Source of the DNA: Thioalkalivibrio sulfidiphilus HL-EbGr7
GTDB taxonomy: Bacteria; Pseudomonadota; Gammaproteobacteria; Ectothiorhodospirales; Ectothiorhodospiraceae
Assembly (NCBI RefSeq): GCF_000021985.1
Contig: NC_011901.1
Span: 2,232,001-2,296,000, forward strand
Direction: 5' to 3'
Length of the DNA stretch: 64,000 nucleotides
In this document: positions 1 through 64,000 of the stretch, in pieces
How positions within the stretch are numbered: the first letter of the stretch is position 1
Layout of the letters: every line of letters begins with the position of its first letter
The notes under the pieces: generated by a model
Told to the model about the DNA's origin: nothing
The model's input: only the letters and a program-made list of their open reading frames with translations
The model's database searches: none
Translations under genes and position numbers: made by a program

Positions 1-302
1 GTGTCGATGAAGTCCGCGGGCCCTTCGATGGAGCGGTCCACGTGGGATTCCGCCGCCAAGTGCATGACACCAGCAGGGCGGTGTTCACGGAAGACCCGAT
101 CCAACTCCCGACGGTCTCGGATATCCACCTGTTCGAAGGCGTATCGGGAGGAATTGGATACCTCAGCCACCGAATCCAGGTTGCCGGCATAGGTGAGCCG
201 GTCCAGGTTGACGACCCGGTAGTCGGTGTTGTGGATGAGGTGCCGGACAACGGCTGAGCCGATGAAGCCGGCGCCGCCAGTGATGAGGAGGGATTTAGAC
301 AT
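1..302 (-). CDS. rfbB: dTDP-glucose 4,6-dehydratase, N-terminal part (cut by window edge)
   Basis: This is the first 100 codons of a short-chain dehydrogenase/reductase enzyme that converts dTDP-glucose to dTDP-4-keto-6-deoxyglucose, the second step of dTDP-rhamnose synthesis in the cytoplasm. The start ATG at 302 is followed by a Rossmann glycine motif TGGAGFIGS (residues 8-16), then [10 protein letters not shown] and [11 protein letters not shown], all typical of RfbB. The YxxxK active site lies beyond the window. An AAAGGA ribosome site touches the start, and a 7-nt repeat array (CTTTGTG) sits directly in the leader. It is the most downstream gene seen of the minus-strand polysaccharide cluster. 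The family call is firm; completeness cannot be judged. Confidence 0.9.
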
Positions 303-305
303 TTC

Positions 306-333
306 CTTTGTGCTTTGTGCTTTGTGCTTTGTG
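306..333. repeat. Heptamer tandem array CTTTGTG x4
   Basis: Four perfect copies of CTTTGTG lie a few bases upstream of the rfbB start, so on the mRNA they form the leader immediately before the ribosome site. Copy-number change would alter the leader but not the reading frame. The rest of 334-468 shows no gene, only a 16-nt palindrome at 437-452. Confidence 0.85.
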
Positions 334-436
334 CTTCGAGACACAAATGTTCTCGCGCCAAACACAGGTTATCCGTGCAGTTCCCCGCAAATTCAGGCAA
401 TTAGGCACCAACAGCCCTACAAGATCAAGGCTTGAT

Positions 437-452
437 TCAGACGAGCGTCTGA
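437..452. other. 16-nt perfect palindrome between rfbB and hepT
   Basis: TCAGACG, two bases, then CGTCTGA. It has no T run, so it is not a classic terminator. It may be an operator for rfbB or an RNA end for hepT; nothing in the sequence decides between these. Confidence 0.35.
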
Positions 453-468
453 GATGGGGCGATTGATG

Positions 469-499
469 GTCAGGGGTCAGGGGTCAGGGGTCAGGGGTC
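469..499. repeat. Heptamer tandem array GTCAGGG x4.4
   Basis: Four and a half copies of GTCAGGG. On the minus strand the unit contains TGA, and the copy at 491-493 is the stop codon of hepT. The unit differs by one base from the GTCAGTG array on the other side of the hepT/mntA pair. Confidence 0.85.
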
Positions 500-907
500 G
501 GTTTTCCATTGCGCCCACTTGGCATATCGGCCATAGACATCAATCGCTGGCTCGACTGCGGCGACAACCCTGTCCAGATCGATCACATCGTAGAGATGGG
601 TAAGCACATTGCGCATGGCGCAGGCATCCATCAAGGAGTCGGCCAAATCATCTGGGAGTCCAAGGCGATCACGCATGACCTGGAATACTTCCCGGTAGCT
701 GGAAGCCAGTTTATATCCATCAGCACGTAGCAATTGCAAACCTATATCGGCCGCAGATTCACAGAGTAACTGCAGTAAACGTTCAATGGCGTAGTGCTCC
801 CGCCTGCGGGTTGGCGTATCCAAATGGCTATAGTGCGCCAGATCCGCCAGGAATTGCTGGAGCATGCCAAGTTTTCTTTCCAGGACTTCTCGGTGATCAG
901 GCGACAT
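491..907 (-). CDS. hepT: HepT-like (DUF86) RNase toxin
   Basis: A 138-aa helical protein of the HepT/DUF86 family, the toxin half of the HepT/MntA system. The family's HEPN active-site pattern Rx4HxY is intact: R99, H104, Y106. In characterised pairs HepT is an RNA-cleaving HEPN protein silenced when MntA adds AMP to the tyrosine of this motif. The gene follows mntA by three bases, so the two are one transcript. Its stop codon lies inside a GTCAGGG heptamer array. The motif and partner make the call good; actual toxicity is inferred. Confidence 0.85.
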   Translation of the reverse strand: MSPDHREVLERKLGMLQQFLADLAHYSHLDTPTRRREHYAIERLLQLLCESAADIGLQLLRADGYKLASSYREVFQVMRDRLGLPDDLADSLMDACAMRNVLTHLYDVIDLDRVVAAVEPAIDVYGRYAKWAQWKTDP

Positions 908-910
908 GAC

Positions 911-1288
911 TCATGCCCTGGCCTTGGCGTTTAGGAAGGCTGCATCGGCATGCAGGAAGAAGGCTCGATCCTGCTCACGCGCGAACTTGCCCGGCAGGGA
1001 CTCATGCAGACACACACCGTCCCGAAAGACCTGAAAACGGGTAAGAGGCGAGGTGCCGTCCTGAAGCACCAGCAGATCGACAGGCTGGGGTTTGAGGATG
1101 TCTTCCAGTTCACGAAGCCATCGCCCTTGGGTCATGAGGCCTGGTACTTCCCCAGGAACGACGGCTAGGTCTATATCCCTCCCCTGCCCTTCCCGTGCCA
1201 CGGACCCGAACAGCACGAGTAGCTGCCAGCCATGATATGCCGCCAGGGTCTTGAGGGCTTCCAGTTGATGAGGTGAAAGAGCGGGCAT
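911..1288 (-). CDS. mntA: MntA-like minimal nucleotidyltransferase antitoxin
   Basis: A 125-aa protein of the minimal nucleotidyltransferase fold. The catalytic signature is G28-S29 followed by D38-x-D40, that is GSx8DxD, two residues shorter than the usual GSx10DxD. A C-terminal acidic residue could not be assigned. It would act as the AMP-transferring antitoxin to the adjacent HepT. The start at 1288 has a GAAGAA ribosome site touching the ATG and lies six bases from a GTCAGTG heptamer array that would fall in its promoter or leader. Here mntA precedes hepT in transcription. Confidence 0.8.
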   Translation of the reverse strand: MPALSPHQLEALKTLAAYHGWQLLVLFGSVAREGQGRDIDLAVVPGEVPGLMTQGRWLRELEDILKPQPVDLLVLQDGTSPLTRFQVFRDGVCLHESLPGKFAREQDRAFFLHADAAFLNAKARA

Positions 1289-1294
1289 TTCTTC

Positions 1295-1389
1295 GTCAGT
1301 GGTCAGTGGTCAGTGGTCAGTGGTCAGTGGTCAGTGGTCAGTGGTCAGTGGTCAGTGGTCAAGAATATTAAACAACTTACCACTGACTA
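1295..1389. repeat. Heptamer array GTCAGTG x9.4 with short inverted right arm
   Basis: Bases 1295-1360 are more than nine perfect tandem copies of GTCAGTG. After an AT-rich centre, an inverted copy (CCACTGAC) at 1380-1387 runs into the stop codon of the phosphohexomutase gene at 1387-1389. This is the longest uninterrupted heptamer array in the window. Confidence 0.9.
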
Positions 1390-2790
1390 GCCTCCAATCA
1401 AACGACTCAATTCCTGCGTTTTCTCCCTCATCAATCCCTCATCCCCCCGGGTTTCCACATTCAAACGAATCACGGGTTCGGTGTTTGAACCACGCAGGTT
1501 GAAGCGCCAGGTGCTGAATTCCATGCTCAGGCCGTCGGTACGGTCGATGGAGGGCTGCTTTGGGGTGAAATGCGCCTCGATGCGGGCGATGGTGTCGGGC
1601 ACGCTACCCACCAGGAAGTTGATCTCACCGCTGCAGGGATAGGCGGCCATGCGCGCGTTGACGAGATCAGCCAGGGGGGTGATCCCGTCAGAAACCACCC
1701 TCACCCCTCCCCCTGGGGGGGAGAGGTGATTGAGATGGCCCTTGCACATGAGTTCGGCGATCAGCAGCCAGGGGATCATGCCGGAGTCGCAGCAGGCGAA
1801 GTCCCTGAAGTAGTGGTGGGCGCTCATCTCGCCACCATAGACAGCATCCTCCAGGCGCATGCGCTCCTTGATGAAGGCGTGCCCCGTCTTACTCATGATG
1901 GGCATGCCACCTGCGGCGGTAACCTGCTCGATGGTGTTCCAGGTGAGCCGGGGGTCATGGATGATCATGCCGCCGGGATACTTGGCGAGCATCACCTCCG
2001 CCAGCAGGCCCACCAGGTAGTAGCCCTCGATGAACCGGCCCGTGTGGTCGAACAGGAAACAGCGGTCGTAGTCGCCGTCCCAGGCGATGCCCATGTCGGC
2101 GCCATGGGCCCGAACAGCATCCGCCGTGACCCCACGATTCTCGGGAAGCAAAGGGTTGGGAATGCCATTGGGGAAATGGCCATCCGGCTCGTGATGGATG
2201 CGGGTGATCAGGAAGGGAAGATGTTCCGCGATAGCGTCAAAGGCCGGACCAGCTGCGCCGTTGCCGGCATTGACCACCAGGTGCAGAGGCTTGAGCTCGG
2301 TCAGATCGACCAGCGAAAGCACCCGCTTGACATAGCTGCTCATGACATCCAGGGATGTGTCCTGCCCATGACCAGTCGAAGAGGAGAAATCGGCCTCCCG
2401 CGCCAGGTGCTCAATGTCTCTCAGCCCGCTGTCGCCGCTGACCGGGATGGCCTCCTCCCGCACCAGCTTCATGCCGTTGTAGTCGATGGGGTTGTGGCTG
2501 GCGGTGACCATGATGCCGCCACCCATGCCGGGCAGGGAGGCGGCATGGTAGACGATCTCGGTGCCGCACAGCCCAAGGCTGCGGGTATCCACACCTTCGT
2601 CATTGAGACCCCGGGTCACCGCTTCCGCCAGTTCCGCACTGGTCAAGCGCATGTCCTGACCCACCGCCACGGGCCCCGTTGGCTGGATGACCCGGGCGTA
2701 GGCACGACCGATCCGATAGGCCAGTTCGGCATTGAGTTCGTCCGGTATACGGCCGCGGATGTCGTAGGCTTTGAAACTGGGTAGGGGCAT
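1387..2790 (-). CDS. manB: Phosphomannomutase/phosphoglucomutase
   Basis: A 467-aa alpha-D-phosphohexomutase of the AlgC/ManB type that interconverts hexose-6- and hexose-1-phosphates to feed sugar-nucleotide synthesis. The phosphoserine loop TASHNP is at residues 96-101 (S98) and the metal-binding loop DGDYDR at 238-243. An EMSAHHYF substrate loop and the C-terminal [14 protein letters not shown] phosphate site are present. Residues about 352-371 form an extra loop rich in Pro and Gly; the DNA coding for it is a near-palindrome at 1697-1729 that looks like an inserted repeat. The gene lies inside the polysaccharide cluster. Whether it prefers mannose or glucose cannot be read from sequence. 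Confidence 0.93.
1697..1729. repeat. GC-rich palindromic repeat inside manB coding sequence
   Basis: A C-rich run followed by a G-rich run (CACCCCTCCCCC / GGGGGGGAGAGGTG) forms an imperfect inverted repeat and codes for the [10 protein letters not shown] part of a loop that other enzymes of the family lack, as I remember them. It resembles known repeat insertions in coding regions of other bacteria. Confidence 0.5.
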
Positions 2791-2843
2791 AGCTAGTTCT
2801 TAGAAAGCATGAATCGGGACATGGCGATATTAAGGTTACTTAC

Positions 2844-2857
2844 CACTGACCACTGAC
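2844..2857. repeat. Two-copy CACTGAC heptamer at the wzz-like gene end
   Basis: Two tandem copies of CACTGAC, the reverse complement of the GTCAGTG unit found at 1295-1360, lie three bases from the stop codon of the Wzz-like gene. The 70-base gap between this gene and manB holds nothing else recognisable. Confidence 0.75.
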
Positions 2858-2860
2858 AGC

Positions 2861-4096
2861 CTATGCTGTTTCCTCGCGGGCGTTTCTCAGAAATTCGGCG
2901 AAGAAGGCGGCGAAGACGCCCAGCATCAGGCCCAAGAACAGGGATAACGCCAAGATGATGGACTTGCCAGGCCCTTCGGGCTCAAGACTGCGCGCGGGCT
3001 GGGTCACGACTCGCGTATCCCGGGCGGCATTGAGTCTGGCCTCCACCGCGCGCACGGTCTGACGCTGCGCCTCCGTCGACCTTTCCCAGTCAATGCGGAA
3101 GCGTTCCAGTTCAGACTCCCTGGCCTCAATCTCCGTTTTCATGTTCGACTGAGCCCGCAGAATGTCGTCCAGTCGCTTCTGAAGTTCATCGAATTCATTG
3201 GGCAGGCCGATGTGCAGCCTTTCGTCCAGGGTCGCAAGGCGATTGCGGTTCTGCTGGATGTCGCTGTCGATCATGAGCAAGGTCATGGCATTCGCGGGGT
3301 CGCCAACATTGGCGACCGCCGCACGCCTCGTTTCAGATGCCACCTCGATAGAATGCCGAATCTCCTTGATCTGCTGTTCCAGCAGTCTTTGCATATCATC
3401 CAAGCGCTTGATGCGTGACTCCACCAGTTCCTGTTGCTGGAGGAGTTCACTCAGCTCTAGCTTGGTTCTTTCAATGGCCCGTACACGTTCCAATTCCTGA
3501 ATACGGAACATGCGCTCATCCTCATACTTCGCAAGTTCCAACCGGGCCTGCTCAAGACGGGAATCGAGTTGCTGGCGCTGAATATCCAACAGATAGCGAT
3601 GATCCTCGATCAGTTGATTACTGGCGTAGTTGAGCACACGGAGGATTGACTCTCCCTCATCCAGCGTTCCCTTGACCTCGATCACAACCAGATTGCTACC
3701 CCTTGGGTTGCGAGCCGTGACACGCAGTCTGGATTCTTCGTGGCCTTCATCCATGTAGCGACGAAGCGCCTCAGGAATATAGCCATCCTGAAGCTTGGAC
3801 AGGGCATTCTCGACCGTATCGAGGGACGCCAACTCTCTGGAGCCTGCCTCGGTTGGATAATGACCGATTTCGATAGTGCTGCCGAAAACGTACGTATCGG
3901 GCTTGACTATCAAAAACATAATACCGAGGACCAAGCTCCCCACGACTGTAAACCCAATAATGGACCTTCTTCTGACCAGCGTGCGCCACAGGTCGATCAA
4001 GCTGATCTCGTCATCCGGATAGTAGGCTGCCTCCCGGCGGGACCCGCCACGAGTTTGCTCCGCTTCATCACTCTGCGATCCTTTCATATCAGCCAT
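2861..4096 (-). CDS. Wzz/GumC-family polysaccharide chain-length protein
   Basis: A 411-aa inner-membrane protein. One transmembrane helix lies near residues 45-64, a long charged coiled-coil periplasmic region (roughly 150-360) follows, and a second helix rich in Leu, Phe and Gly lies at about 378-400 before a short basic tail. This is the Wzz/polysaccharide co-polymerase plan, which sets O-antigen or capsule chain length. No C-terminal tyrosine kinase domain is present. The N-terminal cytoplasmic YYPDDEISLIDLWRTL is typical of the family. It follows the epimerase gene by 42 bases in the same operon-like run. Confidence 0.85.
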   Translation of the reverse strand: MADMKGSQSDEAEQTRGGSRREAAYYPDDEISLIDLWRTLVRRRSIIGFTVVGSLVLGIMFLIVKPDTYVFGSTIEIGHYPTEAGSRELASLDTVENALSKLQDGYIPEALRRYMDEGHEESRLRVTARNPRGSNLVVIEVKGTLDEGESILRVLNYASNQLIEDHRYLLDIQRQQLDSRLEQARLELAKYEDERMFRIQELERVRAIERTKLELSELLQQQELVESRIKRLDDMQRLLEQQIKEIRHSIEVASETRRAAVANVGDPANAMTLLMIDSDIQQNRNRLATLDERLHIGLPNEFDELQKRLDDILRAQSNMKTEIEARESELERFRIDWERSTEAQRQTVRAVEARLNAARDTRVVTQPARSLEPEGPGKSIILALSLFLGLMLGVFAAFFAEFLRNAREETA

Positions 4097-4138
4097 CAGT
4101 GATACATCCCTACCCAGTCAGATTGCTCACAACCGCGA

Positions 4139-5146
4139 TCAGCAGTTGTAGAACTCGCGATACCAGTTCACGAAGTTGGTGATGCCCTGCTCCACCGGGG
4201 TGTCGGGTTTGTAGTCCACGTCCTTGATCAGATCCTGGACATCGGCGTATGTATCCGGCACATCACCCGGCTGGAGCGGCAGCAGATTCTTTTCGGCCTT
4301 CTTGCCCAGACACTGCTCCAGCACCTCGATGTAGTGCATCAGCTCCACCGGCTGGTTGTTACCGATGTTGTAGAGCTGGTAGGGGGCATAGCTGGTGGCG
4401 GAATCGGGGGCGGCACCAGTCCAGTCGGGATTCGGGGCGGGCACACGGTCGAGCACGCGGATCACGCCCTCGACGATGTCGTCGATGTAGGTGAAGTCGC
4501 GGCGGTGCTTGCCGTAGTTGAACACGTCGATGGGTTTGCCCGCGAGGATGTTGCGCGTAAACATGAACAGGGCCATGTCCGGGCGACCCCACGGTCCATA
4601 GACGGTGAAGAAGCGCAGACCCGTGGTGGGCAGCTTGTAAAGTGAGCTGTAGGTGTGGGCCATGAGCTCGTTGGCCTTCTTGCTGGCGGCATACAGGCTC
4701 ATGGGGTGGTCCACGTTGTCGTGCACCGAGAAGGGCATGCTGGTGTTAGCCCCGTAGACGGAACTGGACGAGGCATAGACCAGGTGCTCCACACCGTGAT
4801 GCCGGCAGCCCTCCAGGATATTGCAGAACCCCACCAGGTTGGTGTCCACGTAGGCGTGGGGATTCTCGATGGAATAGCGCACACCGGCCTGGGCGGCCAG
4901 GTTCACCACGCGCTCGGGCTTGTGGGTGGCGAAGACCTTTTCCATGGCGGCGCGGTCGGCAATGTCGGCGCGCACATCGGTGAAGGCCGGGTTGTCGGCG
5001 ATGCGGGCAAGACGGGCCTTCTTCAGGTTCACGTCGTAGTAGTCGTTGAGATTATCCACGCCGATGACCTCATCGCCGCGCTCGAGCAGGCGGATGGCCA
5101 GGGTGTTGCCGATGAATCCGGCGGTGCCGGTGACGAGAACCTTCAT
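4139..5146 (-). CDS. UDP-glucuronate 4-epimerase-type NAD-dependent epimerase
   Basis: A 335-aa extended short-chain dehydrogenase. The NAD site GTAGFIGN is at residues 7-14, the serine triad region YASSSSVYG at 124-132 and the catalytic Y152xxxK156. The [16 protein letters not shown] stretch and the [17 protein letters not shown] segment are characteristic of UDP-glucuronate 4-epimerases, which make UDP-galacturonate for capsule or O-antigen. The AAAGGA ribosome site seven bases before the ATG supports the start. It sits 47 bases after tviB, and the two would act on related uronic sugars. Confidence 0.88.
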
Positions 5147-5193
5147 GTCGGGATCCTTTCGTTACTGGTTTGCCGGGCGAAGTTGCCCAAGGC

Positions 5194-6474
5194 CTACAGA
5201 CTCCAGTAGACGTACTTGCCGTTGATGTCTTCGGGGTGCATGGCCGACTTCACGTCCACGAACACACCGCCCTCGACCATCATGGCACGCAGTCCCGCGG
5301 CACCCTGCTGCTGGTAGGCCTTGTGGGGTACGGCGTAGATCAGTCCATCCAGGTCACGGAAGGCATCCAGGGACGCCAGTTCCAGGTCGTACTCGTGGCG
5401 GGCCTCGTCGGCATCGGCCAGGGGGTCGTGGATCAGGGGCTCGATGCCGAACTGGCGCAGTTCCTTGACGATGTCGGGGACCCGGGAGTTGCGCAGGTCG
5501 GGGACGTTTTCCTTGAAGGTGAGCCCGAGGATTCCCACCCTGCCCTGCTTCACGGGACGGTCCTGTTCGATGAGGATCTTCACCAGGCGCTGGGCGATGT
5601 AGGCACCCATGCCGTCGTTGATGCGCCGGCCGGCCAGGATCACCTGGGGGTAGTAGCCCACGGCCTTGGCCTTGGTGGTGAGATAGTAGGGATCCACGCC
5701 GATGCAGTGGCCGCCCACCAGGCCCGGGGTGAAGGGCAGGAAATTCCACTTGGTGCCGGCGGCGGCAAGCACGTCCTTGGTGCGGATACCCAGGCGATCG
5801 AAGATCAGCGCCAGCTCGTTCATGAGGGCGATGTTCAGGTCCCGCTGGGTGTTCTCGATCACCTTGGCGGCCTCGGCCACCTTGATGGTGGGGGCGCGGT
5901 GGATGCCGGCGGTGACGATGCGCCCGTAGGCCTCGGCCACCCGCTCAAGGGTCTCGGCGTCCTCACCGGAGACCACCTTCACGATGCGCTCCAGGGTGTG
6001 TTCCTTGTCGCCGGGGTTGATGCGTTCGGGTGAGTAACCCAGCTTGAAGTCCTTGCCCTGCTCCAGGCCGGAGACCCGGGCCAGGATGGGGCCGCAGATC
6101 TCCTCGGTGACCCCGGGGTAGACGGTGGACTCAAACACCACCACGGCGCCCGGGGAGAGCACCTTGCCCACGGTCTCGCAGGCGGAGATCACCGGGCTCA
6201 GGTCCGGCTGACGGTTGTCGTCGATGGGGGTGGGCACGGTGACCACGAAGAAGGTCACGCCCTTGAGGTCGGCGGGATCCGTGGTGTAGCGGATGGGATT
6301 GGCCTTGAGCTCTTCGGCGGTGACCTCGCCGGTATAGTCCTGGCCATCACGCAGCGTGCGCACCCGGCGCTCGCTGATGTCGAAACCCACCGTATCCGGG
6401 TAGTGTTTCGCAAACCCCAGGGCCACGGGCAGACCTACATAGCCCAGCCCGATCACACCGATTCTTTCGCTCAT
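5194..6474 (-). CDS. tviB: Nucleotide-sugar dehydrogenase (TviB/WbpO type)
   Basis: A 426-aa UDP-sugar 6-dehydrogenase, closest in remembered motifs to TviB/WbpO, which oxidise UDP-GlcNAc or UDP-GalNAc to the uronic acid. The N-terminal Rossmann motif GLGYVG is at 9-14, STVYPGVTEE near 115-124, and the catalytic cysteine C257 lies in GGHCIGVDPYYL. The C-terminal UDP-binding domain is complete. Ribosome site GAAGGG lies upstream of the ATG. It starts the minus-strand polysaccharide run that continues through the epimerase, Wzz-like protein and manB. The exact sugar is uncertain. Confidence 0.88.
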   Translation of the reverse strand: MSERIGVIGLGYVGLPVALGFAKHYPDTVGFDISERRVRTLRDGQDYTGEVTAEELKANPIRYTTDPADLKGVTFFVVTVPTPIDDNRQPDLSPVISACETVGKVLSPGAVVVFESTVYPGVTEEICGPILARVSGLEQGKDFKLGYSPERINPGDKEHTLERIVKVVSGEDAETLERVAEAYGRIVTAGIHRAPTIKVAEAAKVIENTQRDLNIALMNELALIFDRLGIRTKDVLAAAGTKWNFLPFTPGLVGGHCIGVDPYYLTTKAKAVGYYPQVILAGRRINDGMGAYIAQRLVKILIEQDRPVKQGRVGILGLTFKENVPDLRNSRVPDIVKELRQFGIEPLIHDPLADADEARHEYDLELASLDAFRDLDGLIYAVPHKAYQQQGAAGLRAMMVEGGVFVDVKSAMHPEDINGKYVYWSL

Positions 6475-6614
6475 GCCACCCTTCCCTTGTAAGGCTGTTC
6501 TGGGGGCGAACGATAGCGGAAAGCCCGCGGCGGGGCAAAGGCCGGTTGATGACGGGGAAATGACCGGTGGTCTTTGGCGGGTGCCGGCGAATCGGGTATC
6601 TTATCCGCCTTCAG

Positions 6615-6691
6615 GCCCCGGTAGCTCAGATGGATAGAGCGTCCCCCTCCTAAGGGGAAGGTCTCAGGTTCGAATCCTGATCGGGGCACCA
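6615..6691 (+). tRNA. tRNA-Arg (anticodon CCT)
   Basis: A full cloverleaf can be folded. Acceptor GCCCCGG pairs with TCGGGGC and has a G-T pair at the base; the D arm carries AGCTCAGATGGATAGAGC; the anticodon stem CCCC/GGGG encloses CTCCTAA with anticodon CCT; the T arm contains GGTTCGAATCC; discriminator A is followed by an encoded CCA. It reads AGG codons. It faces relA and is followed after 23 bases by a GCAAAG palindromic repeat. Confidence 0.96.
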
Positions 6692-6713
6692 GTTCTTTGC
6701 CAGGCCGCTCTGG

Positions 6714-6806
6714 TTGACGCAAAGGACGCAAAGACGCAGAGGACGCAAAGGAATTTGATCAAAAAAACTCCGCGTCCCCTGCGTCTTTGCGCCCTTTGCG
6801 TGATCA
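6714..6806. repeat. GCAAAG-family palindromic repeat (A1)
   Basis: The left arm has four degenerate 8- to 9-nt units of the ACGCAAAGG type, the centre is AT-rich, and the right arm is the inverted equivalent (CTGCGTCTTTGCGCCCTTTGCGT). It lies between the convergent tRNA-Arg and relA and could end transcription from both sides. Confidence 0.85.
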
Positions 6807-6860
6807 GAGGCACGTGATCCTGCCACATCCGACTCACGGCGGGGCCGCCGCGCCAACCGG

Positions 6861-9098
6861 TCAGCCCGCCGAGCGGCGCACGCTGGTGATGTTGGGCAGG
6901 GCGCCGATCTTGTCCATCAGGGCGCTCAGCTGGGCGCTGCCTTCCACCTCCAGGGTCAGCTCCATGGTCACCGTCTGATCCGAACGGTCGGTGCGGGTGT
7001 TGGCGGACAGGACGTTGATCCGATCGTTGGCCAGCACGCCGGTGATGTCCCGCAGCAGACCCTGGCGGTCAAAAGCCTCGATGCGGATGTTCACCGGGTA
7101 GGACCGGGGCTCGGCGCCCCAGCTCACTTCCACCAGGCGCACCTTCTTCTCCGGCGGCATGCGCAGGATGTTCACGCAGTCACGGCGGTGGATGGTCACG
7201 CCCTTGCCCCGGGTGATGAAGCCGATGATGGGGTCGCCGGGCACGGGCCGGCAGCAGCGGGCGATCTGGGTGAGCAGGTTGCCCACGCCGCGGATGTGGA
7301 TCTCGGATTTCTCGCCGCCGGCGGGCGCGGGAGCGCGCTTGCGCCGCCGGGTGGAGACCAGGCTCTCCACCGGCGGGGCCACGGGCTGCAGGGCCCCGGC
7401 CAGCTGGGCGGGGGTGATGTCGCCGGCGCCCACGGCCACCAGGAACTCATCCCTGGTGGGCTGGTGGAAACGCTTCGCCAGGGCCTCCAGGTCCGGGTTT
7501 GCGACCCCCATGCGCTGGCACTCCCGGTCCAGGATCACGCGACCTTCGTGCAGGTTGCGATCGTGGTCCTGGAGCTTGAACCAGGACCGGGCCTTGCCCC
7601 GCGCCCGGGAGGTGCGCAGGTAGCCCATGCTGGGATTGATCCAGTCGCGGCTGGGTCCGCCCTGGCGGGTGGTGAGCACCTCCACCCGCTGCCCGGAGCG
7701 CAGGGCATAGGTCAGCGGCACGATGCGCCCGTCCACCTTGGCGCCCCGGCAGCGATGGCCCACCTCGGTGTGGATGGCGTAGGCGAAGTCCAGGGGCGTG
7801 GCGCCCTTGGGCAGGTCCACCACATCGCCCTTGGGGGTGAGCACGAACACCCGGTCCTGGAACAGCTCGGAACGGAAGCTGTCCATCAGGGCCTCGTCGT
7901 CCTCGCGATTCTCCAGCAGGCGACGCAGGGAGCCGATGGCCCGGCCCATGGCCTGATCCTCCCGGCCGCCCTCCTTGTAGCGCCAGTGGGCGGCCACACC
8001 CAGCTCGGCGAAGTCGTCCATGGCCTGGGTGCGGATCTGCACCTCCACCACCTTGGCCCTGGGGCCGATCACCGCGGTGTGCAGAGACTGGTAGCCGTTG
8101 TCCTTGGGATTGGCGATGTAGTCGTCGAACTCCTGGGGGATGTGGGGCCAGAGGCCGTGCACCACGCCCAGCACCGTGTAGCAGGTGGGGATGCGGTCCA
8201 CGATCACCCGCACGGCGCGCAGGTCGTAGAGCTCCTCGAAGTCCAGCTGCTTGCGCTCCATCTTGCGCCAGATGCTGTAGATGTGTTTCGGCCGTCCCAG
8301 CACCCGGGCCTCGATGCCCTCGGGGCGCAACGCCGTCTCCAGGCGCTCCATGAACTCCCGGATGTAGGTCTCGCGCTCGGTGCGGCTCTCTTCCAGCAGC
8401 CTGGCCACGCGCCGGTACTCGGACGGCTCCAGGATGCGGAAGGACAGGTCCTCCATCTCCCACTTGAGTTGGCCGATGCCGAGACGGTGGGCCAGGGGCG
8501 CGAACACCTCCAGGGTCTCCCGGGCATAGGCCCGGGCCAGGTCATCGGGTTCGGTGGCCAGCAGGCGCAGACGCTGCACCCGGTAGGCCAGCTTGATGAG
8601 CACCGCGCGCACGTCCTCCACCACCGCCAGCAGCAGGCGGCGCAGGCGCTCGGCCTGCTCCGGGCCGGCGCCCGACTCGCGGGGGGGTTCTTCCTTGAAC
8701 GAATCGCCGGGAGCGATTCGTCGCGCAAGCCCCGGAGGGGTGAGGCGCATGGAAGCGTCGAACAAGGTGAGCATCCAGTGCACGCTGCGCACCAGGGCGG
8801 CGACGGCCTCGCCGAAGTGCTCACGCAGGCGCGCCTCGGTCAGGCGCTTGTCCAGGAAGGCATCCAGCAGCAGGGTGGCGATCAGGGTCTCACGGTCCAC
8901 CCCCAGCAGGCGAAGGATCTCGGCCACGTCCAGGGCGCAAGGACGCTGGGGATCCTCGGGGCGGTAGGCGACCGCGGTGCGCAGGGCCTCCAGGAGCTGC
9001 TCGTCCCTGCCCTCCCCCGGCGCCGAGGCGAAGCGCGCCTCCAGCTCGTGGAGCGGGGCGTCGGAGACGTGCTTCTTGTGATAGTGGGTGTGTTTCAT
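6861..9098 (-). CDS. relA: GTP pyrophosphokinase RelA
   Basis: A 745-aa RelA/SpoT family protein that makes (p)ppGpp on stalled ribosomes. The N-terminal HD region is degenerate (LLLDAFLDKRLT in place of the HD pair), so it should be synthetase-only. The synthetase domain has YRVQRLR, GYQSLHTAVIGP and EVQIRTQAMDDFAELG; a TGS domain (VFVLTPKGDVVDLPKGATPLDFAYAIH) and a C-terminal ACT domain follow. I start at 9098 because the 25 residues an upstream ATG would add are translated repeat (C1). A palindrome at 8700-8720 lies in the coding sequence between the HD-like and synthetase domains. Length matches the family. Confidence 0.95.
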   Translation of the reverse strand: MKHTHYHKKHVSDAPLHELEARFASAPGEGRDEQLLEALRTAVAYRPEDPQRPCALDVAEILRLLGVDRETLIATLLLDAFLDKRLTEARLREHFGEAVAALVRSVHWMLTLFDASMRLTPPGLARRIAPGDSFKEEPPRESGAGPEQAERLRRLLLAVVEDVRAVLIKLAYRVQRLRLLATEPDDLARAYARETLEVFAPLAHRLGIGQLKWEMEDLSFRILEPSEYRRVARLLEESRTERETYIREFMERLETALRPEGIEARVLGRPKHIYSIWRKMERKQLDFEELYDLRAVRVIVDRIPTCYTVLGVVHGLWPHIPQEFDDYIANPKDNGYQSLHTAVIGPRAKVVEVQIRTQAMDDFAELGVAAHWRYKEGGREDQAMGRAIGSLRRLLENREDDEALMDSFRSELFQDRVFVLTPKGDVVDLPKGATPLDFAYAIHTEVGHRCRGAKVDGRIVPLTYALRSGQRVEVLTTRQGGPSRDWINPSMGYLRTSRARGKARSWFKLQDHDRNLHEGRVILDRECQRMGVANPDLEALAKRFHQPTRDEFLVAVGAGDITPAQLAGALQPVAPPVESLVSTRRRKRAPAPAGGEKSEIHIRGVGNLLTQIARCCRPVPGDPIIGFITRGKGVTIHRRDCVNILRMPPEKKVRLVEVSWGAEPRSYPVNIRIEAFDRQGLLRDITGVLANDRINVLSANTRTDRSDQTVTMELTLEVEGSAQLSALMDKIGALPNITSVRRSAG
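8700..8720. other. Perfect 7-bp inverted repeat inside relA
   Basis: CGAATCG, seven bases, CGATTCG. It codes for part of a loop between the HD-like region and the synthetase domain of RelA. It may be a remnant repeat insertion, or chance. Confidence 0.35.
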
Positions 9099-9106
9099 GA
9101 GGCGCG

Positions 9107-9136
9107 AGAGACAAGATACAAGAGGCAAGAGACAAG
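9107..9136. repeat. CAAGAGA-family heptamer repeat, single arm (C1)
   Basis: Four degenerate 7-nt units (CAAGATA, CAAGAGG, CAAGAGA, CAAGAGA) lie just upstream of the relA start. The opposite arm is not the inverse of this unit but a different heptamer (CATCCTT, 9171-9191), on the other side of a terminator-like hairpin. Confidence 0.8.
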
Positions 9137-9138
9137 AG

Positions 9139-9170
9139 AAACAAAAGGCCCGCGGGCGGGCCATTTGTTT
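9139..9170. terminator. Bidirectional terminator-like hairpin between ybbP and relA
   Basis: AAACAAA and GGCCCGC pair with GCGGGCC and TTTGTTT with one mismatch, giving a GC stem flanked by A/T tracts on both sides. It would end ybbP transcription before relA, so relA needs its own promoter. Confidence 0.65.
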
Positions 9171-9191
9171 CATCCTTCATCCTTCATCCTT
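9171..9191. repeat. Heptamer array CATCCTT x3
   Basis: Three perfect tandem CATCCTT units sit five bases beyond the stop codon of ybbP. The unit is unrelated to the CAAGAGA units on the other side of the hairpin. Confidence 0.8.
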
Positions 9192-9195
9192 CTGT

Positions 9196-11706
9196 TTACG
9201 CTGCCTTACGCAGCGTGAACAGCGGCGGCTGTTTCAGGACCCCTCTCGCGCCGAGCCAGCCGGCAAAGCCCACGCCGGCGGCGCCGCCGCCGATGCCGGC
9301 GATCCACAGCCACGGGTTGACCGCGAAGGGCAGGTCGAAGATCTGCGCGGCGAGCACGTAGCCGATCAGGGTGGCACCGGCGGCGGCCAGCAGGCCCGCC
9401 AGCGCGCCCATCACCAGGAACTCCGACAGCAGGCCGGCCAGCACCTGGCGGCGGCTGGCGCCCAGGGTGCGCAGCAGGGCTGTCTCCCGCTGGCGCACGG
9501 AACGGGTGGCCTGGATGGCGGCGAACAGCACCGTCACGCCGGCCAGCAGGGTGAACAGGAACACGTACTCCACGGCCAGGGTCGCCCGGTCCATGATGGA
9601 TCGCACCTGCTCCATCAGCGCGCGCACGTCCAGCACCGTGATGCTGGGGAACTGGCGCACGGCGGCGGCCAGCAGACCCTCGCCCTGGCCGTCCAGGCGG
9701 AAACTGGTGATGTAGGTGGCGGGCATCTCCGCCAGCAGTTCCGGCGGGGCGACCACGAAGAAATTCACGTTGAAGGAATCCCACTGCACGGTGCGCAGGC
9801 TGGTCACCCTGCCCTCGACCGACTCACCGGCCACCCGGAACACCAGGCGGTCGCCCATGGCGATCCCGAGCGTCTGGGCAAGACCCTCCTCCACGGACCA
9901 CTGGGCCAGATCGTCCCCCGGCTGCCACCAGCGACCGGCGATGATGCGGTTGTCCGGCTGGGGGGCGTCACCGAACGAGAGGTTGAATTCCCGGGCGGCC
10001 AGGCGTTCGGCCCGGGCACTCTCGTAATCCTCGGGGTTCACGGGCCGGTCGTTGATGTTGGCCAGACGACCCCGGACCATGGGGTAGTAGGCGGGCGCAT
10101 CTAGGCCCCGGGACTCGAACAGGGCGCGCAGCGGCTCCACCTCCTCCGGCTGCACGTTGATCATGAAGTGGTTGGGGGCGTCCTCCGGCAGGTTCTGCTC
10201 CCAGGCGGAGAGCAGGTCCACCCGCACCAGGGCGAGCAGCAGCAGGGCCATGATGCCCAGACCGAAGGCGGAGAGCTGCACGGCGCTCAGGCTGCCCCGG
10301 CGGGACAGGTTGGCCAGCCCGAAGCGCAGCGCCACCCCGCCCCGGGTGCGCAGGGGCTTGAGCAGCCAGATCATGGCCCAGGCTACGCCCCAGAGCAGCA
10401 CCCCGGTGACCACGGCCCCGCCCAGCACCCGAACTGCCAGGCGCGCGTCGCCCGCCTGCCAGAGCAGCAGCACGCCCAGGGTCACCATCGCCAGGCCCAG
10501 CACCAGCCACATGGCGGGCGGCGGCGCGCCCAGTTCACGGCGCAGCACCCGAAGCGGCGGCACCCGGCCGATACGCAGCATGGAGGGCAGCGCGAAGCCC
10601 AGCACCGTGACCAGGCCCACGGCCAGGCCGCTGAACACCGGCCAGGCGGAGGCCGCGGGCAGGCCGCCGGTGAACCATTGGCCCAGCAGCGCCGTGAGCA
10701 CCGTCTGGGCGCCGTAACCCGCCAGGGCGCCGGCGAGACTCGACAGCAGCGCGATCCACAGCAGACGCAGCAGGAACACCCGCACCACGAAGTCCCGGCT
10801 GGCCCCCAGGCAGCGCATCACCGCGCTGGTGTCCGACTGGCGTTCGCTGTAGTGGCGCGCCGCCACGGCGATGGCGCCGCCGGCCAGCAGCACCGCCACC
10901 AGGGCGGCAAGCCCCAGGAACTGCTCGGCCCGCTCGATGGCCTGGCGCAGTTCCGGGCGGGCATCGCGCACGCCCTCGATGCGTTCGTTGGCGGCGAGCC
11001 GGTCGACGGCCCAGGCCCGGTAGTCATTGACCGCCGCCTCGTCGCCGGCCACCAGCAGCTGGTGGCGCACCCGGCTCGCCGGGGTGACCAGGCCCGTGGC
11101 GGGCACGTCAGCCAGGTTGAACATGACCCGCGGGGCGAGCTGGAACAGGTCGCCGCCCCGGTCAGGTTCGTAGGTGAGTACCCGGCTGACACGCAGCTCG
11201 GTGTCGCCCACCTGCAGCCGGTCGCCCACCTGGAAGCCCATCTGCTGGAACAATCGCGTCTCGGCCCAGACCTCGCCGGGGCCGGGACCGCCCTCCGGCT
11301 CCAACTCTGGCCCGAAGGGTTGCTCGGACACCCGCAACCGGCCGCGCAGCGGGTAGCCCCCGTCCACCGCCTTCAATTCCGCCAGCTGGGCGGCATCGCC
11401 GAACAGCACCACGCTGGGGAAGGTGACGAAACGGGCGATGGAAAGCCCCCGTTCCGTGGCGCCGGTGGAGAGCGTCTCGGAAATCTCGTCGGCGGAGACC
11501 ACCGCCAGGTCGGCACCCAGCAGCTCCGTGGCCTGGAGCAGCATGGCCCGCTGCACCCGGTCGGTGAAAAAGCCCACGGAGGTGACTGCCGCCACGGCGA
11601 TCACCACCGCAAGCGCCAGCACCTGCAGTTCCCCGGAGCGCCACTCCCGCAGCAGGGAGCGCAGGGAATAGCGGAATGCGCCCACCCTCATGGCAGCGGA
11701 GCTCAT
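9196..11706 (-). CDS. ybbP: ABC transporter permease, YbbP/FtsX family
   Basis: An 836-aa inner-membrane permease with two FtsX-type domains. A transmembrane helix lies near residues 28-48, a large periplasmic region follows, then a helix cluster around 260-480 (LAALVAVLLAGGAIAVAA and several more), a second periplasmic domain, and three helices at the C-terminus. It pairs with YbbA; the ATGA overlap with ybbA at 11703-11706 implies translational coupling. The E. coli complex is thought to export or handle hydrophobic esters, and its linkage to the esterase tesA is conserved. Substrate is unproven. Confidence 0.9.
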   Translation of the reverse strand: MSSAAMRVGAFRYSLRSLLREWRSGELQVLALAVVIAVAAVTSVGFFTDRVQRAMLLQATELLGADLAVVSADEISETLSTGATERGLSIARFVTFPSVVLFGDAAQLAELKAVDGGYPLRGRLRVSEQPFGPELEPEGGPGPGEVWAETRLFQQMGFQVGDRLQVGDTELRVSRVLTYEPDRGGDLFQLAPRVMFNLADVPATGLVTPASRVRHQLLVAGDEAAVNDYRAWAVDRLAANERIEGVRDARPELRQAIERAEQFLGLAALVAVLLAGGAIAVAARHYSERQSDTSAVMRCLGASRDFVVRVFLLRLLWIALLSSLAGALAGYGAQTVLTALLGQWFTGGLPAASAWPVFSGLAVGLVTVLGFALPSMLRIGRVPPLRVLRRELGAPPPAMWLVLGLAMVTLGVLLLWQAGDARLAVRVLGGAVVTGVLLWGVAWAMIWLLKPLRTRGGVALRFGLANLSRRGSLSAVQLSAFGLGIMALLLLALVRVDLLSAWEQNLPEDAPNHFMINVQPEEVEPLRALFESRGLDAPAYYPMVRGRLANINDRPVNPEDYESARAERLAAREFNLSFGDAPQPDNRIIAGRWWQPGDDLAQWSVEEGLAQTLGIAMGDRLVFRVAGESVEGRVTSLRTVQWDSFNVNFFVVAPPELLAEMPATYITSFRLDGQGEGLLAAAVRQFPSITVLDVRALMEQVRSIMDRATLAVEYVFLFTLLAGVTVLFAAIQATRSVRQRETALLRTLGASRRQVLAGLLSEFLVMGALAGLLAAAGATLIGYVLAAQIFDLPFAVNPWLWIAGIGGGAAGVGFAGWLGARGVLKQPPLFTLRKAA

Positions 11707-12413
11707 TGCGTCCCCAGCACGCCGTCGCGCAGGAACAGGCGCCGGTCGCAGCGACCGGCCAGTTCCACGTCGTGGGTCACCAGCACCAGGGCCGTGCCCA
11801 GCTCGTCCTTGAGGCCGAACAGCAGGCGGATGATCTGCTCGCCGGTGACCTGGTCCAGGTTGCCGGTGGGCTCGTCGGCGAACAGCACCTTGGGATTGGG
11901 CGCGAAGGCCCGGGCCACGGCCACCCGCTGCTGTTCGCCGCCAGAGAGCTGGCTCGGGTAATGGGCCACCCGGTCCTTGAGGCCGACCCGCTCCAGGGCC
12001 TCCAGGGCGAGCTTGCGGGCATCGCCGGGGTGCCCGCCCAGTTCCAGGCTCAACATCACGTTTTCCAGCGCCGTGAGCGCCGGCAGCAGCTGGAAGGACT
12101 GGAACACGAAACCCACCTGACCGGCGCGCAGCCTGGCCCGGGCATCCTCCTCCAGATTCCCCAGGGATTCGGACAGGAGTCGAACTTCTCCGCCGCTCGG
12201 CAGATCCAATCCGGCAAGCAGACCCAACAGGGTCGACTTGCCCGATCCGGAGGCGCCCAGGATGGCCACCGCCTCGGCGGGCGCCACGGCCAGATCCACG
12301 CCCTTGAGGATATCCAGTCGTCCGCCGGGGCCCTGCACGGATTTGCTCAGGCCGATGGCCTCCACCAGCGCGGTCCCGGTTGCCCTGGCCGCCACGTTAG
12401 AATGGGACACCAT
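11703..12413 (-). CDS. ybbA: ABC transporter ATP-binding protein YbbA
   Basis: A 236-aa LolD/MacB-type ATPase. Walker A GASGSGKST, the Q-loop in GFVFQSFQLLPALT, the signature LSGGEQQRVAVARA, Walker B VLFADEPTGNLD and the switch histidine (LVTHD) are all present. I place the start at 12413 (MVSHSN), preceded by AGGAG ten bases and AAGGA four bases upstream. That start codon shares two bases with the divergent tesA start. Its stop overlaps ybbP. It energises YbbP. Confidence 0.92.
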   Translation of the reverse strand: MVSHSNVAARATGTALVEAIGLSKSVQGPGGRLDILKGVDLAVAPAEAVAILGASGSGKSTLLGLLAGLDLPSGGEVRLLSESLGNLEEDARARLRAGQVGFVFQSFQLLPALTALENVMLSLELGGHPGDARKLALEALERVGLKDRVAHYPSQLSGGEQQRVAVARAFAPNPKVLFADEPTGNLDQVTGEQIIRLLFGLKDELGTALVLVTHDVELAGRCDRRLFLRDGVLGTQ

Positions 12414-13068
12414 GAAATCCTTACTCCTGTTGTTTGTCGTCGTATTCCACGTCTTCCTGGCCGCACCCGTCCTGGCGGACGCCCAGGAGCGCCACACCCT
12501 GGTGGTGCTGGGTGACAGCCTGAGCGCCGCCTACGGCATGGCCGAGCGGGAGGGCTGGGTGGCCCTGCTGGAGCGGCGCCTGTCCGATGAGGACCTGCCC
12601 TGGCGGCTGGTCAACGCCAGCATCAGCGGCGACACCACCCGGGGCGGACTCACCCGTCTCCCCCGGGTCCTGGAACGCCACGAACCGGCGCTGGTGATCA
12701 TCGAACTGGGAGGCAACGACGGCCTGCGGGGCGTGCATCCGAACATCATGATCGACGAGATGCGCGAGAACCTCGCCGAACTGGTTCGCCTGAGCCGGGA
12801 GTCCGGGGCCGAGGTGCTGCTGCTCGGCATGCACCTGCCACCCAACTACGGCAATCATTTCACCGAGAGGTTCCACGCCGTGTACCACGAGGTGGCCCGG
12901 GAGCACGGCGTGCCCCTGGTGCCCTTCTTCCTGGAAGGGGTGGCCGAGGATCGCGCGCTCATGCAGCCCGACGGTATCCACCCCACCGCCGAAGCGCAAG
13001 CTCGCATGCTGGAAAACGTGTGGGAGACACTCAAGCCGATGCTGGAGCGCCGGGTTGCCGGCTCGTAG
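12412..13068 (+). CDS. tesA: Lysophospholipase L1/acyl-CoA thioesterase I (SGNH hydrolase)
   Basis: A 218-aa periplasmic esterase. A signal peptide (about residues 1-23, ending VLADA) is followed by the four SGNH blocks: GDSL with nucleophile S36, the glycine of ISGDT (G73), GND with N102, and DGIHP with D187 and H190. The start ATG overlaps the ybbA start on the other strand (shared CATG), so its promoter and weak GGGA ribosome site lie inside ybbA. The stop codon TAG is the start of a REP sequence (GTAGGGGCGG). Confidence 0.93.
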   Translation: MKSLLLLFVVVFHVFLAAPVLADAQERHTLVVLGDSLSAAYGMAEREGWVALLERRLSDEDLPWRLVNASISGDTTRGGLTRLPRVLERHEPALVIIELGGNDGLRGVHPNIMIDEMRENLAELVRLSRESGAEVLLLGMHLPPNYGNHFTERFHAVYHEVAREHGVPLVPFFLEGVAEDRALMQPDGIHPTAEAQARMLENVWETLKPMLERRVAGS

Positions 13069-13085
13069 GGGCGGCGGCGCGAGGC
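13065..13085. repeat. REP-like sequence (GTAGGGGCGGC type)
   Basis: This belongs to the GTAGGAGCGGC...GCCGCGA class of repetitive extragenic palindromes common in gammaproteobacteria. It provides the tesA stop codon and forms the left boundary of a composite with the GCAAAG element at 13109-13202 and an inverted REP at 13231-13256. Confidence 0.6.
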
Positions 13086-13108
13086 TTGGGGGGCAGGATC
13101 AGGCATCG

Positions 13109-13202
13109 TTGATCACGCAGAGGGCGCAAAGACGCGGAGAGCGCAAAGATTCTTGATCAAAAACCTCTGCGTTCTCTGCGTCTTTGCGTCCTCTGCGTCG
13201 AA
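13109..13202. repeat. GCAAAG-family palindromic repeat (A2), inside a REP pair
   Basis: Left arm CGCAGAGGGCGCAAAGACGC, AT-rich centre TTCTTGATCAAAAA, and inverted right arm CTGCGTTCTCTGCGTCTTTG. It is nearly identical in arms and centre to the element at 14690-14784. Both stand inside a pair of REPs. Confidence 0.88.
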
Positions 13203-13230
13203 CAGGCAGCTCAGGTACGCCCCTGACCGC

Positions 13231-13256
13231 GTTCGGCCCGGGGTCGGGCCTCCTAC
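13231..13256. repeat. REP-like sequence, inverted copy
   Basis: GTTCGGCCCGGGG then TCGGGCCTCCTAC. The same 25-base sequence occurs at 14809-14833. It supplies the stop codon (TAG within GTAGGAGG on the minus strand) of the 56-aa gene. Confidence 0.75.
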
Positions 13257-13423
13257 TCTGAGTCGGATTCTCCCTTGCGCCACAACTCGTAGCATTCCAG
13301 CCCGCAGAAATGCTGGACATACTCGTCTTCCTCGGCGGTATGGGATCCGTGGGGTGGGAGTTCCCGGAGAAAGGCCTCCATGTCCATATGCTCCGGCTCC
13401 GTGGGATAGGGCTTGGTATTCAT
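13253..13423 (-). CDS. Small acidic protein of unknown function (56 aa)
   Basis: A 56-residue reading frame runs from an ATG at 13423 to a TAG at 13253-13255. The protein is acidic and rich in Glu, Pro and His, with a conserved-looking core YVQHFCGLECYELWRKGE containing two cysteines spaced CxxxC. I recognise no family. The frame ends exactly inside a REP sequence. Codon choice (many G/C third positions) resembles real genes here. It lies alone between tesA and htpX, antisense to neither. Evidence for expression is lacking, so the call is moderate. Confidence 0.5.
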   Translation of the reverse strand: MNTKPYPTEPEHMDMEAFLRELPPHGSHTAEEDEYVQHFCGLECYELWRKGESDSE

Positions 13424-13493
13424 GGAGAAACCCTCACTGACGACAGGGTTCCTTCAAGCATAGTCCAAATATCCAGCTACAGACCTGAAAAGC

Positions 13494-13594
13494 GAAAACC
13501 GGTTCTCTCGCCAAGCCGCGAAGCCGCCAAGAAACCCTTTCAAGTATTGATTTTCCTTCGCGTCTTCGCGTCTTCGCGAGAGAACCGGTTTTTT
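13494..13594. repeat. Long palindromic repeat with CGCGAAG units (A3)
   Basis: The outer arms AAAACCGGTTCTCTCG and CGAGAGAACCGGTTTT are perfect inverse copies; inside are GCCGCGAAG-like and CTTCGCGT-like units. It is a diverged member of the GCAAAG family and ends in a T run. Confidence 0.8.
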
Positions 13595-13611
13595 TCAGTA
13601 TCCCCAAACGG

Positions 13612-13636
13612 AAAGACCGCCTTGCGGCGGTCTTTT
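13612..13636. terminator. htpX: Intrinsic terminator downstream of htpX
   Basis: AAAGACCGCC, loop TTGC, GGCGGTCTTTT: a perfect 10-bp stem bordered by A and T tracts. It lies 19 bases beyond the htpX stop and can work in both directions. Confidence 0.9.
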
Positions 13637-13654
13637 CAGCGACTTACTGAGTGA

Positions 13655-14542
13655 TCAGCGCTGCATGGCCTTCAGGGCCATGATGCGCTCCTCCAGGGGC
13701 GGGTGGCTCATGAACAGCTTCTTGAGCCCCTGCCCCATGCCGCCGCGGATGCCGAAGGCGGCCATCTGGTCGGGCATCTGGCTTGGCGTGTGCACGGCGC
13801 GCAGCTTCTCCAGGGCCGAGATCATCTTCTCCCGGCCGGCCAGGCGGGCACCGCCCGCGTCGGCCCGGAACTCCCGCTGGCGGGAGAACCACATGACGAT
13901 GATGGAGGCCAGGATGGCAAACACGATCTCCGCCACGATGGTGGTGATCCAGAAGGCCGGGCCATGGCCCTGCTCGTTCTTGAACACCACCCGGTCCACG
14001 AAGTGACCCACCACGCGGGCCAGGAAGATCACGAAGGTGTTCACCACGCCCTGGATCAGGGCCAGGGTCACCATGTCGCCGTTGGCCACGTGGGCGACCT
14101 CGTGGCCCAGCACCGCCTCCACCTCGTCGGCGTTCATGCGGTCCATGAGCCCGGTGCTCACCGCCACCAGGGCGTTGTTCTTGCTCATGCCCGTGGCGAA
14201 GGCATTGGGATCGGGGGAATTGAAGATACCCACCTCCGGCATGCCGATGCCCGCCTCACGGGCCTGGCGACGCACGGTCTCCAGCAACCACTGCTCGGTG
14301 CTGTTGCGGGGCTGTTCGATGACATGGACCCGCATGGTCTTCTTGGCCATCCACTTGGAAATGGCCAGGGAGATGAACGAGCCGCCGAAGCCGAATACCG
14401 CCGCGAAGATCAGCAGGGCGTTCAGGTTCAGGTTGGTGCCGGACTCATCGAGGATACGTTCCACGCCCAGGAGGCGCAGCACGATGCTCAGCACCACGAT
14501 GATCGCCAGGTTGGTGGCCAGGAACAGGAAGATACGTTTCAT
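13655..14542 (-). CDS. htpX: Membrane protease HtpX
   Basis: A 295-aa M48 zinc metalloprotease of the inner membrane that degrades damaged membrane proteins. Two N-terminal helices (about 5-25 and 40-60), the zinc motif H147-E148-V-A-H151, two further helices near 160-180 and 195-215, and the third ligand region [12 protein letters not shown] are present. Length fits E. coli HtpX. A sigma-32-like promoter lies 49 bases upstream and a strong intrinsic terminator follows, so it is a single-gene heat-shock unit. Confidence 0.95.
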
Positions 14543-14590
14543 CGTCGCTCCGATGTGTTCAAAGGTTCAGGATCAAAAGTCCGCGGTATT

Positions 14591-14619
14591 AGATAGGGGC
14601 AACGGTAAAAAATTCAACC
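14591..14619 (-). promoter_or_regulatory. htpX: Sigma-32-like heat-shock promoter of htpX
   Basis: On the minus strand GGTTGAAT is followed after about 12 bases by CCCCTATCT, close to the sigma-32 pattern CTTGAAA-N11-15-CCCCATnT. It lies about 49 bases before the htpX start. htpX is a known heat-shock gene in E. coli. Confidence 0.6.
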
Positions 14620-14637
14620 GTTCGGCGTGCGACATGG

Positions 14638-14662
14638 GTAGGAGCGGCGACCCCGCCGCGAA
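14638..14662. repeat. REP-like sequence (GTAGGAGCGGC type)
   Basis: GTAGGAGCGGCGACC followed by CCGCCGCGAAC, the common gammaproteobacterial REP core. It is the left border of the second REP/GCAAAG composite. Confidence 0.8.
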
Positions 14663-14689
14663 CGACCCCAAGGGGGATGTTGACGCCTC

Positions 14690-14784
14690 GTTGATCACGC
14701 AGAGGGCGCAAAGGCGCAGAGAACGCAAAAATTCTTGATAAAAAACCTCTGCGTCCTCTGCGTCTTTGCGCCCTCTGCGTCAAA
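14690..14784. repeat. GCAAAG-family palindromic repeat (A4), inside a REP pair
   Basis: Near copy of the element at 13109-13202: same TTGATCACGCAGAGGGCGCA left edge, AT centre TTCTTGATAAAAAA, and inverted right arm. It is flanked by REPs at 14638-14662 and 14809-14833. Confidence 0.88.
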
Positions 14785-14808
14785 CGCCCGGCTCGATCCC
14801 GGCCACTG

Positions 14809-14833
14809 TTCGGCCCGGGGTCGGGCCTCCTAC
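14809..14833. repeat. REP-like sequence, inverted copy
   Basis: Identical for 25 bases to the sequence at 13231-13255. It lies eight bases from the stop codon of parC. Confidence 0.78.
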
Positions 14834-14840
14834 AGGCACC

Positions 14841-17090
14841 TCACGTTTCGACCTTGAGCTCATCCACCTTCTGGAAACCCCGGGGCAGCTTTTTGCCGCG
14901 CTTGCCGCGCTCGGCGGCGTACTCATCCACCTCGGGGCCCTTCATGGTCTTGAACTTCTTGCCGGCCACCACGGTGAGCGGCTCGCCGTCCTGCACCAGG
15001 GTGATGGCGGCCACCCACTCCTCCCGGGTCTTGAGCTTCGCCGAGGGCACGTTGATGATCTTGTTTCCCTTGCCCCGGGCCATGCGCGGCAGCTCGTTGA
15101 GGCGCGTGACCAGCAGGTGGCCCTCGCTGGTGGCGGCGGCGATCCAGTCCGCATCGATATCCCGCACCCGCACCGGGGGCAGCACCTTCGCGCCGGCCGG
15201 CACCGAGAGCACCGCCTTGCCCGCCTTGTTGCGACTCTGCATGTCCTCGAGGGAACACACGAAGCCGTAGCCGTAGTCGGTGGAGAGCAGGAACAGGTCC
15301 GAGGGCGCGCCCATCATCACCCCCACGAAGCGGGCTCCGTCCGGCGGCGAGAGACGCCCGGACAGGGGCTCGCCCTGCCCCCGCGCCGAGGGCAGCGTGT
15401 GCGCCGGCAGCGTGTAGGTGCGACCGGTGGAGTCGATGAACACCGCCGGCTGGTTGCTGCGCCCCCGGGCGGCGGACAGGAAGGCGTCGCCCGACTTGTA
15501 GCTCAGGCCCTCGGCGTCCACGTCGTGGCCCTTGGCGGCGCGCACCCAGCCCATCTTCGAGAGCACCACCGTGAGCGGTTCGGTGGGCACCAGCTCGGAC
15601 TCGTCCATGGCCTGGGCAGCGGCGCGCGCCACGATGGGCGAGCGGCGTTCATCGCCGAACTTCTCGGCATCCGCCTGGATCTCTTCGCGGATCAGGCGCT
15701 TGAGGCGCGCGGCGGAACCCAGGGTCTTCTCCAGGCTGTCCCGCTCCTTTTCCAGCTCATCCTGCTCGCCGCGGATCTTCATCTCCTCGAGCTTGGCCAG
15801 GTGGCGCAACTTCAGCTCCAGGATGGCCTCGGCCTGGGTGTCGGTGAGGCCGAAGCGTTCCATGAGCACGGGCTTGGGCTCGTCGTTCTCCCGGATGATG
15901 CGGATCACCTCGTCGATGTTGAGGTAGGCGATCAGCAGGCCTTCCAGGATGTGCAGCCGGGCCAGCACCTTGTCCAGACGCCACTGCAGGCGCCGGCGCA
16001 CCGTCTCGGTGCGGAAATGCAGCCACTCGCCCAGCAGCGTGAGCAGGCCCTTCACCTGAGGCCGGCCATCCAGGCCGATCATGTTCAGGTTCACCCGGTA
16101 GCTGCGTTCCAGATCGGTGGTGGCGAACAGGTGCGCCATGAGTGCTTCCACTTCCACCCGGTTGCTGCGCGGCTGGATGACCAGGCGCGTGGGATGTTCG
16201 TGGTCGGATTCGTCGCGCAGGTCCTCCACCATAGGCAGCTTCTTGGCATTCATCTGCGCCGCGATCTGCTCCAGGACCTTGGAGCCGGAGACCTGGTAGG
16301 GCAGCGCGGTGATGATGATGTCCGTGCCCTCGCGCTCGTAGCGGGCACGCATGCGCAGGCCGCCGTTGCCGGACTCGTACATCTTCCGCAGTTCCGCCCG
16401 GGGGGTGATGATCTCCGCCTCGGTGGGGAAATCCGGGCCCTGGATGTGCTCGCACAGATCCGCCACGGATGCCCTGGGGTTATCCAGCAGGTGCACGCAG
16501 GCGCTGGCCACCTCGCGCAGGTTGTGGGGCGGGATGTCGGTGGCCATGCCCACGGCGATGCCGGTGCCACCGTTCAAGAGCACGTTGGGCAGGCGCGCCG
16601 GCAGCACCTTCGGTTCCTCCAGGGTGCCGTCGAAGTTGGGCACCCAGTCCACCGTGCCCTGTCCCAGCTCCGAGAGCAGCAGCTGCGCGTAGGGCGAGAG
16701 CCGCGACTCCGTGTAGCGCATGGCGGCGAAGGACTTGGGATCGTCCGGCGAGCCCCAGTTGCCCTGCCCATCCACGAAGGGATAGCGGTAGGAGAACGGC
16801 TGTGCCATGAGCACCATGGCCTCGTAGCAGGCCGAGTCGCCGTGGGGGTGGAACTTGCCCAGCACGTCACCCACGGTGCGCGCCGATTTTTTGTACTTGG
16901 AGGCCGCCGAGAGCCCCAGCTCGCTCATGGCATAGATGATGCGCCGCTGCACGGGCTTCAGGCCGTCGCCGATGTTCGGCAGGGCCCGGTCGAGGATCAC
17001 GTACATGGAATAATCCAGGTACGCCTTCTCGGTGAAGTCCTTCAGCGGCAGCCGCTCGGCGCCTTCCAGGTTGAGATCAAGACTGCTCAT
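14841..17090 (-). CDS. parC: DNA topoisomerase IV subunit A
   Basis: A 749-aa type II topoisomerase subunit that breaks and rejoins DNA to unlink daughter chromosomes. The winged-helix DNA-binding part contains KPVQRRI and GKFHPHGD; the catalytic tyrosine Y126 lies in [12 protein letters not shown] tower and coiled-coil region follows, and the C-terminal part is a degenerate beta-pinwheel. The absence of a GyrA box and the length fit ParC rather than GyrA. parE is 2 kb upstream on the same strand, separated by a HAD gene and a toxin-antitoxin pair. Confidence 0.95.
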
Positions 17091-17110
17091 GGTGTGTGCT
17101 CGTTATTTTG

Positions 17111-17234
17111 AAAAGATTTCAACGCGAAGACGCAGAGACGCCAAGGACGCAAAGAAGATCTTGAGGAAAAATCGATAACCTAAAAACTTTGCGTCCCTTT
17201 GCGCCTTCGCGCCTTTGCGTTGAAGGCTTTTGAG
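17111..17234. repeat. GCAAAG-family palindromic repeat (A5)
   Basis: Arms begin GAAAAGATTTCAACGCGAAG and end TTTGCGTTGAAGGCTTTTGA. The right edge touches the stop codon of the HAD gene. It fills the parC-HAD gap. Confidence 0.85.
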
Positions 17235-17235
17235 A

Positions 17236-18165
17236 TCAATCCGACAAATGCCGCGGGGCCTTGCCGACCTTGTCGCCCAGGGCGCGTTCCCGGTCGGTGA
17301 CGATGCGTTCGGCGATCTCGCGCACGGCGTCGGTGAGCCACATGTAGGTCTGGGAGCCTTCACGGTAGTCCGCCGGGCCGAAGGCCTGCACGCGGCCCTG
17401 GCGCTGCAGCTCGTTCACCTGGCTGAATTCCTTGCGCTGGCCCGGGTTGTACACGCCGTAGGTTCGCCCGCCGTTGCGCTTGACCACGGAGAACACCGGC
17501 ACGTCGGAGGGGCCGTCGGCCACGTAGATCATGTTCTGGAACGGGATGCGCCGCTCCGCTTCCGGTACGGCCGCATTCACCTCGATCTGGTTCGGGTGCT
17601 TGTTCACACCCTTGTTGATCTCGAACACCGCCCGGGTCTTGGTGGTGTTATCCAGCACGTATCCGATCTGGGAAATCACCGATGAATCCCCGTCCGGATC
17701 CTCCACGAACTCGCAGCCCCAAACCCCGTCCAGGAACGGCGCGATGGCACTGCCACGGATGGTGCGCGTGAAGCCGGTGCTCACCACGTAGTGTTCCAGG
17801 GTGATGTCGTGGTGGGCGAAGCGCGGCTCGCGCTCCACCGCGGCCTTCAGTTCACCGAAGAAATCCGGCAGGCCCGGGTAGAATTGCAGGCGCGCACCCA
17901 GCTCGCCCAGCTTCTGGTTGCTGAGGCCCTTGAACACGCCGCGGCGCACGTAGGTCAGCACGTGGTTGAGGTAATTCATCTCCCCTGAGACCTGCTCGGA
18001 ACCGCGCTTGCGGTAGACCTCGGCGAGCTGGTTCACCTCGGTCCAGAAGGCCCGCTCGTCCACCCCGTATTCCTCGAACAGGGGCCGCTGCATGTACCCG
18101 GGGATCAGGGTCTTGTCGAAGTCCCAGACCACCGCGATGATCGTCTGGGTGAACAATGTGGTCAT
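17236..18165 (-). CDS. HAD-superfamily hydrolase
   Basis: A 309-aa cytoplasmic haloacid dehalogenase-like protein. Motif I is WDFDKTLI at residues 14-21, a serine/threonine motif II candidate is VVSTGFTRTI, and motif IV is YVADGPSDVP. The family includes phosphatases acting on small phosphoesters; the substrate here is unknown. I start at 18165, preceded by GAGGG seven bases upstream, because a longer frame would translate the GCAAAG tandem repeat as an RPLRPL string. It stands between parC and the HigB/HigA pair. Confidence 0.8.
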   Translation of the reverse strand: MTTLFTQTIIAVVWDFDKTLIPGYMQRPLFEEYGVDERAFWTEVNQLAEVYRKRGSEQVSGEMNYLNHVLTYVRRGVFKGLSNQKLGELGARLQFYPGLPDFFGELKAAVEREPRFAHHDITLEHYVVSTGFTRTIRGSAIAPFLDGVWGCEFVEDPDGDSSVISQIGYVLDNTTKTRAVFEINKGVNKHPNQIEVNAAVPEAERRIPFQNMIYVADGPSDVPVFSVVKRNGGRTYGVYNPGQRKEFSQVNELQRQGRVQAFGPADYREGSQTYMWLTDAVREIAERIVTDRERALGDKVGKAPRHLSD

Positions 18166-18197
18166 GTGCGTGCCCTCGCATGAGTGCGATGGAAAAT

Positions 18198-18322
18198 CCA
18201 ACGCAAAGGCGCAAAGACGCAAAGGGCGCAAAGGGCGCAAAGGGCGCAAAGGGCGCAAAGATTCATAAAACTTTCATTCCCGATTTTTTGCGTCCTTGGC
18301 GTCTTTGCGCCTTTGCGTTGAA
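18198..18322. repeat. GCAAAG-family repeat with perfect 9-nt tandem core (A6)
   Basis: The left arm holds about seven units, of which four are perfect tandem copies of AAGGGCGCA. The inverted right arm (TTTGCGTCCTTGGCGTCTTT and on) is shorter. The uneven arms suggest recent unit expansion on one side. It is immediately upstream of the HAD gene's leader. Confidence 0.88.
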
Positions 18323-18348
18323 GGCCCTTCATACGTCGCGACTCATAA

Positions 18349-18675
18349 TCAGGCGGCCTCGGACTTCAGACGCACCTTCAGCTGCCGCCCTTCCTGTTCC
18401 TGCAGGGCCCGCAGTATGGCGAACAGGTTCTCCGCCGTGGGATTTCCGGCCGGGCCCAGCATACGCTGCAGGCTCTTGGAAGAGCGCCCCAACTCCTTGC
18501 CCAATGCCTCGAACCCCAGGGTCGCGTTGACGTAGTCCCGAAGCAGGGACTTGCCGGAACCCAATTCACCGGCCAGAAGTTCATCGACCGCTTCAGTCAG
18601 CAAAGCACGGCGATAGGCGGCATCCCGCCGGACACGGGCCTGCACCGTTTGCCTGAACTCCCGGGTAAGTGCCAT
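18349..18675 (-). CDS. higA: HigA-like antitoxin (helix-turn-helix)
   Basis: A 108-aa DNA-binding protein. The helix-turn-helix is around residues 45-75 (GFEALGKELGRSSKSLQRML), followed by NPTAENLFAILRALQE, typical of addiction-module antidotes of the HigA-2/YdaS-like group. A GAGGGG ribosome site seven bases before the ATG at 18675 favours this start; an ATG at 18690 overlaps the toxin stop as ATGA and is the alternative. It should neutralise the upstream toxin and repress the operon. Confidence 0.82.
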   Translation of the reverse strand: MALTREFRQTVQARVRRDAAYRRALLTEAVDELLAGELGSGKSLLRDYVNATLGFEALGKELGRSSKSLQRMLGPAGNPTAENLFAILRALQEQEGRQLKVRLKSEAA

Positions 18676-18686
18676 GGATGAACCCC

Positions 18687-19007
18687 TCATAGTCGCTGTT
18701 TGTAAGCACGCCAGCAGGATTTGGCGGCCTCAATGTCCGTCTGCTGACCCTTCTTCGTTCCACCACCCAGCAGGATCACCAGCACGGGGCCATCCAGCCC
18801 CAGATAGACCCTGTATCCGGGTCCGAAAGCGATGCGGAGCTCGTGGACCCCCTGGCCTACCGACTTGAGCCCCGAGACGTTGCCCTGCTCAAGGCGGGCC
18901 AGCGCCGTGGTGATCCGAGCAGCAGCCGGTGCATTGAGCCCATTGAACCAGCGCTCAAACGGCGCCCTGCCCGCCGCGTCCACGAAGACTTCCAACTTCC
19001 TTGTCAT
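18687..19007 (-). CDS. higB: HigB-like (RelE/ParE superfamily) toxin
   Basis: A 106-aa toxin of the phage Gp49/HigB-1 type. FERWFNGLNAPAAARITTAL, ELRIAFGPGYRVYLG and the C-terminal LLGGGTKKGQQTDIEAA are signatures of the addiction-module killer family, which cleaves mRNA at the ribosome. The ATG at 19007 has AGGTG five bases upstream; a GTG at 19013 is possible. Toxin precedes antitoxin, as in HigBA systems. An inverted repeat near the promoter is a likely autorepression site. Confidence 0.85.
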   Translation of the reverse strand: MTRKLEVFVDAAGRAPFERWFNGLNAPAAARITTALARLEQGNVSGLKSVGQGVHELRIAFGPGYRVYLGLDGPVLVILLGGGTKKGQQTDIEAAKSCWRAYKQRL

Positions 19008-19020
19008 CAGCACACCTATA

Positions 19021-19036
19021 GTAACATATTCGTTAC
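19021..19036. promoter_or_regulatory. Probable higBA operator (GTAAC-N6-GTTAC)
   Basis: A perfect 5-bp inverted repeat with six bases between the halves overlaps a TACTAT-like -10 element on the minus strand, some 15 bases before the higB start. This is the expected place for binding by the HigA dimer. Confidence 0.55.
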
Positions 19037-19091
19037 CATTAGTCCTTGTTCACTCTCCATGAGCGTGGGGATTTGTTTATTCCGACAATTC

Positions 19092-19129
19092 ATTGCGCTC
19101 CTTTGCGCCTTCGCGTCTTTGCGTCGCGG
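19092..19129. repeat. GCAAAG-family repeat, single arm (A7)
   Basis: Only the GCGTCTTTGCGTC-type arm is present; I find no matching left arm upstream. It ends nine bases before the parE stop codon. The remainder of 19037-19091 has no recognisable gene. Confidence 0.7.
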
Positions 19130-19137
19130 TTCCCATC

Positions 19138-21189
<2,052 letters not shown>

Positions 21190-21200
21190 CGCTGTCCTTC

Positions 21201-24200
21201 ATGCTCGCCACCGACCCCAGCCTCAACATCTCCGTCTTCGCCTCCGCCGGCTCCGGCAAGACCTACCTGCTGGTCACCCGCATCCTGCGCCTGCTGCTGG
21301 CCGGGGCCCGGCCCGACGGCATCCTGGCGGTGACCTTCACCCGGCTCGCGGCCGGCGAGATGCAGAGCCGGCTCACGGAACGGCTGCGGGAATGGCAGAC
21401 GCTGGACGACACGGCCCTGGACCGGGCACTGGCGGACATGGGGGTGAGCGTCGACGATGCCGTGCGGGAACGGGCCCGGCGGCTGTTCGAGCAGACCCTG
21501 CTGGCGGACCGCCCGGTGCGTGCCACCACCTTCCACGCCTTCTGCCAGGACCTGCTGGCCCGCTTCCCCCTGGAGGCCCGGGTGCCGCCCGGGTTTGAAC
21601 TGGCGGACAATGAGCGGGAGTTGCAGGACCGGGCCTGGGACGCCCTGGTGAGCGAGGCCACCCGGGCGCCGGACGCCACGGTGGCCAGGGCCCTGGAGAC
21701 GCTCATCGCCACACTCAATAGCGTGGACAGCGTGCGCAAGGCACTGGACGGATTCCTGTCCCACCGGGAGGACTGGTGGGCCTGGACGGAACACGAGGCC
21801 GATCCCCTCGCCTTCGCCCGGGCACGCATCACCGAGGCCCTGGCGGTGGACCCGGACGCCGACCCCCGGGGCGACTGCCTGGACCCGGCCACGCGCGCAG
21901 ACCTGACCGATCTAGCCGCGCTGCTGGCACGCAACACCAGCACCGACAAGCCCCTGGGACAGGCCCTGGCCGATGCCCTGGCCATCGGGGACACCGGTGT
22001 CCTGTTCGAGGCCGCCCGGGCCGCCCTGCTCACCCAGAAAAACACCCCCCGGGTCCGCAAGCAGAGCGCGGCCCAGGCCAAGCGTCTGGGCGGCGAGGCC
22101 GCCGAGGACCGCTTGCTGGCCCTGCACGGCACACTCTGCGAGCGCTGGCTCGCGGCCCTGGACGGGCTCGCCCGCCAGCACAGCCTGCGCCTCAACGGCG
22201 CCTGGTTCAGTGCCGGCCTGCGCTACCTGGAACACTACCAGGCCCTCAAGGAGGAGCTGCGCACCCTGGACTTCACCGACCTGGAGTGGCGCGCCTACCA
22301 ACTGCTCAACCACGGCGACCACGCCCTGTGGGTGCAGTACCGCCTGGACAGCCGCATCGAGCACCTGCTCATCGACGAGTTCCAGGACACCAACCCCACC
22401 CAGTGGCGCCTGATCCTGCCCCTGCTGGAGGAACTGGCCGCCCACGGGGAACGCCAGGGGCGCAGCGTGTTCCTGGTGGGCGACACCAAGCAGTCCATCT
22501 ACAGCTTCCGCCGCGCCGACCCCCGTCTGCAGGAGATCGCCGCCCGCTGGATCGAGGAGCGGCTGAACGGCCGGCCCGAGACCCTGGACTGGTCCTGGCG
22601 CTCGAGCCCCGCGGTGATGGACTTCGTCAACCGGGTGTTCACCGCCTGCCCCGCCCTGCGCGCGGCCCTGCCCGGCTTCCACCCCCACGACACGCACCTC
22701 AAGGACCTGTGGGGCCGGGTGGAGGTCTGGCCGCTGATCCAGGCGGACCAGGAAACCGAGGAGGACACGCCGGCATCCCAGGGCCTTCGCGACCCGCTCA
22801 CCACCCCCCGACCCGACCCGGGCGAAAGCCTGCACGCCCGGGAGGGGGCGCGCATCGCCGCGCGCATCCGGGAGATGGTCGACGGCGGACAGGTGGTGGG
22901 CCGGGGCGCATCAGCCCGGCCAATGCATTTCGGCGACATCACCATCCTGGTACGCAACCGCACCCACGTGGGCGCCATCGAGGACGCCCTGCGAGATGCG
23001 GGTATCCCCTACCTGAGCGCCGCCCGGGGCGAACTGCTGGATCACCTGGAGGTGCGCGACCTGGAGGCCCTGCTGCGGGTGCTCATCACCCCCCACGACG
23101 ATCTCGCCCTGGCCCAGGTGCTGCGCTCGCCCCTGTTCGACGTGACGCACCGGGAACTGGAGCGCCTGGCGGATGCCGGACCCGGCCCCTGGCACGAGCG
23201 CCTGGAGCGGCTGGCCCCGGACCTGCCGCCCGGCAGCGCCCTGAAACGGGCGGCCGACAAACTCACCCGATGGCGGGCATGGAGCGGCGCCCTGCCCGTG
23301 CACGACCTGCTGGACCGCATCTTCCTGGACGGCAATGTGCTCGCCCGTTACCAGGCCGGCAGCCGGGCGGACCGGGTGCCCACGGTGATGGCGAGCCTGA
23401 TCCGCTTCCTGGAACTGGCCCTGGAGGTGGACAGCGGCCGCTACCCCAGCCTGGTGCATTTCCTGGCCCGGCTGCGGGGCCTGCGTGACCGGTCGGACGC
23501 CGCCCCCGACACCCCGCCGGTGCGCGGCGCCGAGCAGCGGGTACGCATCATGACCATCCACGCCTCAAAGGGCCTGGAGGCCCCGGTGATATTCCTGGCC
23601 GATGCCGCCGCCGTGCCCAGGGACCACAAGACCTACGAACCCCTGGTGCAATGGCCCGCCGGGGAACCCCGCCCCCGGCTCATGCAACTGCTGCCCAGGA
23701 GCGATGACGTGGACAGCCTCACCCGGCAGGCCCTGGCGCATCACCAGACCGCCCGTGAGCGGGAGGAGGCCAACCTGCTCTACGTGGCCCTGACCCGGGC
23801 CCGGCAGGTCCTGATCGTCAGCGCCAGCGCCCGCGGCAAGGGTGACGGCGGCTGGTACGCCCGCATTCGCGAGGCCATCGCCCCGGAGGCGGTCAGCGAA
23901 GAGCTGGATACGGGTGTGCCCGGCCGCTTCGCGGAGGACGGCAGCTGGGTGCACGAGGCCGGCACGCCGCCCGTGGCCGCAGAGCAGGCTGTCGCGACAC
24001 CGCCGGCGGCGCAGGTCCCCGAGGGCCTCAACCGGCGCCTGGAGTGCGCCGCGCCGGAACGGGAGATCGCCCCCAGCCGGGCGGCCGCGGGCTATGCCGA
24101 GGGGGAGCGGGAGGATGGCGACGAGGACGCCCGCCTGCGGGGCGTGGGCATTCACCGCCTGCTGGAATGGCTGGCAGGAGGCATGCGGGACAGCGACGCG

Positions 24201-24602
24201 GCCCTGATCCGGCGCCTGGCCGCCGAACTGGGCCTGGACCCCGGCCATCCCGATCTGGGGGAATGGCTTGGCGAGGCCCGCGCGGTGCTGGCCGAGCCCG
24301 GCCTCGCGGCGGTGTTCGCCCCAGCGCCCGACTGTGTGGATTACTGCGAGGTTCCCCTGCAGTACACCGCCGCCGACGGACGCACCGTGTATGGCATCAT
24401 CGATCGTCTGCGGGTCGGCCGCGAGCGCATCCTGCTCGTCGACTACAAGACCCACCGGGTGGCCGACGAGGCCGCCGCCCGGCAGGTGGCCGAGGTCTAT
24501 GCCGCCCCCATGGCGCTGTACGCCGAGGGCGTGCGCAGGCTCTGGCCCGGCAGGACGGTGGAGGCCCGGCTGCTGTTCACCCACCTGCGGGCGCTCGTAT
24601 GA
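21201..24602 (+). CDS. addA: AddA-type UvrD-family helicase with C-terminal nuclease domain
   Basis: A 1133-aa ATP-dependent helicase-nuclease. Walker A ASAGSGKT is at 14-21, ATTFHAFCQDLLARFP follows, the DEFQDTNPTQ Walker B motif and GDTKQSIYSFRRADP are mid-protein, and TIHASKGLEAPVIF is motif V. Near the C-terminus GIIDRLRV...ILLVDYKTHR fits the RecB/Cas4-like nuclease active site. It should process double-strand breaks. No addB homologue is adjacent: upstream is divergent parE and downstream is a thioredoxin-TPR gene. It starts at ATG 21201 just beyond repeat C2. Confidence 0.88.
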   Translation: MLATDPSLNISVFASAGSGKTYLLVTRILRLLLAGARPDGILAVTFTRLAAGEMQSRLTERLREWQTLDDTALDRALADMGVSVDDAVRERARRLFEQTLLADRPVRATTFHAFCQDLLARFPLEARVPPGFELADNERELQDRAWDALVSEATRAPDATVARALETLIATLNSVDSVRKALDGFLSHREDWWAWTEHEADPLAFARARITEALAVDPDADPRGDCLDPATRADLTDLAALLARNTSTDKPLGQALADALAIGDTGVLFEAARAALLTQKNTPRVRKQSAAQAKRLGGEAAEDRLLALHGTLCERWLAALDGLARQHSLRLNGAWFSAGLRYLEHYQALKEELRTLDFTDLEWRAYQLLNHGDHALWVQYRLDSRIEHLLIDEFQDTNPTQWRLILPLLEELAAHGERQGRSVFLVGDTKQSIYSFRRADPRLQEIAARWIEERLNGRPETLDWSWRSSPAVMDFVNRVFTACPALRAALPGFHPHDTHLKDLWGRVEVWPLIQADQETEEDTPASQGLRDPLTTPRPDPGESLHAREGARIAARIREMVDGGQVVGRGASARPMHFGDITILVRNRTHVGAIEDALRDAGIPYLSAARGELLDHLEVRDLEALLRVLITPHDDLALAQVLRSPLFDVTHRELERLADAGPGPWHERLERLAPDLPPGSALKRAADKLTRWRAWSGALPVHDLLDRIFLDGNVLARYQAGSRADRVPTVMASLIRFLELALEVDSGRYPSLVHFLARLRGLRDRSDAAPDTPPVRGAEQRVRIMTIHASKGLEAPVIFLADAAAVPRDHKTYEPLVQWPAGEPRPRLMQLLPRSDDVDSLTRQALAHHQTAREREEANLLYVALTRARQVLIVSASARGKGDGGWYARIREAIAPEAVSEELDTGVPGRFAEDGSWVHEAGTPPVAAEQAVATPPAAQVPEGLNRRLECAAPEREIAPSRAAAGYAEGEREDGDEDARLRGVGIHRLLEWLAGGMRDSDAALIRRLAAELGLDPGHPDLGEWLGEARAVLAEPGLAAVFAPAPDCVDYCEVPLQYTAADGRTVYGIIDRLRVGRERILLVDYKTHRVADEAAARQVAEVYAAPMALYAEGVRRLWPGRTVEARLLFTHLRALV

Positions 24603-24603
24603 G

Positions 24604-24698
24604 TGAATTCAAGATTCAAGATTCAAAATTCAAAGGGGGTCGGTGGGCCCATTCTGGAGCCTCCTACCCTTTGAATCTTGAATGTTGAATCTTGAATC
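24604..24698. repeat. AAGATTC-family palindromic heptamer repeat (B1)
   Basis: Units AAGATTC and AAAATTC in the left arm, a GC-rich centre, and inverted GAATCTT units in the right arm. It begins two bases after the addA stop. Confidence 0.88.
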
Positions 24699-24763
24699 AT
24701 CCCCATACCATCCCAATCTATCCGGATTGACCCACTTCACCCCGAACAGGAGGAACCATCCCC

Positions 24764-25624
24764 ATGCCCGACGCCCCCTACATCTTCGACGTCACCCAGG
24801 CCAACTTCGACCAGGTGGTGCTGGAGGGTTCCCGGGAGCGTCCGGTGCTGGTGGACTTCTGGGCCGCCTGGTGCCAGCCCTGCCAGATGCTCATGCCGGT
24901 GCTGGCGAAGCTGGCCGCGGCCTACGGCGGACGCTTCATCCTGGCCAAGATCAATTCCGACGAGCAGCAGGCCCTGGCGAGCCGCTACGGCATCCGCAGC
25001 CTGCCCACGGTGATGCTGTTCCGCCACGGCAAGCCGGTTGACCAGTTCATGGGCGTTCAGCCGGAATCCACCATCCGCGCCCTGCTGGAGAAACACCTGC
25101 CCCGCCCCTCGGACAAACAGCGCGCGACCGCCCAGGCCCAGCTGGCGGCCGGTGATGCCGAGGGCGCCCTGGCGTCTCTGCAAGCGGCCCTGGCAGAGGA
25201 CGCGGACAACCAGGCCATCAAGATCGACATCGCCCGTGCCCTGATGGCCCTGGGCCGGGCCGACGAGGCGGACGAGACCCTGAAGACCCTGCCCATGGAC
25301 CTGCACCAGGAAGAGGAGGTCCAGCGCCTGGAGGCCCTGGTGCAGTTCGCCCGGGTGGCCGCACGGGGCGAGGAATTGCAGAAACTGGAGGCGCAGGTCG
25401 AGGCCGGCGACAACCCGGAGGCCCTGCACCGGGTGGCGGCGGCGAGGATCCTGTCGGAAGACTACGAGGCGGCGCTGTCCCTGCTGCTCAGGCTCATGCA
25501 GAAGCACCGCAAGTACGCCGACGAGGCCGGCCACAAGGGCCTGCTGGCCGCCTTCGAACTGCTGGGCGCCCAGCACCCGCTGGTGAAGGAATACCGGAGG
25601 AAGATGGTGAGCCTCTTATATTGA
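24764..25624 (+). CDS. cnoX: Thioredoxin-TPR chaperedoxin CnoX (YbbN)
   Basis: A 286-aa cytoplasmic protein with an N-terminal thioredoxin domain (residues 1-110) and a C-terminal TPR region. The active site is WCQPCQ with both cysteines, C37 and C40, whereas E. coli CnoX has SQHC; a redox-active protein is therefore likely. IRSLPTVMLF holds the cis-proline. In E. coli it guards chlorine-oxidised proteins and hands them to chaperones. GGAGGAACC precedes the ATG. The stop codon merges with a GAAGTGG-family repeat. Confidence 0.9.
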   Translation: MPDAPYIFDVTQANFDQVVLEGSRERPVLVDFWAAWCQPCQMLMPVLAKLAAAYGGRFILAKINSDEQQALASRYGIRSLPTVMLFRHGKPVDQFMGVQPESTIRALLEKHLPRPSDKQRATAQAQLAAGDAEGALASLQAALAEDADNQAIKIDIARALMALGRADEADETLKTLPMDLHQEEEVQRLEALVQFARVAARGEELQKLEAQVEAGDNPEALHRVAAARILSEDYEAALSLLLRLMQKHRKYADEAGHKGLLAAFELLGAQHPLVKEYRRKMVSLLY

Positions 25625-25738
25625 GAAGCGGGAAGTGTGAATTGGGAAGTCGGAACTGAAATGCAAAAAGGCGAGCCATGGCTCGCCTTTTTGCTGCTAA
25701 CTTCGCACTTCCCAATTCACCCTGCCTACTTCCTGGCA
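25622..25738. repeat. GAAGTGG-family palindromic repeat (D1)
   Basis: GAAGCGG, GAAGTGT and related units on the left and inverted ACTTCCC units on the right enclose a perfect terminator palindrome. The left edge contains the cnoX stop TGA and the right edge contains the dsbC stop (GGAAGTAG on the minus strand). Confidence 0.85.
25665..25692. terminator. Bidirectional intrinsic terminator between cnoX and dsbC
   Basis: A 28-base perfect palindrome: AAAAAGGCGAGC, CATG, GCTCGCCTTTTT. The A and T tracts allow function from both converging genes. Confidence 0.93.
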
Positions 25739-26451
25739 ACCTGCTCCAGGATCGCCGCCAGCTCGTTGGCCGGGCGGTAGCCGGGCAGCATCTGGCCGCC
25801 TTCCAGGACGATGGCCGGGGTGCCCTGCACGCCGACCTGCTCACCCAGGAGCATGTGGGCCTGCACCGGGTTGTCGCAGTTCTTCACAGGGATGTCCTTG
25901 CCCAGCTTGGCCTCGTCCATGGCGTGGTTGCGGTCGTCGGCACACCAGATGCCCACCGCCTTGCGGTAGCTGGGGGAGTCCACGCCGGTGCGCGGGAACA
26001 GCAGGTAGCGCACCTTGATGCCCAGATCGTTGATCTGTTCCATCTCCGCGTGCATGCGGCGGCAGAAGGTGCAGTCGGCATCGGTGAACACCGTGATGGT
26101 GTGCTTGACCTCGCCCTTGGGGGCATAGACCACCATGCGGGACTCGTCCTGGGCCTCCATCACCACCTTGCGGGCCTCGGTGCGGCTGGCCTCGGTCAGA
26201 TTGGTACGGGTGGCCATCTCCACCAGGTTGCCCTGCAGGACATACTGGCCGTCGCCGGTGGCGTAGAAGATCTGGGTGCCATAGCGCACTTCGTAGAGCC
26301 CGGCCACCGGGCTTTCCTTGACGGCATCCGCCGTCACCCCGGGGATCAGGTCCTTGAGGCGTTCCTCTGCGGTTTGGGCAAGGACTGCATGGGACACCAC
26401 GGCCAGAGAAAGGGCCACGGCCGGCAAGAGTTTGGACAGGGTCTTGAGCAT
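25726..26451 (-). CDS. dsbC: Thiol:disulfide interchange protein DsbC
   Basis: A 241-aa periplasmic disulfide isomerase. The signal peptide covers about residues 1-25 (ending AVLAQ), then a dimerisation domain, then a thioredoxin-like domain with the active site C127-T-F-C130 and the cis-proline loop GVQGTPAIV. E. coli DsbC has CGYC, so the dipeptide differs. The start at 26451 is chosen because the longer frame is translated repeat. The last codons (AGG AAG TAG) lie in repeat D1. It sits next to xerD, as in many gammaproteobacteria. Confidence 0.93.
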   Translation of the reverse strand: MLKTLSKLLPAVALSLAVVSHAVLAQTAEERLKDLIPGVTADAVKESPVAGLYEVRYGTQIFYATGDGQYVLQGNLVEMATRTNLTEASRTEARKVVMEAQDESRMVVYAPKGEVKHTITVFTDADCTFCRRMHAEMEQINDLGIKVRYLLFPRTGVDSPSYRKAVGIWCADDRNHAMDEAKLGKDIPVKNCDNPVQAHMLLGEQVGVQGTPAIVLEGGQMLPGYRPANELAAILEQVARK

Positions 26452-26526
26452 GAAATGGAACCTTGAGTGGGGGTCAAAAAGAAGATCGGATGCGTATAAG
26501 ACGCGCAATGATGACAAAAATTCACT

Positions 26527-26602
26527 CCGAAGTGAGAAGTAAGAATTGAGAAGTGGGAAATGGGCCCAACTTCTCACTTCCCGATTCGCACTGCCCACTT
26601 AC
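26527..26602. repeat. GAAGTGG-family palindromic repeat (D2)
   Basis: GAAGTGA, GAAGTAA and GAAGTGG units are followed by inverted ACTTCTC-type units. The right edge holds the xerD stop (TAAGTGGG on the minus strand). Confidence 0.85.
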
Positions 26603-27525
26603 CCTCTCGGGTGGTGTTTGCCGTGCAGCTCCTTGAGTCTTGCCCGGGCCACGTGGGTGTAGATCTGGGTGGTGGACAGGTCGCTGTGGCCCAGCAGCAT
26701 CTGCACCACGCGCAGGTCGGCGCCGTGGTTGAGCAGGTGGGTGGCGAAGGCATGACGCAGGGTGTGGGGCGAGAGATGCTTGTGAATGCCGGCCTGGGCG
26801 GCATAGCGGCGCAGCAGGTGCCAGAAGGCCTGACGGGTCATGGCCCCGCCCCGGCGGGTGACGAACAGGTCGTCGCAGGCCCCCTGCCCCGCCAGCAGCG
26901 CCGGGCGGGCAGCACCGAGGTAACGCTCCACCCAGACGGAGGCCTCCTCGCCCAGGGGCACCAGGCGCTCCTTGCTGCCCTTGCCCAGGGTGCGCACCAC
27001 CCCGTGGCGCAGGTTCACCTGGTCCACCCGAAGCCCCACCAGCTCCGAGACCCGAAGCCCGGTGGCGTAGAGCAGTTCCAGCATGGCCCGGTCGCGCAGC
27101 CCCAGGTCGGTGTCGGTGTCCGGGGATGCCAGCAGGGCCTCCACGTCCGTCTCGCTCAGGGTGTCCGGCAGGGGCCGGCCCAGCTTGGGGGAATCGATCT
27201 GGGCGGTGGGATCGTCCTGGCGCCGCCCGTCGCGCACCTGGTGGCGGTAGAAACGCCTCAGACTGGACAGCAGACGCGCGGTGGACCGGGGCCGGGCACC
27301 ACCGGCCACCCGGTGTGACAGGTAGGCCAGCAGGTCGCCACGGTCCGCCTGCTCCACCCGTTTGCCCCGGGGCCCCAGCCAGCGGGCCAGTGCCATGAGA
27401 TCCGCCCGGTAGGCGGCCAGGGTGTGATCGCTCAGGCCGTGCTCCGCCCAGATGGCGTCGAGGAAGGCGTCGATAGCCAGGGTGGAAGGCGGGGCAGTGT
27501 CCGGGCCGGTAGTGAAAGCGGACAT
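26599..27525 (-). CDS. xerD: Site-specific tyrosine recombinase XerD
   Basis: A 308-aa tyrosine recombinase that, with XerC, resolves chromosome dimers at dif. The N-terminal SAM-like core-binding domain covers about 14-100. The catalytic set is complete: R158 (ATGLRVSE), K182 (GKGSKERLVP), H254 and R257 (SPHTLRHAF), H280 (LLGHSDLSTTQ) and Y289. XerD rather than XerC is favoured by the dsbC neighbour. The stop codon falls in a GAAGTGG-family repeat. Confidence 0.93.
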   Translation of the reverse strand: MSAFTTGPDTAPPSTLAIDAFLDAIWAEHGLSDHTLAAYRADLMALARWLGPRGKRVEQADRGDLLAYLSHRVAGGARPRSTARLLSSLRRFYRHQVRDGRRQDDPTAQIDSPKLGRPLPDTLSETDVEALLASPDTDTDLGLRDRAMLELLYATGLRVSELVGLRVDQVNLRHGVVRTLGKGSKERLVPLGEEASVWVERYLGAARPALLAGQGACDDLFVTRRGGAMTRQAFWHLLRRYAAQAGIHKHLSPHTLRHAFATHLLNHGADLRVVQMLLGHSDLSTTQIYTHVARARLKELHGKHHPRG

Positions 27526-27532
27526 CAGGGAT

Positions 27533-27669
27533 GAAGTTCGAAGTGGGAAGTGGGAAGTAGGAAGTAGGAAGTAGGAAATTGGAAGTGGGAAGAAAAAGAA
27601 CTGACTTCCGACTTTCTAGTTCGCACTTCACACTTCAGTTCCGACTTCCCAATTCCCACTTCCCACTTG
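27533..27669. repeat. GAAGTGG-family palindromic repeat, long left arm (D3)
   Basis: The left arm is a run of tandem heptamers GAAGTGG, GAAGTGG, GAAGTAG, GAAGTAG, GAAGTAG, GAAATTG, GAAGTGG. The right arm has inverted ACTTCCC-type units. It shows the 7-nt period of this family most clearly. It lies between the slipin gene and xerD. Confidence 0.9.
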
Positions 27670-27676
27670 ATTCGCC

Positions 27677-28432
27677 TTACTTCGCACCTTTCTGCAACGC
27701 CTTGAATATGTCCCCCAGCTCCATCGGCAGCGGGAAGAACACCGTTGAGGAGCCGGTCTTGGTGGACATGTCGCTCATGGTCTGCAGGTAGCGCAGCTGC
27801 AGGGCGGCAGGCTGGCGACCGATGATCTCGGCGGCCTCGGACAGCTTCTCGGCGGCCTGCAGTTCGCCCTCGGCGTGGATCACCTTGGCGCGACGTTCAC
27901 GCTCGGCCTCCGCCTGCCGGGCGATGGCGCGGATCATGCTCTCGTTGAGGTCCACGTGCTTGATCTCCACGTTGGTGACCTTGATGCCCCAGGAATCCGT
28001 CTGCTTGTCGAGGATTTCCTGGATGTCCTGGTTGAGCTTGTCGCGTTCGGAGAGCATCTCGTCCAGATCATGCTTGCCGAGCACGGAACGCAGGGTGGTC
28101 TGGGCCAGCTGGCTGGTGGCGGCGTAGTAGTCCTCCACCTGGATGATGGCCTTGGCCGGCTCCATGACCCGGAAGTACAGCACCGCGTTGACCCGCACGG
28201 TCACGTTGTCCTGGGAGATCACGTCCTGACTGGGCACGTCCAGGGTGATGATACGCAGGTCCACCCGCACCATCTGCTGGATGCCCGGGATGACGATGAT
28301 CAGACCCGGTCCCTTCACTCCCTGAAACCTTCCCAGAAAAAAGATCACGCCACGCTCGTACTCCGGAAGGATCCGGATGGACATGACCAGCAGGCCCAGT
28401 ACCAGGGCCAGGGGTACCAGATAGGCAATCAT
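27677..28432 (-). CDS. Slipin (SPFH/stomatin-family membrane protein)
   Basis: A 251-aa membrane protein with one N-terminal helix (residues 4-21), then the SPFH domain ([25 protein letters not shown]) and a C-terminal helical region. It belongs to the bacterial p-stomatin group that forms oligomers in membrane microdomains. Its ATG overlaps the stop of the upstream NfeD-type gene as ATGA. The pair is widespread; NfeD1b proteases are thought to cleave the C-terminus of the partner slipin. Confidence 0.92.
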
Positions 28433-29919
28433 GTGGCAGCTCCTTTGTGGGTTTCAGTGTGTTCCGTAATCGGTTCAACCTTGAGCAGCAGGCCCTGCAT
28501 ACCGACGACCCGCACCCGCTCGTCCTTGGCCACGGGCAGGGGGGACTCCGCGGACCAGGTCTCGCTGTGCAGCCAGACACGGCCCCGGTTACCGACGAAC
28601 TCGTCCATCGCGGTGCCTTCCATGCCGATCATCTCCTCTTCACCGGTGACCACCTTGCGCCGGCGGATGGCCACCAGCCGACTGAGCACCCAGATGAAGA
28701 AGGCGGCGGACACCAGGGCCGTGCCGCCGATCAGGGGTATGGAAATGCTGAGTGTTGTCTCGTCCATCAGGATGATCGATCCCACCACGAAGGCGGCGAT
28801 GCCGCCGAATCCGAGTATGCCGAAACTGGGCACGAAGGCCTCGGCGATCATCAATACGACGCCGAGAATGATGAGCGCAAGGCCTGCATAGTTGATGGGC
28901 AGCACCTGGAAGGCATAGAGCGCCAGCACCAGGCAGATGGCGCCCACCACGCCGGGGAAGATGTTGCCGGGATTGGCCAGCTCGAAGATGATGCCGTAGA
29001 TGCCCACCATCATGAGGATGTAGGCGATGTTGGGGTTGGTGATCACCGACAACAGGCGGCTGCGCCAGTCGGGCTCCACCTGGATCACCTGCAGGTTTTC
29101 CGTGTTCAGCACCCGGGTGCCCACATCCATCTTCACGGTGCGTCCGTGGATCTGCTTGAGCAGATCCTCCACGCTCTCGGCCACCACGTCGATGACGTTC
29201 AGTGCCAGGGCCTCGGAGTAGGTCAGGTTGACGGCCTCGCGCACCGCCTGCTCGGCCCACTCGGCGTTTCGCCCGTGGCGCTCCGCCAGCCCCTTGATGT
29301 AGGCCACGGCGTCTTCCAGCACCTTGCGCTCCATGGGGCTGGTGCCGCGCCGGGGCTCCGCGGGTCTTTCCTCGGCGGCATCGCCTGCCTCGGCCTCTTT
29401 GTCCTTGGTCTCCTTGGTCTCCTTGTCCTCCCTGTCGCGACTCCTGTCATCGCGTTGCGGCTGCTCGTCGGGCATGCCGGGCATGCCGCCGATGGCCACC
29501 GGGGTGGCAGAACCCAGGTTGGTGGCCGGCGCCATGGCGGCGATATGGCTGGCGTAGAGGATGTAGGTGCCCGCACTGGCGGCACGGGAGCCGGCGGGGG
29601 CCACGTAGGTGGCCACGGGCACCGGGGAGGCGAGGATCTCCTTGATCATCTCGCGCATGGCGGTGTCCAGACCGCCCGGCGTGTCCATGCGCAGGATCAC
29701 CAGTTCGGCGCCCTCGTCCCGGGCCTGCTTCAGACCACGCACGACATAGTCGCTGGTGGCCGGTCCGATGGCCCCGTCGATGTCCAGCAGCAGCGCGCTG
29801 CGCTGACGATCCTCGCCGGTGGCGGCAAACGCAAGGACCGCGCCGAGGATGAGCAACAGGGCCCAGACCCCCAGGCGGAACATCCGTGCGTATCGATTGG
29901 CACCCATGGCAGTTATCAT
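28429..29919 (-). CDS. NfeD1b-type membrane serine protease
   Basis: A 496-aa protein with a signal/anchor helix (about 14-34), a ClpP/SppA-like serine protease domain with the active-site stretch [14 protein letters not shown], four to five membrane helices after about residue 320, and a C-terminal OB-fold NfeD domain. A highly charged low-complexity linker of Asp, Glu, Lys and Arg (about residues 165-200) splits the protease domain. I choose the ATG at 29919, preceded by GGAGGGG five bases upstream. It is coupled to the slipin gene and is divergent from mobA. Confidence 0.88.
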
Positions 29920-29969
29920 AGCATCCCCTCCGTGAATCACTTCTGACCATGCCTGCAGAGAATCATTCC

Positions 29970-30548
29970 ATGTCAGACATCACCGGCGCCATCCTGGCCG
30001 GCGGCCGGGGCATGCGCATGGGTGGGGAAGACAAGGGCTTGCTGTTGCTCAATGGCAGGCCTCTCGTAGAGCACGTGATCGAGCGACTGCGTCCGCAGGT
30101 GAGCAGTCTGCTCGTCAACGCCAATCGCAACCGCACGGACTATGAGGCCTTTGGCTACCCGGTAGTCAGCGACCACCACGACGAGTATCCCGGCCCCCTG
30201 GCAGGCATGGCCGCCGTGCTGCGCCATGCGGACACGGACTGGGTCCAGTGCGTGCCCTGCGACACCCCCGCACTGCCGACGTGCCTGGTGCAGCGCCTGA
30301 CAGATGCCCTGTCAAACGCCCCGGAGGCCCTGATCGCCCTGCCCCACGACGGTGAGCGTATGCAACCGCTGTTCGCCCTGCTACACCGCTCCCTCCTGCC
30401 GGAACTGGATGCCGACATCGCCGCCGGCCGGCTGGCGGTGGGCCGCTGGATGCGGGATCACGCCCACGTGGAAGTGGATTTCTCCGACTACCCCGAGGCC
30501 TTCGCCAACCTCAACACGCCCGAGGAGCTGGCGGCGCACCAGGGCTGA
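29970..30548 (+). CDS. mobA: Molybdenum cofactor guanylyltransferase
   Basis: A 192-aa cytoplasmic enzyme that transfers GMP from GTP to molybdopterin to form the MGD cofactor. The nucleotide motif LAGGRGMRMGGEDKG is at residues 9-23, followed by a conserved VSDHHDEYPGPLAGMAAVL block. The start at 29970 puts the motif at the usual distance; an ATG at 29949 is possible. It is divergent from the NfeD gene with only about 50 bases between. It is separated from mobB and moeA by repeat A8, so all three may not be one transcript. Confidence 0.92.
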   Translation: MSDITGAILAGGRGMRMGGEDKGLLLLNGRPLVEHVIERLRPQVSSLLVNANRNRTDYEAFGYPVVSDHHDEYPGPLAGMAAVLRHADTDWVQCVPCDTPALPTCLVQRLTDALSNAPEALIALPHDGERMQPLFALLHRSLLPELDADIAAGRLAVGRWMRDHAHVEVDFSDYPEAFANLNTPEELAAHQG

Positions 30549-30560
30549 TGGCCGTACATT

Positions 30561-30674
30561 CAAAAGCCGGCACGCAAAGGGCGCAAAGTTCTCGCCAAGG
30601 ACGCAAAGACACATCTTGAAAAAAAATCTTGCGGCCTTCGCGCAGACCTTCGCGTCCTTCGCAGTGTGCTTTTC
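30561..30674. repeat. GCAAAG-family palindromic repeat (A8)
   Basis: Outer arms CAAAAG / CTTTTC; inner units ACGCAAAGGGCGCAAAG and AAGGACGCAAAGA on the left and CCTTCGCG / GCGTCCTTCG on the right. It closely resembles A9 at 57431-57546, including the TCTCGCCAAGGACGC unit. Confidence 0.85.
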
Positions 30675-30720
30675 GATCCTTGCCTTAGAAAGACCGCCAA
30701 GCAACGCTGTCCTCACCGCC

Positions 30721-30729
30721 TGATATGAT
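30721..30729 (+). promoter_or_regulatory. mobB: Extended -10 element upstream of mobB
   Basis: TGATATGAT is an extended -10 hexamer about 29 bases before the mobB start. No good -35 is visible. It would start mobB-moeA transcription after repeat A8. Confidence 0.4.
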
Positions 30730-30757
30730 TCGGCACGAATACTGACCAACACAAGGC

Positions 30758-31312
30758 ATGCTTCACATGGGCCAAGAGATCACAGAACCCGTCCGCTGTT
30801 CCCTGCCCGTGCTGGGCTTTGCTGCCTACAGCGGCACCGGCAAGACCACCCTGCTGACACAACTCATTCCCATGCTGCGGGAACAGGGCCTGCGTATCAG
30901 CATGGTCAAGCACGCTCATCACGACTTCGACGTGGACAAGCCGGGCAAGGACAGCTACGAGCTGCGCAAGGCGGGGGCCACGCAGATGCTGATCGCATCG
31001 GACCGGCGCATGGCGCTGATGACCGAGTTCGATCCGCCCGCCGATCCGCGCCTGCAGGATCTGCTGATGCAACTGGATCCACAGCGCGCCGACCTGGTGC
31101 TGGTGGAGGGTTTCAAGCATGAACACTTCCCCAAGATCGAGCTGCACCGACCGAGCCTCGGCAAGCCGCTGATGTTCCCCGAAGACACGGACATCTTCGC
31201 CGTGGCCTGCGACGCGCCCCTGGGCCGGGACTGCGACCGTCCGCTGCTGGATCTGAACGACCTCGGGGCGATCCGGGACTTTGTTCTACAATGGCACCGC
31301 GAACTGACCTGA
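30758..31312 (+). CDS. mobB: Molybdopterin-guanine dinucleotide adapter MobB
   Basis: A 184-aa P-loop protein. The Walker A sequence YSGTGKTT is at about 24-31, then MVKHAHHDFDVDKPGKDS, a family hallmark, and DLVLVEGFKHEHFPKIE. It binds GTP and assists MobA in finishing the molybdenum cofactor. The ATG at 30767 is an alternative start. moeA follows after 19 bases. Confidence 0.92.
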   Translation: MLHMGQEITEPVRCSLPVLGFAAYSGTGKTTLLTQLIPMLREQGLRISMVKHAHHDFDVDKPGKDSYELRKAGATQMLIASDRRMALMTEFDPPADPRLQDLLMQLDPQRADLVLVEGFKHEHFPKIELHRPSLGKPLMFPEDTDIFAVACDAPLGRDCDRPLLDLNDLGAIRDFVLQWHRELT

Positions 31313-31331
31313 CCAACCCAGACGACCTGCC

Positions 31332-32600
31332 ATGACCGAGACCAGAACCCAGCCCGCCCCGTCCTGCATGGACGAGTTCGATCCCCACTCCCAGACCGTG
31401 GAGCAGGCCCTGGCCAACATCCAGGCCCTGTGCCGGCCCGTGACGGGCAGCGAGCGGGTGCTGCTGCGCGACGCACTCAACCGGGTCCTGGCTCGGGACG
31501 TGCTGGCCGCCCTGGACGTGCCGCCGGAACGCAACGCGGCCATGGACGGCTATGCCTTCGCCGGCAGCGATCTGGGTACCGGCGGCGAGCCCCGGTTTCG
31601 GGTGGTGGGTCAGTCCCTGGCGGGCCACCCCTATCCGGGCACGGTCAGGTCCGGCGAGTGCGTGCGCATCATGACCGGGGCGGTGGTCCCGGAGGGCGCG
31701 GATACGGTGGTGATGCAGGAACGGGTGAGCGTCGAGGGAGACCAGGTCACGCTGCTGGCCGACACCCAGGCGGGCGACAACGTGCGCCTGCCGGGTCAGG
31801 ACGTGAAGCGGGGCGATGTGGTGCTCGCGGCCGGGCGGCGGGTGAACGCCGCAGACCTGGGCCTGCTGGCCTCCCAGGGCATCGCCGAGGTGGACGTGCG
31901 CCGGCGTCCGGTGGTGGCCTACTTCTCCACCGGCGACGAGCTCTGCGGCATCGGTCAGCCCCTGGGGCCCGGACAGATCTACGACAGCAACCGGCACACC
32001 CTTTATGCCCTGCTCAGGCGCCTGGACGTGGAGATCCGCGACCTGGGCGTGATCCCCGATCAGCCCGAGGCCATCCTGCAGGCCTTCCAGGAAGCCCGGG
32101 ACATGGCGGACATGGTGATCACCACCGGCGGCGTGTCGGTGGGGGATGCGGACTTCGTCAAGCAGACCCTGGAAAACCTGGGGCGCATCGATTTCTGGAA
32201 GATCGCCATGAAGCCCGGCCGGCCGCTCGCCTTCGGCAGCCTGGGCAAGGCCGTGTTCTTCGGCCTGCCCGGCAACCCGGTGTCCACCATGGCCACCTTC
32301 ATCCTGTTCGTGCGCCCTGCCCTGCAGCAGCTCATGGGCATGGCGCCCGCGGCGCCCCTCACGGTACGCGCCCGCTGCGAAAACCGCCTGCGCAAGGTGC
32401 CGGGCCGCACCGACTACCAGCGGGGCATCTTGTCCCGGGACGCGCACGGCGAACTGGTGGTAGGCACCACGGGCCTGCAGGGCTCCCACGTGCTCAGTTC
32501 CATGAGCCGGGCCAATGCCTTCATCGTCATTCCCCGGGAAGCGGGGGACGTGGAGGCGGGTGAGATGGTGGAGGTGATGCCGCTGGAGGGGCACCTTTGA
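31332..32600 (+). CDS. moeA: Molybdopterin molybdenumtransferase MoeA
   Basis: A 422-aa enzyme that inserts molybdate into adenylated molybdopterin. AMDGYAFAGSD, RIMTGAVVPEGADTVVMQE, the MoCF-binding domain with TTGGVSVGDADFVK, and PGRPLAFG / FGLPGNPVSTM are all present. Length fits the family. It closes the mobB-moeA pair. A B-family repeat begins right after its stop codon and forms an inverted repeat with the 3' end of the convergent PilZ gene. Confidence 0.94.
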   Translation: MTETRTQPAPSCMDEFDPHSQTVEQALANIQALCRPVTGSERVLLRDALNRVLARDVLAALDVPPERNAAMDGYAFAGSDLGTGGEPRFRVVGQSLAGHPYPGTVRSGECVRIMTGAVVPEGADTVVMQERVSVEGDQVTLLADTQAGDNVRLPGQDVKRGDVVLAAGRRVNAADLGLLASQGIAEVDVRRRPVVAYFSTGDELCGIGQPLGPGQIYDSNRHTLYALLRRLDVEIRDLGVIPDQPEAILQAFQEARDMADMVITTGGVSVGDADFVKQTLENLGRIDFWKIAMKPGRPLAFGSLGKAVFFGLPGNPVSTMATFILFVRPALQQLMGMAPAAPLTVRARCENRLRKVPGRTDYQRGILSRDAHGELVVGTTGLQGSHVLSSMSRANAFIVIPREAGDVEAGEMVEVMPLEGHL

Positions 32601-32602
32601 GG

Positions 32603-32703
32603 CTAATTCAAGATTCAAAATTCAAGATTCAAGATTCAAAGGGTAAACATGCCCACCTTTGAATTTTGAATTTTGAATTTTGAATCTTGAATCTTGAATT
32701 AGC
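32603..32703. repeat. AAGATTC-family palindromic heptamer repeat (B2)
   Basis: Five AAGATTC/AAAATTC units and their inverted counterparts enclose a short centre. The inverse arms extend into GCTAATTC / GAATTAGC, so the PilZ stop codon TAA is part of the palindrome. Confidence 0.9.
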
Positions 32704-33079
32704 TCTCAAACAGCGCCGCCAGGTCCCTGTGCAGCAGTTCGTCATCGCCCAGGTTCAGTTCCACCAGGCGCTTGAGATGCTGGGCGCTGTCCAGGTCCAG
32801 GCGCTCGACCGCCAGTCCCAGCTCACTGCCGGTGACCCGTGCGATGCGGGTGTCGAGATGGATGTCCAGGTCCGGGGAGAGCGGAACACGCAAGCGGCAG
32901 TGACTGCCTTCCAGGGCCGTGTCGCCCTGCTCTTCGCTTTCGAGATTCACCAGGGCGCCATGCAGGGAGAGGTCCAGCAATCGCACCCGATGCTCACTGC
33001 CGTCGCATTCGAAATAGGCCACGCCCTCGAAGCTGATGCGGTGGAAATGGCGTCGTTCGCTGCTGCCGGATTGCGTCAC
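32699..33079 (-). CDS. PilZ-domain protein
   Basis: A 126-aa single-domain protein likely to bind cyclic di-GMP. The N-terminal RRHFHR (residues 9-14) and D36-x-S-x-x-G41 match the two PilZ binding motifs RxxxR and DxSxxG. No transmembrane segment or output domain is present. It is transcribed after the three DUF2173 genes on the same strand with a gap of 35 bases, so it may share their control. Its stop codon is in repeat B2. Confidence 0.88.
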   Translation of the reverse strand: MTQSGSSERRHFHRISFEGVAYFECDGSEHRVRLLDLSLHGALVNLESEEQGDTALEGSHCRLRVPLSPDLDIHLDTRIARVTGSELGLAVERLDLDSAQHLKRLVELNLGDDELLHRDLAALFES

Positions 33080-33114
33080 TGAATGTCTTCCTCTGTCATC
33101 GTGTTATGGATGGT

Positions 33115-33447
33115 TCAGAAATGCGACACCTCGTCCAGTTCACGCATGACCTCCTTGAGAGAGGCCTCGCCGTTGGCCACCAGACAGGCCACGCTGCCGA
33201 TGCAGCAGGCGGAGTGGGTGCGCCCGCGCACGATCCAGCCCCGGGGGGGCGTCCAGCCCGGCAGGCGGGTGAACATGGAGAACTGATCGGCATTGCCCTG
33301 GGTGAAGCGCTTGTAATCATGGGCGAAGCGGGCCAGCCGTTGCATGTTCTGGGCGTCCAGCAAACCATACCCCTCCACGAACTGGCCGTCATCCCTGAAT
33401 CGCACCACCACCATCACCCCGTCCAGGGCGAGCAGACGCTTGATCAT
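33115..33447 (-). CDS. DUF2173-family protein (copy 1 of 3)
   Basis: A 110-aa soluble protein. I recognise the DUF2173 type from the opening LLALDGVMVVVRFRDDG, a central helix, and a W-x-P-x-R-G-W segment. Four Cys are near the C-terminal half (SACCIGSVACLV). It lies in tandem with two diverged relatives of nearly equal length, all on the minus strand. DUF2173 proteins are, as I remember, frequent in sulfur-oxidising bacteria; their function is unknown. No motif suggests an enzyme. Confidence 0.7.
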   Translation of the reverse strand: MIKRLLALDGVMVVVRFRDDGQFVEGYGLLDAQNMQRLARFAHDYKRFTQGNADQFSMFTRLPGWTPPRGWIVRGRTHSACCIGSVACLVANGEASLKEVMRELDEVSHF

Positions 33448-33457
33448 GGCGCGTCCC

Positions 33458-33796
33458 TCAACCGGCCAGGGCGGCGTAGGCGGCTTCGATGTCGCCCTTG
33501 TCGTTGCGCAGCACCACGCCCCGATGACCATTGACCACGGCGGTCCAGTCCATGCCGATCAGGGTGAAGCCCTCGATGGGATAGAAACCATTCATGCCCG
33601 TGAGCCCCTCCCAGCCCCGCGCCTGCATGGAGGCGAGCGAGATGTTGGCCACGCAGACATGGCTCAACATGTCCAGGGCTATCTCGTCCATCTCGGCCCC
33701 CGGGGCAATCTGATGGCTGAGCAGTTCGCCCTGATCGGTGAACTGGAACGCGGCGATGGCACCGGATAGGGTCATGAGCGAAGACAATTCCTGCAT
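33458..33796 (-). CDS. DUF2173-family protein (copy 2 of 3)
   Basis: A 112-aa protein with the same plan as its neighbours: LMTLSGAIAAFQFTDQGEL at the N-terminus, two amphipathic helices with many Met and Ala, and GMNGFYPIEGFTLIGMDWTAVVNG in the second half, matching the RGW-x-V-x-G segments of the others. It has only one Cys. It lies ten bases upstream of copy 1. Function unknown. Confidence 0.68.
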   Translation of the reverse strand: MQELSSLMTLSGAIAAFQFTDQGELLSHQIAPGAEMDEIALDMLSHVCVANISLASMQARGWEGLTGMNGFYPIEGFTLIGMDWTAVVNGHRGVVLRNDKGDIEAAYAALAG

Positions 33797-33866
33797 GTAA
33801 GGATCTCCCGTGGAGTGACAGAGACATGGGACTCCGGGTCGCCCCGGCGGATGGCGTTCGAATCCT

Positions 33867-34223
33867 TCAGATCATCTCCCGTGAGGCATGATCCAGGGAT
33901 TCGTGCATGAGCTTGAGGATGCGGTTCATGGAACCCACCGTGTTGTCCGCGAAGCAGAACACGTTGGCCATGACGCAGACGCTGAAATCGGGACCCCGGA
34001 CCGCCCAGCCCCGTGAGGGCACCAGGCCGCAGCCGGGACAGAAGACCCCCAGCATGTCGCACTCCATGTGCACGCCCATGTGGGTTGCGCGGCACATGAT
34101 CGAGGCCATGCGCGCCATCTCCGGTGTCATCTGTCCTTCGTAGGAGAACCGGTCGCCCCGGTAGGAATATTCCCCCGCCGCCAGGACACCCGGCAGCCCC
34201 ATGAGATCGCCAATCAACCCCAT
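33867..34223 (-). CDS. DUF2173-family protein (copy 3 of 3), cysteine-rich
   Basis: A 118-aa protein with the shared start LMGLPGVLAAGEYSYRGD and second half SRGWAVRGPDFSVCVMANVFCF. It contains an extra pair FCPGCG and further Cys in IMCRATHMGVHMECDML, so it may bind metal or form disulfides. GGGAGGGACGAG precedes the ATG at 34223 and supports this start. It is the first gene of the run copy 3 - copy 2 - copy 1 - PilZ. Function unknown. Confidence 0.7.
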   Translation of the reverse strand: MGLIGDLMGLPGVLAAGEYSYRGDRFSYEGQMTPEMARMASIMCRATHMGVHMECDMLGVFCPGCGLVPSRGWAVRGPDFSVCVMANVFCFADNTVGSMNRILKLMHESLDHASREMI

Positions 34224-34308
34224 GACTCGTCCCTCCCCCTGTGTGCCTGTCCCTGCACCGTCCGGAGCGTGGTGCCTCCGGGGCGACGCGGCCCCGGGGC
34301 ACTCTGGG

Positions 34309-34314
34309 TATAAT
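34309..34314 (+). promoter_or_regulatory. Consensus -10 hexamer TATAAT, probably for the RDD gene
   Basis: A perfect TATAAT lies about 165 bases before the RDD gene start; no clear -35 is seen, but GC-rich inverted sequence surrounds it. The leader 34320-34479 holds no gene and a few short hairpins. Confidence 0.4.
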
Positions 34315-34479
34315 CTGCGCTCCAAAGCCCCTGGATCGGGGCCGCGATGCGGTTATTGAACCTGCTTGCAACAAGTCTTTAACACAGGTTCTGGCATCGC
34401 GCCATGAAATCCATAGGTTTCATTGAAAAAATTGATGGGGTTCCCGAGGGCGGACCCCGAATATCTTCCCGGAGCCTCC

Positions 34480-34977
34480 ATGTCTGCTGACGCCCCACTC
34501 GTCACCCCGGTCGGACTGCCTCGCCGTTTCGGCGCCATGCTCTACGACGGCCTGCTGCTCATCGCCCTGCTCATGGTGGCGGAGTTCCTGATCGTGGCAC
34601 CCTTCGCCATCACCGAGGACCACCCCCTGTTTATGGCCATCCATCTGTACGTTCCCCTGCTGGCCTTCGCCTTCCTGGGCTGGTTCTGGACCCGCCCTGC
34701 CGGCCAGACCTTAGGCATGCAGGCCTGGCATGTGCGTCTGGTGGACATGGACGGCGGCCGGGCTGACTGGCGCCAGGCTGCCATCCGTTTCGCCGTGGCC
34801 CTGGCCCAGTGGATCGTGGTGCTGGCGGCCATCGCACTCTATGTCAAAGGCTGGTGGCTGGCCGCCCTGCCCCTGGCCGGCCTGGTGATGATCGGCCTGA
34901 TGCTGGCACGGCGGGACCCGCAACGACTGATGCTGCACGACAGGCTGTCGGGGACACGGCTGGTGAGGGTAAAGTGA
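34480..34977 (+). CDS. RDD-family membrane protein
   Basis: A 165-aa inner-membrane protein with the RDD signature RFGAMLYDGLL near the N-terminus, four helices (about 20-45, 52-72, 105-125, 128-148), and the late acidic-basic HDRLSGTRLV tail. GGAG nine bases upstream of ATG 34480 fixes the start. RDD proteins are small multi-pass proteins of mostly unknown role, some linked to sodium/proton exchange. Here it is convergent with lptG. Its TGA opens repeat B3. Confidence 0.85.
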   Translation: MSADAPLVTPVGLPRRFGAMLYDGLLLIALLMVAEFLIVAPFAITEDHPLFMAIHLYVPLLAFAFLGWFWTRPAGQTLGMQAWHVRLVDMDGGRADWRQAAIRFAVALAQWIVVLAAIALYVKGWWLAALPLAGLVMIGLMLARRDPQRLMLHDRLSGTRLVRVK

Positions 34978-35053
34978 ATTCAAGATTCAAGATTCAAAAT
35001 TCAAAGCAAAACTGCCAATCCCTTTGAATTTTGAATCTTGAATCTTGAATTAC
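34975..35053. repeat. AAGATTC-family palindromic heptamer repeat (B3)
   Basis: Left arm GTGAATTCAAGATTCAAG..., right arm ending CTTGAATCTTGAATTAC. The stop codon of the RDD gene is its first three bases. It separates this gene from the convergent lptG. Confidence 0.9.
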
Positions 35054-35059
35054 TCGACT

Positions 35060-36121
35060 TCACCTGACCCGCCTCAGCGCCAGCATCGCCACGGCGAAGA
35101 AGATCAGGGTGGGCAGGGTGGCGCTGAGCATGGGGGGCAGGCCGTAGACCAGGCCCATGTGGTTGAGGGTGCGGTTGAGCAGGTGGAAGCCCACGCCGAT
35201 GAGCAGGCCGATGAACAGCCGCTGGCCGGCGCCTCCGGTGCGCAGGGAGCCGAACACGAAGGGTACCGCCAGCAGCAGCATCACCAGGCTGGACAGGGGC
35301 GTGGTGAAGCGCATCCAGAAGGCCAGTTCGAAACTGGCGGAATCCAGGTCATTCTCGCGCAGGTAGGTCACGTACTGGGCCAGGGTCGTGGCCGCCATCT
35401 GGCGCGGCTCCACGGCCAGCACGCTGAACAGCTCGGGGGCCAGCAGCCGGGGCCAGCGCTCCTCGTCCACGTGCTCGCCGGTCACGCCCGCCTCGCCCAG
35501 GTGACTGCGTTCAATGTCCCTGAGGATCCAGGCGCCGTTCTGATAACTGGCGGAACCGGCCCGCAGCATGGAGCTCAGACGCCGCTCCGCGTCCAGTTCA
35601 TAGATGCTCAGGTCCAGCAGGCGCAGGTCCGGCATGACCACGCCCACCTGGATGAAACGCTGCCCGTCCTTGGCCCACAGACCGGCCGAACCCCGGTACA
35701 TCTCCTCGCCGCTGGCCTGGCTCTTGATGGTCTGGGCACGCTGTTCGCTCATCGGCGCCACCGCCTCGCCCAGCAGGACCACCACCACCAGCATCATCAG
35801 ACCCGCGCGCAGCACCGAGCGCACGATGCCCGCGATGGGCACGCCGGCGGCGCGCATGGCGGTCAGCTCGCTGTTGGCGGCCAGGGCCCCGAGGCTCAGC
35901 AGGCTGCCCAGCAGCACGCTGGTGGGAAACAGTTCGTAGACCCGCCTGGGCACCGTCAGCGCCGTGTACACCACCGCCTGGATCAACCCGTAATCGTTGC
36001 GCCCGATCTCGTCCAGCTCCGCGATGAAGGCGAACAGGGTGTCGAGCCCGCCCAGCACCAGCATGGCCAGGAGGGTGCCGCCCATGACATTGCGGGCGAT
36101 GTAGGCGTCCAGGCGCTTCAT
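35060..36121 (-). CDS. lptG: LPS export permease LptG
   Basis: A 353-aa inner-membrane permease of the LptB2FG complex that lifts lipopolysaccharide out of the membrane. There are helices near residues 12-32, 62-82 and 100-120, a periplasmic beta-jellyroll in the middle (about 135-265), and three C-terminal helices. MKRLDAYIARNVMGGTLLAML is the standard LptG start. Its ATG overlaps the lptF stop as ATGA. Confidence 0.93.
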   Translation of the reverse strand: MKRLDAYIARNVMGGTLLAMLVLGGLDTLFAFIAELDEIGRNDYGLIQAVVYTALTVPRRVYELFPTSVLLGSLLSLGALAANSELTAMRAAGVPIAGIVRSVLRAGLMMLVVVVLLGEAVAPMSEQRAQTIKSQASGEEMYRGSAGLWAKDGQRFIQVGVVMPDLRLLDLSIYELDAERRLSSMLRAGSASYQNGAWILRDIERSHLGEAGVTGEHVDEERWPRLLAPELFSVLAVEPRQMAATTLAQYVTYLRENDLDSASFELAFWMRFTTPLSSLVMLLLAVPFVFGSLRTGGAGQRLFIGLLIGVGFHLLNRTLNHMGLVYGLPPMLSATLPTLIFFAVAMLALRRVR

Positions 36122-37302
36122 GCCAGGGCCTCGCGCCGTGCGCGACGCCGGCCGATGCCCCGCTGTCGCCAGAGCAGCACCAGGATGAGCGCCAGCAACA
36201 GGCCATGCACCCACCACATGCCGAGCCAGGCGGGGGTCTGGCCCGAGGCGAACCAGGACTTGGACAGGATCAGGAAATTGGCATACAGGATGTACACGCC
36301 GATGGCGGCAGTGAGCTTGCCGAAGCGCCCCGAGCGGGGATTGCTGGTATGCGACAGGGGCAGTGCCAGGGCCGCCAGCAGCACCATGGACACGGGCATG
36401 GCGATGCGCCAGTGCAGCTCGGCGCGGTGGCTCAGGTTCGTGGACTGCCAGAGCTCGGCGGTGGACAGGCTGTCCACCTTGCCGCGCCGGGTGGAACCCG
36501 TGGGATCCGGCACGCGCAGGCCGTGGGTCTCGAAGGCCAGGATATGGAATTCCTGGCTGCCGGGTGCGCCCCGGTAGCGGTAACCGTCATGGAGTACCAG
36601 GTAGCGCTGGCCGGTCAGCGGGTCCACCCGGGTCTCCCCCCGGCGCGCCGTCACCACCTCATCGCCCTCGGGACCCCGGGAGCGGATGAACACGCCGCGC
36701 ATGGTGTTGCCGTCCCCGGCCAGGCCCTCGATGAAGAACACCTGGCCGGTGGCCCTGGACTCGGTGAACCGCCCGGGCGCGATGCCCACCAGGTCGGAAC
36801 GCTGCTCGGCATCTATGCGGATCTGGTCGATGCCCTGGGAAGCCAGGGGCGAACCCCAGAACACCAGCACCGTGAGCATGACCAACAGCGGTACGGTCAT
36901 CCAGGCGATGGCGCGATAGAGTTGCTCGGGCCCGACCCCGCAGGCCTTCATGGCCGCCATCTCGCTGTCCTTGTAGAGCCGCCCCAGGCTCAGCATCAGG
37001 GCCAGGAACAGGGATACCGGCAGCAGCAGGATCAGGCCGCGCACGGAACCCAGGGCCACCATGGGCAGCAGCACATCGGCAGGGATGCGCCCCTCGGCGG
37101 CCTCGCGCAGCATGCGCGCCACGGTACCGCCCACGATGATGAGCAGCAGCACCAGGGTCACCGCCGCCTGGGTCAGCAGCACCTCCCTGACCAGGTAGCG
37201 GGTCAGGATGCTGGGCCGCAACCGGCCGCCGAGCGTGCCTGCCGTCTGGCTCAAGCACGCCCCCGCTGCAGCCCGAAACGGCTGCGGCCGGTGATCTGCC
37301 AT
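36118..37302 (-). CDS. lptF: LPS export permease LptF
   Basis: A 394-aa permease, partner of LptG. The typical family start is close to LTRYLVREVLLTQ, which here is at residue 33, so the first 27 residues from ATG 37302 may be untranslated; a TTG codon at about 37221 is the alternative. Six helices frame a periplasmic domain, with the conserved DSEMAAMKACGVGPEQLYRA coupling region that contacts LptB. It is divergent from pepA, as in most gammaproteobacteria. Confidence 0.92.
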   Translation of the reverse strand: MADHRPQPFRAAAGACLSQTAGTLGGRLRPSILTRYLVREVLLTQAAVTLVLLLIIVGGTVARMLREAAEGRIPADVLLPMVALGSVRGLILLLPVSLFLALMLSLGRLYKDSEMAAMKACGVGPEQLYRAIAWMTVPLLVMLTVLVFWGSPLASQGIDQIRIDAEQRSDLVGIAPGRFTESRATGQVFFIEGLAGDGNTMRGVFIRSRGPEGDEVVTARRGETRVDPLTGQRYLVLHDGYRYRGAPGSQEFHILAFETHGLRVPDPTGSTRRGKVDSLSTAELWQSTNLSHRAELHWRIAMPVSMVLLAALALPLSHTSNPRSGRFGKLTAAIGVYILYANFLILSKSWFASGQTPAWLGMWWVHGLLLALILVLLWRQRGIGRRRARREALA

Positions 37303-37405
37303 GGTGATGCACAGGGAACTTTCATAGAATGATCGGACCTCATTGAGCGAGCCGGCGATCTAGCGCCGAAGCCGCGAAACCCCACCAGCATACCCGAGGA
37401 ACGGC

Positions 37406-38896
37406 ATGGAATTTTCAGTCAAGAGTGGCAATCCGGAAAAACAGCGCAGCGCCTGCGTGGTCGTGGGCGTATTCGATCGCCGCAAGCTGTCCTCCGCCGC
37501 CCGCGTCCTGGACAAGGCCAGCGGCGGTGCCCTGTCCACCATCCTGCGCCGCGGCGACATGGACGGCGAGAAGGGCCAGACCCTGTGGCTGTACAACCTG
37601 CCCAACACCCTGTGCGAACGCGTCCTGCTGGTGGGCTGCGGCAAGGAACGGGACTTCGACGAGCCCGCCTACCGCAGCGTCATCGCCACCGTCGCCCGGA
37701 CGGTGAACAAGAGCGGCGCCGTGGAGGCGGTCAATTATCTCACGGATCTGCCGGTGAAGGGACGCGACACCCTGTGGAAGATCAGCCAGGCGGTGACGAT
37801 CACCCAGGACAGCCTCTACAGCTTCCAGCAGCTCAAGAGCAAGAAGGAGGACACCCAGCGCCCGCTCAAGCGCATCATCCTGAGCGTGCCCTCCCGCGCC
37901 GACCTGCTCCCCGGCGAGGATGCTGTGCGCGTGGCCACGGCCATCAGCGTGGGCACCAAGCTCACCCGGGATCTCGCCAACCTGCCCGGCAACATCTGCA
38001 ACCCAACTTATCTGGCCGAGCAGGCCCTGCAGCTCAAGAAGACCTACAAGGGCCTCAAGGTGGAGATCCTGGAAGAGGCGGACATGGAGAAGCTCGGCAT
38101 GGGCGCCCTGCTTTCGGTCTCCCGGGGCAGTGAGCAGCCCGCCAAACTGATCACCCTGGAATACCGGGGCGGCAGGAAGGACGCCAAGCCCGTGGTGCTG
38201 GTCGGCAAGGGCATCACCTTCGACACCGGCGGCATCTCGCTCAAGCCCGGAGCCGAGATGGACGAGATGAAGTTCGACATGTGCGGTGCCGCCAGCGTGC
38301 TCGGTGTCATGAAGGCCGTGGCCGAGATGATGCTGCCCATCAACCTGGTGGGCGTGGTGGCCGCCGCCGAGAACATGCCCGATGGCAAGGCCACCCGGCC
38401 CGGCGACGTGGTGACCAGCATGTCCGGCCAGACCATCGAGATCCTCAACACCGACGCCGAGGGCCGCCTCGTGCTGTGTGACGCCCTCTCCTACGTGGAG
38501 CGCTTCGACCCGGACGTGGTGATCGACATCGCCACCCTGACCGGCGCCTGCATCATCGCCCTGGGCCACCAGGCCACGGGCCTGCTGAGCAACCACAGCC
38601 CGCTGGCCAACGACCTGCTCGGCGCCGGCAAGCAGAGCTACGACCGGGCCTGGGAACTGCCCCTGTGGGACGAGTACCAGGAGCAGCTCAAGAGCAACTT
38701 CGCCGACATGGCCAACATCGGCGGCCGCCCCGCCGGCACCATCACCGCCGCCTGCTTCCTGTCGCGCTTCACCAAGAAGTACAAGTGGGCGCACCTGGAC
38801 ATCGCCGGCGTGGCCTGGAAGAGCGGCAAGGAAAAAGGCGCCACCGGCCGCCCCGTCCCCCTGCTGATGCAGTACCTGCTCAACAAGGCCTCCTGA
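37406..38896 (+). CDS. pepA: Leucyl aminopeptidase PepA
   Basis: A 496-aa M17 metallopeptidase that removes N-terminal residues; in E. coli it is also a DNA-binding accessory factor for Xer recombination. The metal and catalytic residues fall in [25 protein letters not shown] and [10 protein letters not shown] (residues 348-357). GAGGAACGGC precedes the ATG. It is divergent from lptF and followed by holC after nine bases. Confidence 0.95.
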
Positions 38897-38904
38897 GCAA
38901 CCCG

Positions 38905-39348
38905 ATGACGCGCATCGACTTCTACGTCCTCGACGACACCGACCCCGGCCAGCGCCTGCGCACCGCCTGCCGGCTGATCGGCAAGGCCTACGGCCTGGGT
39001 CATCGCATCCACGTGCACACCGGCTCCAGGGCCCTGTCGATGCAGCTGGATGACCTGCTGTGGACCTTCCGGGACGTGAGCTTCATCCCTCACCAGGTGG
39101 AAGGCGAGGACGCCGAATGCCCGGTGCAGATCTGCCATGATCAGGAGCCCCAGAACGCCGGCGACATCCTGGTGAACCTGGACACCCAGGTGCCCCTGTT
39201 CTTCAGCCGCTTCGAACGGGTGGCCGAGATCGTCAACCAGGACCCGGCCATCCGGGACGCGGGCCGGGAACGCTACCGTTTCTACAAGGACCGGGGCTAC
39301 GATCTCTCCCACCACCGCCTCGGCGCCTCAGCAGGAACACAGCCGTGA
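38905..39348 (+). CDS. holC: DNA polymerase III chi subunit
   Basis: A 147-aa protein with the HolC start TRIDFYVLDD and the FIPHQV and LVNLDTQVPLFFSRFERVAEIV blocks. Chi links the clamp loader to single-strand-binding protein. Its TGA overlaps the GTG of the next gene. The pepA-holC-valS order is conserved in gammaproteobacteria, here interrupted by two other genes. Confidence 0.92.
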   Translation: MTRIDFYVLDDTDPGQRLRTACRLIGKAYGLGHRIHVHTGSRALSMQLDDLLWTFRDVSFIPHQVEGEDAECPVQICHDQEPQNAGDILVNLDTQVPLFFSRFERVAEIVNQDPAIRDAGRERYRFYKDRGYDLSHHRLGASAGTQP

Positions 39349-39776
39349 CCCAGGGACCGGAAGACCCGCATATCCCCACCCTGACCCAGGTGGTCAAGCC
39401 GGCCGCCCGGCCCAGGACCCAGGACAGCAGCCCGCCGGGCACGCTGCCGCCGCCCACAGAACCCGTCGTGCCGTCGCCGGGGACCCTGCCCCCGGACCTG
39501 GACATCGACTTCTCCCTGGAGGCCTTGGACGAGCCGTCCCTGTCCCTGGCCCCGCCGGGCCTGCTGGAATCCCTGGCCCCCGCAGCGCCGCCCGCAACAC
39601 CCAAGGCCGCTCCTGATGCACCGCCGGCCCGGGACCTCGAGGCCTTGCGCGCAGGCATCGAGCAGGCCGTGGATGCCGCCCTGTCAGCCCAGTTGCCCCA
39701 GCTGCGCGAACAGCTGGTGCGTGCCGTAATGGCCAGTCTCACCGAGGCCGATGAGGCCGGCGGCCAGCGCACCTGA
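39345..39776 (+). CDS. Proline-rich protein encoded with holC
   Basis: A 143-aa protein from a GTG that overlaps the holC stop (GTGA). It begins with the short motif HIPTLTQVV, has a long Pro/Ala-rich disordered middle, and ends in a helical stretch DLEALRAGIEQAVDAALSAQ. I recall similar IPTLTEVV-containing proteins next to holC in other gammaproteobacteria, but know no function. A role as a partner of the replisome is only a guess from position. Confidence 0.65.
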   Translation: MTQGPEDPHIPTLTQVVKPAARPRTQDSSPPGTLPPPTEPVVPSPGTLPPDLDIDFSLEALDEPSLSLAPPGLLESLAPAAPPATPKAAPDAPPARDLEALRAGIEQAVDAALSAQLPQLREQLVRAVMASLTEADEAGGQRT

Positions 39777-39908
39777 TCTCCTTACCAGGCTACCTTCCTT
39801 CGTCCTCCCGACGCCGCCGATCAGGCCGGGGAACTGCAACCTTCCTGTCATACTCTACACTTGCAGTTGAGGGTGCGTGCCGAACCGGCCAGGAAGGAGG
39901 TGGCGCCC

Positions 39909-41114
39909 ATGTTCAGGCGATGGTCTCTGTGGATGTTGTGCCTGCTGCTCGTTCCGGGCCTTGCCTGGAGCGATACCGACCGGCTTGACCTCGATGAACG
40001 CCTGCGCGCCCTGGAACAGGCCCTGGAGATCGAGCGGGCGGCCGAGGGCTACCCAAGCCTGAGCATCGGCATCGTCCATCGGGGCGCACCCGTCTACCTG
40101 AAAAGCCTGGGCTACGCGGATCAGGAAGCGGGCATCCCGGCCTCCCCTGACACCCTGTATCGCATCGGCTCTCTCACCAAGGTCATCACCGCGTCCCTGA
40201 TGGTGAGCCTGCGCGACGGGGGCTACCTGTCCCTGGACGACCCGGTGAGCGACTATCTGCCCGGCATCATCCACCTGCCCTCCGACCCTCGCGGCGCCCG
40301 GCAGATCACCTTCCGGCATCTGGCCACCCATACCTCCGGACTGCCCCGCAACCCGGACAACCTGCCCCGCCACGACAACAACCCCTTCGAGGGCTACGAC
40401 CGCGCCCGTTTCTATGCAGGCGTAAACCAGACCCTGCTCATCTCCCCCACCGGCCGCTGGTACAACTACTCCAACGCCGGCTACGGCCTGATCGGCATTG
40501 CCCTGGAGCAGGCCGGCGGCGCCAGCTACGAGACCCTGCTCAGGCGTCACCTGCTGGAGCCCCTGGGCATGCACGACACCCTGATGAACGCCCTCGAGGT
40601 CCATCCCCAGCGTGTCGCGGTGGGCTACAGCCTGCGCGACGGCCAGGTGCGGGAGCGGGAATGGGACATGGGCGCCATGGAGGCCGCGGGAGGCCTCTAC
40701 TCCACCGTGGAGGATCTCGCGCGCTTCCTGGCGCTGCACATGCGGGCCGGCAGCCACGGCATCCTGCCCGTGGCCTCCGGCAGTCTCACGGAGATGCAGA
40801 TGCCCCAGCGGGTACTGGACACCTGGGACCAGGCCGTGGGCATCGGCTGGCACGTGCGCCCCATGGGGCCGGTAGGCGACGTGGTCTGGCATACCGGCGC
40901 CCTGGGGGGCTATTCCAGCTACATGGGCTTCTCGCCCCGGCACGAGGTGGGCGTGATCGTGCTCACCAACCGTTTCCGCAGCGTGGAACACTACGGCAAC
41001 TGGCTGTTGCGCCGCGCGGTGGAGCTCTACGCGGAACCCGCCCGCGCCGCCCGGCCGCCTGCCCTGTCCCCGGCATCCCCGGCGGAGTACCGCCTGGCCA
41101 TCAGCGGCGGCTGA
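39909..41114 (+). CDS. Exported serine hydrolase of the class C beta-lactamase/PBP fold
   Basis: A 401-aa periplasmic protein. A signal peptide covers residues 1-21; then the serine motif S88-L-T-K91, Y187-S-N189, and H328-T-G330 complete the three active-site boxes of this fold. The family contains D-alanyl-D-alanine peptidases, esterases and AmpC-type lactamases; sequence does not decide among them. AAGGAGG lies 12 bases before ATG 39909. It is inserted between the holC region and valS. Confidence 0.85.
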   Translation: MFRRWSLWMLCLLLVPGLAWSDTDRLDLDERLRALEQALEIERAAEGYPSLSIGIVHRGAPVYLKSLGYADQEAGIPASPDTLYRIGSLTKVITASLMVSLRDGGYLSLDDPVSDYLPGIIHLPSDPRGARQITFRHLATHTSGLPRNPDNLPRHDNNPFEGYDRARFYAGVNQTLLISPTGRWYNYSNAGYGLIGIALEQAGGASYETLLRRHLLEPLGMHDTLMNALEVHPQRVAVGYSLRDGQVREREWDMGAMEAAGGLYSTVEDLARFLALHMRAGSHGILPVASGSLTEMQMPQRVLDTWDQAVGIGWHVRPMGPVGDVVWHTGALGGYSSYMGFSPRHEVGVIVLTNRFRSVEHYGNWLLRRAVELYAEPARAARPPALSPASPAEYRLAISGG

Positions 41115-41141
41115 GCCCGCCAAACCCCGGCAGGCTTTCGC

Positions 41142-41147
41142 TATAAT
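41142..41147 (+). promoter_or_regulatory. valS: -10 hexamer TATAAT of valS, followed by leader hairpin
   Basis: TATAAT lies about 70 bases before the valS start. Immediately after it GGGC-TTTCG-GCCC (41151-41163) can form a short hairpin at the 5' end of the transcript. No strong -35 is seen. Confidence 0.5.
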
Positions 41148-41215
41148 GGCGGGCTTTCGGCCCGTCGCCAGCCACTCTCGGCCCGCGACTGTGTCCCGCG
41201 AACCCAAGCCCCCGG

Positions 41216-43984
41216 ATGCCCATGGACAAGACCTACGACCCCCGCGCCATCGAACAGTCCCTGTACGAGCAATGGGAGCGCGCCGGCCACTTCCGGCCCA
41301 GCGGTGAAGGCACCCCCTACTGCATCATGCTGCCGCCGCCCAACGTGACCGGCACCCTGCACATGGGCCACGCCTTCCAGCACACCCTCATGGACACCCT
41401 CATGCGCTACCACCGCATGAGCGGCGACGACGCCCTGTGGCAGGGCGGCACGGACCACGCGGGCATCGCCACCCAGATGGTGGTGGAACGCCAGCTGGCC
41501 ACCGACAAGGTGAGCCGCCACGACCTGGGGCGTGAGAAATTCCTGGAGCGGGTCTGGCAGTGGAAGGAGCAGTCCGGCGGCACCATCACCCGGCAGATGC
41601 GCCGGCTCGGCAACAGCATCGACTGGGAGCGGGAACGCTTCACCATGGACGAAGGCCTGTCCAGGGCGGTGCGCGAGGTGTTCGTGCGCCTCCATGACGA
41701 GGGCCTCATCTACCGGGGCAAGCGCCTGGTGAACTGGGACCCGGTGCTGCACACGGCGGTCTCGGACCTGGAGGTGATCAACGAGGAGGAACAGGGCAGC
41801 CTCTGGCACCTGCGCTACCCGCTCGCCGACGGTTCCGGGCACCTGGTGGTGGCCACCACCCGCCCCGAGACCATGCTGGGCGACACCGCCGTGGCCGTGC
41901 ACCCGGAGGACGAGCGCTACCGGCACCTGATCGGCAAGCAGGTGGCCCTGCCGCTCACCGGCCGCAGCATCCCGGTGATCGCCGACGACTACGTGGAACC
42001 GGAATTCGGCTCCGGCTGCGTGAAGATCACCCCCGCCCACGACTTCAATGACTACGCCATGGGACAGCGCCACGACCTGCCCATGATCAACATCTTCACC
42101 GTGGACGCGAAGATCAACGACGAGGCCCCCGAGGCCTACCGGGGCCTGGACCGCTTCGAGGCCCGCAAGCGCATCGTCGCCGACCTGGAGGCCCAGGGCC
42201 TGCTGGAGCGCATCGACGACCACAAGCTCATGGTGCCCCGGGGCGATCGCACCGGCGCGGTGATCGAGCCCTTCCTCACCGACCAGTGGTACGTGAAGGC
42301 CGGCCCCCTGGCCGAGCCCGCCATCGCCGCCGTGGAGGACGGGCGCATCCGCTTCGTGCCCGAGAACTGGAGCAAGACCTACTTCGAGTGGATGCGCAAC
42401 ATCGAGGACTGGTGCATCTCCCGCCAGATCTGGTGGGGCCACCGCATCCCCGCCTGGTATGACGCCGACGGCAACATCTATGTGGCCCACGACGAGGCCG
42501 AGGTGCGCAAGAAATACAAGCTGGGTGCCGAGGTCGCGCTCACCCAGGACCCGGACGTGCTGGACACCTGGTTCAGCTCGGCGCTGTGGCCCTTCTCCAC
42601 CCTGGGCTGGCCGGAGAAGACCCCGGAGCTTTCACGCTACTACCCCACCAACGTGCTGGTCACGGGCTTTGACATCATCTTCTTCTGGGTCGCCCGGATG
42701 ATCATGATGGGGCTCAAGTTCATGGACGACGTGCCCTTCCGTGAGGTCTACATCACCGGTCTGATCCGCGACGCGGAAGGCCAGAAGATGTCCAAGTCCA
42801 AGGGCAACGTGCTGGACCCCATCGATCTCATCGACGGCATCACCCTGGACGCCCTGCTGGAGAAACGCACCCAGGGCCTCATGCAGCCCCAGATGGCCAA
42901 GAAGATCGACAAGGCCACCCGCAAGCAGTTTCCCGACGGCATCCCGCCCTTTGGCACCGACGCCCTGCGCTTCACGCTCGCCTCGCTCGCCTCCACCGGC
43001 CGGGACATCAAGTTCGACCTGGGCCGCATCGAGGGCTACCGCAACTTCTGCAACAAGCTGTGGAACGCCGCCCGCTACGTGCTCATGAACACCGAGGGCC
43101 AGGACACGGGTCTCGGCAACGAACCCGTGGAACTGTCGCTCGCCGACCGCTGGATCCAGTCACGCCTGCAGGGCGCCATCAATCAGGTGCGCGGCAACCT
43201 GGACCAGTACCGCTTCGACCTGGCCGCCCAGGCCCTCTACGAGTTCACCTGGCACGACTACTGCGACTGGTACCTGGAGCTGTCCAAGCCGGTGCTCACC
43301 GGCGACTCCAGCGCCGAGCAGCAGCGCGGCACGCGGCAGACCCTGGTGCGGGTGCTGGATGCCCTGCTGCGCCTCATGCACCCCATCATGCCCTTCATCA
43401 CCGAGGCCATCTGGCGCCAGGTGGGCCCGCTGGCGGGAAGCCAGGGCGACACCCTCATGCACCTGGCCTACCCGGTCCGGGACGAAGCCCGGGTGGATGC
43501 CCAGGCGGAAAGCGAGATCGAGTGGGTGAAGACCTTCATCCTGGGCATGCGCCGCATCCGCGCCGAGATGGACATCTCCCCGGGCAAGCCCCTGCCCCTG
43601 CTGATCGACAACTGGAAGGACGCCGACCGGAGCCGCTACGCCCAGGCCGAGGCCTTCATCGGCTTCCTGGGCAAGCCCGAGTCAGTCACCTGGCTTGATG
43701 CGGGCACTGAGGCCCCCGAATCCGCCATGGCCCTGGTGGGCGAGATGCGCCTGCTGATCCCGCTCGCGGGTCTGATCGACAAGGACGCCGAGATCGCCCG
43801 CCTGGAAAAGGAACGGGCCAAGGTGCAGAAGAACCTGGAGGTGTGCAGCGCCAAGCTCGCCAACCCCAGCTTCGTGGACCGCGCCCCCGCCGAGGTGGTG
43901 GACAAGGAACGGGCCCGGGTAGCGGAGATGGGCGTGACCCTCAAGGAACTGGAGTCGCAGCTTGAGAAGATACGAAGGCTCTAG
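41216..43984 (+). CDS. valS: Valyl-tRNA synthetase
   Basis: A 922-aa class I synthetase. The HIGH box is HMGH at 49-52, the editing domain is intact, KMSKS is at 524-528, and the C-terminal anticodon-binding part ends in a coiled coil ([19 protein letters not shown]). The ATG at 41222 is an alternative start; neither has a strong ribosome site. The stop codon TAG joins a CAAGAGA-type repeat and an intrinsic terminator follows. Confidence 0.95.
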
Positions 43985-44013
43985 AGACAAGAGACAAGTG
44001 GGCAGAGACAAGA
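43982..44013. repeat. CAAGAGA-family heptamer repeat, single arm (C3)
   Basis: CTAGAGACAAGAGACAAG and a further CAGAGACAAG. The valS stop TAG is in the first unit. An inverted arm is absent; a terminator stands in its place. Confidence 0.75.
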
Positions 44014-44014
44014 A

Positions 44015-44037
44015 GGGGGCCGTTGGCCCCCTTTTTT
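44015..44037 (+). terminator. valS: Intrinsic terminator of valS
   Basis: GGGGGCC, GTT, GGCCCCC followed by six T. A textbook rho-independent terminator 30 bases after the stop. Confidence 0.94.
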
Positions 44038-44065
44038 ATTAACCGTGAATCTACTGTCCAGTGGC

Positions 44066-44124
44066 CATAGGGCGGGCCGTGCCCGTCGTCCACACTTCCG
44101 TCGGCGGCCATGGGCCGCCCTATG
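44066..44124. repeat. REP pair (inverted CATAGGGCGG / GGGCCGCCCTATG)
   Basis: CATAGGGCGGGCC at the left and GGGCCGCCCTATG at the right are inverse with one difference, spaced by about 30 bases. This is the layout of a small REP doublet. It differs in core from the GTAGGAG REPs at 13-14.8 kb. Confidence 0.55.
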
Positions 44125-44163
44125 AAAGCGAGGCAGCCCTGGAAACCGCGTTGGCAAATCAGG

Positions 44164-44637
44164 TCAGGGCAGCACACGCGCCAGACTCTCCAGCTCGTCC
44201 AGATGCACTTCCAGGGCGCCCAGGCGCTCGACCATGAGTTGTCGTTTGTCGGCCGGCAGGTCATTGAGCAACAGGATCAGCTGTTCGATCAGCCGCAGGC
44301 GGTGGGTGTTGTCCTCCAGGCCGATCTCCTCCACCAGGGCTGTGATGCGCCCGAAATCCAGATCGGCTCCGGACAGCAGTTCTAGCAGCTCGCCGGTCAT
44401 GATGCGCTGCTGGGCCTGGCGGCGGGCGTCCCGGCTCTCGGCGAAGCGTCCCAGGCTTACCAGGCGATGGCGCCATTCAGGCGCCTCATCCAGGTCAATC
44501 ATGAGTCGTTGCAGGTCCGACACCAGGGCGGCGTCGGGAGGCGGGGGTGGCGCAGGCGCGGCGGCCCGCTGGGCGAACAGGAAACCATTGGCGAACAGGG
44601 ACAGCACCAGCAGGGCCGTCAGGATCCACGTCTGCAT
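44164..44637 (-). CDS. Membrane-anchored or exported helical protein of unknown function
   Basis: A 157-aa protein with an N-terminal hydrophobic segment (residues 4-21), a Pro-rich hinge (AAAPAPPPPP) and an all-helical remainder rich in Leu, Arg and Glu. This is the layout of small periplasmic helical proteins related to the Spy/CpxP or heavy-metal sensor groups, but no LTxxQ motif is visible. GGAGG four bases before the ATG supports the start. It is single, between valS and the MITE. Confidence 0.6.
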   Translation of the reverse strand: MQTWILTALLVLSLFANGFLFAQRAAAPAPPPPPDAALVSDLQRLMIDLDEAPEWRHRLVSLGRFAESRDARRQAQQRIMTGELLELLSGADLDFGRITALVEEIGLEDNTHRLRLIEQLILLLNDLPADKRQLMVERLGALEVHLDELESLARVLP

Positions 44638-44690
44638 AAAACCTCCGGTGGCTCAATCGCCGTCTTCTGTGGACGGCTGTGCTCGATCAT

Positions 44691-44927
44691 CCTAGAAACG
44701 GCAGTTGAACGCGCCCGAGTGTGCGGTTTTCGTGTTGTCTGGCAAGGCGCGACGACGAGGAATGGTCGTTCCATTCCGAGGAGTCGCAACGCCGCCAGGC
44801 GACACGAAAACCGTGCAATCGGGTGCGTAGCGGGGCTCACCCGATGGGTGAGCGTCATCGAAGCCGCGATCGTCAGTGACCATGGGGCCTGGCGAAGGAA
44901 ATCGAGCGGTCAACTGCCGTTTCTAGG
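44691..44927. mobile_element. MITE-like element, 237 bp, 18-bp perfect terminal inverted repeats
   Basis: CCTAGAAACGGCAGTTGA at the left is the exact inverse of TCAACTGCCGTTTCTAGG at the right. The five bases ATCAT flank both ends, consistent with a target duplication. The first half contains a long imperfect hairpin (GCGGTTTTCGTGTTGTCTGG against CCAGGCGACACGAAAACCG). No transposase frame is present. The rest of 44638-44982 shows no gene. I recall similar termini in other gammaproteobacteria but cannot name the parent element. Confidence 0.85.
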
Positions 44928-44982
44928 ATCATATCAAGCCACCGAGCAACGCAGGGACCGGCCGTCGTGGAGCCGTGACCGC

Positions 44983-46578
<1,596 letters not shown>

Positions 46579-46631
46579 GGGAATCTGGGGCTAATGGAAA
46601 CCGGCTATTGTAACCGATTCCGTGGAGGCTT

Positions 46632-46798
46632 AATGGACAGGATTGACAGGATCAAAAGCTGGGCAATTTTTGACAGGATTAACATGATTCACGGGATTAA
46701 GAAGACGATGATCCAATCTTGTAAATCATGTTAATCCTGTCGGATCCCGGCTTTTTTCTCCCTTACATGCTGAAAAATCCTGTCAATCCTGTCCATTG
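46632..46798. repeat. GACAGGATT-family palindromic nonamer repeat (E1)
   Basis: The left arm has units GACAGGATT, GACAGGATC, GACAGGATT, AACATGATT, CACGGGATT; the right arm has the inverse AATCATGTTAATCCTGTC and AATCCTGTCAATCCTGTCC. The right arm codes for the last residues and the TGA stop of the DUF3106 protein. Confidence 0.9.
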
Positions 46799-47370
46799 CC
46801 CTGCCCGGGCATGGCATCGTGCATGAAGCGTCGCCGTTCTTCGGGCTCCATTACCCGCAGGCGCTCACGCAGGGCACGGCGCTCTTCCTCGGGCAGCGTC
46901 TTGAGGTGTTCATGCCAGCGGCGGTGACGCTCGCGGGCCGCCTGGCGCTCCTCGGGGCTCATGGCCTCCCAGCGCGCGCGCAGGCGTTCGCGTTCCTCCG
47001 GCGGCAGGGCACGGAAGCGCTCCCAGCGTTCCCGGGTGGCGGCCCGTTCCTCGGGGTCCATGTCCCTGAACCGTTCCAGTCGCTCCCGGAAGCGGGCCTG
47101 TTCCTCCGGGCCCATGTGATGCCAGCGTTCCGCCGCCCGCAACAGGCGATGGCGCTGACCGTCCGGCAGCGAATCCCAGGATGCTGCGTAGGGGGCCAGC
47201 AGGGCACGCTGTTCGCGGTTGAGCGCCGACCAGGCCGGCGCCGGCTGTTCCGCCACCTTGAGATAGGCATGCCGACCCTGCTCACCATCGTGGTGCCGGT
47301 GCCCTGCACTGGCGGGCAAGGTCCCGAAGCTAAGCACGCCCAGCAGCAGCAGGAGCATCAGGTGACGCAT
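46783..47370 (-). CDS. DUF3106-type periplasmic protein with PEER repeats
   Basis: A 195-aa exported protein. A signal peptide (about 1-22, ending PASAG) is followed by His-rich residues and then six imperfect repeats of about 15-20 residues built on MxPEERxxxRER (for example MDPEERAATRERWERFRALP). This is the DUF3106 pattern, predicted as a charged helix array. It is the last gene of the sigma-factor operon; its start overlaps the preceding stop by one base. The final residues GQD and the stop are encoded by repeat E1. Confidence 0.82.
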   Translation of the reverse strand: MRHLMLLLLLGVLSFGTLPASAGHRHHDGEQGRHAYLKVAEQPAPAWSALNREQRALLAPYAASWDSLPDGQRHRLLRAAERWHHMGPEEQARFRERLERFRDMDPEERAATRERWERFRALPPEERERLRARWEAMSPEERQAARERHRRWHEHLKTLPEEERRALRERLRVMEPEERRRFMHDAMPGQGNGQD

Positions 47371-47735
47371 CAGCTGCGCTCCTCCAGGGCCCAGGCCAGG
47401 AATTCCGGGTCGGCGCCGGCATCGCCCTCCTCCAGCACCAGCAGCAGCTCCAGGTCGTCCAGTTGCGCCAGCTGGGCCGGCAGGGGTTCCAGGCCATCGG
47501 GACGCATCAGCAGCAGGCCGGCCACCAGCATCACCGAAGCGGCCACGGCCAGGCCGTAGGCGGGCATGCGGGACGGCCGGCGGCGGCGCCGTTCAAAGGC
47601 CTCGCGGCGGCCTTGGGCGAGGCGCTGCGCCTCCTCGGCACTCAAACCGCTGTCGCGGTCGAGCCGGTCCCGGACGCGCGCCATCAGGGCGTCATCGCGG
47701 GGCTTGTCGTGCGTGTCTGTGTCGTTGCGGTTCAT
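47370..47735 (-). CDS. Probable anti-sigma factor (single-pass membrane protein)
   Basis: A 121-aa protein with a cytoplasmic Arg/Glu/Asp-rich N-terminal half (residues 1-57), one membrane helix (about 58-76, AYGLAVAASVMLVAGLLLM) and a short acidic periplasmic tail. It overlaps the sigma gene as ATGA and precedes the DUF3106 gene. The position and topology fit an anti-sigma factor, but no zinc HxxxCxxC motif is present. The role is inferred. Confidence 0.65.
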   Translation of the reverse strand: MNRNDTDTHDKPRDDALMARVRDRLDRDSGLSAEEAQRLAQGRREAFERRRRRPSRMPAYGLAVAASVMLVAGLLLMRPDGLEPLPAQLAQLDDLELLLVLEEGDAGADPEFLAWALEERS

Positions 47736-48298
47736 CGGTACGCCTCCAGCCGCTGCCTGAGTGCGGCCATGGCACGGTGCACATGGGTCTTCACGCTGCC
47801 CTCGCTGATGCCCAGGGCCTGGGCCGTCTCGGCGGTGTCCAGTCCTTCCCAGACCCGTAGCAGGAAGGCCTGTTGCTGGCGCAGGGGCAGCGATGCCAGG
47901 GCCCTCTCCAGATCATTGCCGAAGTGCTCGTCACTCAAGGCCTGGTCCGGTTCCGGGGTGCGGGTGTCGGCCCAGTCGTCCGGCCCCATGTCCCGGTCGT
48001 CCTCGTCGTGGCCGTTGCCCGCGAAACCGAACAGGGAGACCACGCGGTTGCGTACGCTGCGCCGGCGATGGGCATCCATGATCCGGCTCTGCAGGATGCG
48101 CCAGAACAACGGCTGCCACTCGAACTCCGGCCTGTCAGCGTAGCGGGTGATCAGCTTCTCCATGGCGTCCTGCACCACATCCAGGGCCGCGTCGCGGTCA
48201 TTGAGCGCCAGGGCGGCCATGCGCACTGCCCGTGCCTGAACCCCGGACAGGAACCGGTCGAGAGAGACTTCGTTGTCCGTCGCGTTCGTCCGGTCCAA
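47732..48298 (-). CDS. ECF RNA polymerase sigma factor
   Basis: A 188-aa extracytoplasmic-function sigma factor. Region 2 (about 15-85) includes ALDVVQDAMEKLITRY and ILQSRIMDAHRRRSVRNR; an acidic linker (GHDEDDRDMGPDDW) separates it from region 4 (about 130-185), with LPLRQQQAFLLRVWEG and the helix-turn-helix ALGISEGSVKTHVHRAM. It heads a three-gene operon with the membrane protein and the DUF3106 protein. A probable target is the neighbouring 142-aa exported protein. Confidence 0.93.
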   Translation of the reverse strand: MDRTNATDNEVSLDRFLSGVQARAVRMAALALNDRDAALDVVQDAMEKLITRYADRPEFEWQPLFWRILQSRIMDAHRRRSVRNRVVSLFGFAGNGHDEDDRDMGPDDWADTRTPEPDQALSDEHFGNDLERALASLPLRQQQAFLLRVWEGLDTAETAQALGISEGSVKTHVHRAMAALRQRLEAYR

Positions 48299-48369
48299 AC
48301 CAGGCGTTCCTTCTCGGGTGTTCGGGTCCGCCGGGCGGAGGGCTGGCCCGCCGCCCGGGGAGGGGCATG

Positions 48370-48798
48370 TCAGTGGCTGTGGCCACGCATCTCGCCGCGG
48401 CGCTCACGCATCTCCTGGCGCTTGGCCTCGCGCTCCTCGGGGCTCATGGCCTCCCAGGCGGCACGGCGCTCGTCCATGCGCATGCGGGCCTGCACCCGGT
48501 AGTTCTCCTTCTCCGCGTCGGACAGGGTGTTCCAGTGCATGCGCATGGCCATGTGCTGCACCCGTTTCTGCTCGCGGTGGGCCTTGCGCTCCTCATCGCT
48601 CATGTTGGCGAAGCGCTCGTGGTGACGGCCCTTGTGACCGTAGCCGCCTTCACCCTCGGCACGGGCCATCATCATGTGCCCATGATCTCCGTGCCGGGCT
48701 TCGCGGTCACCGTGAAAACTGTGGGCCAGCACGGGTACCGACAGCGCCATGGTACCGATGATACCGATCGTGAGAATCGTGCGGGAAAGCTTGCTCAT
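48370..48798 (-). CDS. His/Met-rich exported protein with PEER motif
   Basis: A 142-aa protein with a signal peptide (about 1-26, ending VLAHS), a His/Met/Gly-rich segment (HSFHGDREARHGDHGHMMM) that could bind metal, and a charged helical half ending AWEAMSPEEREAKRQEMRER. That segment closely resembles one repeat of the DUF3106 protein 1 kb away. ATG 48798 with AGGAG seven bases upstream is preferred over the ATG two codons earlier. It lies directly upstream of the ECF operon and is probably part of the same stress response. Confidence 0.7.
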   Translation of the reverse strand: MSKLSRTILTIGIIGTMALSVPVLAHSFHGDREARHGDHGHMMMARAEGEGGYGHKGRHHERFANMSDEERKAHREQKRVQHMAMRMHWNTLSDAEKENYRVQARMRMDERRAAWEAMSPEEREAKRQEMRERRGEMRGHSH

Positions 48799-48886
48799 GG
48801 TCATGCTCCTGGTGATTCGTGGTCCGACGGATTGCCGGCCTTCAGGAGCTAGAACGCGCGAGCGGGGAATCGGTTGACGAAAGGGC

Positions 48887-48959
48887 AATTCAAGATTCAA
48901 AGATCAAGATTCAAAGGAGACCGCCCAGCTTTGAATCTTGAATTTTAAACTTTGAATCA
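48887..48959. repeat. AAGATTC-family palindromic heptamer repeat (B4)
   Basis: ATTCAAGATTCAAAGATCAAG on the left, inverted TTGAATCTTGAATTTTAAAC on the right. The last unit supplies the stop codon TGA of rimI. Confidence 0.85.
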
Positions 48960-49424
48960 ACCAGTTATATCCCTGGCCAGCACCAGGGCATCCTCCCGGC
49001 CGTTGTCCGCGGGATAGTAGCGCTTGCGCAGGCCCACCTCGTTGAAGCCCTCGCTGTAGTAGAGCTGCACAGCCGGGGTGTTTGAGGGGCGCACCTCCAG
49101 GAAGGCGGTCTCCACCTTGTGCCGGCGGGCGTGGTCCAGGAGCCCCCGCAGCAGGATGCGACCGTAGCCCCGTCCCTGGCATTCGGGTCGCACGCACAGG
49201 TTGAGCACGTGACATTCCCCGACCGCCATGGACATCACACCGTAGCCCACCAGCCGTTGCGCCTCGGTCATCACCCAGCAGGAGTACCCTACCCGCATGC
49301 AGTCCCGGAAGATCCCCTCGGTCCAGGGATAGGGATAGGCACTGAGCTCCACGACCATGATCTCGTCCAGGTCCTCGTGACGCATGGGGCGAAGCTGCGG
49401 GTTTGTACTGAGAATGGCGCTCAA
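48957..49424 (-). CDS. rimI: Ribosomal protein S18 alanine N-acetyltransferase
   Basis: A 155-aa GNAT acetyltransferase. The acetyl-CoA loop is CQGRGYGRILLRGL, with CVRPE before it and the RimI-like EVRPSNTPAVQLYYSEGFNEVGLRKRYY at the end. I start at a TTG (49424) because the first beta strand, QLRPM, would be lost from the ATG at 49385; an in-frame extension further upstream is translated E-family repeat. It should acetylate S18. Stop codon in repeat B4. Confidence 0.85.
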   Translation of the reverse strand: MSAILSTNPQLRPMRHEDLDEIMVVELSAYPYPWTEGIFRDCMRVGYSCWVMTEAQRLVGYGVMSMAVGECHVLNLCVRPECQGRGYGRILLRGLLDHARRHKVETAFLEVRPSNTPAVQLYYSEGFNEVGLRKRYYPADNGREDALVLARDITG

Positions 49425-49460
49425 GGTCTGAGGGCTCGCAGTCTCCGGAGGAATGACGAA

Positions 49461-49625
49461 TGGACAGGATTGACAGGAATCTTCAGGGGCAAGGAGAAGA
49501 AAGGATCGGACAGGATTAACATGATTTACAAGATTATTTTTCTCTTTAATCAAGTAAATCATGTTAATCCTGTCAAAAAAGGTCTTCTCCCTGCAGTACC
49601 CGATGAATCCTCGCATCCTGTCCAT
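49461..49625. repeat. GACAGGATT-family palindromic nonamer repeat (E2)
   Basis: Left units GACAGGATT, GACAGGAAT, GACAGGATT, AACATGATT, TACAAGATT; right arm with TAAATCATGTTAATCCTGTC and GCATCCTGTCC. It is open in one frame, which joins it falsely to rimI. Confidence 0.88.
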
Positions 49626-49677
49626 GCATTCACTCTGCAATGGACACCCATCTGGCGCAAGACGCCGGGCGCAGGTC

Positions 49678-50403
49678 TCAGACACCCATCACACGGCGGG
49701 CCAGGCAGAGGTCTTCCCAGGCCTTGCGCTTGTCCGCCGGCTGGCGCAGCAGATAGGCCGGATGATAGGTAATGACCAGGGGAATGTCGCGGTAGTTCAA
49801 CGGCTTGCCACGCAGACGGCCCAGGGGCTCGTCGGTGCCCAGCAGGTTCTGGGCGGCGATGCGGCCCAGGGCGACGATGATGCGCGGTTGGATCAGGTCG
49901 ATCTGCCGGTCCAGGTAGGCACGGCATGCCCGGGCCTCCTCGGGCTTCGGGTCTCGGTTGCCCGGGGGGCGGCACTTGAGGATGTTGGCGATGTAGACCC
50001 CCCGGCCCCGCTTGAGCCCGAGGGCGAACAGCATGCTGTCCAGCAGTTGCCCGGCCCGGCCCACGAAGGGCTCGCCCTGACGGTCCTCCTCGGCCCCCGG
50101 GGCCTCGCCGATGAACAGCCAGTCCGCCTGCCGGTCCCCCACCCCGAACACGGTCTGGGTGCGGGTGGCGGCCAGTTCCCCGCAACGGGAGCAGGCCGCC
50201 ACCCGGGCGGCCAGTTCATCCCAATCCAGTTGCGAGACGTCCCCGGCAGAGACCTCGACGACGGGCGCCGGTGCCTGCGAAGCCTCGTACGCCACCGGCA
50301 CCGCTCCAGAGGCGGCCGGGGCATCGGGCACGGCCCGGGGCACCCAGCGCTGGATCCCCATGGTCTCCAGGTAGCGCTGACGCTGCTCCGGGCTCATGCC
50401 CAT
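49678..50403 (-). CDS. Family 4 uracil-DNA glycosylase (iron-sulfur)
   Basis: A 241-aa enzyme that removes uracil from DNA. An N-terminal disordered part of about 60 residues is followed by four cysteines C71, C74, C144 and C160 that would hold a 4Fe-4S cluster, the active-site motif GEAPGAEED (99-107) and the substrate loop HPAYLLR. These define the family 4 type. It is followed on the same strand by the 3' end of E2 and then rimI. Confidence 0.92.
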
Positions 50404-50419
50404 TGCTCAGTCTCTATCG

Positions 50420-50451
50420 TTCGCACTTCCAAATTCTCACTTCACCCTTCG
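50420..50451. repeat. GAAGTGG-family repeat, single arm (D4)
   Basis: Two to three inverted ACTTCNN-type units, ending at the leuA stop codon. No matching opposite arm is seen before the glycosylase gene. Confidence 0.55.
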
Positions 50452-52002
50452 TCAGACGTCGCCACGCTGGGGATGGGCCCGGCCGGGAGGATTGGTCAGC
50501 CGGTTAAGGGCATTGAGATAGGCCTTGGCCGAGGCGATGACGATGTCCGTATCGGCACCCTGGCCGTTGACCACCCGGCCCGCCTTCTCCAGGCGCACGG
50601 TCACCTCGCCCTGGGCGTCGGTGCCGCTGGTGATGTTGTTCACCGAATAGAGCTGCAGCTCGGTGCCGCTCGGCGCGATGGATTCGATGGCCTTGAAGGC
50701 CGCATCCACGGGGCCACCGCCCTCGGCAGTGCCGCTCTTCTCCTCGCCATTGACGTTCAGGGTCACCGAGGCCACCGGAGTCTCGCCGGTCTCGGAACAG
50801 ACCTTGAGCGCCACCAGCTTGTAGGTCTCGTCCTCCATGGCGGTGGCGGTCTCGGTCACCAGGGCCTGGAGATCCTCATCAAAGATCTCGTGCTTGCGGT
50901 CGGCCAGATCCTTGAACCGGGCGAAGGCCTCGTTCAACTCCTCCTCGGACTCGAACTCGATGCCCAGGTCCTTGAGTCGGGTCTTGAAGGCGTTGCGGCC
51001 GGAGTGCTTGCCCAGCACGATGCGGTTGTCGGACCAGCCCACGTCCTGGGCGCGCATGATTTCGTAGGTGTCGCGGTGCTTGAGCACGCCGTCCTGGTGG
51101 ATGCCGGACTCATGGGCGAAGGCGTTCGCCCCCACGATGGCCTTGTTGGGCTGCACCGGGAAACCGGTGATGCCGGAGACCAGGCGCGAGCAGGGCACGA
51201 TCTGGGTGGTGTCGAGCGTCGTGTTGCAGGAGAACACGTCCTGGCGGGTGCGCACCGCCATGACGATCTCCTCGAGCGAAGCATTGCCCGCCCGCTCGCC
51301 CAGGCCGTTGATGGTGCACTCCACCTGCCGGGCGCCGTTGAGCACCGCGGACAGGGAGTTGGCCACGGCCAGGCCCAGGTCGTTGTGGCAGTGCACGGAG
51401 AACACCGCCTTGTCGGAGTTGGGCACCCGCTCGATGAGATTCTTGATCAACTCGCCGAACTGCTGGGGGATGTTGTAGCCCACGGTGTCGGGGATGTTGA
51501 TGGTGCGGGCGCCGGCGTCGATCACCGCCTCGATCACCCGGCACAGGAAGTCCAGCTCGGAACGCCCGGCGTCCTCGGCGGAGAACTCCACGTTGTCGGT
51601 GTGCTGGCGGGCGCGCTTGACCGCCTTGACCGCCTGCTCCAGCACCTGGTCCGGGCTCATGCGCAGCTTGTGCTGCATGTGGATGGGCGAGGTGGCGATG
51701 AAGGTGTGGATGCGTGCGGAGGCGGCGTCCTTCAGGGCCTCGCCGGCCCGGTCGATGTCGCTGTCCTTGGCCCGGGCCAGACCGCACACGGTGGAATCCT
51801 TCACCGCGCGGGCCACCGCCTGCACGGACTCGAAGTCGCCGGGGCTGGCGATGGGGAAGCCCGCCTCGATGACGTCCACGCGCATCTTCTCCAGGGCCTT
51901 GGCGATGCGCACCTTCTCCTCGCGGGTCATGGACGCGCCGGGACTCTGCTCGCCGTCGCGCAAGGTGGTGTCGAAAATGATGAGCTTGTCGCTGCCTGAC
52001 AT
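50452..52002 (-). CDS. leuA: 2-isopropylmalate synthase
   Basis: A 516-aa enzyme condensing 2-oxoisovalerate with acetyl-CoA, the first step of leucine synthesis. [16 protein letters not shown] opens the TIM barrel, [15 protein letters not shown] and [14 protein letters not shown] hold metal and substrate residues, and the C-terminal regulatory domain (about 390-516) should bind leucine. GGAGAGAACC precedes the ATG. It follows the ilvBNC-psd-pssA genes on the same strand but after a 391-base gap. Confidence 0.95.
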
Positions 52003-52153
52003 GGTTCTCTCTCCTGCCGGCCGATCCTGTCGGCCTGAAAATCAATTCACGGATTCTAACGGATTCCGCGCCCGCATCGGGGGCTTGCGTCCACAGGGAC
52101 GACACACGGATCAGGGGTGCGTTTGGCCTCGCCAGGCACAAGGGAGGTAGCCG

Positions 52154-52258
52154 CTAGCGCGGCAGTCGCAGGACGAGCAGGGAGAGACCGCAATAGCCCG
52201 CAGCACCCGCCTGGCGGGGGGCGCGAAAGAGACCGAGTTGGCTCCGGGCAATTGGCAT
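52154..52258 (-). CDS. Possible leucine-rich leader peptide upstream of leuA
   Basis: A 34-codon frame from ATG 52258 ends in LSLLVLRLPR, five Leu and one Val in ten codons, about 150 bases before leuA. A GC-rich hairpin (CCCGCC-AG-GGCGGG) lies within it. This could be a leu attenuator leader, but no ribosome site is obvious and no terminator with a T run is seen, so the call is weak. Confidence 0.22.
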   Translation of the reverse strand: MPIARSQLGLFRAPRQAGAAGYCGLSLLVLRLPR

Positions 52259-52282
52259 GGTTGCAGATTCTTCGGTCGAGCG

Positions 52283-52311
52283 TTGACTTAGACTTGGTCT
52301 AAATCTATCAA
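52283..52311 (+). promoter_or_regulatory. Orphan sigma-70 promoter with operator palindrome
   Basis: TTGACT, 17 bases, TATCAA on the plus strand is close to consensus. The spacer holds TTAGAC-TTG-GTCTAA, a perfect 6-bp inverted repeat (52288-52302), the right place for a repressor. AGGGGAACGAGG follows like a leader with ribosome site, but the sequence then passes into repeat D5 and the convergent pssA. No gene is left to express. Confidence 0.6.
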
Positions 52312-52326
52312 AGGGGAACGAGGCTG

Positions 52327-52396
52327 ACAAGTGGGAAGTGAGAATTGGGAAGTGCGAGCGTTTGTTCCAACTTCCCAATTCTCACTTCCCACTTCA
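52327..52396. repeat. GAAGTGG-family palindromic repeat (D5)
   Basis: GTGGGAAGTGAGAATTGGGA on the left, inverted TCCCAATTCTCACTTCCCAC on the right around a short centre. The pssA stop TGA is its last unit. Confidence 0.9.
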
Positions 52397-53179
52397 ATCC
52401 TCCTTCTGCTCCTCGCCATCCGCCTTGTCCTCACTGCCCCGGGCACGCCGGCGACGCCAGCGGATCACGGTCAGGGTCGGGCCCGACAGGGCGTAGAGCA
52501 GGAACCCGCCCCAGAGCACCTTGGGGGGATCGATGGCGGTCAGCATCAGGGCCACCACGATGACCAGCACCACGAAGAACGGCACCCGGTGGCGGAAATC
52601 CATGTCCTTGAAGCTGAAGTAAGTGACGTTGCTCACCATCAGCGCGCCGGCGATCACGGTCACCACCAGGGCCATGATCCCGAGATCCGTGCCCACGAAT
52701 TCCAGGTCGTGCCAGACCCACACCATGCCCATCACCAGGGCGGCGGCGGAGGGGCTGGGCAGGCCCTGGAAGAAACGCTTGTCAGCCACGCCCACCTTGG
52801 TGTTGAAGCGGGCCAGGCGCAGGGCGGCGGCGGCGGCATAGAAGAAGGCCGCAACCCAGCCCACCTGTCCCAGTTCCACCAGGGCCCAGAGATAGACCAC
52901 CAGGGCCGGCGCGAGGCCGAAGGAGACCATGTCCGAGAGGCTGTCGTACTCGGCGCCGAAGGCGCTCTGGGTGTTGGTCATGCGCGCCACGCGTCCATCG
53001 ATGCCATCCAGCACCATGGCCACGAACACCGCGATGGCGGCGGCGGTGAACTGATCGTTGATGGCGGCCACGATGGCATAGAAGCCCGCAAACAGGGCCG
53101 CCGTGGTGAACAGGTTGGGCAGCAGGTAGATGCCGCGGCGGGCCTTCTGGTCGCCCGCCTGGGGTTCGGTGTCCGACAT
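52394..53179 (-). CDS. pssA: CDP-diacylglycerol-serine O-phosphatidyltransferase
   Basis: A 261-aa multi-pass enzyme making phosphatidylserine from CDP-diacylglycerol and serine. The CDP-alcohol phosphotransferase motif is DGIDGRVARMTNTQSAFGAE followed by YDSLSDMVSFGLAP. Six to seven helices are visible and the C-terminus is basic. It follows psd after two bases. This is the membrane type II enzyme, not the E. coli phospholipase-D-like type. Confidence 0.93.
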   Translation of the reverse strand: MSDTEPQAGDQKARRGIYLLPNLFTTAALFAGFYAIVAAINDQFTAAAIAVFVAMVLDGIDGRVARMTNTQSAFGAEYDSLSDMVSFGLAPALVVYLWALVELGQVGWVAAFFYAAAAALRLARFNTKVGVADKRFFQGLPSPSAAALVMGMVWVWHDLEFVGTDLGIMALVVTVIAGALMVSNVTYFSFKDMDFRHRVPFFVVLVIVVALMLTAIDPPKVLWGGFLLYALSGPTLTVIRWRRRRARGSEDKADGEEQKED

Positions 53180-53181
53180 AG

Positions 53182-53814
53182 TCAGGCCTTGTCGCTTTCC
53201 TTGTGGACCAGGATACCGATGATATCACTGCCCGCCTTCAGGCGCTGTCCCGGCGCCACCTCCACCCGGCTGTTCATGGGCAGGTAGACCTGCACCGGCA
53301 GGCCGAAACCCAGGAAACCGCAGCGCCTGCCCTGCCCCATGCGCTCACCGGACTGCACGCCGCAACGAACCAATCGCAGCCCCCGGATCTGTATGGCGAA
53401 TACCACCTCGTCGCCTTCATCGGTCTGCACCTGCAGGGCGAACTCGTCCCCGGGGAGCCCCTCCTTGACCCCTTCCTTGCCCGGCCACCAGCGCGCCTGC
53501 ACTTTGCCCTCGATCGGGCTGTGCACGTTGAATTCACCGAAACGGGACTGGCGCAGGCTCACACGCCGGGCCGGCCGGCCCAGGTAGGGATCACGATGTT
53601 CGGCCACCTCCGTGACCACACCGTCCACGGGGCTCAGCACGGCCAGGGCCCTGGGCGCGACCTTGCGGCTGAAATCACGGAAGATGAAAAATGCCACGGC
53701 CAGCAGGATCCAGCTGGGCCAGGCGATCTCGGCTCCCCAGACCGCATGGGTACCGGCGACGACGACCGCCGCAGCCGCGACGTAGGGACGACCTTCAGGT
53801 GCGAGAGGAAGCAT
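53182..53814 (-). CDS. psd: Phosphatidylserine decarboxylase homologue lacking the pyruvoyl serine
   Basis: A 210-aa short-form Psd homologue. An N-terminal hydrophobic region (10-45), FIFRDFSRK, LSPVDGVV (60-67) and FNVHSPIEGKV (95-105, with H98) match the family. The self-cleavage site, normally GS within FGSRVDVYLP, reads FGLPVQVYLP here (G171-L172), so no serine can become the pyruvoyl group. The surrounding frame is intact, with no frameshift. It may be inactive, structural, or act in another way. It lies between ilvC and pssA as active psd genes do. Confidence 0.8.
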   Translation of the reverse strand: MLPLAPEGRPYVAAAAVVVAGTHAVWGAEIAWPSWILLAVAFFIFRDFSRKVAPRALAVLSPVDGVVTEVAEHRDPYLGRPARRVSLRQSRFGEFNVHSPIEGKVQARWWPGKEGVKEGLPGDEFALQVQTDEGDEVVFAIQIRGLRLVRCGVQSGERMGQGRRCGFLGFGLPVQVYLPMNSRVEVAPGQRLKAGSDIIGILVHKESDKA

Positions 53815-53820
53815 TTAAAG

Positions 53821-53900
53821 AAGATACAAGTGAAAAGAGGCAAGAGACAAGAAAGGGCCAACCCCTTCTTGCCTCTTGCCTCTTATATCTTGCCTCTTGA

Positions 53901-53903
<3 letters not shown>
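53821..53903. repeat. CAAGAGA-family palindromic heptamer repeat (C4)
   Basis: Left units AAGATACAAGTG, AAAGAGGCAAGAGACAAGA; right units TTCTTGCCTCTTGCCTCTTA and TTGCCTCTTGA. It begins one base from the psd start region and ends in the ilvC stop codon. Confidence 0.85.
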
Positions 53904-55013
<1,110 letters not shown>

Positions 55014-55017
55014 GTAA

Positions 55018-55509
55018 CTAAATCTTTAATGCGACATCGCCACGGGCAATGCCCATGACGCCGGAACGCACCACTTCGAGCACCTCGAACGGGCGCAGGG
55101 CCTCGATGAAGGCGTCCAGTTTGCTGCTGTCACCGGTGAGCTCGATCACATAGGTGGCCGGGCTCACGTCGATGATGCGGCCGCGGAAGATATCAGTCAG
55201 GCGCTTGACCTCTTCCCGGTCGTCACCACCCACCCGCAGCTTGGCCATCATAATCTCGCGCTCGATGTGGCGATACTCGGTCAGGTCCATCAGCTTGACC
55301 ACGTCGATCAGCTTGTTGAGCTGCTTGACGATCTGCTCGACGATCTCGTCGGAGCCGCTGGTGACCAGCGTCAGGCGCGACAGGGTCGGGTCATCGGTGG
55401 GCGCCACGGTGAGCGACTCGATGTTGTAGCCGCGCGCCGAGAACAGCCCGGCCACCCGGGACAGGGCGCCGGATTCGTTTTCCATCAGGATTGCAATGAT
55501 ATGTCTCAT
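55018..55509 (-). CDS. ilvN: Acetolactate synthase small (regulatory) subunit
   Basis: A 163-aa ACT-domain protein. The opening RHIIAILMENESGALSRVAGLFSARGYNIESLTV is the valine-binding ACT domain; the second half contains YVIELTGDSSKLDAFIEAL. It regulates IlvB. It starts 13 bases after the ilvB stop and its sequence is closest to IlvH/IlvN of the common proteobacterial type. Confidence 0.95.
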   Translation of the reverse strand: MRHIIAILMENESGALSRVAGLFSARGYNIESLTVAPTDDPTLSRLTLVTSGSDEIVEQIVKQLNKLIDVVKLMDLTEYRHIEREIMMAKLRVGGDDREEVKRLTDIFRGRIIDVSPATYVIELTGDSSKLDAFIEALRPFEVLEVVRSGVMGIARGDVALKI

Positions 55510-55522
55510 GATGCCCCCGCCC

Positions 55523-57217
55523 TCACACCAGGATCATTTCGTTCTGGCCGGCACCGGCCGGGATCATGGGATAGACGTTCTCGGACTGATCGGTGATGAA
55601 GTCCATGAACACCAGGCGGTCCTTGAGCTTGAGGGCCTCCTTGATGGCGCCCTCCACGTCAGCGGGCTTCTCGATGCGCATGCCCACGTGGCCGTAGGCC
55701 TGGGCGAGCGCCATGAAGTCCGGCAGGGCATCCATGTAGGACATGGCGTAACGGCCCTGATAGAAGAACTCCTGCCACTGCCGCACCATGCCCATGTAAC
55801 GGTTGTTCAGGTTCACCACCTTGATGGGCAGGTGATACTGCAGGCAGGTTGACAGCTCCTGGATGCACATCTGGATGCTGGCCTCACCGGTGATACAGGC
55901 CACCGTGGCATCCGGGTGGGCAAGCTGCACGCCCATGGCCGACGGCAGGCCGAAACCCATGGTGCCGAGCCCCCCCGAGTTGATCCAGCGATTGGGCTTG
56001 TCGAACTTGTAGAACTGCGCCGCCCACATCTGGTGCTGGCCCACGTCGGAGGTGACGAAGGCATCCCCCTTGGTAAGCTTCCACAGGGTCTCGATCACGA
56101 ACTGGGGCTTGATGAGTTCGGAGTTGCGGTCGAACTTCAGGCAGTCCATGGCGCGCCACTCGTCGATCTGCTTCCACCAGGCCTTGAGCGCGGTGGCGTC
56201 GGGCTTGCGCGGGTCGGCCTTGATCTCCTTGATCATGGCCTTGAGCACGCTGTCCACTTGGCCGACGATGGGCACATCCACCTTCACGTTCTTGGAGATG
56301 GAGGCCGGGTCCACGTCCACGTGCACGATCTTGGCGTAGGGGCAGAACTTCTCGATGTTGCCCGTCACCCGGTCGTCGAAGCGGGCGCCGATGGCGATTA
56401 CCAGGTCAGCGTGGTGCATGGCCATGTTGGCTTCATAGGTGCCGTGCATGCCCAGCATGCCGATGAACTGCTTGTCGGTGGCCGGGTAGCCACCCAGGCC
56501 CATCAGGGTGTTGGTGATGGGATAACCGAGCAGCCTGGTGAAGTCGGTCAGGGACTTGGCGGCACGGCCCAGGATCACGCCACCGCCGGTATAGATCACC
56601 GGCTGGCGCGCCTCCAGGATCAGGTCGATGGCCTTCTTGATCTGCCCCGTGTGGCCCTTGACCGTCGGATTGTAGGAACGCATCCGGATGGTCTTGGGGT
56701 AGCTGAACTCGCACTTGTGGGCGGTGACATCCTTGGGGATGTCCACCACCACCGGGCCGGGTCGGCCGGAGGTGGCCACGTAGAAGGCCTTCTTGATGGT
56801 GGTGGCCAGATCCTTGACGTCCTTGACCAGGAAGTTGTGCTTCACGCAGGGGCGCGTGATACCGACGGTGTCCACTTCCTGGAAGGCGTCGTTGCCGATC
56901 AGGCTGGTGGGCACCTGGCCGGTGAACACCACCAGGGGCACGGAATCCATGTAGGCGTCGGCGATGCCGGTGATGGCATTGGTGGCGCCGGGACCGGAGG
57001 TTACCAGGGCTACACCGGGCTTGTCCGTCGACTTGGCATAGCCTTCGGCGGCGTGAATCGCCCCCTGTTCATGCCGCACGAGGATGTGTGCAACCTTATC
57101 CTGCTTGTACAGGGCGTCGTAGATGTGAAGCACGGCGCCACCCGGGTACCCGAAAATAAGATCGACACCTTCCTCCTGCAAGCAGCGGACAAAGATCTCG
57201 GCACCGGTCAATTCCAC
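55523..57217 (-). CDS. ilvB: Acetolactate synthase large subunit
   Basis: A 564-aa thiamine-diphosphate enzyme. ELTGAEIFVRCLQEEGVD starts the protein; the catalytic glutamate is in RHEQGAIHAAEGYA; the ThDP motif runs from TGEASIQM to NLNNRYMGMVRQWQ. I begin at GTG 57217, preceded by AGGAG seven bases upstream; no ATG fits. It heads the ilvB-ilvN-ilvC-psd-pssA-leuA run and has a GC-rich leader hairpin. Confidence 0.95.
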   Translation of the reverse strand: MELTGAEIFVRCLQEEGVDLIFGYPGGAVLHIYDALYKQDKVAHILVRHEQGAIHAAEGYAKSTDKPGVALVTSGPGATNAITGIADAYMDSVPLVVFTGQVPTSLIGNDAFQEVDTVGITRPCVKHNFLVKDVKDLATTIKKAFYVATSGRPGPVVVDIPKDVTAHKCEFSYPKTIRMRSYNPTVKGHTGQIKKAIDLILEARQPVIYTGGGVILGRAAKSLTDFTRLLGYPITNTLMGLGGYPATDKQFIGMLGMHGTYEANMAMHHADLVIAIGARFDDRVTGNIEKFCPYAKIVHVDVDPASISKNVKVDVPIVGQVDSVLKAMIKEIKADPRKPDATALKAWWKQIDEWRAMDCLKFDRNSELIKPQFVIETLWKLTKGDAFVTSDVGQHQMWAAQFYKFDKPNRWINSGGLGTMGFGLPSAMGVQLAHPDATVACITGEASIQMCIQELSTCLQYHLPIKVVNLNNRYMGMVRQWQEFFYQGRYAMSYMDALPDFMALAQAYGHVGMRIEKPADVEGAIKEALKLKDRLVFMDFITDQSENVYPMIPAGAGQNEMILV

Positions 57218-57255
57218 GGCTTGTCTCCTGCGTGTTGCGAGGGTGGTGGGGTTGG

Positions 57256-57310
57256 CTTCCCCACGCCCGACCGGGCGCAGAAGCGCCCGGAGCCGGAACG
57301 GCGGGGAAAG
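57256..57310 (-). promoter_or_regulatory. ilvB: Nested leader hairpin upstream of ilvB
   Basis: Inner stem CCGGGCGC-TTCT-GCGCCCGG (57271-57290) stands inside outer arms CTTTCCCCGCC and GGCGTGGGGAAG. It begins about 40 bases before the ilvB GTG. No T run follows and no leader peptide rich in Leu, Val or Ile is clear. It may modulate translation or be a remnant attenuator. A TACTAT-like -10 lies just upstream. The rest of 57218-57559 is repeat A9. Confidence 0.45.
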
Positions 57311-57430
57311 GGCCCAATAGTAATATGAAGCGGTCGGAATTTCACGAAAACTTGATATTTCAGACACATCCTGTGGTTTTCCTGCCAGCTTCGCCGCCCG
57401 CATCCGACGGTCCCCGTCAGCATGGAAAGT

Positions 57431-57546
57431 CAAAAGCTGGAACGCAAAGGGCGCGAAGGTCTCGCCAAGGACGCCAGGAAAATCTCTTGTAAGACAAAAC
57501 CCTTGCGTCCTGCGCGCATCGCTTCGCGCCCTTTGCGGTGAGCTTC
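57431..57546. repeat. GCAAAG-family palindromic repeat (A9)
   Basis: Outer arms CAAAAGCTGGAACGCAAAGG and CCCTTTGCGGTGAGCTTCT, with inner units. It is similar to A8. It lies between the mutS2-like 3' end and the ilvB promoter. Confidence 0.83.
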
Positions 57547-57559
57547 TCGGGTCTGGAGG

Positions 57560-59128
57560 CTAACGCCCCTCCCCGATGATGGCCGCCAGATGCCCCCTCG
57601 CCCGCTCCACCAGGGCCTCGGGCAGGCCATTCTTCTGGGCGATGGTGAGCCCCAGGGACACCCCCGGCTCGCCGATGATCAGCCGGTAGGTGGGCGCCAG
57701 GCGCTGGTGGTCGAACTGCATGGAGGCGTTGCGGATGCCCGGGTGCCTGGCGGCATAGTCCTTGAGCGGCGAGAGGTGGGTATTGACGATGCCCTGGACC
57801 TTGCGGGACAGCAGCTCGTCCAGCACCGCCATGGCCAGGGCCGCGCCCTCCTCCGGGTCCGTGCCGGTGCCCAACTCGTCCAGCAGCACCAGGGTCTCGC
57901 CGTCCGCCTCGTCCAGGATGCGCTTGAGCACCTCCACGTGGCCGGCGAAGGTGGACAGGTGATGAAACAGGCTCTGGTGGTCGCCCACGTCCACGATCAC
58001 CCGGGCATAGCTGCCGATCTCGCAGTCCTGTTCCGCGGGCACGTGCAGGCCGCACCAGGCCATCACCGTGATCAGGCCCAGGGTCTTGAGCGCCACGGTC
58101 TTGCCGCCGGTGTTGGGACCGGTGACCAGCAGCAGCACGTCGTTGCCGTCCAGGTGAATGGACAGGGGCACGGGCCGGGGTCCACTGCCGTCGGCAAACT
58201 GGATCAGCAGCAGGGGGTGGTAGGCCTCCGCGAGGCGCACCCGCGGCCCTTCCACCAGGGTGGGGGCGTGGGCATTCATGTGGTGGGAAAGCTGCCCGGC
58301 GGCGAAGGCCAGGTCCACCCAGGTGAGTGCATCCAGCATGCCGTTCAGGGCATCCATGTGCTCGGCGATACCGGCCGTCAGCTCCCGCAGCACCCGCTGC
58401 TGCTCGGCGTTGATGCGCCCGTTCAGGGTGTCCAGGCGGTTGTTCAGGGGCACCGCCTCCATGGGTTCCACGATCTGGTCGCGACCGCCCATGGCCGAGC
58501 CCCGGCGCACCCCCTTGACCTTGTCCGCCTCGGTGCCGCGGATCACGATCACCGCGCGCTCGCTGTTCCACTGCACCTTGCGGTGGTCATCGAGGCAGTC
58601 GCGGATGTCGTCACGGCCCATGCGCCCGAGCACCACCTGCTCCACCTCGGCACGCAGCTTCGACCGCTCAGCAAAGGCCTCTTCCAGCTCGGTACTGGCG
58701 TCCTCGCGCAGGGAACCTGCACCCACGAGGCTCTTGTCCAGCAGTTCCACCAGCGCCTGGGGCGGCTTCAGTTCATCCAGGCTGCCAGGATAGATATCCG
58801 GCGTTTCGTCCAGCGCCCCGGCCAGCTGGCCGGCGGCACGCATCACCACCTGGATGTTGTGCATGGCCTGGGTGGAGAGCCGCGCGCCCGGAGAAGACGC
58901 CTGACGCAGGGCCGCACGGATGTCCGGCAGCTGTCCCATGAGCGGCATGCGCCCCGCATCGATGCGGGTGCGGGCCGCCGTGACCGCCCGCTGCATGTCA
59001 CGGGCCACCGCCAGGGTCGGCGCCGGCTCCAGGGCCCGCGCGGCATCGGCCCCGTAGGGGGTGTGGGTCAGGCGTTCCAGCAATCGCCGGATGGAGTCGA
59101 ACTCCAGGGGTTTCAGATCGGCTTGCAT
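57560..59128 (-). CDS. mutS2: MutS2-like ATPase without Smr domain
   Basis: A 522-aa protein with the MutS2 layout: core helices with LSTQAMHNIQVVMRAAG, a clamp region, then the ABC ATPase with Walker A TGPNTGGKT, the signature HLSTFAGHV and Walker B VLLDELGTGTDPEEG. It stops soon after the ATPase (GHLAAIIGEGR). The C-terminal coiled coil and Smr nuclease domain of full-length MutS2 (about 780 residues) are absent. The frame downstream is repeat A9, not remnant coding sequence. It may be a MutS-related protein that never had Smr. Confidence 0.83.
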   Translation of the reverse strand: MQADLKPLEFDSIRRLLERLTHTPYGADAARALEPAPTLAVARDMQRAVTAARTRIDAGRMPLMGQLPDIRAALRQASSPGARLSTQAMHNIQVVMRAAGQLAGALDETPDIYPGSLDELKPPQALVELLDKSLVGAGSLREDASTELEEAFAERSKLRAEVEQVVLGRMGRDDIRDCLDDHRKVQWNSERAVIVIRGTEADKVKGVRRGSAMGGRDQIVEPMEAVPLNNRLDTLNGRINAEQQRVLRELTAGIAEHMDALNGMLDALTWVDLAFAAGQLSHHMNAHAPTLVEGPRVRLAEAYHPLLLIQFADGSGPRPVPLSIHLDGNDVLLLVTGPNTGGKTVALKTLGLITVMAWCGLHVPAEQDCEIGSYARVIVDVGDHQSLFHHLSTFAGHVEVLKRILDEADGETLVLLDELGTGTDPEEGAALAMAVLDELLSRKVQGIVNTHLSPLKDYAARHPGIRNASMQFDHQRLAPTYRLIIGEPGVSLGLTIAQKNGLPEALVERARGHLAAIIGEGR

Positions 59129-59137
59129 AGGAATAAT

Positions 59138-59246
59138 CAGAGACAAGAGACAAGTGGCTAGAGACAAGAGGGGGCTTCTGCTGACTCTGCCGCAGAGCGC
59201 ACACAACGTGCACCTTATCTTGTCTCTTGTATCTTGTCTCTTGTCA
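59138..59246. repeat. CAAGAGA-family palindromic heptamer repeat (C6)
   Basis: Left AGAGACAAGAGACAAGTGGC, right TCTTGTCTCTTGTATCTTGT. The stop codon of the aldo/keto reductase (TGA in GTGACAAGA) is in the last unit. Confidence 0.88.
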
Positions 59247-60413
59247 CTCGGCCTTCTTATACATGGACAGGTAATCCTTGCGCTCCAGCGGCGGGAGCTT
59301 TGCCACCGCCAGCATGTCGTCCAGGTGCTCGGGCGTGCTCATGCCCACCAGGGAGGTACCCAGGCCCGGGGTGGAGCGGTTGAACTGCATGGCCCGTTGC
59401 GCGGGCTTGAGGTCCGCGAAGCGCTCGGCCACCACGTCCACGGACTGGCTGCCCAGGTGGCCCTTGAACATGGTGTGGGAGGCCATCATGTAGACCTCCA
59501 GCTGGTGTGCCGCCTGAATGGGGGAGCCCACGTTGCCCTGACCGGTGGCGGTGTTGAAGCGGGTGAAGCCCTCCAGCATCACCTGGTTGAAGGGCATCAT
59601 CACGATCTTGAAGTGATGCCGCGCATGATCATCGCCGGTCACCTCCCGGGCGGCACCCTCGGCCAGGCCGATCATGGAAGTGATGGACTGGAACATCCTG
59701 GCGTCGGTCTCCACCCTGAAACCCTCGAAGGTGGTGATGCCGTAGGCGCGGATGCGCTTTTCATTGGCCGCCCGTTCCAGCACCTGGAACACCCTGGCGA
59801 GCTTGCGGTTGGTGGCCTCCTTGCCGATCACCGGGATGTGCACCTCCGGCTGATCCACCAGGAAGGCATCCAGGGTCTCCACGCCCATCAGGCTGCGCGA
59901 CAGCTCGATCTGGTAGTTGATGTACTCGGGCGTCAGCAGGTGCGCGCCCTTGGCCAGGTCGTCCTTGGTGCCCAGACCCTGGGCGACGATCTCCGACTCG
60001 AACCAGGCGTTCATGTCCGCCGGCGGACCACCGCGCAGGGTCAGGAAGCCGCCCTTGGACATGAGGAACATGGCCTCCCGGGGCACCCCCGCCTCGATGG
60101 CCGCGCGCACCCCCGCACCCACCGCGGCCAGGGAGCGGCCGTAGCGGTAATGGGCGCCGGTGTCGATGACGTTGATGCCCCGGGTGAGTGCCTTGGTCAC
60201 GATGGCGCTGATGGCCGCGTCGACCTGCGGGCTCGCCTCGCCGCCGAAGGTGCCCACACCGAGGCTGGAGAGCTGCATGCGGGCGCGCAGGAATTCGCTG
60301 TAATGGCCCGGGGCGGCGTCACCGGAGGCGATGTGGGCCTCGGCATAGGCGCGGGTGGCCTTGGCATTGGCGTAACCGGGGATCAGGGAAGCTGTGTTCA
60401 TGGACTGTGACAT
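59244..60413 (-). CDS. Aldo/keto reductase-like protein with altered active site
   Basis: A 389-aa TIM-barrel oxidoreductase of the AKR superfamily, longer than the usual 280-340. The tetrad Asp and Tyr are in NVIDTGAHYRYGRS and the Lys in MFLMSKGGF. The position of the His in the family pattern (LLLHWP) reads FLVDQPE here, so the histidine is replaced. A second distinct region (IGLAEGAAREVTGDDHARHH) is inserted before the last helices. Starts at 60413 or 60401 are both possible. Substrate unknown. Confidence 0.78.
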   Translation of the reverse strand: MSQSMNTASLIPGYANAKATRAYAEAHIASGDAAPGHYSEFLRARMQLSSLGVGTFGGEASPQVDAAISAIVTKALTRGINVIDTGAHYRYGRSLAAVGAGVRAAIEAGVPREAMFLMSKGGFLTLRGGPPADMNAWFESEIVAQGLGTKDDLAKGAHLLTPEYINYQIELSRSLMGVETLDAFLVDQPEVHIPVIGKEATNRKLARVFQVLERAANEKRIRAYGITTFEGFRVETDARMFQSITSMIGLAEGAAREVTGDDHARHHFKIVMMPFNQVMLEGFTRFNTATGQGNVGSPIQAAHQLEVYMMASHTMFKGHLGSQSVDVVAERFADLKPAQRAMQFNRSTPGLGTSLVGMSTPEHLDDMLAVAKLPPLERKDYLSMYKKAE

Positions 60414-60529
60414 GATTGAGTTCAAAGGTCGGAAATGCTACCAGAATCCGTGGCAGGACGGGCACCCGCCGGACGCGCCGTAGTACACTTCGAGACATAC
60501 CGGATCTGCGCACGCAGCAACAGGATTCC

Positions 60530-61825
60530 ATGTCATCCATCGCCGACGAAACCATGCAGGATATCCGGGATTCGCTCCCGGAAAACTGCGATGAAATCTA
60601 CACCCGCCATGTCACGGAACTCGGTGAACAACGCCAGGTTCAGGCCAGCGAGGACATCTTCAGCGCGACGGGGCACAAGCTGCTCGCCCGCCAGGCTCGA
60701 ATCGACCGGGGCGTATTCGAAAAACTCACGCGTCACAAACTGCTGCGCCCGCTGGATCACAGCCTGTCCATCGAAGGCGCCGTCCAATCACCGGAACTGG
60801 TGACTGTCGGACAGGAACTGGCGGAGCAGGACCCCCTGCTCCAGGCCCTCCACACCACCCTGAAAAATCCCCAGGCACCGCTGAATCACCTGGGCAAGGT
60901 GATCCTGGTACCGCCCCTGGCCGCGAAACTGACCGTGTTCAGGGAACGGATGTCCGATCACTTTCGCCACGCCGTTCGGGTCGCCCTGACCGCCTGTGCG
61001 CTGGCGGAGTCCGGCGGCGCCGAGACCGCGGCCCTGTCACGGACCGTCTGCACGGCGGGGCTGTTCCATGACCTCGGGGAATTGCACATCAGCCCAGAGA
61101 TCTTCGCCTTGCGTCGCCCCCTTGAGCCGCCCGAGGAGCGGCAGGTGCGTGCCCACCCGGTGATCGCCTACCTGCTGCTCAGGGAATTTCCGCAATATCA
61201 CCCCGAAGTCAGCCGGGCCGTGCTGGAACACCACGAACGACTGGACGGCAGCGGCTATCCCCAGGGCCGCTCCGGCGACAGGCTGGCCATGGCAGGCCGC
61301 ATCCTGGCGGTGGCGGAACTGGCCGTGGCCCTTTGCGATCGCGGCGGTGGAGACAACCTGGCGGCCATCCTGAAAGGCCAGCCGGAAAAGCTCGATGCCC
61401 TGCCTGTGGGGCGTCTGCTGCTGGCCCTGCAGCACTGCCCCACATCAAACAAGCAGTCCAGGCCTACCATGCCGGAGATGATCATCGCCGATCTGCGCGA
61501 AGTGCTGGATCTGGTCCAGCAGGGCCTTGAGGCGACGCGGACCGACACCGGCGCCGCCGCGCGCTTGATCAATGGACGCCTCACGGATCTGGCCCGATCA
61601 CTGGATCGTGCCGGGATGCGTGCCGCCGCACCCGATCAGTGGCTGGAAGATTTACAAGAGTCGCCCGAGTTGAGTGTCGAACTGGCAGCCCTCACCCGCG
61701 AAGCGAGCTATCGGCTCAAAGGCATCGCCGCAGAAATCCAGCATCAACAGGTGGCAGTCAACGGCGATACCCGTAGTGCCACTCCCGCCCTCTCGGACTG
61801 GCTTGATCGCATCAGCCGGCTGTGA
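60530..61825 (+). CDS. HD-GYP-domain phosphodiesterase-like protein
   Basis: A 431-aa soluble protein. The HD-GYP domain is in the middle (about 145-300): LFHDLGELHISPEIF for the HD motif and HHERLDGSGYPQG for the GYP motif. The usual HDxGK lysine is glutamate here (HDLGE). An N-terminal helical region and a C-terminal helical tail of about 120 residues have no recognised domain. It would hydrolyse cyclic di-GMP if active. Its 3' end overlaps the convergent deacetylase-like gene by 14 bases. Confidence 0.82.
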   Translation: MSSIADETMQDIRDSLPENCDEIYTRHVTELGEQRQVQASEDIFSATGHKLLARQARIDRGVFEKLTRHKLLRPLDHSLSIEGAVQSPELVTVGQELAEQDPLLQALHTTLKNPQAPLNHLGKVILVPPLAAKLTVFRERMSDHFRHAVRVALTACALAESGGAETAALSRTVCTAGLFHDLGELHISPEIFALRRPLEPPEERQVRAHPVIAYLLLREFPQYHPEVSRAVLEHHERLDGSGYPQGRSGDRLAMAGRILAVAELAVALCDRGGGDNLAAILKGQPEKLDALPVGRLLLALQHCPTSNKQSRPTMPEMIIADLREVLDLVQQGLEATRTDTGAAARLINGRLTDLARSLDRAGMRAAAPDQWLEDLQESPELSVELAALTREASYRLKGIAAEIQHQQVAVNGDTRSATPALSDWLDRISRL

Positions 61826-63026
61826 CCGTCTTCTCGAGCATGATACCGCCACGGACCAGCGCCGGATGTGCCGACAGGAGGGCATCGACACGCTCGCGCA
61901 CTTCCCGTCGCACCTCCCCTTCCACCAGCCTGTCCAACCGAGAAGTGAACAGGTCCTCGAAATAATCCTCTTCCTCGTCCTGATCCCAGTCCACGGCGCG
62001 CAACAGGGCCTCGCCCTCGGGCGGGATGGCCTCGGGCAGTTCGCGCCCCGAGAGCAAGCCCCAGACACCGGCCCAGCAGCGGGCGAGCATCAGGGGGTGG
62101 TAACCGCCGCCGCCCACCACCAGCAGCCGCGGCGTCCCATCGGAATGCCTGGGCGCGTCGTTGATGACCCGCTCCACCACCTCCAGGAACAGCTGGGTGG
62201 AGATGTGGAACTTGCCCAGGGGATCCGGGCCGAGGATGTCGGTGCCCGCCTGGAGCACGATCACCTCCGGGCGGAAGGCCTCCAGCACCGCCGGCCAGAG
62301 GCGCCCGAACACGTGGCGGTATTCGTCGTCGTTCATGCCCTTGGGCAGGGGCATGTTCACGGCGTTGTTGAGCGGCCCGGTGTCCTCGATGCCACCGCCC
62401 TTGAAGGGATAGGCGTAGCTCGTGTCCATGTGCAGGGAGCAGGTCATCACCTGGTCATCGCTGCGAAAGGCCGCCTCCACCCCGTCGCCGTGGTGCGCAT
62501 CGATGTCCAGGTACAGGACGCGCAGCCCTTCCCGACGCAGCCGCAGGATACCGAGCACCGGATCGTTGAAGAAGCAGAAACCCTGTGCCGCATCCGGCGC
62601 CGCGTGGTGCATGCCGCCCGCCGGGTTGAAGGCCATGAAGCCCTCCAGCACCCGTTCGGCGCCCTGGATGCTGCCGTAGGTGGCGGTGGCGGGGGTGGCG
62701 AAGAAACCGGGGAAGTACGGGTTCTCGAAGTTGCCGATGTTGTGCCGCTGGCGGTAGCGATCATAGACCTTGCCCAGCGCCTCGCAGCGCTGCATGGCCG
62801 AGACGTATTCGCGGGTGTGAAACCACTCAAGTTCCGCCGGCGTGGCCTTGCGCGAGACCTGGAATTCCTCCTCCGTGAGCGCGCCATAGGCCCGGATCAG
62901 GTCCAGGGTCAGGGACACGCGCGGGATGCCCAGGGGATGGTTGTCCCCGTAGCTATGCCGCCGGTAACGGGACGCGCCGATCAGCAGTGCCTTGCGGGTG
63001 GGTTCGGTACGAGACGGTGTGATCAT
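61812..63026 (-). CDS. Histone deacetylase-superfamily protein
   Basis: A 404-aa zinc amidohydrolase of the HDAC/acetoin-utilisation AcuC type. GGMHHAAPDAAQGFCFFNDP contains the paired active-site histidines, LDIDAHHGDGVEAAF the zinc aspartate and histidine, and LQAGTDILGPDPLG the second metal aspartate. An insertion beyond residue 300 is mild. In bacteria such proteins deacetylate polyamines, acetyl-CoA synthetase or unknown targets. It is convergent with, and overlaps by 14 bases, the HD-GYP gene. Confidence 0.88.
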   Translation of the reverse strand: MITPSRTEPTRKALLIGASRYRRHSYGDNHPLGIPRVSLTLDLIRAYGALTEEEFQVSRKATPAELEWFHTREYVSAMQRCEALGKVYDRYRQRHNIGNFENPYFPGFFATPATATYGSIQGAERVLEGFMAFNPAGGMHHAAPDAAQGFCFFNDPVLGILRLRREGLRVLYLDIDAHHGDGVEAAFRSDDQVMTCSLHMDTSYAYPFKGGGIEDTGPLNNAVNMPLPKGMNDDEYRHVFGRLWPAVLEAFRPEVIVLQAGTDILGPDPLGKFHISTQLFLEVVERVINDAPRHSDGTPRLLVVGGGGYHPLMLARCWAGVWGLLSGRELPEAIPPEGEALLRAVDWDQDEEEDYFEDLFTSRLDRLVEGEVRREVRERVDALLSAHPALVRGGIMLEKTVTAG

Positions 63027-63051
63027 CTGTTCTTATCTGTCTATGGACTGT

Positions 63052-63231
63052 TAACGCAGAGGGCGCAGAGACGCAGAGGACGCGGAGTACATCCGAATTA
63101 AGAGCCACTTGTCATGCGCCAATCTCGAAACCATGCCTGCATCCATCCTCGCTAACCATGGACAATCGTGCGTGAGTGCTTTATCGGTCATCTCTCCGCG
63201 CCCTCTGCGTCTCTGCGTCCTCTGCGTTCCT
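63052..63231. repeat. GCAAAG-family repeat with arms 107 bp apart (A10)
   Basis: Left arm TAACGCAGAGGGCGCAGAGA (63052-63088), right arm CCGCGCCCTCTGCGTCTCTG (63196-63231), each with four units. The centre of 107 bases is not repetitive and contains no credible gene. It is the only member with a long centre. It fills the gap between the deacetylase-like and VWA genes. Confidence 0.83.
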
Positions 63232-63253
63232 TCGCCCTGATCAGAGTGGCAGA

Positions 63254-64000
63254 TCAGCGCCGCAACCGCAGGTAGATCTCCGGCAGCCGCCGCGGCAGGT
63301 CGTCCACGTTGTCCAGGACCAGGTAGTGACCCGGGCCGAAGATGGCCGGCAGGTATTCCGAGCCCGAGGTGTCCAGGGTGATGCAGAAGGGATGCACGCC
63401 CGCGTCCACCGCCTCCTTCATGGCCATACGCGTGTCCTCGTGCAGGTAGCGGGAGTCGCCGCCGTCGTCGTAGTCCGCAGGGCGTCCGTCGGAGAGGATC
63501 AGCAGCAGGCGGTGATGGGCATCGGCCTGCTCGAAGCGCCGGATACCGTGGCGGATGGCCGCACCCATGCGCGAGGCGAGACGACCGGAGACCGCGGCGA
63601 TGCTGGCACGCACCTCGGGGCCGGTGTGCTCGTGGAAGTCCTTGAGCACGTAGAAGTTCACGTTGTCGTGATGGCGCGAGGCGAAGCCGCAGATGGCGTA
63701 GGGGTCGCCCACGCTCTCGATGGCCTCGGCGAACATCATCAGCCCGGCGCGCAGCCGGTCCACCACCTTGCCCTGGCCGCTGGGATGCTTGGCCATGATG
63801 GAGGTGGACATATCGGCCAGCAGCAGCACGGCGGTGTCCCGGTGCTGCACGGTGCGGCGCCGATAGATGAAGGGTTTGGGCGAGAGACCCGCCTTCTTGT
63901 CGGCGATGAAGCCGGTGACCGCCTCCAGGTCCAGCTCGTCGCCGTCCAGCTGTTTGCGCAGCGGCGCCACCCGGCTGGGGCGCTGCAGTTCCAGGGCCCG
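63254..64000 (-). CDS. VWA-domain protein of the CbbO/NorD type, C-terminal part
   Basis: 249 codons of a protein that continues beyond the window edge. The VWA domain carries the MIDAS start DMSTS and GRPADYDDGGD, with AEAIESVGDPYAICGFAS and the FYVLKDFHEHTG segment that I associate with NorD/CbbO proteins. These act with a MoxR-type AAA ATPase to assemble or reactivate metalloenzymes such as nitric oxide reductase or Rubisco. The partner ATPase would be expected outside the window. Confidence 0.82.
   Translation of the reverse strand, partial: RALELQRPSRVAPLRKQLDGDELDLEAVTGFIADKKAGLSPKPFIYRRRTVQHRDTAVLLLADMSTSIMAKHPSGQGKVVDRLRAGLMMFAEAIESVGDPYAICGFASRHHDNVNFYVLKDFHEHTGPEVRASIAAVSGRLASRMGAAIRHGIRRFEQADAHHRLLLILSDGRPADYDDGGDSRYLHEDTRMAMKEAVDAGVHPFCITLDTSGSEYLPAIFGPGHYLVLDNVDDLPRRLPEIYLRLRR

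Follow-up and report, generated by a model that had tools for sequence, protein, structure and literature searches.

PsdL, a phosphatidylserine decarboxylase homologue of Gammaproteobacteria that has almost certainly lost its catalysis and may serve a new role beside PssA

Results and Discussion

The gene between ilvC and pssA in the stretch of Thioalkalivibrio sulfidiphilus HL-EbGr7 DNA analysed here (64,000 nucleotides, called the window; the genome is one contig of 3,464,554 bases) encodes a short homologue of phosphatidylserine decarboxylase (Psd), for which we propose the label PsdL, and this homologue is almost certainly a dead decarboxylase. We read PsdL as an ancient, neofunctionalised pseudo-decarboxylase family. 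The Psd family and the operon in which the gene lies are known; what appears to be new, judging from the sequences, is the loss of the chemistry and the gain of a new conserved signature. Our search of the open-access literature, with subscription journals mostly outside its scope, found no description of a dead bacterial Psd family.

The psdL gene and its surroundings

The psdL gene is an open reading frame on the minus strand at 53182..53814, whose 210 aa product belongs to the Psd family and is devoid of its active site; the original prediction, made from the letters of the window, had named this frame by its coordinates and the string FGLPVQVYLP, and frame, coordinates, strand, length and string are all borne out. 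The N-terminus of PsdL contains two putative hydrophobic helices. The closest named record is that of Thioalkalivibrio sulfidiphilus ALJ17, with a PsdL that is 97% identical. The predicted position between ilvC and pssA is confirmed at the locus: the ilvC ORF lies upstream (53901..54959, minus strand; this is the longest ORF, and the true start is probably inside it), and pssA, encoding CDP-diacylglycerol--serine O-phosphatidyltransferase (118.4 bits against a cut-off of 107), lies downstream at 52394..53179 on the minus strand, with a 2-base gap from the psdL stop to its start codon. By reading, the same-strand ORFs around psdL are ilvB, ilvN, ilvC, psdL, pssA and leuA; a family search stands behind the assignment of pssA alone, and the other neighbours are named by reading of their ORFs.

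The ilvC-psdL spacer (53815..53900, minus strand) carries a long RNA hairpin that comes from a repeat dispersed in the genome. Repeats of the AAGAGGCAAGA type are found in spacers of the window at 53835-53898, 54937-55006, 9120-9137 and 59218-59242, with 13 matches at one mismatch or fewer against 0.67 expected, and the copy between ilvC and psdL gives an RNA hairpin fold with a 23-bp stem (-50.6 kcal/mol, z -8.1). Across the whole genome the paired AAGAGGCAAGA form is present at 5 places and the doubled unit yields 29 matches, some of them overlapping. The spacer element is a dispersed hairpin repeat and probably has no part in psdL function.

The active site is lost as a whole

The site sequence of the window protein is F-G171-L172-P173-V-Q-V-Y-L-P, compared with FGSRVDVYLP in canonical short Psd and LGSTVILLLP in full-length Psd. 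In our alignments the Gly171-Leu172-Pro173 codons (53296..53304, minus strand) stand at the self-cleaving Gly-Ser-Arg of active Psd, with Gly171 in the Gly column and Leu172 in the following column of the pyruvoyl Ser, and the pyruvoyl serine is therefore missing, as had been predicted. The accompanying claim that the other motifs are intact fails: Phe95 (53530..53532, minus strand) occupies the catalytic His column (E. coli His144 by alignment), and residues ~112-124 (53443..53481, minus strand), at the place of the canonical G-[K/R]-F-x-N-A phosphate loop and of N-E-R, contain neither motif. N-E-R, which is common to full-length and canonical short enzymes, serves as a marker by our own reading of the alignment, and the role of the loop is carried over from the E. 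coli enzyme by alignment. Asp64 of the SPVDG motif is retained. Gly-Ser, the catalytic His, the phosphate loop and N-E-R, by which a functional Psd is recognised, are thus all absent from the window protein, and since His, loop and N-E-R are missing, the whole active site is gone and not a single residue.

The chemistry of these positions has been examined in the E. coli enzyme. According to PMC7952604, His144 mutants produce no phosphatidylethanolamine (PE) and no stable Schiff base with phosphatidylserine, Ser166 and Val167 on the loop contact the phosphate, and the G253P variant is uncleaved, as is S254A. The same paper reports that S166A alone costs no activity and that His144 mutants are still cleaved on longer standing, so that loss of the loop alone is no proof of inactivity. 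From this known chemistry PsdL, being devoid of pyruvoyl formation at the family site, should not decarboxylate phosphatidylserine. A sequencing error or frameshift was considered and is ruled out by the same GLP in loci L003 (97% identical) and L007 (72%). With GLP present in two other Thioalkalivibrio records, and with the change common to a clade, the observation goes beyond chance.

The family scores separate PsdL from functional Psd while keeping it within the family. The window protein scores 37.9 bits against Pfam PF02666 (cut-off 22) and is a family member by sequence, and all 38 PsdL members tested match PF02666 at E 0.001; PsdL thus scores as phosphatidylserine decarboxylase in Pfam and may be so named. 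Against the NCBIfam Psd models the window protein falls below every cut-off, the best being NF003680 (119 bits versus 262), and so do all three other dead proteins tried (83-187 bits), whereas the five canonical short Psd controls all pass NF003680 with 307-361 bits. In a phmmer search of the PDB sequences with the single window protein, the only match was CD2-associated protein at E 0.18, and a plasmid search gave 38 records, with identities of at most 32.1% among the 10 matches listed.

Dead and canonical copies form separate sets

Homologues of the window protein are present in 39 of the 47 genomes of the order, and 123 of the 369 sampled class genomes have a match to it. We read 156 loci, 155 of which have open frames and were kept, 119 of them from the class search (the 123 minus G168, G231 and G334, which gave partial matches, and minus G230) and the other 36 from the order search. 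The dropped locus, L131 (G230, ~2501-3097), has a psdL with an in-frame TAA at codon 9, which is apparently broken or started downstream; this genome also has a full-length Psd. The 155 intact short-Psd rows comprise 136 dead and 19 canonical ones. His, Gly-Ser, the G-x-F-x-N-A loop and N-E-R are each found in 19/19 canonical rows, compared with 2/136, 14/136, 0/136 and 0/136 of the dead rows, the loop and N-E-R being counted by fixed patterns. The serine column of the dead rows holds G (36), R (33), A (30), S (17), L (8) and others, a variety to be expected where the old constraint on a position no longer applies. Given the slow cleavage of the His144 mutants described in the E. coli study, self-cleavage may be possible in the 14 dead copies with Gly-Ser. 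The only two dead rows with a His in the catalytic column, L085 (G248) and L103 (G236), both read Pro-Ala at the Gly-Ser position.

A single branch (SH-aLRT 99) splits the two sets in a tree built from 98 dead and 33 canonical rows, and the loss is accordingly common to a clade, as the original prediction had envisaged. The tree is a quick, unrooted one with many weak inner branches, in which L184 and L177 are long and unsure; it omits class and order rows at least 72% identical to a kept row, plus 11 of the 30 phylum loci. Because the catalytic residues of the canonical rows are also those of full-length Psd, we take the dead state as derived, and on these sequences the active site would most simply have been lost once. 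In the phylum sample 200 of the 398 genomes have a match, and 30 of the 200 loci were read; all 29 loci besides that of the window itself are canonical, and one of them (G366) was already among the 19. By profile score, the out-of-class matches reach at most 147.9 bits and 97 of the 98 dead rows outside the profile at least 157.9 bits, the remaining dead row scoring 98.1; as this is below the out-of-class maximum, dead copies outside the class are possible.

A full-length Psd accompanies the dead copy

A whole-genome search revealed one further PF02666 gene in the genome of the window, at C1:1325125-1325775 (208.8 bits), with YHRVHMP and NLGSTV; its product scores 246.6 bits against TIGR00163, for which the cut-off is 111.75. 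The suggestion that another Psd does the work is thus supported by a full-length enzyme with an LGST motif that should be active by these motifs, and with this enzyme elsewhere in the genome the window protein need not be active for PE to be made. The alternative suggestion, that phosphatidylserine accumulates, is not needed for this organism and could apply to five draft genomes in which no Psd was found.

The same pattern extends across the class. Full-length Psd, defined as a PF02666 match with E <1e-48 plus G223, where the Psd is in two pieces, occurs in 0/19 class genomes with a canonical copy and in 94/100 with a dead copy, or 95/100 counting G223 (Fisher p 9e-18 for the 119 class genomes whose row could be read, a value that overstates the link since each state is one clade and not 119 independent events). 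All 30 full-length loci examined carry YHRxH[M/A/L]P and [L/M/F]GST, which, as the frames were picked by these motifs, means that both are present in each locus; the full-length genes sit at other loci than psdL.

In the five exceptions (G133, G236, G262, G285 and G360), all with a dead copy, TIGR00163 detects no Psd even at E values up to 10. PF02666 has no match in G133 and G285 and one weak match each (~1e-8) in G236, G262 and G360, presumably the dead copy itself. Each of these genomes is a draft (150-410 contigs, 93-98% completeness), and the missing Psd possibly reflects incomplete assembly; G262 and G360 are of one genus, however, so that Psd may be truly absent there. The dead copy lies upstream of pssA in each of the five (L176 in G133, L103 in G236, L142 in G262, L069 in G285 and L141 in G360). 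Phosphatidylserine may be an end product in these genomes.

Operon order and the proposed role of PsdL

Upstream ilvC and downstream pssA on the same strand flank 129 of the 136 dead loci, and in two of the seven exceptions (L047 and L082) the flank available on the missing side is short; ilvC-psd-pssA is likewise the order of 15/19 canonical loci. Long open frames had hinted at IlvC-PsdL fusions, a candidate that was rejected as no locus has both in one stop-free frame.

We propose the following course of events. With a full-length Psd present, redundancy would have freed the operon copy from catalysis, since this copy then need not decarboxylate. The sequences show that the copies of this clade have lost His, the phosphate loop, NER and mostly Gly-Ser, and that they have kept their frame, their hydrophobic N-terminal stretch, the ilvC-psdL-pssA order and purifying selection, with a new set of Glu, Asp-Glu and Arg fixed. 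PsdL would have taken up a non-catalytic membrane task, most likely that of assisting or regulating phosphatidylserine synthesis, with the full-length Psd elsewhere performing the decarboxylation. We lean slightly towards this explanation as a whole, that of a dead enzyme turned partner in phosphatidylserine synthesis, in an accessory or a regulatory capacity. Its last element, a partnership of this kind beside PssA, is put forward tentatively and has gene order as its one basis, the shared operon with its 2-base gap being what favours a PssA role. Stated more broadly, there is about an even chance that PsdL is a widespread, unrecognised family, in Gammaproteobacteria as sampled, of ex-pyruvoyl decarboxylases with a new Glu/Asp-Glu/Arg site that controls or performs a step of phosphatidylserine metabolism beside PssA.

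The following comparisons weigh against the partnership. PssA does not itself need PsdL. None of 20 pssA loci examined in genomes without a window-protein match contains PsdL, and in seven of them ilvC lies close by, 15-319 bases from pssA; an eighth has a 1,005-base ilvC-pssA gap with another ORF and a masked stretch. Type II PssA exceeds its cut-off in 329/369 class genomes, compared with a window-protein match in only 123/369, and with PssA nearly everywhere its co-occurrence with PsdL says little. Rate covariation likewise gave nothing specific, with a PsdL-PssA partial correlation of 0.56 against 0.55 for the control IlvN (66 genomes).

New conserved residues and the predicted fold

The dead copies share residues that the canonical enzymes do not fix. 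Glu102 (53509..53511, minus strand) is near-invariant among dead copies, being found in 135/136 versus 3/19 canonical rows, as are the two residues of Asp132-Glu133 (53416..53421, minus strand), with Asp132 in 136/136 versus 9/19 and Glu133 in 135/136 versus 6/19. Arg158 (53341..53343, minus strand) is invariant among dead copies (136/136 versus 7/19); Gly160 is present in 134/136 versus 2/19 rows, and the string [T/S/N]-D-E in 136/136 versus 4/19.

The four charged residues, near-invariant here but variable among canonical enzymes, raise the idea that PsdL is a new enzyme, in which Glu102, Asp132, Glu133 and Arg158 make up a different site, catalytic or metal-binding, with a phospholipid or its head group as substrate. 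The fold comparison of the predicted PsdL model can be read in the same sense, with similarity to EIIA(Glc) (Z 9.5) and to M23/LytM proteins (Z ≤5.9), a fold that hosts several chemistries, and one of the 38 PsdL members also matches Peptidase_M23 (E 2.1e-4). The model is, however, of middling confidence (mean pLDDT 68.4), Foldseek returned no match for it at E 0.001 or below, and in this fold comparison a best Z of 7-8 is usual even for a query without a clear relative. We do not take the modelled resemblance to EIIA(Glc) and M23 proteins as the function of PsdL; PSD structures were absent from the fold matches listed for the same model. As no known catalytic motif was recognised in PsdL either, a new enzyme seems unlikely to us.

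Less likely still, PsdL might by analogy be a prozyme, an inactive paralogue whose binding activates or stabilises the full-length Psd. A dead paralogue does stand beside a presumably active enzyme in 95/100 genomes with a dead copy, and a precedent exists in another pyruvoyl enzyme (PMC5201418). The distribution argues the other way: PF02666 is matched in 342/369 class genomes and the window protein in only 123, so that Psd mostly occurs without PsdL, and in five genomes PsdL persists although no Psd was found there. Moreover, psdL adjoins pssA and not psd, a poorer fit to gene order than the role beside PssA that we prefer.

Purifying selection and the remaining alternatives

Among 23 hand-picked close pairs of dead copies dN/dS ranges from 0.037 to 0.176 with a median of 0.121, some pairs sharing a genome and one (L073-L084) being saturated. 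The pssA median is 0.053 (20 of the same 23 pairs, with zero, infinite and missing values omitted), and the canonical copies give 0.038 and 0.066 (n=2, a third pair having an infinite dS). By these substitution rates PsdL is clearly under purifying selection and less constrained than PssA and canonical Psd. The selection and the new conserved residues lend indirect support to the new role that the original prediction had listed among its options.

The looser constraint has suggested to us that PsdL might be a drifting relic, kept merely by its operon position: its omega is ~2x that of pssA and above both canonical pairs, one copy (L131) has an early in-frame stop, and other genomes have ilvC-pssA loci that lack PsdL. 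We nevertheless regard a relic as improbable, as omega does not exceed 0.176 in any of the 23 dead pairs, the four charged residues are fixed in 135-136 of the 136 dead copies, and 155 of the 156 loci have open frames. Least probable of all is that PsdL still decarboxylates by way of another serine (Ser182 in MNSRV) or a non-pyruvoyl cofactor: Ser182 is Ser in 72/136 dead copies (3/19 canonical) and a minority keep Gly-Ser, as noted above, but Ser182 is preceded by Asn and not Gly, has a different letter in 64/136 dead copies, and would have to work in a protein from which the catalytic His, the phosphate loop and NER have also been lost.

Under our preferred reading of PsdL as a dead, repurposed decarboxylase, the consequences are practical as well as evolutionary. 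Since PsdL should not work as a Psd, metabolic models that count it as one would be wrong. PsdL would show how, in nature, a pyruvoyl enzyme can shed its chemistry, apparently in a single event, and still be maintained, its conserved residues clearly exchanged for others. It also hints at a possible new component next to a core step of PE synthesis in bacteria.

Comparison with known systems

The E. coli-type full-length Psd (TIGR00163; PDB 6L06 and 7CNW) is distant to PsdL; a profile of 38 PsdL members searched against the PDB aligned with the beta chain of E. coli PSD at E 0.16-0.17, which is non-significant and stood among other non-significant rows.

The prozyme of trypanosome S-adenosylmethionine decarboxylase has a fold unrelated to that of PsdL. 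It forms a heterodimer with shown activation, whereas PsdL is known here from sequence. Like PsdL, it is a dead paralogue of a pyruvoyl decarboxylase beside an active one (PMC5201418).

The nearest known system is the short-form bacterial Psd (NF003680/NF003678, PRK05305; PF02666), with which PsdL shares the family, the length, the hydrophobic N-terminus, SPxDG and the ilvC-psd-pssA order. PsdL differs from it in having lost His, the phosphate loop, NER and Gly-Ser, in scoring below all NCBIfam cut-offs, and in carrying SPxEG, TDE and GERxGQG.
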